A stretch of 35,606 nt of DNA from the NCBI RefSeq assembly GCF_014199525.1, contig NZ_JACHNU010000012.1, positions 1 to 35,606 of the forward strand, given 5' to 3'. This document shows positions 1 through 35,606 of this stretch, one piece after another. The stretch comes from Conexibacter arvalis (GTDB lineage: Bacteria > Actinomycetota > Thermoleophilia > Solirubrobacterales > Solirubrobacteraceae). The stretch's first letter is position 1, and each line of letters starts with the position of its first letter. The notes under the pieces are model-generated. The model was not told the DNA's origin. It did no database searches and saw only the letters and a program-made list of their open reading frames with translations. The position numbers and the translations under genes were made by a program.

Positions 1-43
1 TGTCCTGGCCCGCTGGCCCCGCCGCCGACCACGAGAACCTCAC

Positions 44-109
44 AAATAGAAAGCCCCGCCCGAGGCCGCCGCGCACTTTGCGCGACAGCCTCGCTAGCAG
101 GGGCTTCTA
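44..109 (-). terminator. Candidate terminator or structured trailer after tRNA-His
   Basis: Five bases after the tRNA end (minus strand) an extended stem can form. The outer arms are AGAAGCCCC (108-100) and GGGGCTTTCT (57-48, one bulge); the inner arms are CGAGGC (93-88) with GCCTCG (66-61) and GCGCA (83-79) with TGCGC (75-71). The 3' side ends in a T-rich stretch, TTTCTATTTG, as in an intrinsic terminator. The nesting and T-rich end are seen directly; the termination role is inferred. Confidence 0.55.
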
Positions 110-114
110 CGAGG

Positions 115-188
115 GGTGAGCGACGGGACTTGAACCCGCGACCGCCTGGACCACAACCAGGAGCTCTACCAACTGAGCTACGCCCACC
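115..188 (-). tRNA. tRNA-His (anticodon GTG)
   Basis: A full cloverleaf reads on the minus strand. The anticodon stem is CCTGG/CCAGG around the loop TTGTGGT, giving anticodon GTG (His codons CAC/CAU). The D arm has GTAGCTCAGTTGGTAGAGC and the T arm has GCGGG TTCAAGT CCCGT. The acceptor stem is GTGGGCG/CGCTCAC with one G-T pair. Counting from T8 and A9, an extra G lies at position -1 opposite C73, which is the identity element of bacterial tRNA-His. The 3' CCA is not encoded: the bases after C73 are CCT. Confidence 0.97.
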
Positions 189-306
189 AAGTCGACCTGA
201 GAATCTACCAGTGCGCGGCGGATTTCGCCTTCGTGCCATTGCGCGGGGGTGCGCCGGGCGCGGGGGAGGGTCGTTTCGGCGTGGTGGAGGCGGGGACGGT
301 GACGGC

Positions 307-534
307 ATGGGACTGGACGAGCACGACCGCGAGCTGCTGCGGCTCGTCAAGGGGACGCCGCAGCCGGAGCCTTCGATCGCCGAGCTGGCGCGGTTGATCG
401 GCGAGGACGAGAATCGCACCCGCGAGCGGGTCGAGCGGCTCGTCGCGGGCGGGCGGATGCGGCGCGAGGGCGCGCGGCTGATCGCGGTCGACCACGCGCT
501 CGACGACGCCCGCCCGGACGAGCAGATCCCGTAG
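307..534 (+). CDS. Small winged-helix-like protein (75 aa)
   Basis: I do not recognise a specific family. The protein is 75 residues, soluble and highly charged. Residues 5-50 suggest a compact helix-turn-helix: a first helix (DEHDRELLRLV), a second and third helix (IAELARLIGEDENRTRERVERLVAGG), then a short basic wing (RMRREGARLIAV). This resembles the N-terminal DNA-binding half of Lrp/AsnC regulators, without the ligand domain. The ATG at 307 was chosen because the upstream part of the frame overlaps the tRNA gene and has no start of coding character. It stands alone, divergent from the tRNA. A regulatory role is an inference. Confidence 0.6.
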   Translation: MGLDEHDRELLRLVKGTPQPEPSIAELARLIGEDENRTRERVERLVAGGRMRREGARLIAVDHALDDARPDEQIP

Positions 535-540
535 GCCCGG

Positions 541-737
541 CCCCGGCCCGCCGGCCGGCTCGCGGCCCCAGCCCGCGCCGGCCTGGCCAGGCCTGGAGGG
601 GCCCGGCCCGGCCTGGCCCGCCCCGGCCCGCCCCGGCCTGGCCGCATCCCGGCCTGGCCTGGCCTGGCCCGGCCTGGCCCCGGCCCGGCCCCGGCCCGGC
701 CTGGCCCCATCCCGGCCTGGCCCGGCCCGCCGCCCCG
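541..737. repeat. GGCCTGGCC/CCGGCC low-complexity repeat
   Basis: About 200 bases between two convergent genes consist almost entirely of C and G with many short units such as GGCCTGGCC, CCCGGCC and CCCGGCCTGG in irregular order. Both strands can form many alternative hairpins. It lies at the 3' ends of both flanking genes. No conserved reading frame was recognised in it. Confidence 0.75.
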
Positions 738-1229
738 CTACGCCGCGGCCATCTCCTTGGCCTCCTCCGCGGCGAGGCCCAGCGACGCTCTGCGGACGGT
801 CTCGACGTGGCTGCGCTGGACGCCGACGGCCCATCTCGCCAGCTCGGCGACCTCGGCCGCTCCGGCTCTGCCGGCGATCGTCTCGACGATCTCCCAGTGG
901 CACAGCTCGCCGGCCTCGGCCATGCTGAGGAACTCGAAGCCGTCGAGCGCCTCCTGCTCGCCTTCGAGGTACGTTCTCATCATCTCGGTGGCCTCGCCCT
1001 TGGTCTCGCGGGCCTTGTCGCGGATCGCGGTCTTCTTGCCGTCGAGCCCGTCGATCAGCGCGTCGGTGCGGCGCTCGGTCTCCTGCGCCTCGCTTCTCAT
1101 CCGCTCGAGCTCGTCGGCGAACTGGTCGGCGCCCTCCATCGCGGCGACTCTGCCGGTCGCGAGCTGGGCGGCCTGGGCGAGGCCCAGCACCTCGGCGAGC
1201 TTCTCGTCCAGCGGCGTCAGATCGGCCAT
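738..1229 (-). CDS. Helical-bundle protein, ferritin-like (DUF892-type) candidate
   Basis: The 163-residue product is predicted to be almost entirely alpha-helical, with regular hydrophobic spacing and many Glu, Ala and Arg residues. The order of helices, with acidic positions such as MEGADQF, EGEQEALDGF and MAEAGELCHWEI, resembles ferritin-like DUF892 stress proteins, but I cannot place a complete diiron ligand set, so the family is tentative. The ATG at 1229 was preferred over an upstream GTG because GGAGGA lies 5-10 bases before it, one of the few clear Shine-Dalgarno sequences here. It is not overlapped with a neighbour; the osmC-like gene lies 90 bases upstream on the same strand. Confidence 0.7.
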   Translation of the reverse strand: MADLTPLDEKLAEVLGLAQAAQLATGRVAAMEGADQFADELERMRSEAQETERRTDALIDGLDGKKTAIRDKARETKGEATEMMRTYLEGEQEALDGFEFLSMAEAGELCHWEIVETIAGRAGAAEVAELARWAVGVQRSHVETVRRASLGLAAEEAKEMAAA

Positions 1230-1319
1230 CGTGGTCCTCCTCGTGTTCGGCTTTCCGTGCCCCGATCCGTACCCCGGCCGCCGCCGCTCCAACAGCGGCA
1301 CGCCCGACGACGCGCAAAC

Positions 1320-1829
1320 TCACGCCCGCTCGACGCTCGACGTCGGCGCCACCCCGGCACGCAGCGTCTGGAGCACGACGCAGTAGCGCTCCGTCAGCCG
1401 CAGCAGCGTCGCGAGCTGCTCGTCGTCGGCGTCGGGGGCGTCGACCTCGAACCCCAATCGGATCGCGCGAAAGCCGACCGGCGCCTCGCGGTCGACGCCG
1501 AGCGTCCCGCGGAAGTCGAGGTCGCCTTCGGCGCGCACCCGCCCGCCACGCACGTCGACGCCCAGCGACGTCGCGACCGCCCGCAGCGTCACGCCGGCGC
1601 AGGCGACCAGAGCCTCCAGCAGCATGTCGCCCGAGCACAGCAGCGTCCCGTCGCCGCCGCTCGCCGGATGGAGCCCGGCGACCGCGAGCGCGCGGCCCGT
1701 CTCCACCGAGCACGACACGCCCTCGCCGAGCGCGCCCTGCGCGGTCAACGTCACGATCGCCGCCTCGGGCGAGGCCCGGTAGCGCTCCTTCAGCGGCGCC
1801 TGCAGCGCGCGCAGCTCGTCGCGGTCCAT
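1320..1829 (-). CDS. OsmC/Ohr family protein
   Basis: OsmC and Ohr proteins reduce organic hydroperoxides with two reactive cysteines. Both are present in this 169-residue protein: Cys77 in LVACAGVTL, at the start of the central helix, and Cys150 in ERYCVVLQTL. The C-terminal half has the expected pattern, with strands around LDFRGTLGVDREAPVGFRAIRLGFEVD. The Ohr-specific His-x-x-Cys-Pro pattern is not obvious, so it belongs nearer the OsmC or YhfA branches. The ATG at 1829 was chosen; a GTG six bases upstream (1835) is also possible. The alpha/beta hydrolase gene upstream on the same strand is 43 bases away, so the two may be cotranscribed. Confidence 0.88.
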   Translation of the reverse strand: MDRDELRALQAPLKERYRASPEAAIVTLTAQGALGEGVSCSVETGRALAVAGLHPASGGDGTLLCSGDMLLEALVACAGVTLRAVATSLGVDVRGGRVRAEGDLDFRGTLGVDREAPVGFRAIRLGFEVDAPDADDEQLATLLRLTERYCVVLQTLRAGVAPTSSVERA

Positions 1830-1872
1830 GGACACTCGATACCCGACGGACCCACATGCCCGCCGCCGATCG

Positions 1873-2667
1873 CTACGGCGAATGCGCCAACGCCCACTCC
1901 AGCGCGTAGTCGGCGACCTCCTCCCAGCCCTCCTGCGCGGGCAGCAGATGCGCGCGGCCGGGGAACTCCCTCACCTCCGTCACGGTCCCATTCGCCTTGT
2001 AGTGCTTGGCGTTGGAGCGCTGGACCCTCGGCGGCATCAGGTGATCCTCCTCGCCGGCGATGAACAGCAGCGGTCTGCGCTCGGCGTTGTGGTAATCGAC
2101 CCAGGTCTCCTGTCTGCCGGGCTGGACGTTCGCCAGCACGCTGCCGAACACGACATGGCCGGACGCCGGCACGTGGTAGCGCTCGTACAGCCGCAGCGAC
2201 TCCTCGTCGGTGAACGTGTTCGCGAACGCGTACTTCCACTGCTCGGGCGTGAACCCCACCGCCTTGTGGCGGTTGGAGGGGTTGTGGAGCACCGGGAAGG
2301 TCGCGCGCAGCTGCGACAGCGGAGCGACCGCGACGCCCTCGGTCGGCGCCGAGTTGATCGCCACCCCGCACGCTCCGTAGCCGCGGTCGAGCAGCAGCTG
2401 CGTGAAGACCCCGCCGGCCGAGTGGCCGATCAGGATCGGCGGCTGCTCGAGCGGCTCGATCACGGCGATCAGCTTCGCCAGCACCGCCGACACCTCGAGC
2501 GCCTCGATCGGCGACGGATCTTCGCGGAGCGCCTCGACCTCGACCTCGAAGCCGGGGTAGGCGGGCGCGAGCACCCTGTGCCCGCGCGCTTCGTAGTGGG
2601 CGATCCAGTTCTCCCAGCTGCGCGGGGTGACCCAGAAGCCGTGGATGAGGACGATCGTGTCGGGCAT
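1873..2667 (-). CDS. Alpha/beta hydrolase
   Basis: A complete 264-residue alpha/beta hydrolase without a signal peptide. The oxyanion region is LIHGFWVTPRSWENW near the N-terminus. The nucleophile elbow is GHSAGG with Ser83, the acid is Asp208 in AGEEDHL, and the base is His240 in PGRAHLLP. The cap segment (about residues 105-185) is typical in size for esterase or lipase-like members. The substrate cannot be told from sequence. The gene is followed on the same strand by the osmC-like gene, so a detoxification role is possible but only inferred. The ATG at 2667 lies a few bases from a possible -10 element, so the transcript may be leaderless. Confidence 0.9.
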   Translation of the reverse strand: MPDTIVLIHGFWVTPRSWENWIAHYEARGHRVLAPAYPGFEVEVEALREDPSPIEALEVSAVLAKLIAVIEPLEQPPILIGHSAGGVFTQLLLDRGYGACGVAINSAPTEGVAVAPLSQLRATFPVLHNPSNRHKAVGFTPEQWKYAFANTFTDEESLRLYERYHVPASGHVVFGSVLANVQPGRQETWVDYHNAERRPLLFIAGEEDHLMPPRVQRSNAKHYKANGTVTEVREFPGRAHLLPAQEGWEEVADYALEWALAHSP

Positions 2668-2673
2668 GGAGCG

Positions 2674-2703
2674 ACACTACGGGCACCGCGCCCGAAAAGA
2701 CAA
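2674..2703 (-). promoter_or_regulatory. Candidate promoter for the alpha/beta hydrolase gene
   Basis: On the minus strand TTGTCT (2703-2698) and TAGTGT (2679-2674) are separated by 18 bases, in a short AT-rich patch unusual for this region. The ATG follows the -10-like hexamer by six bases, which would give a leaderless mRNA. Both hexamers are weak matches to the sigma-70-type consensus, so this is a low-confidence call. Confidence 0.3.
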
Positions 2704-2721
2704 CTGACAGATTTCTAATTC

Positions 2722-3552
2722 TCAGTGGATCGTCGTCGCCTCGGCGCCCGGCAGCGGCAGCTCGAAGACGTGGAAGTCCCGCCTCAGCACCGGCACCGAG
2801 ACGTTGTGGACCGGCACGCAGCCGATCGTCCCCGAGAACCTGCCGGCATGGGCGTGGCCGTGGAGCGCGATCGTCGGCTCGTGCTCGCGGATCGGCGCCG
2901 CCAGCCGGTCGGTCCCGAGGAAGGCGCTGATCCCCTCGCCCTCGCCCTCCAACGTCTCCAGCGCCGGCGAGTAGTGCAGCAGCGCGATCCGCAGCGGGCA
3001 GAGGGCGATCTCCCGCAGCGCCGCGTCGAGCGCTTCGACCTCGCGCGAGGTCTCGCGGTAGGCCTCGCGCAGCAGCGGCTCGCCGAAGTCGGGCAGATGG
3101 CTGCCCGGGAAGCCGCCTATGAACCCCTTCACGCCCGCGACGCCGACCTCGACCCCTTCGATCTCGCAGATCGCCGCCTCGCCCTCCAGCACGGTGATCC
3201 CGCCGTCGCGCAGCGCCGCGCACAGCTCGTCGGTCCGATTCACGTGCCAGTCGTGGTTGCCGAGCACGGCGAACACGGGGAAGTCGAGCTGGCGGCAGGC
3301 GTCGGCGAGCACGGCGCCCTGCTCGGGCTCGCCGTGGGTCGTCAGGTCGCCGGCGAGCAGCAGCAGGTCCGCTCTCCCGCGCAGCGCGCCGAACGCCTCC
3401 AGCGCCTGCTCGCGATGGTCCTCGCGACAGTGGACGTCGCCGGCCGCCGCGACGCGCACGATCGGCCGCTCGTCGCCAGGGACCCGGGCGGCGCCCGGTC
3501 GCGGCATGGCGGCCGGCTCGACCGCCGACGCGGGCTGCGGTTCGCTGGCCAT
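2722..3552 (-). CDS. Metallophosphoesterase (calcineurin-like)
   Basis: The 276-residue protein has the ordered motifs of the calcineurin-like phosphoesterase fold: GDVHC (Asp39, His41), GDLTTHG (Asp69), GNHDW (Asn99, His100), ALLHYSP, and HGHAHAG near the C-terminus. These are the ligands for a dinuclear metal centre. No signal peptide is visible, so it should be cytoplasmic. The first ~30 residues are low-complexity and may not be translated: a second ATG lies at 3507 (MPRPGAARV). The substrate is unknown; similar proteins act on phosphomono- or phosphodiesters. The gene is divergent from the nucleotidyltransferase gene, with 63 bases between them. Confidence 0.9.
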   Translation of the reverse strand: MASEPQPASAVEPAAMPRPGAARVPGDERPIVRVAAAGDVHCREDHREQALEAFGALRGRADLLLLAGDLTTHGEPEQGAVLADACRQLDFPVFAVLGNHDWHVNRTDELCAALRDGGITVLEGEAAICEIEGVEVGVAGVKGFIGGFPGSHLPDFGEPLLREAYRETSREVEALDAALREIALCPLRIALLHYSPALETLEGEGEGISAFLGTDRLAAPIREHEPTIALHGHAHAGRFSGTIGCVPVHNVSVPVLRRDFHVFELPLPGAEATTIH

Positions 3553-3615
3553 CGCCCCCGACCTACCCGCGCCCCGCCGCGGCTAACGCCCGCGTGCCCG
3601 GGGTAGTGGCCGGAC

Positions 3616-4224
3616 ATGGGCGAGATGGAGGCACGATCGTTCGACGGGATCGTCGAAGCGCTGCGGGCGGCGGTTCCGGTGCTGCACGGCGCCGAGATCC
3701 CGTTCCTGCTCGGCGGCAGCATGGCCGTCTGGGCCTACGGCGGCCCCGAGCCGATCAACGACCTCGACCTGATGGTTCGCCCGCAGGACGCCGAGCGCGC
3801 GCAGCAGGCGCTCGTCGACGCGGGCTTCCGCGCCGAGGACCCGCCCGAGGAGTGGCTGCTGAAGGCGTGGCACGACGACGTGCTCGTCGACCTGATCTTC
3901 GGCCCCCGCGGCGTCCCGATCGACGACGCGGTGATCGCGCGCGGCAACGAGCGCAGCATCGCCGCGATCCGCCTGCGCGTGATGGCGCTCGAGGACGTGC
4001 TGACGAGCAAGCTGCTCGCGCTCGACGAGCACCAGCTCGACATGGCCTACCTGCTCCAGCTCGTGCGCGCCGTGCGCGAGCAGGTCGACTGGGACGAGGT
4101 CCGCCGCCGCACCGGCGACTGGCCGTACGCGGCCGCCTTCCTGACGCTCGTCGACCGGCTCGGGATCTCCGACGCCGGCGCGCCCTCTGACTTCCGCGCG
4201 CGTCGCGAACCGGCCAACGGGTAG
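3616..4224 (+). CDS. Nucleotidyltransferase-fold protein (AbiEii/MNT-like)
   Basis: The 202-residue product has the hallmark of the polymerase-beta-type nucleotidyltransferase superfamily: GGSMAVWAYG (residues 33-42) followed by NDLDLMV, with Asp49 and Asp51 as the expected metal-binding carboxylates. Later segments (VLVDLIFGP, and ALEDVLTSKLLALDEHQLDMAYLL split between strand and helices) match the AbiEii-type layout, in which a third acidic strand is followed by a helix that selects the substrate. Many relatives are toxins or tRNA/protein-modifying enzymes paired with an antitoxin or HEPN protein. No such partner is next to it: downstream is a membrane protein nine bases away. The target is unknown. 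Confidence 0.75.
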   Translation: MGEMEARSFDGIVEALRAAVPVLHGAEIPFLLGGSMAVWAYGGPEPINDLDLMVRPQDAERAQQALVDAGFRAEDPPEEWLLKAWHDDVLVDLIFGPRGVPIDDAVIARGNERSIAAIRLRVMALEDVLTSKLLALDEHQLDMAYLLQLVRAVREQVDWDEVRRRTGDWPYAAAFLTLVDRLGISDAGAPSDFRARREPANG

Positions 4225-4233
4225 GGCTTCGTC

Positions 4234-4809
4234 ATGAGCGCACACCGCATGGAGCGGCGCGCGGTCCGCTCGCAGGACCCGACCTTGTCGGACCGCGCCA
4301 ACGCCGCCCTCACCGAAGAGCTGCGCCGCGTGATCGGCGCTGAGTCCGTCGAGGTGCCGGCCGAGCGCCCGCGCGAGGCGCGCCGCGGCCACGGCGGCCG
4401 TCCGGGGCCGTGGGTCGAGCTGGTCGACAACCGTCTCGCGCTGGGGATGCTCGCGCTCGCGGCGCTCGTCGTCGGCGCGGTCATCACGTTGATCACCGGC
4501 TCGTGGTGGTTCCTCGTCGGCGCCGTCGCGCTCGACCTGATCGGCCTGGTCCTCGTCGCGACGATGGTGATCCGCATGACCGGCGAGCAGGAGCACCTCT
4601 CGCCGGAGGCGAACGCGCTGCTCGAGGAGGAGGGCGTCGACGACCCCGACGGCGTCTTCACGAGGCTGATCGCCGAGTTCTCGCCGCCCGACGGACACGA
4701 CCGCGAGGAGCGCGAGACGCCGGCCCACGCCGACGAGGCGCAGGCGACGACCGAGCAGGACACGGCGATGACGCCGACCGAGGAGCGCAGCAGAGCGGTC
4801 GGGCCGTAG
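4234..4809 (+). CDS. Two-helix membrane protein of unknown function
   Basis: I do not recognise the family. The 191-residue protein has a charged N-terminal region of about 65 residues, two adjacent hydrophobic helices (about residues 68-87 and 92-113, around LGMLALAALVVGAVITLIT and WWFLVGAVALDLIGLVLVA), and an acidic C-terminal tail rich in Glu, Asp and Thr. It probably sits in the inner membrane as a hairpin with both ends on the same side. It starts nine bases after the nucleotidyltransferase gene and may be cotranscribed with it. Confidence 0.7.
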   Translation: MSAHRMERRAVRSQDPTLSDRANAALTEELRRVIGAESVEVPAERPREARRGHGGRPGPWVELVDNRLALGMLALAALVVGAVITLITGSWWFLVGAVALDLIGLVLVATMVIRMTGEQEHLSPEANALLEEEGVDDPDGVFTRLIAEFSPPDGHDREERETPAHADEAQATTEQDTAMTPTEERSRAVGP

Positions 4810-4858
4810 CCGCGGATCGCGCGTCCTCCCGTTTTCCAGCGGGTAGGGTCGTCGCGGG

Positions 4859-5284
4859 ATGGAGGACCTGATCGAGTCCGTCACGCGCGGCAACCCGACC
4901 GAGGTGAAGGTGACGCTCGCCTCGGTCGCGCTCGCGCTCGGCTGCTACCAGCTGCTGCTGATCGCGGTCGGCTACGGCAAGCTGCGACCGGGCTTCCTCA
5001 GCGGCCGCGCCGCCTCCTTCTCGCACCGCGCGATCGGCGACGCGCTCGCGATCGTGCTCGTCGTCGTCGCGGTGATGTGCCTGTCGCTGTTCGGCTTCGA
5101 CGACGACAGCACCGCGCACGTGCTTGCGGGCAGCGCGCTGATCGTCGTGCTGGCGGTGAAGGTGACGGTCGTCCGCCGCTCGCGCGGGTCGAGCCGGGCG
5201 CTGCCGCCGCTCGGCCTCGCGCTGTTCGCGCTGCTCGCGATCACGTGGGCGACCTCGGCCGGCGCGTTCCTGGGGGCGACGTGA
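4859..5284 (+). CDS. Four-helix membrane protein (DUF6529-like candidate)
   Basis: The 141-residue protein has four clear hydrophobic segments at about residues 19-40, 60-80, 87-105 and 115-138, joined by short polar loops. The first loop holds YGKLRPGFLSGRAASFSHR, and FSHRAIGDAL suggests a conserved His near the second helix, as in small heme- or quinone-associated membrane proteins, but no function can be assigned. Its stop codon overlaps the GTG of the next small gene (GTGA), so the two are probably translated together. Confidence 0.75.
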   Translation: MEDLIESVTRGNPTEVKVTLASVALALGCYQLLLIAVGYGKLRPGFLSGRAASFSHRAIGDALAIVLVVVAVMCLSLFGFDDDSTAHVLAGSALIVVLAVKVTVVRRSRGSSRALPPLGLALFALLAITWATSAGAFLGAT

Positions 5285-5487
5285 GCGCGACGGCCCGTCA
5301 GGTGCTCGGCTCGCTGGTCGCCGCTGCGCTCCTCGTCGCGCTCGTGATCGTCGTCGTGACCGCGAAGCTCGGCCCGACCTCGACCGCCGAGCTCGACGCG
5401 CGCGAGGAGCGCCTGGAGCAGCGGATCGAGGAGCGCGAGGAGATCCGCGAGGCGCGCGAGGAGCGGCTGGAGGAGCAAGGGCGGTAG
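5281..5487 (+). CDS. Small membrane-anchored coiled-coil protein (68 aa)
   Basis: This short gene begins with a GTG that overlaps the TGA of the upstream membrane-protein gene in a GTGA junction. The product has one hydrophobic helix (about residues 8-27, GSLVAAALLVALVIVVVTA) and then a highly charged heptad-like tail of about 35 residues made of Glu and Arg (ELDAREERLEQRIEEREEIR). It looks like a bitopic membrane protein whose cytoplasmic tail forms a coiled coil. Coupling suggests a complex with the upstream four-helix protein. The family is not recognised. Confidence 0.65.
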   Translation: MSATARQVLGSLVAAALLVALVIVVVTAKLGPTSTAELDAREERLEQRIEEREEIREAREERLEEQGR

Positions 5488-5589
5488 CCGAGGCTGCGCG
5501 CGCGGGTGCGCATGCGGTGCCGATGTGGGCGCGCGGGCGGCGGTCGGACCGGCGCCGGCGCCGCGCGCGCGGCCCCACCGGCCTTGCGA

Positions 5590-6939
5590 TCAGCCGCGCG
5601 CGACGATCAGGCCGTCCCGGTCGACCGCCTCCTTCAGCGCGCGCAGGCGCTCGCGGGTCGGGGCGTCGAAGGCGCGCGCGGCGGCGCCGTCGGGGCGGTC
5701 GGCCATGTTGAGGAAGGCGCCGCCGGTCGACCACGGCGCCAGCGCCGCCGCGACCGCGTCGAGCCGCTCGTCCACCGCCCGGCCGACCTCCGGCGTGACC
5801 GGCGTCCCGACGCCGTACAGCACGTAGGCGCCGTCGATCGCGCCGAGCGCGCCGGCGCCCTCCGGCCGCCGCGCCAGCGCGCCGCCGAGCTGCCGCAGCT
5901 CGACGCTCAGCAGCGGGCTGCCGGAGGCGTGGCCGGCCGTCTCGACGAGCGCGTCGATTCCGGCCGCCGTCAGCTCGCGCAGCACCGCGTGGTGGCCGAG
6001 GCCGGGCACCGGCTGCTCGGGATCGCCGTGAAGTCTCACCAACTGGGGCGCCGGGATCGTCGCCAGCGTGTCGATCAGCGGCGGCGCGACCGCCCGCAGC
6101 GGCGCGACGAGCGCGTCGCCGTCGGCGGGGTCGCCGGCGAACGAGAGGCAGACGTCGACGACCGGTCGGTCGCGCAGCGGCTCGGGCACGAACGGGAGGT
6201 CGGGCAGGCGCAGCAGCCGCACGGTCGAGGTGACCGTCTCGGGCACGGTCTCGGCCCACGCGCGGTAGGCGTTCAGCACCTCGCGCGCCAGCTCGCCGGG
6301 CCAGAACAGCGTGCCGGCGAAGACGTGCGTCAGCGGCATCAGCTCGAACTCGAGCGCCGTGACGACGCCGAAGCCGCCCCCTCCGCCGCGCAGCGCCCAG
6401 AACAGCTCGCCGTCGATTCCGGCGCTGTTCGCGTCGACGCTGCGCAGGACGCCGTCGGCCGTCACCAGCTCGATCGCGGTCACGTGCTCGGAGGCGAGCC
6501 CGTGCTCGCGCGACAGCCAGCCGATCCCGCCGCCGAGCGTGTAGCCGACGACGCTGACGTCGGCCGAGGAGCCGTGCAGCGCGGCGAGGCCGTCGGCGCC
6601 GGCGCGGACGGCGACGTCGCCCGACAGCGCGCCGGCGCCGACCCGCGCCCGGCGGGCGGCGGCGTCGATCTCGATCGCGTCGAGCCGGTCGGTCTTCAGC
6701 AGCAGCGCGCCGTCCTGCGCCCCGCCGAGCGCGGAGGCGCCGTGGCCGGTCGCCTGCGGCGCGACGCGCAGCCCTTCGCGGCGGGCGTGCGCGATCGCGG
6801 TGGCGACGTCTGCGGCGCTGTTCGCGCAGGCGACCGCGGCAGGCCGCTGGTCGACGGCGAGGTTCCACGCCTGTCGCGCGGCATCCCAGCCCGCGTCGGC
6901 CGGGCCGGTGATCTGGAGAGAGGTCTCGGTGAAGGTCAT
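5590..6939 (-). CDS. FAD-binding oxidoreductase (berberine-bridge/PCMH type)
   Basis: The 449-residue protein has an N-terminal FAD-binding PCMH domain (about residues 25-200) with PAAVACANSAADVATAIAHA, the GHG motif in ATGHGASALGG whose His is the usual site of covalent FAD attachment, and VVGYTLGGGIGWLSREHG. The position of the second (cysteinyl) flavin link of bicovalent members is Ser, so monocovalent FAD is likely. The substrate domain follows. The C-terminus ends at DGLIVARG, shorter than the usual BBE tail with its Asn-x-x-Phe motif. The ATG at 6939 was chosen over a GTG at 6975. It lies 55 bases downstream of the lysR-type gene on the same strand. Confidence 0.85.
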   Translation of the reverse strand: MTFTETSLQITGPADAGWDAARQAWNLAVDQRPAAVACANSAADVATAIAHARREGLRVAPQATGHGASALGGAQDGALLLKTDRLDAIEIDAAARRARVGAGALSGDVAVRAGADGLAALHGSSADVSVVGYTLGGGIGWLSREHGLASEHVTAIELVTADGVLRSVDANSAGIDGELFWALRGGGGGFGVVTALEFELMPLTHVFAGTLFWPGELAREVLNAYRAWAETVPETVTSTVRLLRLPDLPFVPEPLRDRPVVDVCLSFAGDPADGDALVAPLRAVAPPLIDTLATIPAPQLVRLHGDPEQPVPGLGHHAVLRELTAAGIDALVETAGHASGSPLLSVELRQLGGALARRPEGAGALGAIDGAYVLYGVGTPVTPEVGRAVDERLDAVAAALAPWSTGGAFLNMADRPDGAAARAFDAPTRERLRALKEAVDRDGLIVARG

Positions 6940-6994
6940 GCCGCTGAGACGGGACAGCGGCAGGAGGTGTGACACGGCGCGCGCCGCGCGGCGC

Positions 6995-7984
6995 TCAGCT
7001 CCGCAGCAGCGCCACGAAGTTGCGCAGCGTCGGGGCGGTGTCCTCGGCGCGCCAGAAGGCGCCGAGCTCGACCGGCTCGCCTGCGTCGTCGAGCGGGCGG
7101 AAGGCGACGCCCGCGCGGTTGAGGCGCTGGACGGAGGAGGGGACGAGCGCGACGCCGATGCCGGCGGCGACGAGGCCCAGCACCGTCTGCATCAGCCACA
7201 CGTCTCTCTGCACCGGCTGGGGCTCGAAGCCGGCGCGGCGGCAGGCGTCGATCACGCGCGCGTTCAGCCCCGGCATGTGGTGACGGGCGGGCAGGACGAA
7301 CTGCTCGTCGCGCAGGTCGGCGGTCCGCAGGACGGGGGCGGCGGCCGCTGCGCCGTCGCCCGCCTCGCCCGCGCCCGCCTCGCCCGCGCCCGCCTCGCCC
7401 GCGCCCGCGTCGGCCGCGTCGGCCGGGCCGGCGCGCCGGCCGCCGTCCTGCGCCAGCCGGTGGTCGTCCGGAAGCGCCGCGACGAGCGGCTCGCGCGCGA
7501 CGACGACCCGCCGCAGCCGCTCGTCGTCGAACGGCAGGTAGAGGAAGCAGAGGTCGAGCGCGCCGCCGTGCAGCTGGGCGACGAGGTCGTCGGGCGGCAG
7601 CTCGCGCAGGAACAGCTCGACGCCGGGATAGCGGGCGCGGAAGGCGCGCAGGTGGTCGGGGAGGGTGGAGGTCGAGGCCGACGGGACGAAGCCGATCGTC
7701 AGCCGGCCGGTCTCGCCGGTGCCGGCGTTGCGGGTCGCGTTGAGCGCCTGCTCGATCTGCGTCAGCAGCCGGCGCGCCTCGCCGAGCAGCAGCTCGCCGG
7801 CGTCGGTCAGCGCGACCTGGCGGCGGCTGCGGTCGAACAGCGCGACGCCGAGCGCCGCCTCGAGGTTCCTGATCTGTGTCGACAGCGGCGGCTGCGCGAT
7901 GTGGAGCCGCTCGGCGGCGCGCGTGAAGCTCAGCTCCTCGGCGACCGCGACGAAGTACCGCAGGTGGCGAAGCTCGACATCCAT
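6995..7984 (-). CDS. LysR-type transcriptional regulator of the pca genes
   Basis: The 329-residue protein starts with a textbook LysR winged helix-turn-helix (residues 1-60: LRHLRYFVAVAEELSFTRAA, then LHIAQPPLSTQIRNLEAALG) and continues with the periplasmic-binding-like effector domain (TIGFVPSAS, LPDHLRAFRARYPGVELFL). Divergent placement from pcaIJF, 72 bases apart, is the usual layout of CatM/BenM/PcaQ-type regulators, which respond to muconate or related pathway intermediates; the effector here is not known. An in-frame Gly-Ala-Glu repeat of about 36 residues (182-217) interrupts the effector domain between LAQDG and VLRTADL, at an exposed loop. The FAD oxidase follows on the same strand. 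Confidence 0.92.
   Translation of the reverse strand: MDVELRHLRYFVAVAEELSFTRAAERLHIAQPPLSTQIRNLEAALGVALFDRSRRQVALTDAGELLLGEARRLLTQIEQALNATRNAGTGETGRLTIGFVPSASTSTLPDHLRAFRARYPGVELFLRELPPDDLVAQLHGGALDLCFLYLPFDDERLRRVVVAREPLVAALPDDHRLAQDGGRRAGPADAADAGAGEAGAGEAGAGEAGDGAAAAAPVLRTADLRDEQFVLPARHHMPGLNARVIDACRRAGFEPQPVQRDVWLMQTVLGLVAAGIGVALVPSSVQRLNRAGVAFRPLDDAGEPVELGAFWRAEDTAPTLRNFVALLRS
7334..7441. repeat. 15-bp minisatellite inside the LysR gene
   Basis: Within the effector domain, tandem 15-base units (plus strand CGCCTCGCCCGCGCC) encode AGAGE repeats in frame. The clearest copies lie at about 7357-7410. The number of copies keeps the frame. Confidence 0.8.
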
Positions 7985-7999
7985 ACGTTCAGGATATGG
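7981..7999. promoter_or_regulatory. Candidate LysR operator (T-N11-A) over the lysR start codon
   Basis: The interrupted palindrome CCATACGTTCAGGATATGG has five-base arms CCATA/TATGG and contains T-N11-A, the LysR-family recognition pattern. It covers the lysR ATG (7984-7982), so binding would repress its own gene. Confidence 0.5.
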
Positions 8000-8016
8000 G
8001 ACGCGCGTGAAAGGAG

Positions 8017-8029
8017 TATTGGACAGATA
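8017..8029. promoter_or_regulatory. Second candidate LysR box (T-N11-A)
   Basis: TATTGGACAGATA is a second T-N11-A site with TAT/ATA ends, 18 bases beyond the first and 28 bases before the pcaI start. A pair of sites in a divergent intergenic region fits the recognition-site plus activation-site arrangement of LysR regulators. Confidence 0.4.
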
Positions 8030-8056
8030 GATGCGCGCACGCGAGGCTGTCGCGCC

Positions 8057-8722
8057 ATGGTCTCTGTCTGCTCTCCCGCCGAGGCGCTCGCCCACGTGCA
8101 GCCCGGCGACACCGTGATGGTCGGCGGCTTCGGCCTCGTCGGCGCGCCGCTGACGCTGATCGCGGCGCTGCTCGAAGCCGACGGCGCGCGCGACCTCACG
8201 ATCGTCTCCAACAACCTCGGCGAGCCCGGCCGCGGCCTCGGCAAGCTGCTGCCGGCCAGACGGGTCCGCAAGGCGATCGGCTCGTACTTCACCTCCAACC
8301 GCGAGGTCGTCGAGGCGCACCTGAGAGGGGAGATCGAGGTCGAGCTGCTGCCGCAGGGCACGCTCGCCGAGTCGATCCGCGCCGGCGGCGCCGGCATCGG
8401 CGCCTTCTACGTCCGCACCGGCGCCGGCACGCTGCTGGCCGAGGGCAAGGAGGAGCGGATCATCGACGGCGAGCGCTACCTGCTCCAGTTCCCGCTCAAG
8501 GGCGACGTCGCGCTGATCCGCGCGCACAAGGCCGACAAGCTCGGCAACCTCGCCTACCTGAAGACGGCGCGCAACTTCAACCCCGACATGGCGACGGCCG
8601 CGAAGACCGTGATCGCCGAGGTCGACGAGATCGTCGAGGTCGGGGAGCTGTCGCCGGAGGAGATCGCCACGCCGCACCTGTTCGTCGACCACCTCGTCCG
8701 CTCGGAGGGCGTTTCCGCATGA
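8057..8722 (+). CDS. pcaI: 3-oxoadipate CoA-transferase subunit A
   Basis: This 221-residue protein is the alpha subunit of a class I CoA-transferase, which moves CoA from succinyl-CoA to 3-oxoadipate. The glycine-rich nucleotide loop is [15 protein letters not shown] (residues 17-31), followed by [39 protein letters not shown], and [20 protein letters not shown], all typical of PcaI/CatI. Its stop overlaps the start of subunit B (ATGA), and a PcaF thiolase follows, which fixes the pathway better than the sequence of this subunit alone. The ATG at 8057 has no clear ribosome-binding site; an acetoacetate-type substrate remains possible. Confidence 0.88.
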
Positions 8723-9389
8723 GCAGCTCCGTCTCCGTCGCGATCGCCAAGCGCGTCGCGGCCCACCTGACCGACGGCGAGATCGTCAACCTCGGGATCG
8801 GGATCCCGACGCTCGTCGCCGACCACCTGCCCGACGGCGTCGACGTCGTCCTGCAGACCGAGAACGGGATGCTCGGCGTCGGCCCGACCCCGACCGACGA
8901 TGCGATCGACCCCAACCTCGTCAACGCCGGCAAGCTGCCGGTCTCCGAGCTGCCCGGCGCCTCCTACTTCGCCAGCTCGGCGTCGTTCGGGATGATCCGC
9001 GGCGCCCACGTCGACACCGCGATCCTCGGCGCGCTCCAGCTCGACGGGCAGGGCCGGATCGCCAACTGGTCGATCCCAGGCAAGCCGATCCTCGGCGTCG
9101 GCGGCGCGATGGACCTGCTCGTCGGCGCCCGCCGCGTGATCGCCGCGACGACCCACCTGGCGAAGGACGGCTCGCAGAAGATCGTCGCCGAGACGGCCTT
9201 CCCGCTGACCGCCGACCGGCCGGTCGACCTGATCGTCACCGAGCACGCGACCTTCGCCGTGCGCGACGGCGGCCTGGTGCTGATCGACGTCGCCGAGGGC
9301 AGCTCGGTCGAGTGGATCGAGGAGAACACCGGCGCGGCCTTCACCGTCGCGCTCGAGTCGGCGGCCGGCGCGCCGCAGGAGGCGGTGCG

Positions 9390-9393
<4 letters not shown>
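8719..9393 (+). CDS. pcaJ: 3-oxoadipate CoA-transferase subunit B
   Basis: The 224-residue beta subunit carries the catalytic glutamate that forms the glutamyl-CoA intermediate: Glu48 in [11 protein letters not shown]. Other family blocks are [16 protein letters not shown] (residues 23-38), [20 protein letters not shown] and [15 protein letters not shown]. It overlaps the upstream subunit by four bases (ATGA) and the downstream thiolase by four bases (ATGA), so the three proteins are probably made in fixed ratio. With PcaI it would form the heteromeric cytoplasmic enzyme of the beta-ketoadipate pathway. Confidence 0.9.
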
Positions 9394-10622
<1,229 letters not shown>

Positions 10623-10740
10623 GGGGCGGGCGCGGGCGCGGGCGAGCCGGCCGCGCCCCGCGCCCACAGCGCGCGCCGCGCGCCGCGCCCACAGCGCGCG
10701 CGGCGCCCCGCGCCGCCGCGCCCGCTTGCGACCGTCTGCG

Positions 10741-10793
10741 CGGACCTTTGTCATCCGATGGGTCGATGCGACCCATTCGATGACAGAGGTCCG
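10741..10793. repeat. Dispersed palindromic element, intergenic copy
   Basis: A near-perfect inverted repeat of 23-base arms (10741-10763 and 10771-10793, 20 of 23 paired) around the 7-base loop CGATGCG. The right half reads GATGACAGAGGTCC. The same half-site, GGACCTCTGTCATCC, occurs in the second copy at 25105-25170. It follows pcaF on the plus strand but has no T-tract, so it is more like a REP-type element than a simple terminator. Confidence 0.8.
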
Positions 10794-10834
10794 TGCGGAA
10801 GTGCGTCCCTGGCGCGATCTATGCTGGCGGCGCG

Positions 10835-11587
10835 ATGGCCGGCGACGGGCTCAGGTACGAGCTGATGCGGGCGCGGACGCGGGACGGCGGCGAGACGACC
10901 GTCTACCTCGTCCGCCATCCGCGCGCGACCACGCGGCTGCGGGTCCGCTGCTTCGAGCGGCCGACCCGGCTCGACCACTGGTGCGCGGAGCAGGGGAGGG
11001 CGGAGGCGATCGTCGCCGGCTTCTTCCTGCGCGACCCGCACCGGCCGCTCGGCGAGGTCGTCGTCGACGGCTCGCCCGTGCCGCATGAGCCAGTCGCGGC
11101 GCCATGGGGTCCGCTGAGGGCGTGCGTCCACGCCGACGGCGACGGGAGCGTGCGGCTGGCGGCGCGCCGGGAGCTGCCGGTCGATCCGGCCGGCGACCTC
11201 GTGCAAGCCGGCCCGCTGCTCGTCTGCGACGGCGCGTCGGTCGTCGACGGCGACGACCGCGAGGGCTTCTCGGCCGGCGCCGGCCAGTTCGACTCCGACA
11301 TCACCTCCGCCTGCCACCCGCGCTGCGCGCTCGGCGTCGCCGACGACGAGCTGCTCGCGCTCTGCTGCGACGGCCGCCGCTCCGGCGTCGACGTCGGCCT
11401 CGACCTCGCCGAGCTGGCCCGCGTGCTGATCGCCTGCGGCGCCCGCGACGCGATCAACCTCGACGGCGGCGGCTCCGCGACCCTCGTCCACCGCGGCCAC
11501 CTCCTCAACCGCCCCTACGCGGCCGAGAACCAGCCCGCCCCCGAATCCCGCCCGATCGCCACCGCCCTGCTGTTCGAGCCGGCGTAG
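10835..11587 (+). CDS. NAGPA-type phosphodiester glycosidase domain protein
   Basis: The 250-residue protein has the C-terminal signature of the phosphodiester glycosidase (NAGPA, formerly DUF2233) domain: ARDAINLDGGGSATLVHRG with its Asp-Gly-Gly-Gly core, preceded by CALGVADDELLALCCDG. The family includes the enzyme that uncovers mannose 6-phosphate and many bacterial proteins thought to act on cell-wall glycans. No signal peptide is visible, so either it acts in the cytoplasm or the start is misjudged. The ATG at 10835 was chosen over an ATG 42 bases upstream because the added residues have no coding character. Five cysteines lie in the C-terminal half. Confidence 0.8.
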   Translation: MAGDGLRYELMRARTRDGGETTVYLVRHPRATTRLRVRCFERPTRLDHWCAEQGRAEAIVAGFFLRDPHRPLGEVVVDGSPVPHEPVAAPWGPLRACVHADGDGSVRLAARRELPVDPAGDLVQAGPLLVCDGASVVDGDDREGFSAGAGQFDSDITSACHPRCALGVADDELLALCCDGRRSGVDVGLDLAELARVLIACGARDAINLDGGGSATLVHRGHLLNRPYAAENQPAPESRPIATALLFEPA

Positions 11588-11634
11588 CGCGGGGCCGGGC
11601 GGGTGGGTCGGTTGGCGCGGACGCGGTGGGCGGG

Positions 11635-11734
11635 GCGCGGCGCTCCGTCAGGCGGGTCGGCGGGCGGCGACGGCGGCGGCGGGTCGGGCGCGGCGCTCCG
11701 TCAGGCGGGCCGGCGGGCGGCGACGGCGGCGGCG
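11635..11734. repeat. 53-bp tandem duplication at the methyltransferase 3' end
   Basis: GCGCGGCGCTCCGTCAGGCG begins at 11635 and again at 11688, and the next ~27 bases also match with one substitution. The second copy contains the stop codon and last codons of the methyltransferase gene, so the first copy is a duplicate of the gene's 3' end beyond the stop. Confidence 0.85.
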
Positions 11735-12366
11735 CCCGGGGCGGCGACCTGCTCGACCTGGTCCCAGCCGTGCTCGCGCAGGGCGCGCTCGACGGTTTCC
11801 AGCGCGCGCGAGCTGCGGGGGCCGTCGCCGCCGGCCGGCGCGTCCCAGGCGAGCAGCAGGCGGCCGCCGGGGGCGAGCAGGCGACGCAGCAGGTCGAGCT
11901 CGGGGCTCACGTCGCGGGTCCAGAAGCAGTTGACGTTGACCGCGAACGCGGCGTCGTAGGAGCCGTCCGCGTCGTCGTGTCCGGCCAGCTCAGTCTCGTG
12001 GAGCCGCACACGCCCGTCGGCGACCGCGGCGGCGTTCCGTCTCTCCGACCGCGCGATCGCCGCCGCGGAGCGGTCGAGGCCGACGACCGCGCCGGCGCCG
12101 CTGGCCGCGCCGCTGCCGCTGGCCGCGCCGCTGCCGCTGGCCGCGCCGCTGCCGCTGGCCGCGCCGCTGCCGCTGGCCGCGGCGCCGCCGCTGCCGCCCG
12201 CCGCGCCGCTGCCGCTGCCGCCCGCAGCGCCGGCGCCGCCGTCCATCCGCGCGAGCACGAGCTCGAGCGCGACGCCGGTGCCGCAGCCGATCTCCAGCAC
12301 GCGCTCGCCCGGCTGAGGTGCGAGCAGGTCGACGGCAGCGGTGATGCGGGCGGGCGGTCTGGGCAT
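11701..12366 (-). CDS. SAM-dependent methyltransferase with a repeat insertion
   Basis: A class I methyltransferase of 221 residues. The SAM-binding loop is VLEIGCGTGVALELV (residues 23-37), the acidic strand-2 end is VVGLDRSAAAIARSE, and motifs further on (YDAAFAVNVNCFW, LAPGGRLLLAWD) fit. Between motif I and strand 2 sits about 50 residues of Gly-Ser-Ala repeat (43-92) encoded by an 18-base minisatellite, so the core enzyme would be only ~170 residues. The insertion lies at the loop after helix A, where it could be tolerated. The substrate is unknown. A 47-base palindrome lies 28 bases upstream of the start. Confidence 0.85.
   Translation of the reverse strand: MPRPPARITAAVDLLAPQPGERVLEIGCGTGVALELVLARMDGGAGAAGGSGSGAAGGSGGAAASGSGAASGSGAASGSGAASGSGAASGAGAVVGLDRSAAAIARSERRNAAAVADGRVRLHETELAGHDDADGSYDAAFAVNVNCFWTRDVSPELDLLRRLLAPGGRLLLAWDAPAGGDGPRSSRALETVERALREHGWDQVEQVAAPGAAAVAARRPA
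12091..12240. repeat. 18-bp minisatellite in the methyltransferase gene
   Basis: Units of 18 bases (plus strand CCGCTGCCGCTGGCCGCG) repeat four to five times almost exactly at about 12107-12182, followed by degenerate copies to 12240. They encode SGSGAA in frame. Confidence 0.85.
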
Positions 12367-12393
12367 CGCCGCACCCTACCGGTGGCCGGCCCG

Positions 12394-12440
12394 ATGACGT
12401 GCGAGTTTTGGGCGCTGAGCGACCACAACTCGCACCTCAT
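12394..12440. repeat. 47-bp near-perfect palindrome
   Basis: Arms of 23 bases (12394-12416 and 12418-12440) pair at 20 positions around one central base. The left arm starts ATGACGTGCGAGTT and the right arm ends AACTCGCACCTCAT. It lies between two minus-strand genes, just upstream of the methyltransferase, and has no T-tract. It does not share the half-site of the element at 10741 and 25105. Confidence 0.8.
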
Positions 12441-12464
12441 ATCCGTCGTGCCCCGAGGGATCTG

Positions 12465-12869
12465 TCAGGGCGCCATACGTGTGGTGCTGCGGAGGTCGTG
12501 GGCGAGGCGGGCGGCGCCGAGCGCGAGGTAGCCGCCGGTCAGCGCGAGCAGCGCGACGGCGCTTCGCCGCGGCAGCTCGCGGCGGCCCAGCTGGCGCAGG
12601 CCGGTCGCGGTGTCGGAGGCGTCGACCAGCAGCGCGAGCCGCTGCCAGCGCCGGCGCTCGGCGACCGGGGCGGTCAGGTAGCCGGCCCCGAGCGCGATCG
12701 CGCGGGCGCCGAAGATCCGCGTCATGTAGGCGAGCTGCGGCGTCGCGGGCACGCCGGCGCCGCGCGCGAGCGCGTCGGGCGCGGCGAGAGAGAGGGCGCC
12801 GAGCGCGATCCGCCCGAGCGCCATCGCCCGCAGCGGGGCGGCGAGGGGAGCTGCGGTGGCTGCGTTCAT
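12465..12869 (-). CDS. Small membrane protein (DUF4267-like candidate)
   Basis: The 134-residue protein has about four weakly hydrophobic helices (around residues 13-33, 48-67, 76-90 and 102-121; blocks ALGRIALGALSLAAP, IFGARAIALGAGYLTAP and AVALLALTGGYLALGAARL). The pattern GRIALGALSLAAPD with a later ARAIALG resembles small actinobacterial membrane proteins of the DUF4267 type, which have no established function. The ATG at 12869 is the first codon of the frame with coding character. A 206-base GC-rich stretch separates it from the divergent GNAT gene. Confidence 0.65.
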   Translation of the reverse strand: MNAATAAPLAAPLRAMALGRIALGALSLAAPDALARGAGVPATPQLAYMTRIFGARAIALGAGYLTAPVAERRRWQRLALLVDASDTATGLRQLGRRELPRRSAVALLALTGGYLALGAARLAHDLRSTTRMAP

Positions 12870-13075
12870 GCGCGCACCCTCGCACGCGCGCGCCCGCCCG
12901 TCGATTACCTCCGAGGTCGTGCCCGCCGCCAGCTCGAGCCAGCGACCGCCCCGCCGGCCCGCCGCCGCCCGCCCGCCGCCGCCCGCTCGCCCCGGCGACC
13001 GCGGGGCGCCGCCGCCCGCCCCCGCCCCGCACTCACCGGGTGGGCGCGGCGCCCCGCTCCGGGTAGGCTCGCCCC

Positions 13076-13408
13076 ATGACGAGCGACACGGCGGCGCCGA
13101 TCGTCCGCGACGCGCCGGAGGAGGAGCGCTTCGAGATCCGGGTCGGCGACCAGCTCGCCGGCATCGCGGAGTACCGCCGCAGAGGCGAGCTGATCGCGTT
13201 CGTCCACACCGCGGTCGACCCGCGCTTCAGAGGGCGCGGGCTGGGCAGCAGCCTGATCGTCTACGCGCTCGACAGCGCCCGCGACGCCGGCCTGCAGGTG
13301 CTGCCGTTCTGCCCGTTCGTGCGCGGCTTCGTCGACCGCCACCACGACTACCTCGACCTCGTCCCGGAGAGCATGCGCGAGCAGTTCGGCCTGCCCGCGC
13401 AGCTCTGA
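13076..13408 (+). CDS. GNAT-type N-acetyltransferase (YjdJ-like)
   Basis: A short (110-residue) acetyltransferase of the compact Gcn5-related type. The acetyl-CoA pyrophosphate loop is RFRGRGLGSSL (residues ~43-53, the Arg/Gln-x-x-Gly-x-Gly/Ala pattern), preceded by the strand ELIAFVHTAVDP. The C-terminal part, LQVLPFCPFVRGFVDRHHDYLDLV, contains the Cys-x-x-x-x-x-Phe-x-x-x-His pattern of the YjdJ-like subgroup. These proteins are usually cytoplasmic and their substrates are not known. It is convergent with the DUF1269 gene, with nine bases between the two stops. Confidence 0.88.
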   Translation: MTSDTAAPIVRDAPEEERFEIRVGDQLAGIAEYRRRGELIAFVHTAVDPRFRGRGLGSSLIVYALDSARDAGLQVLPFCPFVRGFVDRHHDYLDLVPESMREQFGLPAQL

Positions 13409-13417
13409 CGGGAACGG

Positions 13418-13909
13418 CTACGCCTCGTCGGCGAAGGTGGTGCGGAGCTGCTGCTCCTGCTCCTCGGAGAGGTTGGTCTGCAGCAGCTCGGCGTGAGTCC
13501 CCTGGAAGGCGTCGTGGACGCGGTCGAGGACGGCGTCGGAGGTCAGCAGGAAGATCGCCGACGTGCCCGGCGTGATTCTGTCGCGGGCGCTGTCGATGAA
13601 GTCCTTGTCGATCCCGACGTTCGCGAGCGAGCCGCCGAGCGCGCCGGCCGCCGCGCCGACCGCCAGGCCGAGCAGCGGGACGAAGAAGATCAGGCCGAAC
13701 AGCAGCCCCCAGAAGGCGCCGCCGAGCGCGCCGGCGCCGGTCATGTCGGCGAGGTGGCGGGTCTTCGGCTTCTTCTTGTCCGCCGGCCAGCTCACTATCG
13801 CCGCGTCGTGGAGCTGGATCAGCTCCTGCTGCTGCAGCGCTCTGACCTTCTCGGCGATGCGCTCGGCGCCGCCGGGATCGTCGAGCTTCCAAACCGTCAA
13901 TGTCGCCAT
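13418..13909 (-). CDS. DUF1269 family membrane protein
   Basis: A 163-residue protein of the DUF1269 family: an N-terminal soluble part with LTVWKLDDPGGAERIAEKV and LIQLHDAAIVSWPADKKKPK, then a Gly/Ala-rich double hydrophobic hairpin (about residues 58-100, GGAFWGLLFGLIFFVPLLG and LAVGAAAGALGGSLANVG), then a soluble C-terminal part with ISFIDSARDRI-like and SAIFLLTSDAVLDRV segments. The family is common near stress and membrane-integrity genes but has no proven biochemical role. GAGG lies eight bases before the ATG. Confidence 0.88.
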   Translation of the reverse strand: MATLTVWKLDDPGGAERIAEKVRALQQQELIQLHDAAIVSWPADKKKPKTRHLADMTGAGALGGAFWGLLFGLIFFVPLLGLAVGAAAGALGGSLANVGIDKDFIDSARDRITPGTSAIFLLTSDAVLDRVHDAFQGTHAELLQTNLSEEQEQQLRTTFADEA

Positions 13910-14018
13910 GCGTCCGTCCTCGTTCGGGAACCGGTCAACGGCAGCGTTCCCAGAAAACGGGTGGGATGCGACATCGACGTGAAGAGCGGGACGATCGCCC
14001 GCTCGCTCCCGCAGCCGC

Positions 14019-16220
14019 TCAGCCGCGCCGCAGTGTCCGCGCCGTCGAGTACGTGCGGCTGTTGCCGGCGAGGTCGCGGGCGGTGACGACGACCCGCACG
14101 CGCAGCCCCCGCGCGCCCGCCCGCGCGAGCGTCCGGCGCGCCGACGGCGTCAGCCGGATCCGCACCGACGCCGCTCTGCCGGCGGCGGCCCGGAACGGCG
14201 CGCTGCCGAGCAGGCGCGTCCCGACCGCTCGCTTGCCGCTCGGCAGCGCCAGCACGAGCTGCGCGCTGCCGCTGCAGAGGCCGCGGCCGGCGCCCTCGCG
14301 GCGGGAGCAGGAGATCGCGAGCGGCACGCGGCCGCCGCCGCGCGCGGTCCTCAGCACGCGTCTGCCGCCGACTCTCACGCCGGGCGGGTACGGGTTGACT
14401 TGGAAGGCGCGCGCGACCGTCGCGCCGCGGCGGCCGTCGGACATCACGGCGCGGATCTCGACGACGTGGTCGCCGGCCCGCAGCCCCGACGCCGTCCGCG
14501 GCGACGCGCACGGCTGCCACGGACCGCCGTCGAGGCGGCACTCGTAGAAAGCGGCGGACGGGTCGACGGCGAAGGCGATCCGCGCGTCGCGCGATCTCGT
14601 CAGCTCGGCCGGCGCCTCGACCACGCGGACCTCCGGGATCGGCAGCGGGGTGAGGTCGGCCGGCGGCGGCTTGATCGGCTGGTCGCTCGGAGCGACCGCG
14701 AACGACGGGCCGGCGGCGTCGGCGGCCAGACCGTTGCCGGCGGCGTCGACGACGGCGCTCGCCGCCGCGAGCACGAGGCCGAGCGAGCCCTCGCCGCCGA
14801 CGCCGCTCGCCGTCACCCGCCAGGTCGTCGCGTCGACCTGCGTCACGGACGAGATCGCGCCGCGCGCGGTGCCGGTCGCGACGAGCGCGAACGCCGGTGC
14901 GCCGACGCCCGACACCGGCTCGGAGAAGCGCACCTGCCAGGCGACGGCGCCGTCGCCGACCGACGCCGGTCCGATCCGCTCGAAGGCGGTGAGGAGCGGG
15001 CGGACGCCGTCGATCGCGAGCGCCGAGGTGTCCGCCAGCGAGCCGGGCCCGCCGGGGGCTGGGAGGGTGAGGTCGGCGGCCGGCGCGGTCGCGTCGTCGG
15101 CGTCGATCGTCGCGCCGCGCAGCTCGAGCGCGGCAGTCGAGCGGTAGTCGAGGGCGGCGCTCGCGTCGCCTTCCGCGACCGTGTACGCGAACGTCAGCGT
15201 GTCGCTTCCCGAGCCGCCCGCGTAGGTCGCGACGCCGCTGGCCGCTCCGCTCGCCAGCAGCAGCACAGGCCTCCCGCCGCTCGTCCGGACGGCGACGGGG
15301 CGGTCGAAGCGGACGCGGATCGCGACCGTGCCGCCGATGCCGGCGATCGTCCCCGGCGCCGGGCTCGCCTCGACCGCGACGACGCTCGGCGACGGGACGA
15401 CGGTCACGATCGCCGTTCCCGTCGACGTCAGCGCGCCCCCGGCGCCGGTGTTGCCGTTGTCGTCGAGCGTGACGGTCAGCGACTCGTCGCCTGAGAAGCC
15501 GGCGGCCGGCTGGTAGCGAACTCTGCCCGACTGGAACGCGGCCTGGAGGCCGGCGATCGTGCCGTCGAGCCGGATGCCGCCGGACACCGGGGTGACCGCG
15601 ACGCCGACGTCGGTGGCCGCCGTCACGGTGCCGCCGCCGCTCGCCGTGACGGTGAGCGAGACGATGCCGTCGCCGGCGTCGACGTCGGCGACGTCGACGC
15701 CGGTGAGCGCGAGCTCTCTCTCCTGGCCGGTCGCGTACGTCGCGGGCACGGTCACGATCGGCGGATCGTTGACGGCGGTGATCAGGAACGTCGTGGTGAA
15801 GGTGTCGCTGAGGCCCTCGTCGTCGGTCACCACGACGCTCAGCGCGACGGTCCCGTTGAAGTCCCGCGCCGGCGCGTACACCAGTCCGGAGCCCGCGATG
15901 CGGGAGTTCAGCGCGTCCGGTGTGCCGGTCAGGGTGACGCTCGAGGTGCCCGATCCGGAGGCGACCACCCCGCCGCCCGACGACGCCGAGAACGTGCCGC
16001 TGCCGGCCGCCACCGCCAGCGTCACCGGGCCGCCGGAGTCGTCGGAGACGACGATCGTGTCGATGGCGCGCGGGACGTCCTCCGGCATCGCCGGAATCGG
16101 CATGACCGAGAGGGAAGGCGGCGCCGCCGAGGCGGCGATCGGGAGCATCAGGGCGAGGGCGGCGAGCGCGGCGGCGGCTGCGCCGGCGCGCCGGAGACGG
16201 GACATGACGCGGGCGACCAT
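14019..16220 (-). CDS. Large exported protein with cadherin/Ig-like repeats
   Basis: The 733-residue precursor has a signal peptide (basic MSRLRR, then a long Ala/Leu core, cleavage near ASA-AP at about residue 32). The mature part is a chain of beta-sandwich domains with DEGLSD, VNDPPIVTVPATY and DGTIAGLQAAFQSG segments (cadherin-like/tandem-95 type), then an Ig-like block with FDRPVAVRTSGG and FSEPVSGVGAP. Near the C-terminus FYECRLDGGPWQPCASP is the two-cysteine motif common in secreted actinobacterial proteins, and the tail (RIRLTPSARRTLARAGAR, then VVVTARDLAGNSR) is typical of Thermoleophilia. It should be secreted or loosely wall-bound; no anchor is seen. The start may be the ATG at 16205. 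Confidence 0.85.
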   Translation of the reverse strand: MVARVMSRLRRAGAAAAALAALALMLPIAASAAPPSLSVMPIPAMPEDVPRAIDTIVVSDDSGGPVTLAVAAGSGTFSASSGGGVVASGSGTSSVTLTGTPDALNSRIAGSGLVYAPARDFNGTVALSVVVTDDEGLSDTFTTTFLITAVNDPPIVTVPATYATGQERELALTGVDVADVDAGDGIVSLTVTASGGGTVTAATDVGVAVTPVSGGIRLDGTIAGLQAAFQSGRVRYQPAAGFSGDESLTVTLDDNGNTGAGGALTSTGTAIVTVVPSPSVVAVEASPAPGTIAGIGGTVAIRVRFDRPVAVRTSGGRPVLLLASGAASGVATYAGGSGSDTLTFAYTVAEGDASAALDYRSTAALELRGATIDADDATAPAADLTLPAPGGPGSLADTSALAIDGVRPLLTAFERIGPASVGDGAVAWQVRFSEPVSGVGAPAFALVATGTARGAISSVTQVDATTWRVTASGVGGEGSLGLVLAAASAVVDAAGNGLAADAAGPSFAVAPSDQPIKPPPADLTPLPIPEVRVVEAPAELTRSRDARIAFAVDPSAAFYECRLDGGPWQPCASPRTASGLRAGDHVVEIRAVMSDGRRGATVARAFQVNPYPPGVRVGGRRVLRTARGGGRVPLAISCSRREGAGRGLCSGSAQLVLALPSGKRAVGTRLLGSAPFRAAAGRAASVRIRLTPSARRTLARAGARGLRVRVVVTARDLAGNSRTYSTARTLRRG

Positions 16221-16279
16221 GGCGTGGGAGCCTACTGCCGGCGGCCGTCGCAATCGGCGCGTCGGCGCTCGTTCGACTT

Positions 16280-17008
16280 TCACAGCCGGTAGCCGCGGGC
16301 GTCGCGCACCGAGCGGTGGGAGGAGAAGCGGCCCAGCGCCCACAGGCACAGCAGCAGCGCGCCGACGAGCGAGCCGAGGAAGCCGTCGGCGATGTCGGCG
16401 ATCGTGTCGGCGTAGCTGATGAAGAGGTTCTGGCCGAACCATCTGACCGCGATCCACTCGTAGACCTCGTAGACCGTCACGGCGGTCACGCCGATGCAGA
16501 AGGCGATGAAGCCCATCCCGAACAGCCGCGTCGCGCGCAGTCTGACGAGCGCCGGCTCCGGCACGACCTCGATCCGCGACAGCCCGATGTAGATCATCGG
16601 CGCGAAGAAGCACGGCAGCGTGATGTGGACGACGTTGTCGTACCACGACCAGTCGACGAACAGGTGGAGCGCGTCGCCCCAGCCGTTGAAGAACATCGCG
16701 ATGCAGAAGCCCCAGTCGAAGACGCGCGGCAGGTCGACCATCCGCGCGACGAAGACCGCGACGGCGTTGAGCGCCAGCTGCGTCGCGGCATGGTCGTCGC
16801 CGGTCAGGTGAAAGACCACGGCGCCGACGACGAAGCTGAGCCGGAAGAGGTCGAGCGGGTCGCGCAGGACCGGGTGCCAGTCGCCGAGGAAGATCGCCCG
16901 CAGCAGCGCCGGCGGCCGCCACAGCGGTCTGCGTTGGGTGACCGGGTCGCCGTGCGGCCGCAGCGCCGGCTCGGCGGCGGAGCGCAGCACGCGGTCGCCG
17001 AGTCTCAT
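16280..17008 (-). CDS. Polytopic membrane protein (YjdF/DUF2238-like)
   Basis: The 242-residue product has an N-terminal soluble stretch of about 45 residues and then about six hydrophobic segments. The blocks FVDWSWYDNVVHITLPCF and AVTVYEVYEWIAVRWFG, and the later ISYADTIADIADGFLGSLVG, resemble YjdF/DUF2238 membrane proteins, which have conserved Trp-Asp-Asn and Asp-x-x-x-Asp positions but no established function. It begins with an ATG overlapping the stop of the PHP-domain gene (ATGA), so the two are cotranscribed and translationally coupled. Confidence 0.72.
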   Translation of the reverse strand: MRLGDRVLRSAAEPALRPHGDPVTQRRPLWRPPALLRAIFLGDWHPVLRDPLDLFRLSFVVGAVVFHLTGDDHAATQLALNAVAVFVARMVDLPRVFDWGFCIAMFFNGWGDALHLFVDWSWYDNVVHITLPCFFAPMIYIGLSRIEVVPEPALVRLRATRLFGMGFIAFCIGVTAVTVYEVYEWIAVRWFGQNLFISYADTIADIADGFLGSLVGALLLCLWALGRFSSHRSVRDARGYRL

Positions 17009-18084
17009 CGCCGCGCCCGCAGGTGGACCGGGTTGGAGAGCAGCCACATCGCCCCGCCGACGCGCGCCTCGACGCGGTGGACGCCGGGCCCGGTGACGCG
17101 CAGGTCGAGCGCGTCGCCGTCGGCGCGCAGCAGCTCCTCGCCGTCGCGCACGACCCGCAGCTCCGCGGCGCGCGGCAGGCGGACCCGCAGCACCGTCTCC
17201 TCGTCGGGGGCGACGAGCGCCTCGCCGCCCATCGGGACGGTCTCGCCGTCGGCGCGCTCGCCCCAGAAGCGCGCGCCGTCGGCCGGCGCGACGCACGGCC
17301 GTGCCAGCCACATCGCGCCGGCGCGCAGGGCCGCGACCACCGTCGCCTCGTCGCGGGCCGGATCGCCGGTCAGCGGCTCGTCGAGCAGCAGGTGGGTGCG
17401 CAGCAGGTCGAAGGTGCGCGCGTGCGACAGGGGAGAGCGGACGGAGCCGTTGATCCGCACGCCCGGCGCGTGGCCGTCGAGCCCGCCGAGCGCCGGCACG
17501 CGCCGTCTCGCCGACAGCGCGTCCCACGCCGCGAGCTGGCGCGGCGGCGGCCCGTCGGCGGTCGCCGCGACCGGGTCGCGCAGCCAGCGCAGGACCTCCG
17601 CCGGCGAGCGCCACGCCTCGGCGGCGTCGGTCGTCACGCTCCACAGCTCGATCCCGTCGCAGCCGCCGGGCTGGTCGAGCGCCGGCCAGGCGTGGGGGAG
17701 GACGATCCGCCGCGCCAGCGCCGGCAGGAGGAGCCGCCCGCCCTCGCTGAAGGGGTGGGCGGCGAAGCCGACGCCGCCGGCCTCGCGGACCGCGGCGGCG
17801 ATCTCGGCCGCACTGCGGCCCGCGTGCGGGATCTCGCCGCTGACGCCGAAGGCGAGGTAGTGGCCGCCCTTCGGGCTGACCTCCGTGCCGACGACCAGCG
17901 CGACGCCGTCGTGGGTGCCGGCCCAGCCGTCGCCGCGGGCGGCGAGCGTGTCGTGGTCGGTCAGCAGCAGCGCGCCGGCGCCGCTGTCGCGCGCGGCGTC
18001 GAGCAGCTCGGCGACCGTCGCGGTCCCGTCCGAGCAGGTCGAGTGGACGTGGACGACGGCGGAGAGGTCGTGGACGGGATCCAT
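17005..18084 (-). CDS. PHP-domain phosphoesterase
   Basis: A 359-residue protein whose first half is a PHP domain: HVHSTCSDG (His12, His14, Asp19), LLTDHDTL (Asp43, His44, Asp45), GTEVSPKGGHYLAF (Glu68), GFAAHPF (His110) and GGLDGHAPG. These are the metal ligands of the fold, which in this family hydrolyses phosphomono- or diesters. The second half (about residues 260-359) is a beta-rich domain with an unfamiliar fold. No signal peptide is visible. It is the first gene of a two-gene unit with the membrane protein. The substrate is not known. Confidence 0.88.
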   Translation of the reverse strand: MDPVHDLSAVVHVHSTCSDGTATVAELLDAARDSGAGALLLTDHDTLAARGDGWAGTHDGVALVVGTEVSPKGGHYLAFGVSGEIPHAGRSAAEIAAAVREAGGVGFAAHPFSEGGRLLLPALARRIVLPHAWPALDQPGGCDGIELWSVTTDAAEAWRSPAEVLRWLRDPVAATADGPPPRQLAAWDALSARRRVPALGGLDGHAPGVRINGSVRSPLSHARTFDLLRTHLLLDEPLTGDPARDEATVVAALRAGAMWLARPCVAPADGARFWGERADGETVPMGGEALVAPDEETVLRVRLPRAAELRVVRDGEELLRADGDALDLRVTGPGVHRVEARVGGAMWLLSNPVHLRARR

Positions 18085-18143
18085 CTGGTGTGGATTCTGC
18101 GCGCTGACCAGCGGCCGCGAAACGCGCCGCTATCCTCGCCCGC

Positions 18144-18785
18144 ATGGCGATCCGCCGCCTCCTGCCGGCGCTGTTGCTGCTGGCGGCCGCCTTCGCCGCG
18201 GCGGCGCTGCTGCTGCCCAAGTCGCCCGACGCCCTGCGCGACCTGCTCCTCTCGATCGGCGTGCTCGCGCCGGTCGTCGCCTTCGGCGCCTGGCTGCTGC
18301 TGACGCCGGCGCTCTTCCCCGGCACCGTCCTCGCCGCCGCCAGCGGCCTCGCCTTCGGGACGATCGGCGGCGCCGGCCTCGCGTGGGGCGGCGCCGTGCT
18401 CGGCGGGCTGATCGCCTTCGCGCTCGCTCGCACCGTGGCGCGCGGACCGGTCGAGCGGTTCGTCGCCGGGCGCAGACGGCTGGGCGCCGTCAGCGAGCTG
18501 TTGGAGCGCCGCGGCTTCGCCGCCGTGCTCGCGGCCCGGCTGATGCCGGGGGTGCCGGTGACCGCGCTCCACTATGCGGCCGGCGCCTCGCCGGTGCGGC
18601 TGCGGGCCTTCGTCGGGGCGATGTCGATCGGGGCGCTGCTGCGCACCGTCCCGTACGTGCTGCTCGGCCAGGGGATCGGCAGCGGCTCGCCGCTGGTCGT
18701 CGCCGTCGGGGCCGGCTCGATCGTGCTCGGCGGCCTCGGCGGCACGGCGCTGCTGTGGCAGCTGAAGGCCCGCGCCGCGATCTGA
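18144..18785 (+). CDS. VTT/TVP38-TMEM64 family membrane protein
   Basis: The 213-residue protein has an N-terminal hydrophobic helix and then the VTT (SNARE-associated) domain: FPGTVLAAASGLAFG (about residues 54-68), the re-entrant glycine-rich segment GGAGLAWGGAVLGGLIAFAL, and the second half ARLMPGVPVTALHYAAGAS, whose Arg-x-x-Pro-x-x-Pro pattern is diagnostic. Members are implicated in membrane lipid (flippase-like) transport; the specific lipid here is unknown. It is divergent from the PHP gene and close to the HD-GYP gene downstream. Confidence 0.88.
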   Translation: MAIRRLLPALLLLAAAFAAAALLLPKSPDALRDLLLSIGVLAPVVAFGAWLLLTPALFPGTVLAAASGLAFGTIGGAGLAWGGAVLGGLIAFALARTVARGPVERFVAGRRRLGAVSELLERRGFAAVLAARLMPGVPVTALHYAAGASPVRLRAFVGAMSIGALLRTVPYVLLGQGIGSGSPLVVAVGAGSIVLGGLGGTALLWQLKARAAI

Positions 18786-18846
18786 TCGTCCGCTGAACGC
18801 GGCCGGCCGGACGACGATCCGACCGGACGTGCACAATCTGCCGACC

Positions 18847-19956
18847 ATGCGGCTGGTCTCGACCCGTCATCTCCAGGCCGGCACGATCGTCGCCCGCCCC
18901 GTGCGCAGCGGTCCCGTGGGCACCGCCCCGCTCGTCATCGAGGGCGCGCTCCTGACCGAATCGATGTGCCGGCGGCTGCTCGAGCTCGGCGTCGCGGCGG
19001 TCTGGGTCGACGACGAGATCGGGGAGGGGATCGAGCCGCTGGAGGCGCTCACGCCCGAGACGCGCGACGCCGCCGAGAGAGACGTGATGGCGACGCTCGC
19101 CGACGCGCGCGAGGCGCTCGCATCCGGTCAGCAGCTGCCGCAGCAGGCGGTCGACCGGATGCGCGACGTCGCCGGCGCGATCGCGCGCGAGATCGCCGCG
19201 CTGCCGGAGGCGGCCTACGCGCTGAGCGAGATGCGGATCGCCGACCACTACACGCACGAGCACTCCGTCCGCGTGACGACGCTCGGGCTGCTGCTGGCGG
19301 CGCGCCACTGGAGGTCGCACGGCTGGACAGACCACCGCGGCCGCCAGCGCCACGACAGCGTCGCGCAGCGGATGACGCAGCTCGGCTTCGGGCTGCTCGT
19401 GCACGACATCGGCAAGCTTGCGATCCCGCGCGAGGTGCTCGACAAGCCCGGCAGACTCGACGCCGAGGAGTGGGAGCTGATCAAGCGCCACCCCGACCTC
19501 GGCGCCGCGATGCTCAGCCACACGACGACGTCGATGCTGGCGATATCGGTCGTCCGCTTCCACCACGAGCGCTGGGACGGCGCCGGCTACCCGCGCAGGC
19601 TGCGGGGTCGCAGGATCTCCGAGCTGGCGCGGATCGCCGCCGTCGCCGACGTGTACGACGCGGTCCGCTCCGAGCGGCCGTACAAGCCGGCGCGGCCGCC
19701 GCACGTCGGCTACGAGGTCGTGAGGGAGGGCTCCGGCAGCGCCTTCGACCCCGCGATCGTGCGGACCTTCTGCGAGGTCGTGATGCCGTATCCGGTCGGT
19801 CACGAGCTGGAGCTCGACGACGGCGTGACGGCGGTCGTCGCGGCCGTCGACCCGGCGCGCCCGTACGCGCCGCTCATGCGCTGGCGCGACGCCGGCGGCA
19901 CCATCGTCGAGCGCGAGGTCGACCTCGCGCGGGGGCGCGCGGCCGAGCCGGCCTGA
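18847..19956 (+). CDS. HD-GYP domain protein (probable c-di-GMP phosphodiesterase)
   Basis: The 369-residue protein has an N-terminal segment of about 100 residues (VSTRHLQAGTIVARPVRS, then a short helical linker) and a C-terminal HD-GYP domain. The metal-binding pair is His186-Asp187 in VHDIGKLAIP, and the signature HHERWDGAGYP contains the GYP triad. The related segments HEHSVRVTTLGLLLA and RIAAVADVYDAVRSERPYKPA are also present. HD-GYP enzymes hydrolyse cyclic di-GMP; N-terminal DUF3391-like regions are common in this arrangement. The ATG at 18847 was chosen; a GTG 18 bases upstream is possible. The protein looks soluble and complete. Confidence 0.9.
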   Translation: MRLVSTRHLQAGTIVARPVRSGPVGTAPLVIEGALLTESMCRRLLELGVAAVWVDDEIGEGIEPLEALTPETRDAAERDVMATLADAREALASGQQLPQQAVDRMRDVAGAIAREIAALPEAAYALSEMRIADHYTHEHSVRVTTLGLLLAARHWRSHGWTDHRGRQRHDSVAQRMTQLGFGLLVHDIGKLAIPREVLDKPGRLDAEEWELIKRHPDLGAAMLSHTTTSMLAISVVRFHHERWDGAGYPRRLRGRRISELARIAAVADVYDAVRSERPYKPARPPHVGYEVVREGSGSAFDPAIVRTFCEVVMPYPVGHELELDDGVTAVVAAVDPARPYAPLMRWRDAGGTIVEREVDLARGRAAEPA

Positions 19957-20008
19957 GCGGGGCGCGGCGCGGCGGTCGGGCGGACGCCGTGGCCCGACGG
20001 GCGCGGCG

Positions 20009-20644
20009 TCAGCGCGTGCCGAGGACGCCGGGCAGCCACGCCGCGAGCGCGGCCCGCAGCGCGGCGCGGTCGCTCTTGAGGCCGTGGTCGCCTTTGATCG
20101 CGACGACCTCCCGGCCGGGCGCCGCCTCCGGCATCCCGAAGCGGTCTCTGACGCCTTGCACGATCAGCACCGGGACGCCGGCGGGGACCGCCTCCAGCTC
20201 CGGCAGGCGGCTCGGGCGCGGCTCGCGGCCGGCTCTGACCGGCGGCTGGAGCGGGAAGGCGAGGCAGAGGATGCCGGCCGCGCCGGTCGCCGCGGCGGTG
20301 CGGCAGGCGACGCGGGCGCCCGACGAGCGGCCGCCGGCGACCAACGGCAGCGCCGGGTCGAGCTCGCCCCGCTCGCGCAGGCCGGCGACGACTGCCTCCC
20401 ACGCCGCGTCGAGCTGTCTCGCCGGCGCCGCGTTGCGGCGGCCGGCGACGCGATAGGGCTGCTCGACGAGGCCGACCGTCGCCCCGAGCTCGTTCGCGAC
20501 CGCGGTCGCCGCGACGAGGTCCGGCGCCGCGACGCCCCCGCCGGCGCCGTGGCCGAGCAGCAGGGCGCCGGTCGGCGGGCCGTCGGGGCGGTGGAGATGG
20601 ACGCGCGCGGGGCCGTGCGGGGTGTCGAGCGTCAGCGGGGGCAC
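20009..20644 (-). CDS. Small alpha/beta hydrolase (KANL3/Tex30-like)
   Basis: The 211-residue protein starts with GTG. The strand after the start is followed by LLLGHGAGGGVAAPDL, the nucleophile elbow is GGRSSGARVA (catalytic Ser in GxSxG form), and VLIVQGVRDRFGMPEA and IKGDHGLKSDR give the acid and base. The compact size and the GRSSGAR motif match the KANL3/Tex30-like alpha/beta hydrolases found in many bacteria; the substrate is unknown. The frame extends further upstream but lacks domain features there. It is downstream of the HD-GYP gene and convergent with it. Confidence 0.82.
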   Translation of the reverse strand: MPPLTLDTPHGPARVHLHRPDGPPTGALLLGHGAGGGVAAPDLVAATAVANELGATVGLVEQPYRVAGRRNAAPARQLDAAWEAVVAGLRERGELDPALPLVAGGRSSGARVACRTAAATGAAGILCLAFPLQPPVRAGREPRPSRLPELEAVPAGVPVLIVQGVRDRFGMPEAAPGREVVAIKGDHGLKSDRAALRAALAAWLPGVLGTR

Positions 20645-20739
20645 GGCGGGGATGGTCGCAGAGCGACGAGGCGCGCGGACACATCGCGGGTGCGCGGCGG
20701 CGGGCGGTTGGGGCCGCGCCCGGCGGGTAGCTGCGCGCC

Positions 20740-20973
20740 ATGGAACGAGCACAGAGAGAGCGATTCGAGCAGGCCGTCGAGCGCAAGCGCGAGGAGGCGG
20801 AGCGGCGGGCTCAGGGCGGCGGTCCGCGCGGCGAGCCCGGCGCCGAGGGCGCGGGCAAGCCGGGCGGGCAGGAGGAGCAGCTGCACGCCCCCGAGCGCCC
20901 GCAGGACATCCCCGACCCGCGCAAGAAGAGCAGCGGCCACGGGCAGAAGACCGCCGACAAGTGGAACCAGTGA
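20740..20973 (+). CDS. Small hydrophilic protein of unknown function (77 aa)
   Basis: I do not recognise the family. The product is very polar: a charged helix (residues 1-25, ERAQRERFEQAVERKREEA), a Gly/Pro-rich middle, and a conserved-looking C-terminal end KSSGHGQKTADKWNQ. No membrane segment or signal peptide is seen, and it is probably disordered or partly helical. The start at 20740 (ATG) has AGCGCGCC-type sequence upstream but no clear ribosome-binding site. It is divergent from the alpha/beta hydrolase. Confidence 0.65.
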   Translation: MERAQRERFEQAVERKREEAERRAQGGGPRGEPGAEGAGKPGGQEEQLHAPERPQDIPDPRKKSSGHGQKTADKWNQ

Positions 20974-21056
20974 GGGTGGGTTGAGCCCGGCGGCGCGGCG
21001 CCGGCGCACTCACGAGCGTGATGCCCCGCTGAGCGGCCCGGGTGCGGTCGGCGCGC

Positions 21057-21839
21057 CTATCTCGCGTCCTGGTTGGCGACCGCCGCCATCAGCAGCAGGC
21101 CGCCGTCGACGACGTAGGAGCCGCCGGTGACGTAGGAGGCGCGCGGGGAGGCGAGGAAGGCGATCAGCTCGGCGACCTCGTGGGCCGATCCCGGGCGGCC
21201 GGCGGGGATCTGGCGGCGCTCGATCGTGTGCGGGTCGACGTCCTCGGCGCCGGTCATCGGCGTCGCGATCTCGCCCGGGGCGACGGCGTTGACGGTGATC
21301 CCGTGCTCGGCCAGCTCCAGCGCCATCACCTGCGTCAACAGTCCGAGGCCGCCCTTCGCCGCGCAGTAGGCCGACGAGCCGCGCAGCGGGACGTGCTCGT
21401 GGACCGAGGTCACGTTCACGATCCGCCCGCCCTCGCTCTGCGCGACCATCCGCCGCGCCGCCGCCTGACCGCAGAGCATCGCGCCGGTCAGGTCGACCGC
21501 GAGCACGTGGTCCCAGTCGTCGGCGCTCATCTCGAGGAACCCAGCGCTGGCGCCGGTGCCCGCGTTGTTGACGAGCACGTCGAGGCCGCCGAGCGCGTCG
21601 GCGAGCCGCTCGATCGCCGGCTGGACGGTCGCGCGCTCGGTGAGGTCGAGTTCGACGACGTGGGCGGCCCGGCCGTGGGAGCGGACCTCGCGCGCCGTCG
21701 CCTCCCCGGCGGCCGCGTCGTAGTGCCACGTGATCCCGACGTCGCAGCCGTCGCGGGCGAGCGCGACTGCGGTCGCCTTCCCGATGCCCGACTCCGAGCC
21801 GGTCACGATCGCGCGGCGCGGACGCTGTTCGGCGGTCAT
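21057..21839 (-). CDS. Short-chain dehydrogenase/reductase
   Basis: A complete 260-residue classical SDR. The cofactor loop is TGSESGIGKATA (residues 13-24), the NNAG stabilising motif is in VLVNNAGTGASAGF, the catalytic Ser-Tyr-Lys set includes NVTSVHEHV and SAYCAAKGGL, and the C-terminal NAVAPGEIATPMTG and YVTGGSYVVDGG blocks match. The acidic residue after the second strand is not at the usual NAD position (TWHYD follows it), so NADP is possible. The substrate cannot be predicted. It lies on its own, with 190 bases to the next gene. Confidence 0.92.
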   Translation of the reverse strand: MTAEQRPRRAIVTGSESGIGKATAVALARDGCDVGITWHYDAAAGEATAREVRSHGRAAHVVELDLTERATVQPAIERLADALGGLDVLVNNAGTGASAGFLEMSADDWDHVLAVDLTGAMLCGQAAARRMVAQSEGGRIVNVTSVHEHVPLRGSSAYCAAKGGLGLLTQVMALELAEHGITVNAVAPGEIATPMTGAEDVDPHTIERRQIPAGRPGSAHEVAELIAFLASPRASYVTGGSYVVDGGLLLMAAVANQDAR

Positions 21840-22030
21840 GACGGGGACCTACCCGATCCGTGCTAGGTCGCCTCGGTCGGCGAGCGTCTCGCGGCGCGGC
21901 CGCCCGCGGCCCAGTGCGCCCGGGCAACCGGGCGCGGCAGGCGGCGAACGGGACGCCGGACCGTCACAGCGCCTGGCTCGGGGCGCGCGCGGCTGCGGCC
22001 GAGCGAGACGGCGGACGGTCTGCCGAAGCC

Positions 22031-22690
22031 TCAGCGCCCGCGGCAGGTGCCGCGGCCGAACGGGACGCGGACGGTCGTCGCCGGGGCGGCGGGGGAGGCG
22101 CCGCTTCGGATCGTCAGCCGCACGCAGCGGGCGCCGTCGACGACGACCGCTCCCGGCCAGCCGGTCGGCCGGCGCCCGGCGCAGGTGCGGGCGATCACGA
22201 GCGTGTGGGGGCGGTCGCCCGCCTGGGCGGGCACGCGCCGGACGCCGTAGTCGAGCCAGACGTGGCCGCGGTCGGCCCGTGGGACTGCGATCCGCGCCGT
22301 CGCGCCGGCGTCGACGACGAGCGGCGACTTGGCGGCGAAGGGGCGCCCGTCGGTCGGGCGGAAGTGACGGTGGGGATGGCGTCGGAAGCGGTCGAGCGAC
22401 ATCAGCAGGACCGGCGGCGCGACCACGTCGGCGCGCCCGCCGCGGGGTCGTGCGGCGCCGAGCGAGTTGTCGCAGGTCAGTCGCCGCACGGCCACCCGCG
22501 CGGCCGCGGCGGGAGCAGGCGGTGCGACCGAGCTGGCCGCGAGCCGGTAGGCCGGTGCGACGGTCTCGACGACGGGGCCGGGCGCGGCCCGCTGGCCGGA
22601 CCGGTCTCCGCCGACGGCGAATGCGGTCGCGAGCGCTCCCGCCGTCCCGACCGCCGCGACGATCCCGATCGCCCATGCTCGTCCGCTCAT
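22031..22690 (-). CDS. Exported or membrane-anchored protein with four cysteines
   Basis: I do not recognise the family. The 219-residue product has an N-terminal hydrophobic segment (residues 5-24) that serves as a signal peptide or anchor, then an Ala-rich stretch and a beta-rich domain with four cysteines (in RRLTCDNSLG, ARTCAGRRP, GARCVRLTI and GRGTCRGR), consistent with two disulfides outside the cytoplasm. AGGAGG ends nine bases before the ATG, a strong ribosome-binding site. Four conserved-looking Gly/Pro motifs (VPFGRGTC, VWLDYGVRR) suggest a folded core. It lies downstream of cobS with 346 bases between, holding a tandem repeat. Confidence 0.7.
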   Translation of the reverse strand: MSGRAWAIGIVAAVGTAGALATAFAVGGDRSGQRAAPGPVVETVAPAYRLAASSVAPPAPAAAARVAVRRLTCDNSLGAARPRGGRADVVAPPVLLMSLDRFRRHPHRHFRPTDGRPFAAKSPLVVDAGATARIAVPRADRGHVWLDYGVRRVPAQAGDRPHTLVIARTCAGRRPTGWPGAVVVDGARCVRLTIRSGASPAAPATTVRVPFGRGTCRGR

Positions 22691-22853
22691 CGCATCGAAC
22701 CTCCTCTCATCCACTCGTTCCTGGTGGTTCGAACGCTCGGAAGCCTGCGGAGTTGCGCTTGGCGACGCGGCCGGTGGCACCCGTATCCCACCCGTATCCG
22801 CGGGGCGCCGGCCGGGGAGCGGTGCGTCCCAGCCGGAGCGAGCGACGCGACCA

Positions 22854-23011
22854 CGCGGGCGGCGGCGCGGGCCGGCGCGAACGGCTCCATTGCGCGCTGC
22901 CGAGGGCTGCGGCGGAGCGGACCGCCGAACGGTGCGACGCGGGCGGCGGCGCGGGCCGGCGCGAACGGCTCCCATTGCGGGCTGCCGAGGGCGGACCGCC
23001 GAACGGTGTGA
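22854..23011. repeat. Imperfect tandem repeat (84 and 74 bp)
   Basis: The stretch beginning CGCGGGCGGCGGCGCGGGCC at 22854 recurs at 22938. The second copy is shorter by about ten bases near its centre. Each ends in GGACCGCCGAACGGTG. It fills much of the 346-base gap after cobS; I see no ORF with coding character in this gap. Confidence 0.85.
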
Positions 23012-23036
23012 GCTGAGCTGCCGGACGCGGCCGCGC

Positions 23037-23936
23037 TCAGTGCCAGCTCGCCGCGAGCGCGACGACGACGGCCAGCTCGGTCAGCGCGATCGTCGCGCCG
23101 AGCGTGTCGCCGGTGCGGCCGCCGAGCGTGCGGCGCGCCCAGGCGACCGAGAGCGCGGCGACGAGCGCGGCGGCCGCGAGCGCGAGCAGGCCGCGCAGGG
23201 GGCCGACGGCGAGCAGCGCGGCGGCCGCGGCGGTGAGCGCGCCGAGGAGCAGCGGCCTCCGGCGGACGGCGAAGCCCGCGCCGAGCCCGTCGCGGCGCGC
23301 CGGCGGCGTCGCGGCGGCGTGGACGAGCGCGGCGGCGCGGCCGAGGGCGCACGCGGCGATCAGGGCGAGCAGCGCATCGGCGGCGGAGACCTGCGCGAGC
23401 GTCGTCAGCAGCATGAGGCCCCAGCCGAGCAGCGCGAGCATTCCGAAGGTCCCGATCCGCGAGTCGCGCATGACGGCCAGCTGCCGCGCGCGGTCGCCCC
23501 GGACGCCGAGCCCGTCGGCGCAGTCGGCCAGCCCGTCCTGGTGGAGCGCGCCGGTGACGGCGACGAGCGCCGCGAGCGCGAGCACGGTTGCCGGCGCGGC
23601 GCCGAGCAGCGGCTCGGCCGCGACCCGCACCCCGCCCGCGAGCGCCCCGACGGCGGCGCCGACGAGCGGGAACCACCCGGCGGCCCGCCCGAAGTCGCCG
23701 ACGCGATGGGCAGCCGCCGGCACCGGCACGAGCGTCAGGAACGACAGCGCGATGCCGGCGTCGGCGAGCGGGCGGGGGCGCGGCGCGGCGGCTTCGACGG
23801 TCGCAGTCGGCCGCGGCCGCGCGGCGGACGCGCTCGGCGCGTTGTCGACCGGGGTCGCGCCCGGCTGGGCTGGCGGTTCGCCGGTGCCGCGGTCGCCGGT
23901 GGCGGCGCCGGGGCGTGTGGGCGGTCGCTCGCTCAC
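23037..23936 (-). CDS. cobS: Adenosylcobinamide-GDP ribazoletransferase (cobalamin synthase)
   Basis: CobS joins adenosylcobinamide-GDP to alpha-ribazole or its phosphate in the inner membrane. The metal-binding signature GALHQDGLADCADGLG (about residues 140-156) is present, together with RDSRIGTFGMLAL and GGRTGDTLGATIAL near the C-terminus. About six hydrophobic helices are visible. The 299-residue protein begins with a polar low-complexity stretch of about 55 residues (Pro, Ala, Thr) that other CobS proteins lack. The GTG at 23936 overlaps the stop of the bluB-cobT gene (GTGA), so the two are coupled. Confidence 0.93.
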   Translation of the reverse strand: MSERPPTRPGAATGDRGTGEPPAQPGATPVDNAPSASAARPRPTATVEAAAPRPRPLADAGIALSFLTLVPVPAAAHRVGDFGRAAGWFPLVGAAVGALAGGVRVAAEPLLGAAPATVLALAALVAVTGALHQDGLADCADGLGVRGDRARQLAVMRDSRIGTFGMLALLGWGLMLLTTLAQVSAADALLALIAACALGRAAALVHAAATPPARRDGLGAGFAVRRRPLLLGALTAAAAALLAVGPLRGLLALAAAALVAALSVAWARRTLGGRTGDTLGATIALTELAVVVALAASWH

Positions 23937-25960
23937 CGCGGGCCGTCGATGCCGGCCTCGGCGAACGTGCCCATCTCGCGATGGAGCGCGCCGGCGGAGG
24001 CGATCACCGGCAGCGCGAGCAGCGCGCCCGACGCCTCCCCGAGACGCATGCGCAGGTCGAGCAGCGGCTCCAGCCCCAGCTCGGCGAGCACGAGCGCATG
24101 GCCCGGCTCGGCCGACCGATGGCTGGCGATCAGCGACTCCGCGAGACCGCCGTCGAGCCCGACCGCCGCAAGCGCCGCCGTCGAGACCGCGTAGCCGTCG
24201 AGGATCACCGGCAGCCGCCGCCGCGCCGCTTCGATCGCCGCCCCCGCGAGCGCCGCCAGCTCCAGTCCCCCGACCTCGCGCAGCGCGGTGCGGGCGGGGA
24301 GGGGAGCGGCATCGGCCGTCGCGCCCTCCGCGGTGGGGGCTGGTGTGCGGGCGGCCGCGGCGCCGTCTGCGGTGGGGGCTGGTGTGCGGGCGGCCGCGGC
24401 GCCGTCTGCGGTGGCGGGCGTCGCGGCGGAGGCGCGCGCTCGTGCCAGCGCGGCGTCGACGACGGCGCGCTTGCGGTCGAGGCCGGCGGCGTCGAGGCCG
24501 GTGCCGCGGCCGACCGTGCGCTCGGCGCCGACGCCGAGCAGGGCGCCGGCGAGGGCGGCGGTGGTCGCGGTGTTGCCGATCCCGATCTCGCCGAGCGCGA
24601 GGCAGTCGGCGCCGCGCTCGGCCAGCTCGCCGGCCAGCGCCGCGCCGAGCGCCAGCGCGGCGTCGAGCCGATCGTCGGTCAGCGCCGGCTCGGCGGTCAT
24701 GTCGGCGGTTCCCGGCGCCAGCTTCGCGGCGCGCACGCCGGGCGGCGTCTCCGCGACCAGGCCGACGTCGGCGACCAGCAGCTCGTGGCCGCCGTGGCGG
24801 GCGAGCACGCCGACCGCGCTCTGGCCGCGCGCCGCCGCGCCGGCGACCTGCGCCGAGACCCGCGCGTCGAAGAGGCTCGTGCCGTGGACGACGTGGCCGT
24901 GGTCGGCCGCGAGCACGAGCACCCCGGCCCTTGGCGCCGCCGGCGGCGCCGCGCCCGTGATCGACGCCCACCGCTCGATCAGCGCCTCCAGCGCCCCGAG
25001 CGACCCGGCCGGCTTCGCGAGCCGGTCGGAGCGGTCGCGCGCCGCGATCGCCGCCTCGCGGTCCGGCGGCGCGGCGCGCGGCCGGACCGCCGCCTCTCTG
25101 CCGGCCGGGGCGGGACCTCTGTCATCCGGTGCACGCACAGCCGGCATTGGATGACAGAGGTCCGCCCCGGAGGCGTCCGCCGGGCGGCCGGCGGGGTCCG
25201 CGGCGGCCCGTCGCGGCGCGGCGACGGCGTGCTCGGCCGGCCAGCGCTCGTCGATCACGACGTCGGCGAGCGGCATGCGGGACGACCAGCCGGCGGCCTC
25301 CAGGCCCGGGCGGACCGGGCGCTCGTCGGGCCAGCCGACGCACAGCCACGCCATCGGCTCGACGCGCGCCGGGATGCCCAGCAGCGTGCGCAGGTCGTCG
25401 GGGCGGTAGAAGCTGACCCAGCCGACGCCGAGGCCCTCGGCGCGCGCCGCGAGCCACAGGTTCTCGATCGCGCAGGCGGCGCTGTAGAGGTCGGTCTCGG
25501 GGATCGTGCCGCGGCCGAGGATCTCCTCGTCGGGGTCGCCGTGGTCGCAGCAGACGACGACGCCGAGCGGCGCCTCGACGATCCCCTCGATCTTCTGGTC
25601 GAGGAAGTGCGCGGCGCGCTCGCTGAACTTGGCCGACTGACGGATCCGCTCCCGCTGGGCCAAGCGCCGCAGCGCCAGCTTCGTCTCCAGCGAGCGCACG
25701 ACGATCAGCCGCCACGGCTGCATCAGCCCGACCGACGGCGCCTGGTGCGCGGCCGCGAGGATCCGCTCGAGCACGTCGTCGGGCACGGGGTCGGGGCGGA
25801 AGCGGCGGATGTCGCGCCGCTCGGCGATCGCGCGGTAGACCGCGTCGCGCGCCTCGTCGGGGAAGCGCCAGCCGCGCGGATCGGCGGCGCGCTCGGCGGC
25901 GCGGGAGGGATCGAAGCCCGCCGGGGTCGCCGGGCGCGGGGGTCGCAGGTCTCCGCTCAC
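23933..25960 (-). CDS. bluB-cobT: Fused BluB-CobT: lower-ligand synthase and phosphoribosyltransferase
   Basis: A 675-residue fusion. Residues ~1-240 are BluB, the flavin-destructase that makes 5,6-dimethylbenzimidazole: ERRDIRRFRPDPVPDDVLER, HQAPSVGLMQPWRLIVV and DLYSAACAIENLWLAARAEG are specific. A linker of about 70 residues contains a palindromic element in frame. Residues ~315-675 are CobT, which transfers phosphoribose from nicotinate mononucleotide: LAKPAGSLG, GEIGIGNTATTAALAGALLG, GRGTGLDAAGLDRK, VILDGYAVSTAAL and RLGEASGALLALPV, with the catalytic glutamate about residue 642. An in-frame 39-base minisatellite interrupts CobT. A TTG at 25969 is an alternative start; neither has a clear ribosome-binding site. 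It is divergent from the riboswitch operon. Confidence 0.9.
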   Translation of the reverse strand: MSGDLRPPRPATPAGFDPSRAAERAADPRGWRFPDEARDAVYRAIAERRDIRRFRPDPVPDDVLERILAAAHQAPSVGLMQPWRLIVVRSLETKLALRRLAQRERIRQSAKFSERAAHFLDQKIEGIVEAPLGVVVCCDHGDPDEEILGRGTIPETDLYSAACAIENLWLAARAEGLGVGWVSFYRPDDLRTLLGIPARVEPMAWLCVGWPDERPVRPGLEAAGWSSRMPLADVVIDERWPAEHAVAAPRRAAADPAGRPADASGADLCHPMPAVRAPDDRGPAPAGREAAVRPRAAPPDREAAIAARDRSDRLAKPAGSLGALEALIERWASITGAAPPAAPRAGVLVLAADHGHVVHGTSLFDARVSAQVAGAAARGQSAVGVLARHGGHELLVADVGLVAETPPGVRAAKLAPGTADMTAEPALTDDRLDAALALGAALAGELAERGADCLALGEIGIGNTATTAALAGALLGVGAERTVGRGTGLDAAGLDRKRAVVDAALARARASAATPATADGAAAARTPAPTADGAAAARTPAPTAEGATADAAPLPARTALREVGGLELAALAGAAIEAARRRLPVILDGYAVSTAALAAVGLDGGLAESLIASHRSAEPGHALVLAELGLEPLLDLRMRLGEASGALLALPVIASAGALHREMGTFAEAGIDGPR
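24330..24407. repeat. 39-bp minisatellite in the CobT domain
   Basis: Two exact 39-base copies (24330-24368 and 24369-24407) and the start of a third, encoding TADGAAAARTPAP in frame in a surface loop of CobT. Confidence 0.9.
25105..25170. repeat. Dispersed palindromic element, copy inside bluB-cobT
   Basis: Arms at 25105-25127 and 25149-25170 pair over 22 bases with one bulge; the loop is 21 bases. The half-site GGACCTCTGTCATCC is shared with the intergenic copy at 10741-10793. It lies in the interdomain linker and is read in frame as about residues 264-286 (GADLCHPMPAV part), without a stop. Confidence 0.85.
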
Positions 25961-26109
25961 GGCGAGCAAGCCTAGACAGGCCGTCCAGCGAAGAGGGCCG
26001 ACCGTCCGGCTCGCCGGCTTGCCGCCCTCGCCTCCCGCGGCCGCCGCGGCGGCGCCCGTGCCGGCCCAAGGGGGCGACGCGACGCGGGCGCGGCCGGCGA
26101 GCGGGCGCA

Positions 26110-26268
26110 GCCGGTACGATGGCCGCCGTCAGCGTGGCGGTGCGAGGAACCCGGTGAGACTCCGGGACGGTCGCGCCACTGTGTCCGGCTCCCCAGCCGG
26201 AAGTCAGGAACTCCACCGCCGCGACTCCTTCCACGATCGGGACGCTGGATCCCGAGGAGGTCCGCCGC
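26110..26268 (+). ncRNA. Cobalamin riboswitch
   Basis: The core GGAACCCGGTGAGACTCCGG (26146-26165) followed by GACGGTCGCGCCACTGT and, downstream, AGTCAGGAACTCC (the B12 box, 26202-26214) matches the adenosylcobalamin riboswitch. A candidate expression platform follows: TCGGGA (26237-26242) pairs with TCCCGA (26250-26255), and GACTCC (26223-26228) can pair with GGAGGTC to bury the AGGAGG ribosome-binding site at 26255-26260. Ligand binding would then block translation of the leader ORF. The aptamer is well supported; the platform is inferred. Confidence 0.93.
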
Positions 26269-26343
26269 ATGCACCGCATCGCCCCGTCGTCGCCGCCCGA
26301 TCGGCGCACCGCCGCGTCCGTCGCAGCCGCCCCGGCGCCGTGA
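26269..26343 (+). CDS. 24-codon leader ORF after the cobalamin riboswitch
   Basis: The riboswitch ends in GAGGAGG, eight bases before an ATG at 26269 that opens a 24-codon frame (starts MHRIAPSSPPDRR, ends in Ala-Pro repeats). Its TGA at 26341-26343 overlaps the GTG of cobC at 26340-26342. cobC has no ribosome-binding site of its own and no ATG, GTG or TTG in frame after the leader's ribosome-binding site, so the leader seems to be the entry point for ribosomes. The peptide is probably unimportant itself; it is too short to have a domain. Frame, spacing and overlap are seen; the coupling role is inferred. Confidence 0.7.
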   Translation: MHRIAPSSPPDRRTAASVAAAPAP

Positions 26344-27401
26344 AGCGGCTGCTGCTCGTGCGCCACGCGGCGACGAGCGCGACGCGAGCCGCCGCCTTCC
26401 CGGCCGACGAGCCGATCGAGGATGGCGCCGCCGCGCTCGCCGCGCCGCTCGCCGCGCTCGTGCGGGGCCGCGACGCCGCGCCCGCTGCTTCAGACGCCCG
26501 GCCGGGGCACGGGGCGGCGGCCAGCGAGCCGACCGCTTCCGGAGCCCGGCCGGGGCGCGGGATGGGCGCCGCCAATCTGGCCGCTCCCGGCGCCCGGCCG
26601 GGCCGCGAGGTGGGCGCCGCCGGTCCGACCGCTCCCGACGCTCGGCCGGGGCAGGGGGCGGCGGCCGGCGAGCCGGCCGCTACCGGCTCCCGGCCGCGGT
26701 TCGATCTGCTCGCCAGCCCGGCGCTGCGCTGCCGCCAGACCGCCGCGGCCGCCGGCCTGACCGCGCGGCCGGAGCCGCGCATCGCCGAATGCGACTTCGC
26801 CGCGTGGGCGGGGCGGACGCTCGCGTCGGTGCACGCCGAGCAGCCCGACGCCGTCGGCGCCTGGATGGCCGATCCCGACGCGGCGCCGCACGGCGGCGAG
26901 TCGCTGCGCGCCTTCGCGGCGCGGGTCGGCGGCTGGCTCGACGAGCAGGCGGGCGAGGACGGAACGACGCTCGCGATCACCCACGGCGGGGTCATCAAGG
27001 CCGCGCTCGTCCACGCGCTCGGCGCCCCGCTCGACGCCTTCTGGCGGCTCGACGTCGCCCCGCTCTCCGTCACCGAGCTGCACGCCCACGACGGCCGCTG
27101 GACCGTGACGCGGACGAACTGTCCGCTCGACCCGGCGGTCGGCCGCGCTCGCTCCGCTGCCGTCGCGCAGGAGCGCGGTGCCGCCGGCTCCGGTGGGACG
27201 GCGGTCGGGGGCGCGCCCATGGCGGGTGCGAGCGGGGCGCGCGTGGCCGTCGGCAGTGGGGCGGCGGTCGGGGGCGCGCCCATGGCGGGTGCGAGCGGGG
27301 CGCGCGTGGACGTCGGCGGTGGGGCGGCGGTCGGGGGCGCGCCCCCGGCGGGTGCGAGCGCGGCGCGCGTCGCCGGCGCCGGCGCGGGGGCGGCGCGGTG
27401 A
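26340..27401 (+). CDS. cobC: Histidine phosphatase, alpha-ribazole phosphatase-type
   Basis: CobC-type phosphatases remove phosphate from alpha-ribazole-5'-phosphate or cobalamin-5'-phosphate. The active-site histidine is in LLLVRHAATSATR (residues 4-16), with DLLASPALRCRQTAAAAG and EPRIAECDFAAWAGRTL later, and the second histidine in TTLAITHGGVIKAAL. The 353-residue protein is far longer than the usual ~200 because of two repeats: a 16-residue unit about five times (residues ~47-118) between the active-site motif and the SPALRCRQTA block, and a 21-residue unit three times at the C-terminus. Start GTG at 26340 overlaps the leader's stop; the gene's stop overlaps cobD (GTGA). Assignment to cobC rests mainly on context. 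Confidence 0.87.
   Translation: MKRLLLVRHAATSATRAAAFPADEPIEDGAAALAAPLAALVRGRDAAPAASDARPGHGAAASEPTASGARPGRGMGAANLAAPGARPGREVGAAGPTAPDARPGQGAAAGEPAATGSRPRFDLLASPALRCRQTAAAAGLTARPEPRIAECDFAAWAGRTLASVHAEQPDAVGAWMADPDAAPHGGESLRAFAARVGGWLDEQAGEDGTTLAITHGGVIKAALVHALGAPLDAFWRLDVAPLSVTELHAHDGRWTVTRTNCPLDPAVGRARSAAVAQERGAAGSGGTAVGGAPMAGASGARVAVGSGAAVGGAPMAGASGARVDVGGGAAVGGAPPAGASAARVAGAGAGAAR
26496..26700. repeat. 48-bp minisatellite in cobC, five copies
   Basis: The sub-motif GCCCGGCC (with slight variants) starts at 26496, 26544, 26592, 26640 and 26688, a strict 48-base period. Unit boundaries drift in sequence but not in length, so the frame is kept; the encoded unit is ARPGxG followed by ~10 variable residues. 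Confidence 0.9.
27201..27389. repeat. 63-bp minisatellite at the cobC 3' end, three copies
   Basis: Copies start at 27201, 27264 and 27327 with GCGGTCGGGGGCGCGCCC. They are nearly identical and encode AVGGAPMAGASGARVxVGxGA in frame. The run ends about four residues before the stop that overlaps cobD. Confidence 0.9.
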
Positions 27402-28405
27402 GCGGGTTCGCGCTCGCCGCCGGCTGGGCGGCCGACATCGCGTTCGGGGATCCGCGGCGGCTGCATCCGGTGGCGGGCTTCGGACGGGCAGCGCTGGCGC
27501 TGGAGCGGGCGATCTACGCGCCGTCACGCGGCCGCGGCGCGCTCTTCGCCGCCGTGCTCGTCGGCGGGGCGGCGGCAGCGGGGCAGCTCGCGACGAGGCT
27601 CGCGGAGCGGGTCGCGGGGCGCGCCGGCCGGACGGTCGTGCTCGCGGTCGTGACGTGGGGCGCGCTCGGCGGGCGCAGCCTCGTGCGCGAGGGGCGGCGG
27701 ATCGCCGAACTGCTGGAGGCCGGCGACCTCGACGGCGCCCGTGACGCGCTGCCCGCGCTCGCCGGGCGCGACCCGTCGCAGCTCGACGAGAGCGGGATCA
27801 GCCGCGCGGTCGTCGAGTCGCTCGCCGAGAACAGCTCCGACGCGGTCGTCGGCGCGCTCGTCTGGGGCGCCGCCGCCGGCCCGGCCGGAATCGCCGCCTT
27901 CCGCGCCGCCAACACGCTCGACGCGATGGTCGGCCACCGCTCGCCGCGCTACGAGCGGTTCGGCTTCGCCGCCGCCAAGCTCGACGACGCGATGGGCTGG
28001 CCGGGCGCCCGCCTCGGCGCGCTGCTCGCGGTTGCGCTCGCTCCCATCGCCAGCGGATCGCCGCGCGCGGCATGGCGGATCCTCCGCCGCGACGGCGCCG
28101 CACACCCGTCTCCCAACGCCGGCCGGATGGAGGCGGCGTTCGCCGGCGCGCTCGACCTGCGCCTCGGCGGTCCGCTCAGATACGGCGAGCGGACCGAGCA
28201 CCGCCCGACCCTCGGCGACGGCCGCCCACCGCAGCCCGCCGACGCCGCCCGCGCCGCGCGGCTCAGCCTCGCCGTCGGCGCCGCGAGCGCCCTCCTGTGC
28301 GCTGCCGCCCGCGCCGCCGCGCCCGCTCGCGCCCGCCGAGCCACTGGCGCCGTCCCACCGCACCGCGACGACAGCACGCCGACGATCGACGGGAGTGGGC
28401 GATGA
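27398..28405 (+). CDS. cobD: Adenosylcobinamide-phosphate synthase
   Basis: CobD (CbiB) attaches (R)-1-amino-2-propanol or its phosphate to adenosylcobyric acid at the membrane. The 335-residue protein has the N-terminal DIAFGDPRRLHPVAGFGR block, then SGISRAVVESLAENSSDAVVG with the conserved Glu-Asn-x-x-Asp core, and AAFRAANTLDAMVGHRSPRY, all typical. Hydrophobic stretches (AAVLVGGAAAAGQLA, ALVWGAAAGPAGIAAF, and others) fit a membrane protein with several helices. A C-terminal Ala/Arg-rich tail may not be conserved. The GTG start overlaps cobC's stop; its TGA overlaps the ATG of cobQ (ATGA). Confidence 0.92.
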   Translation: MSGFALAAGWAADIAFGDPRRLHPVAGFGRAALALERAIYAPSRGRGALFAAVLVGGAAAAGQLATRLAERVAGRAGRTVVLAVVTWGALGGRSLVREGRRIAELLEAGDLDGARDALPALAGRDPSQLDESGISRAVVESLAENSSDAVVGALVWGAAAGPAGIAAFRAANTLDAMVGHRSPRYERFGFAAAKLDDAMGWPGARLGALLAVALAPIASGSPRAAWRILRRDGAAHPSPNAGRMEAAFAGALDLRLGGPLRYGERTEHRPTLGDGRPPQPADAARAARLSLAVGAASALLCAAARAAAPARARRATGAVPPHRDDSTPTIDGSGR

Positions 28406-29928
28406 GAGGGGCGTTGCTGGTCGCCGGCACGCATTCGGACGCCGGGAAGTCGGTCGTGGCGACGGGCATCTGCCGCTGGCTCGCGCGTCGGGGCGTCAGG
28501 GTCGCTCCCTTCAAGGCGCAGAACATGGCGCTCAACAGCGTCGTCGCCCACGACGGCAGCGAGATCGGGCGGGCGCAGGCGGCGCAGGCGGCCGCGTGCG
28601 GGATCGAGACCGAGGCGGCGATGAACCCGGTCCTGATCAAGCCCTCCGGCCACCGCCACAGCCAGATCGTGGTGATGGGGAAGCCGTTCGCCGACGTCGA
28701 CGCGCGCTCCTACCAGCACCTCAAGGACCAGTTGAAGCCGATCGTCGCCGACGCGCTGGACGACCTGCGGGCGCGCTTCGACGTCGTCGTCTGCGAGGGC
28801 GCAGGCAGCCCGGCCGAGATCAACCTCCGCCACGCCGACCTCACCAACATGGGGCTGGCGACGGCGCACGGCCTGCCGGTCCTCGTCGTCGGCGACATCG
28901 ACCGCGGCGGCGTGATGGCGTCGTTGTTCGGGACGCTCGCGCTGCTCGACGCGACCGACCAGGCCCACGTCGCCGCCTTCCTGGTCAACAAGTTCCGCGG
29001 CGACCAGTCGATCCTCGCGCCCGGCCTCGCGCAGCTCGAAGCGATGACCGGCCGCGCGACGCTCGGCGTCCTCCCGCACGTCGAGGACCTGTGGATGGAC
29101 GTCGAGGACTCGCTCGCGCTGGAGGCGCCGCGGCCGGAGGAGCCGGCGCTGGCCGACTCGCTCGACGTCGCCGTCCTGCGGCTGCGGTGGATGAGCAACT
29201 TCACCGACGTCGACGCGCTCGCGACCGAGCCCGGCGTCCGCGTCCGCTTCACGCGCAGCGCCGCCGACCTGGAGCGGGCCGATCTCGTCGTGATCCCGGG
29301 GACGAAGGCGACCGTCGAGGACCTCGCGCGGCTGCGCGAGCACGGGCTCGACAGGGTCCTGGTCGAGCGGGCCGCGCGCGGCCGTCCGATCCTTGGCATC
29401 TGCGGCGGCTACCAGCTGCTCGGCGAGTCGATCGACGACGGCGTCGAGTCGAGACGGGGCCGGGTCGAGGGCCTGGGGCTGCTCCCGGTCACGACCGCAT
29501 TCCAGCCCGACAAGCTGCTGCGCCGCCGGCGCGGCGCCTGCGCCTGGCTCGGCACCGCCGTCTCCGGCTACGAGATCCGCCACGGCCGCGTCAGCCGCGG
29601 CGGCGGCGAGCCGCTCGTCCACGACGGCGGCGAAGGGGAGCCCGACGGCTGCCGCCACGGGGCCGTCCTCGGCACCAGCTGGCACGGGGCGCTGGAGCAC
29701 GACGCCTTCCGCCGCGCGCTCCTGCGGCAGGTCGCGGCGACCGCGGGCCGCGACTTCCGGCCGGGCACGGCGACCTTCGCCGCCGCCCGCCAGTCGCGGC
29801 TCGACGTGCTCGGCGACCTGATCGAGCAGCACGTCGACACGGCCGCGCTCGAAGACCTGATCAGCGGCGGGGTTCCCGCCGGCCTTCCGACCGTCCACAC
29901 AGAGGTGCGCACGTGCTCCGTTTCGTGA
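28402..29928 (+). CDS. cobQ: Cobyric acid synthase
   Basis: CobQ (CbiP) amidates four peripheral carboxyl groups of adenosylcobyrinic acid a,c-diamide using glutamine and ATP. The N-terminal synthetase domain begins with LLVAGTHSDAGKS (P-loop), then PFKAQNMALNS, CEGAGSPAEINL and GDIDRGGVMAS. The C-terminal class I glutaminase domain has the nucleophile Cys334 in GICGGYQLLG and His428 in LGTSWHGALE. At 508 residues it is full length. ATG at 28402 overlaps the cobD stop; a GGGAG sequence lies about nine bases upstream. Its last 16 bases overlap the start of cobN. Confidence 0.95.
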   Translation: MRGALLVAGTHSDAGKSVVATGICRWLARRGVRVAPFKAQNMALNSVVAHDGSEIGRAQAAQAAACGIETEAAMNPVLIKPSGHRHSQIVVMGKPFADVDARSYQHLKDQLKPIVADALDDLRARFDVVVCEGAGSPAEINLRHADLTNMGLATAHGLPVLVVGDIDRGGVMASLFGTLALLDATDQAHVAAFLVNKFRGDQSILAPGLAQLEAMTGRATLGVLPHVEDLWMDVEDSLALEAPRPEEPALADSLDVAVLRLRWMSNFTDVDALATEPGVRVRFTRSAADLERADLVVIPGTKATVEDLARLREHGLDRVLVERAARGRPILGICGGYQLLGESIDDGVESRRGRVEGLGLLPVTTAFQPDKLLRRRRGACAWLGTAVSGYEIRHGRVSRGGGEPLVHDGGEGEPDGCRHGAVLGTSWHGALEHDAFRRALLRQVAATAGRDFRPGTATFAAARQSRLDVLGDLIEQHVDTAALEDLISGGVPAGLPTVHTEVRTCSVS

Positions 29929-32900
29929 CGACCGCCGACACCGAGATCCTCGCGACCGCCGCCGCGGTGCAGCGGCTCCCGGACGGCTTTCCCCAGGTGC
30001 GCTGCGCCAACCCGTTCGGCGCCGACGCCGCCCAGCTCGTCGACACGGTGATGGACGGTGCGCGGGTCGTGCTCGTGCGGATCCTTGGCGGCACGCGCGG
30101 CTGGCAGGACGGCCTGCCGCTGCTGGTCGAGCGCTGCCGCGAGGCCGGCGTCCCGCTGCTCGCGCTCGGCGGCGAGGCCGAGCCCGACGCCGAGATGACG
30201 GCGCTGTCGAGCGCGCCGTCGGGCGCCGTCGCGCAGGCCGGCGAGTACCTGCGCCACGGCGACGTCGACAACGTCGAGCAGCTGCTGCGCTTCCTCGCCG
30301 ACACCTTCCTGCTGGAGGGCTGGGGCTTCGAGCCGCCGCGCGAGACCGCCGACCTCGGGGTCTACCTGCCCGGGCGTGGTGACGTCTCGATCGAGGAGGC
30401 GCTCGCGGGGCACGACCCCGGCCGGCCGACGGTCGGCGTCTGCTTCTACCGCTCCCACCGCCTGACCGGCAACACCGCCTTCGTCGACGAGCTGTGCGCG
30501 CAGATCGAGGCGGCCGGCGCCAACGCCGTCGCCGTCTGGAGCTACACGCTGCGGCGCGGCAGAGACGGGCGCGTGCCGGCGCTGGAGCTGCTCGACGGCA
30601 AGGTCGACGCGCTCGTCACGACGATGCTCGCGACCGGTGGGTCGGGGGCCGCGGACGCGAGCGCGGGCGCGGCGGGGGCGGGCGACGCGGGCGCGGCCGG
30701 AGCGGGCGCGGCCGGAGCGGGCACCGGCGGGGCGGGCGCGGACCGCGCGGGCACGGGCGCGGCGGGCGCCGGCGCGACGGAGGCCGGCGCGAGCGCCGGC
30801 GGCGCGCCCGACGGCATCGGCGAGCAGTGGCAGGAGTGGGACGCGAGCGCGATCGACGCGCTCGACGTGCCGGTGATCCAGGCCGTCTGCGCGACCGCAT
30901 CGCGCGCCGCCTGGGATGCCTCCGACTCCGGCCTGTCGCCGCTCGACTCGGCGACCCAGGTCGCGATCCCCGAGTTCGACGGCCGCCTGCTCGGCGGCGT
31001 GATCTCCTTCAAGGAGCGCGGCAGCGACGCCGACTCGCCGGTCGGCATCGGGGTGGCGCGGTACGTCCCCGACGCCGAGCGCTGCGGCCACGTCGCGCGG
31101 CTCGCGGTCCGCCATGCGCGGCTGCGCTTCCTGCCGGCGTCGGAGCGGAGGGTCGCGCTGCTGCTGACCGCCTTCCCGACCAAGCACGCGAAGGTCGGCA
31201 TGGCCGTGGGGCTCGACACGCCGGCGTCGGCCGTCGCGCTGCTGGCGCGGCTGCGCGAGGAGGGGATGCGGGTCGAGCACGGCTTCGCGGACGGCGACGA
31301 GCTGATGCACGCGCTGATCGCCGCCGGCGGCCACGACCCCGAGTTCCTCACCGACGAGCAGCTCGCCGCGTCGCCGCTGCGGCTGCCGGTGTCGGCGTAC
31401 CTCGAACGGTACGCCGAGCTGGACGCCTCGTTGCGCGAGCAGATCGAGGCGAAGTGGGGCCCGCCGCCGGGCGATCGCTACCTCGACGGCGACGACTTCG
31501 TGATCGCTGGCCTCGAGCTGGGCGACGTGCTGGTCGCGATCCAGCCGCCGCGCGGCTACGGCGAGGATCCGGTCGGGATCTACCACGACCCCGAGCTGCC
31601 GCCGACCCACCACTACCTCGCCGTCTACTGGTGGATCGAGCGCCAGTGGGGCGCCGACGCGATCGTCCACCTCGGCAAGCACGGGACGCTCGAGTGGCTG
31701 CCCGGCAAGACGCTCGCGCTGTCGCGCGGCTGCGCGCCCGACGCGACGCTCGGCTCGCTCCCGCTCGTCTACCCGTTCGTCGTCAACGACCCCGGCGAGG
31801 GCGTCCAGGCGAAGCGGCGGGTCCACGCCGTGATCGTCGACCACCTGATCCCGCCGATGATGCGCGCCGACTCCTACGACGAGCTGGCGCAGCTGGAGGC
31901 GCTGCTCGACGAGTACGCGCGGCTGGAGGTGCTCGACCCGCCGAAGCTGCCGGCGCTGGCGGCGCGGATCTGGACGGCGATCGAGGCCGCCAACCTGCAG
32001 GGGGATCTCGGCGTCGAGGAGCGGCCCGACGACCTCGAGGAGCTGGTCGAGCAGATCGACGGCTACCTCTGCGAGGTCAAGGACATCCAGATCAAGGACG
32101 GGCTCCACGTGCTCGGCGCGGTGCCTTCCGGTCCGCAGCTGCGCGGCCTCGTGAGCGCGTTGCTGCGGCTCGGTTCCGGGTCGGTGCTCGGACTCCGGCG
32201 GGCCGTCGGACTGGCGTACGGGCTCGACGAGGAGGCGCTGGTGGCCGCGCCGGGGGAGGCGTTCGCCGGCGAGGTGCCGGAGGCGCTCGTGTCGCGCTTC
32301 CGCGGGCCGGCGGCCTCGAACGGCGATCTCGTCGACCGCCTGGAGGCCGCCCAGATGGCGCTGCTCGACGGGTTGGCCGCGCGCGGGTGGTCGGCGGATG
32401 CGGTCTCCGAGGTCGTGGCTCGCGTGCTCGGCGTGGGCGCGGCGGGGGAGGACGACGCGGAGCGGCGCGGGGAGCCGGACGGCGCGCAGGACGCGGGTGC
32501 GGCGCGCGCCGAAGCGCCGGGCACGGCTGTCGAGGTGATCCGAACACTTCGCTTCGCCTGCGAGGAGGTCCTGCCGCGCGTGGCGCGCACGACCGAGGAG
32601 CTGGACAACGTGATCGCCGCGCTCAACGGGCGCCACGTGCCGGCCGGGCCGTCAGGCGCGCCGACGCGCGGGCGGATCGACGTGCTGCCGAGCGGCCGCA
32701 ACTTCTACTCGGTCGATCCCCGTGCGCTGCCGAGCGAGCTGTCGTGGGGCGTCGGCGTCAAGCTGGCCGACGCGCTGCTCGACCGCCACCGCCGCGACCA
32801 CGGCGAGCTGCCGAGAACGGTCGGGCTGGTCGCTTGGGGGACGGCGGCGATGCGCACCCAGGGCGACGACGTCGCCGAGATCCTCGCGCTGCTCGGCGTG

Positions 32901-33977
32901 CGGCCGACGTGGCATCCCGAGTCACAGCGCGTGACCGGGATCGAGGTGATCCCAATCGCCGAGCTGGGCCGGCCGCGGATCGACGTCACCGTCCGCATCT
33001 CCGGCTTCTTCCGCGACGCCTTCCCGCACCTCGTCAACCTGATCGACGACGCGGTCGCGGCCGTCGCGACGCTCGACGAGGCCGACGAGGACAACTTCGT
33101 CGCCGCGCACGCGCGTGCCGACGCGGAACGGCTGGCGGCCGACCTCGGGAGCGACGCCGCCTGGCGCCGGGCGACGACCCGGATCTTCGGCTCGAAGCCG
33201 GGCACGTACGGCGCCGGGCTGCTGCAGCTGCTGGAGACGCGCGACTGGCGCGACGACGCCGACCTCGCCGAGGTCTACGAGGCGTGGGGCGGGTACGCCT
33301 ACGGGCGCGGCCTCGACGGCGCGCCGGCCCGCGAGGCGATGCGGGAGGCGTTCGCGCGGATCGACGTCGCGGTCAAGAACGTCGACTCGCGCGAGCACGA
33401 CATCCTCGACTCCGACGACTACTACCAGTACCACGGCGGCATGGTCGCGACCGTGCGCGCGCTGACCGGCCGCGCGCCGGCCGCCTATCTCGGCGACTCC
33501 TCCGATCCGTCGCGCGCCGTCGCGCGGACGCTGGAGGAGGAGACGCGGCGGGTCTTCCGCGCGCGCGTCGCCAACCCGCGCTGGATCGCGTCGATGATCC
33601 GGCATGGTTACAAGGGCGCCGCCGAGCTGTCGGCGACCGTCGACTACCTCTTCGGCTACGACGCGACCGCGGGCGTCGCGGAGGACTGGATGTACGAGCA
33701 GGTCGCGCAGAAGTACCTGCTCGACGACGACGTGGCGGCGTTCGTCGCGCAGTCGAACCCGTGGGCCGGCCGCGCGATCGCCGAGAAGCTGCTCGAGGCG
33801 GTCGACCGGGGCATGTGGTCCGAGCCTTCCTCGCACGTCCTCGACGCGGTCCGCGACCGCTTCCTGGCGCTGGAGGGCGAGCTGGAGGAGGCGGAACCGC
33901 TCGGCCTGCGGCCTCGGGTTCCGTCGGAAGAGCTCGCCCAGGGGGCTCCCTCTTCCAGCGGGGAGGCCGTGCCGTGA
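29913..33977 (+). CDS. cobN: Cobaltochelatase subunit CobN
   Basis: CobN is the large subunit of the aerobic-route cobaltochelatase, which inserts Co2+ into hydrogenobyrinic acid a,c-diamide with ATP from an AAA+ partner. The 1354-residue protein has the family blocks [11 protein letters not shown]-like, [58 protein letters not shown]-like, [17 protein letters not shown] and [10 protein letters not shown]. It is about 100 residues longer than usual: a Gly-Ala repeat (residues ~243-302) and a shorter charged insert near residue 850 fill loops. No cobS/cobT chelatase genes are nearby; a ChlI/ChlD-like ATPase follows with a GTGA overlap, so the chelatase is probably CobN-ChlID. Confidence 0.95.
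30639..30816. repeat. Gly-Ala-rich minisatellite in cobN
   Basis: Degenerate repeats of GCGGGCGCGGCCGGAGCG-type units encode AGAGAAGAG-like stretches in frame between [10 protein letters not shown] and [10 protein letters not shown]. Units vary in length by multiples of three, and no exact period dominates. Confidence 0.8.
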
Positions 33978-35460
33978 GCGGCGCTGCCGCCTTCCCGCTC
34001 TCCGCGATCGTCGGGCAGGAGGCGCTGGTCGAGGCGCTGCTGGTCAACGCCGTCGCGCCCGACGTCGGCGGCGTGCTCGTCCGGGGCGAGCGCGGGACGG
34101 CGAAGTCGACGGCGGTGCGGGCGCTTGCGCCGCTGCTTCCGCCGGTCGCGGCCGCGGCCGGCCAGCCGTGGTGCTTCGGGCCGGGCGAGGTGGGGCCCGA
34201 CGGGATCGTGCCGGCCGACGCCGCGGTCGTCGAGCGGCCGGCACCGCTCGTCGAGCTGCCGCTCGGCGCGACGCTCGATCGGCTCGTCGGCGCGCTCGAC
34301 CTCGGCCGCGCGCTCGCCGGCGAGCAGGCGTTCGAGGCCGGCCTGCTCGCCCGCGCGCATCGGGGAATCCTGTACGTCGACGAGGTCAACCTGCTGCCCG
34401 ACCACCTCGTCGACGCGCTGCTCGACGCGGCCGCCTCGGGCGTGGCGCGGGTCGAGCGCGAGGCGGTCTCCGTCTCGCACGCGGCGCGGTTCCTGCTCGT
34501 CGGGACGATGAACGTCGAGGAGGGCGAGCTGCGGCCGCAGCTGCTCGACCGCTTCGGACTGGGCGTCGAGGTGCGCGCGCCGCGCGACCGTGCCGTGCGT
34601 GCCGAGATCGTGCGGCGCCGGCTGGCGTTCGAGCGCGACCCGGCGGGCTTCGCGGCACGGTTCGCGGGGGAGGAGGCCGCGCTGGCCGAGCGAATCGCAC
34701 GCGCCCGCGTCGCGCTGCCGGCCGTCCGCCTGCCCGAGCGGGAGCTGCTCCGCATCACCGGCGCCTGCGCCGAGCTGGAGATCGACGGCGTCCGCGGCGA
34801 CATCGTCTGCGCCCGGGCCGCCGCCGCGCTGGCGGCGCTCGACGGAAGCGATTCCGTCGACGAGTCCCACGTCCGCCGGGCCGCCGAGCTCGCGCTCGCC
34901 CACCGGCGCCATCGGGATCCGCTCGCCGCCGGCGGGTCGTCGGTGAGCGACGACCTGCAGCGCGCGCTCGACGGCGATCCGGACGGCCAGCCGCCGTCCG
35001 GCGGACCGGCCGGCGGTGGCGGCTCGCCGGACGAGTCGCCCGGCGACGGGGGTGCGGCCGACGGACGGTCGAGCGCGCCGTCGGGTGCGGGCGGTTCCGC
35101 GTCCGCTCACGGTGGTGCCGGCGCTGGAGGTGCCGGCGGCACTGGTGCCGCCGACGGCGCCGGGGGTGGCGATGGCGACGATGCCGCCGGGGCCGCTGCC
35201 GCCGCTCAGTCCGCCACCTCCGCGCGGTTCTCGCCGACCGCCCGCGCCGTCGAACGGCGCGACCCGCCGGCGCCGGCACGGCTTCCGGCGGCGGCGCTGA
35301 CGCTCGACGGCCGCGGCTCGGGGCCGCCCGGCCGCCGGGCGCGAGGCGCAGGTCCGGGCCTCGGCGCGATCGACAGCCGCCCGGCCGGCCCGGACGCCGC
35401 GGACCTCGCCGTCGTCGCCACCCTCCGCGCGCGGCTGCTTACCGGCGCCCAGGGGAGGAG
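33974..35460 (+). CDS. ChlI/ChlD-type chelatase ATPase, truncated by contig end
   Basis: A GTG start overlapping cobN's stop opens an AAA+ ATPase of the magnesium/cobalt chelatase family. Walker A is GERGTAKST (residues 38-46, Lys44), Walker B is [11 protein letters not shown] (Asp136, Glu137), and [22 protein letters not shown] gives the sensor and arginine-finger region. [18 protein letters not shown] follows, then a long Gly/Ser/Asp linker (about residues 324-440) and [15 protein letters not shown], a segment that normally precedes the von Willebrand (ChlD) domain. The rest is missing: the sequence becomes homopolymer runs near 35460. The intact protein is likely an I-D fusion that energises CobN. 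Confidence 0.88.
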
Positions 35461-35606
35461 TGGGGGGGGGGGGGGGGGGTGGGACACCCCCCCCCCCCCC
35501 CCCCCCCCCCCCCCGCCCGGGGGGGGGGGGGGGGGCGCCCCCCCCGCCCCCCCCCCCCCCCCCCGGCCGCCCCCCCCCCCCGGGGGGGGGGCGCCCCCCG
35601 CGCCCG
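35461..35606. other. Homopolymer G/C run at contig end (artefact)
   Basis: The last ~145 bases are runs of G or C of up to ~40 bases with only a few A/T. This is unlike coding or intergenic DNA in the rest of the window, whose GC-rich stretches are mixed repeats. It fits poly-G sequencing error propagated into an assembly, and it cuts off the chelatase gene. Nothing in it should be annotated. Confidence 0.9.

What the first reader, a model, noticed from the sequence alone, without database searches (positions are those of the whole stretch)
25105..25170. Dispersed palindromic element read in frame inside a B12 biosynthesis protein
The same half-site, GGACCTCTGTCATCC, forms a 22-23 base inverted repeat at 10741-10793 between genes and at 25105-25170 inside the BluB-CobT reading frame, where it encodes part of the interdomain linker, including a Cys. 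It looks like a small REP- or MITE-like element that has been co-opted as, or tolerated in, a protein linker. The hairpin may also affect the bluB-cobT mRNA.
Basis: partly seen in the sequence, partly recalled or inferred. Interest (0 to 1): 0.66.

Follow-up and report, generated by a model that had tools for sequence, protein, structure and literature searches.

The report
Fixed-length DNA hairpins scattered through Conexibacter
The palindrome in the vitamin B12 gene is one copy of a short DNA hairpin of nearly fixed length that is scattered through this soil bacterium's genome, mostly between genes but sometimes read in frame as a linker inside proteins, much like the selfish palindromes known from Rickettsia.

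Summary
The half-site belongs to a palindrome with a 49-bp core, present in 30 copies of one spacing plus one of 52 nt in the 5.2-Mb genome; 60 relatives have none. It is one family of a superfamily: own genome and G003 (Conexibacter woesei by length) carry about 90 and 65 known places, with different arms but nearly always the same length and a 5-nt loop. A covariance model hits 7 of 7 genus genomes and 19 of 41 searched. Pairing drops after base 24 from the centre. Copies favour gene 3' ends: 54 of 123 classifiable intergenic copies lie between convergent genes, against about 15% of junctions. Some lie in frame between domains: BluB-CobT, AccD-AccA, a TPP enzyme, an ABC transporter, a PTS fusion, SbcC, an NRPS. 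In unbiased blocks 3 of 7 comparable sites are occupied in both species, by different sequences; 4 are empty in one. No RAYT-type transposase was detected in the 7 genus genomes; no consistent target duplication was seen. Best reading: a RAYT-less, REP/RPE-like mobile hairpin, tolerated in a disordered linker. The mobiliser is unknown.

The parts
25113..25163 (.). Family-1 palindrome (core 25114-25162) inside the BluB-CobT reading frame, residues 269-286
10742..10792 (.). Family-1 palindrome (core 10743-10791) between two genes that read in the same direction
12392..12442 (.). Palindrome of a sister family (F2), same length, loop CTGAG, other arms
   Evidence: R1, 40.8 bits; this sequence is one of the 25 in the model
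23933..25969 (-). BluB-CobT fusion gene (Pfam Nitroreductase, residues 48-213; DBI_PRT, from 301); element-encoded residues lie between the domains
   Evidence: model with pLDDT below 50 for residues 249-295
9390..10622 (+). Thiolase-like gene left of the intergenic copy (name by inspection only; DNA relatives at 84% in G003 and 86% in G005)
10835..11587 (+). Gene right of the intergenic copy (gap 42 nt)

Best explanation
The palindrome is one copy of a non-autonomous, REP/RPE-like repetitive hairpin: a 49-bp unit of two 22-nt pairing arms and a 5-nt loop. It exists in several sequence families per genome and has spread in the genus Conexibacter. Shown: many dispersed copies, nearly constant length, several families, interior pairs changed on both sides, absence at some orthologous sites, excess at gene 3' ends, in-frame copies in interdomain linkers. 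Inferred: the copies move or are copied as a DNA hairpin by an enzyme acting in trans (unidentified, not a detectable Y1/RAYT enzyme). Selection removes copies except at gene 3' ends and in flexible linkers where the insert is stop-free and in frame. Turnover, or conversion by related copies, keeps families uniform within a species while they differ between species. In BluB-CobT it is tolerated padding in a disordered linker.
For: 30 copies of one spacing plus one of 52 nt; 58 of 61 half-sites found without any spacing condition fall in the 30 places. None in 60 relatives at up to 3 mismatches. Further families in own DNA and in G003. Model R1, built from 16 own and 9 G003 elements, matches all 5 other genus genomes (11-50 strand-matches each) and none in 22 of 41 genomes searched. 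Pairing by distance from the centre is 0.86, 1.00 and 0.85 at base 24 and 0.51, 0.53 and 0.37 at base 25 in sets of 51, 30 and 62 copies. In F1, pairs 18/34, 19/33 and 20/32 are Watson-Crick in 28, 30 and 30 of 30 copies with 2-3 main pair types. Orthologous sites without an element, flanks 72-90% alike. Nearest copy within the own genome 45.3 of 51 identical, nearest in G003 31.6. Convergent junctions 54 of 123 against 14.9% and 15.5% of all junctions. In the 10 proteins of the first Pfam scan (chosen from 22 in-gene calls; six of them are three pairs of orthologues) the element lies outside the matched domains.
Against: No transposase or partner element was identified: no Y1_Tnp match in 7 of 7 genus genomes. 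Direct repeats at the junctions show only scattered excesses with no constant boundary or length. No exact insertion junction was resolved, since intergenic DNA around sites without an element also differs. 3 of 7 comparable sites are occupied in both species, which independent random insertion would hardly give, so some copies are old or sites are reused. The share between divergent genes (19 of 123) equals the share of all junctions. Density rises towards the point opposite dnaA, which could also mean a chromosomal function.
Confidence: 0.74

Rival explanations
1. The hairpins are RNA elements at mRNA 3' ends (terminators, stabilisers or processing sites), kept by selection on the RNA fold.
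For: Excess between convergent genes, median distance to gene 3' ends 9-25 nt, pairs changed on both sides, orthologous occupied sites.
Against: 19 of 123 classifiable intergenic copies lie between divergent genes. Flank composition is GC-rich and shows no T run (the terminator scan was not run). Mismatches show no concordance by strand (G-U against A-C) in any set: minority 25 vs 20.5, 11 vs 12.1, 24 vs 24.3 expected (direction of transcription was not used). No Rfam match on the elements of the window. In-gene copies.
Confidence: 0.14
2. The palindromes are double-stranded binding sites of chromosomal or regulatory proteins, for instance terminus-enriched organising sites.
For: Near-invariant outer arms in F1 with a free base at position 7; gradient from dnaA, 4, 11, 18, 27 of 60 places per quarter of the half-chromosome.
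Against: Many unlike arm sequences coexist in one genome. The variable interior still pairs. Copies sit inside coding regions. Family F1 is missing from six congeners.
Confidence: 0.08
3. A classical MITE: derivative of a DDE insertion sequence whose ends are the arms.
For: Inverted repeats, multicopy, short.
Against: No consistent target duplication. 58 of 61 half-site hits at up to 1 mismatch lie in the 30 palindromes, one in the 52-nt copy, two on contig C8 not examined (the backwards control also gave two), so no obvious parent element. The whole unit is palindromic with variable interior.
Confidence: 0.04

Closest known systems
Repetitive extragenic palindromes (REPs), GTAG- and CGTC-tagged (Di Nocera 2013, PMC3733652; abstract, sections 6 and 15 and passages read)
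   Same: Dispersed palindromes, several families per genome, some species-specific, mostly downstream of ORFs and between unidirectional or convergent genes, some intragenic; CGTC type has no known dedicated transposase; different REPs at about the same site of recB in two Xanthomonas species
   Different: 49 bp rather than 20-40 bp; 22 pairing positions per arm rather than the 8-9 bp stems of the CGTC type; no unpaired GTAG or CGTC tag; no RAYT detected in the genus; Conexibacter and Actinobacteria are not mentioned in that paper's main text
Rickettsia palindromic elements (RPEs; review PMC10969869, passages read; original papers not seen, one not held, otherwise recalled)
   Same: Palindromes read in frame inside unrelated proteins, many families
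   Different: RPEs about 150 bp according to the review; here 49-51 bp, about 17 residues, in a GC-rich free-living actinomycete
Stem-loop sequence families (PMC1590033, search listing only; PMC2267715, listing and a few passages)
   Same: Genome-wide families of repeated stem-loops
   Different: Nearly fixed length across families and species; that work used a set of 40 genomes (abstract as listed); whether Conexibacter was among them was not looked up
REPINs (PMC3116915; search listing only, features recalled)
   Same: Conserved outer parts with variable interior, non-autonomous
   Different: Interior here is itself palindromic and of nearly fixed length; no RAYT detected

Membership tests
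REP (GTAG/CGTC-tagged) | Unpaired GTAG or CGTC tag at one end | tested here: not met
   Termini are usually paired GA..TC; flank columns show no conserved tetranucleotide
REP (GTAG/CGTC-tagged) | Length 20-40 bp | tested here: not met
   49-bp core
REP (GTAG/CGTC-tagged) | Associated tyrosine transposase (RAYT) for the GTAG type | tested here: not met
   PF01797 absent in 7 of 7 genus genomes; control search rings in 5 of 14 known genomes
REP (GTAG/CGTC-tagged) | Dispersed, mostly downstream of coding regions | tested here: met
   54 of 123 convergent, 50 same direction, 19 divergent; 22 of 146 copies called inside genes
MITE | Terminal inverted repeats | tested here: met
MITE | Target site duplication | tested here: not met
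   Direct repeats of 2-6 bp at six boundaries in 143 copies: none in most copies; scattered excesses without a constant boundary, e.g. 34 vs 24.7 (2 bp), 9 vs 3.8 and 6 vs 2.0 (4 bp)
MITE | Autonomous partner with the same ends | tested here: inconclusive
   Family F1 only: 58 of 61 half-sites lie in the 30 palindromes
Rickettsia palindromic element | In-frame insertion in protein-coding genes | tested here: met
Rickettsia palindromic element | Length about 150 bp | tested here: not met
   49 bp; length of RPEs from PMC10969869, passages
Rickettsia palindromic element | Sequence related to RPE families | not tested
   RPE sequences were not compared
Intrinsic terminator | GC hairpin followed by a T run | tested here: not met
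   Flank composition only

The most novel reading that the evidence does not exclude
Conexibacter carries a RAYT-independent class of mobile hairpins whose arms change in step, by copying one arm from the other or by conversion between dispersed copies. A site then keeps its hairpin across species while its sequence is replaced by the family current in that species, and outer and inner stem modules are exchanged. Multidomain proteins of this genus have repeatedly taken in such hairpins at the same linker.
Probability: 0.33. Interest if true: 0.8.

Novelty: new variant of a known kind. Interest (0 to 1): 0.63.

Why it matters
Tagged REPs reside mainly in Proteobacteria, and in-frame protein-coding palindromes are best known from Rickettsia (PMC3733652, PMC10969869). 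A genus-wide superfamily in a GC-rich free-living actinomycete, with nearly fixed length, no detectable RAYT and shared insertion sites in proteins of two species, gives a new system for asking how transposase-less palindromes spread. It also offers a natural experiment on how interdomain linkers grow. It can be tested in the cultured soil species Conexibacter woesei.

Tried and rejected
Chance or codon-bias palindromes: coding palindromes of the GTCGACGAC kind dominate weak hits, so families were accepted only when repeated in the same register. RNA-strand selection: no bias. Pairing of the flanks beyond the core: no excess over shuffled partners. Target duplications: none consistent. RAYT: absent from the genus; of the 19 genomes with R1 matches 3 have Y1_Tnp, of the 22 without 5 have it. 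Rfam: only a tRNA and an AdoCbl riboswitch in the window. F1 pattern in genome contigs: 0 stretches, though records of the own genome may be left out. Patterns of three families in viral contigs: 0. R1 on 34 loci from relatives: 0. Modularity was not tested statistically; single-linkage clusters merge families.

Limits. The searches fix the length at 51, so constant length rests: of 60 G003 model places 55 are 51 nt, 4 are 50 and 1 is 52. R1 models pairs out to base 24 but not 25, so for copies found with it the drop is partly favoured by the model; the F1 set was found without it. Pair counts on A1 are partly circular, since the 25 elements were picked for pairing. R1 was scored on 144-150 candidates per genome, and its E-values are rough; genomes outside the genus with 1-3 matches may be chance. 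The gene caller is my own codon model trained on 7 window genes, so context classes carry errors. Of 22 in-gene calls, 20 went through Pfam and two (L235, L299) did not; in the second ten several give no clean picture (L300 no family; L296, L292, L286, L278, L325 partial), so I rely on the first ten, which I chose for strong gene calls. Rows left out: three G003 places with shifted register before the pairing profile (62 of 65 used), eight own model hits not fetched, and the 52-nt copy.

Full report
What was reported and what is there. The finding named one half-site in two palindromes. Both are present. In the window's whole genome (G000, 5,200,601 bases, 18 contigs) GGACCTNTGTCATC occurs 37 times. 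The full 51-nt pattern occurs in 30 places with 0-2 mismatches although 3 were allowed; the backwards-read control gave none. Searching the arm GACCTNTGTCATCC alone, with no condition on spacing, gave 61 hits: 58 in those 30 places, one in a diverged copy of 52 nt at C1:908513, and two on contig C8 that were not examined, while the backwards control gave two. The window holds two of the 30 copies and, at 12392-12442, one of a sister family.

Anatomy. In family F1 the outer arm GACCTNTGTCATC is nearly fixed. The base at position 7 is free, being Watson-Crick paired in 15 of 30 copies. The inner stem differs between copies but pairs: positions 18/34, 19/33 and 20/32 are Watson-Crick in 28, 30 and 30 of 30 copies, with 2-3 main pair types. 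Inner pairing of a copy with its own other arm (7.6 of 10) exceeds pairing with the arm of another copy (5.4 of 10). Complementary flanks do not extend the hairpin beyond expectation. Direct repeats at the junctions show only scattered excesses (for instance 34 against 24.7 for 2 bp and 9 against 3.8 for 4 bp, at different boundaries), not a constant duplication. Mismatches show no concordance of G-T against A-C by strand, so there is no sign that one strand is selected as RNA.

A superfamily. A scan of 1.24 Mb of own DNA and 0.8 Mb of congener G003 for odd-centred 51-nt palindromes showed further dispersed families with other arms. G003 has 6,359,369 bases in one contig, the published length of Conexibacter woesei (PMC3035278, passages); the handle itself is unnamed. 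In the protein search of named genomes, Conexibacter strains were among the closest (record titles). Twenty-five elements from these families aligned without a gap. A covariance model from them (R1) gives 123 strand-matches in G000, 95 in G003, and 13, 28, 50, 13 and 11 in G001, G002, G004, G005 and G006. Outside the genus it gives 1-21 in 12 genomes; in all, 19 of 41 genomes match and 22 do not. Only 144-150 candidates per genome were scored, so counts are lower bounds; single matches outside the genus may be chance. Of the 60 G003 places from the model (97 strand-matches) 55 are 51 nt long, 4 are 50 and 1 is 52; 5 more came from the local scan. In own DNA 51 non-F1 places were studied; 8 further model places were not fetched; with 30 F1 copies and the 52-nt copy this makes about 90. 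In three sets (51, 30, 62 copies) pairing at base 24 from the centre is 0.86, 1.00 and 0.85 and at base 25 it is 0.51, 0.53 and 0.37, close to the values further out. There are dips inside (for instance 0.50 at base 19 in F1), and the two bases next to the centre are often unpaired outside F1. The model does not include pair 25, which favours this edge for copies found with it; the F1 set was found without it. The unit is therefore taken as 49 bp. Outer arms and inner stems appear in different combinations, for example the outer arm GAACTCCGGTCGT with two unlike inner stems.

Where the copies lie. With a simple codon-model gene caller, 22 of 146 copies fall inside genes and one has only one neighbour. 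Of the other 123, 54 lie between convergent genes, 50 between genes in the same direction and 19 between divergent genes. Convergent junctions are 14.9% and 15.5% of all junctions in the two genomes, divergent ones 15.3% and 15.1%. Median distance to a gene 3' end is 25, 24 and 9 nt and to a 5' end 67, 65.5 and 80 nt in the three sets. In G003 the 60 model places are spread 4, 11, 18 and 27 over the quarters from the start of the contig to the opposite point (KS P 0.0003); the start codes for a DnaA-like protein, then DnaN- and RecF-like ones (my reading of the translations).

In-frame copies. In 10 of 10 proteins of the first Pfam scan (10 of 22 in-gene calls, chosen for strong gene calls) the element lies outside the matched domains. 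By Pfam content these are AccD-AccA fusions of both species, a TPP enzyme of both, an ABC transporter of both, a PTS EIIA-HPr-EI protein, an SbcC-like protein (long region between the ATPase ends), an NRPS, and BluB-CobT; the three orthologue pairs align at 71-77% identity. The second scan of ten gave a RecQ-like helicase with the element before the helicase domain, an MFS protein, and less clear cases. Most elements are stop-free in two of three frames on both strands. For BluB-CobT, 27 aligned relatives (of 79 loci returned), three of them Conexibacter by title, show no such 17 residues and have linkers of very different length. AlphaFold2 on 17 sequences gives pLDDT below 50 for residues 249-295, among other low stretches (mean 72.4). 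Tolerance is the simple reading; nothing shows co-option.

Comparison of two species. Among own elements with both flanks alignable to the arbitrarily chosen G003 blocks, 2 of 5 sites are occupied in both (L053/L245, L328/L243) and 3 are empty (L046, L228, L317). For G003 elements against the arbitrarily chosen own blocks, 1 of 2 is occupied (L283/L232) and 1 is empty (L196). Together 3 of 7. Three more occupied pairs and one more empty site come from regions fetched because of an element and are not counted. Identity of the six pairs averages 27.2 of 51 against 22.4 for random partners (P 0.009; 0.046 when permuted among the six). Two of the six pairs are no more alike than random. The nearest copy within the own genome averages 45.3 of 51 and the nearest in G003 31.6. 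So copies are gained or lost, some sites are shared, and families are homogeneous within species. Independent reinsertion at preferred sites and old copies overwritten by related ones both fit; I cannot separate them.

Mobiliser. Y1_Tnp (PF01797), the RAYT domain, is absent from all 7 genus genomes, while 8 of the 41 genomes have it, 3 of them among the 19 with R1 matches. No half-site outside the palindromes points to a parent element. The mode of spread is therefore inferred.

Place among known kinds. It works like REPs and RPEs. It fails the REP definition on tag, length and RAYT, and the MITE definition on target duplication. The REP survey PMC3733652 (abstract, sections 6 and 15 and passages read) reports similar placement, intragenic copies, a transposase-less CGTC class and different REPs at about the same recB site, so these features are not new in kind. 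The listings of my searches for a published account in this group showed none: Conexibacter with palindromic, Conexibacter woesei with repeat (15 of 23 listed), Thermoleophilia with palindromic repeats, REP elements with Actinobacteria. One paper mentions unexplained prevalent false-CRISPR repeats in C. woesei and suggests composition bias (PMC5294841, passages); whether these are the hairpins was not tested.

Noticed in passing
L056 3001-3856 (G000 C1:907709-908564): A family-1 copy and a diverged 52-nt copy bracket a small operon of a MazE-like antitoxin and a PIN-domain protein, as if a toxin-antitoxin cassette were framed by the hairpins.
   Followed up: partly
window 12392-12442: Third palindrome in the window, of family F2, 25 nt upstream of the start of a reading frame at 11701-12366 on the minus strand.
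   Followed up: yes
window 35457-35567: Long runs of G and C near the contig end, possibly an assembly artefact.
   Followed up: no
window 26133-26223: AdoCbl riboswitch on the plus strand, upstream of the genes that follow bluB-cobT.
   Followed up: no
L268 (G014), 1501-1551: A 51-nt hairpin of the same build in another genus of the family (19 strand-matches in that genome, which does have Y1_Tnp matches).
   Followed up: no
G003 whole contig: Element density rises from the dnaA end towards the opposite point of the chromosome.
   Followed up: partly
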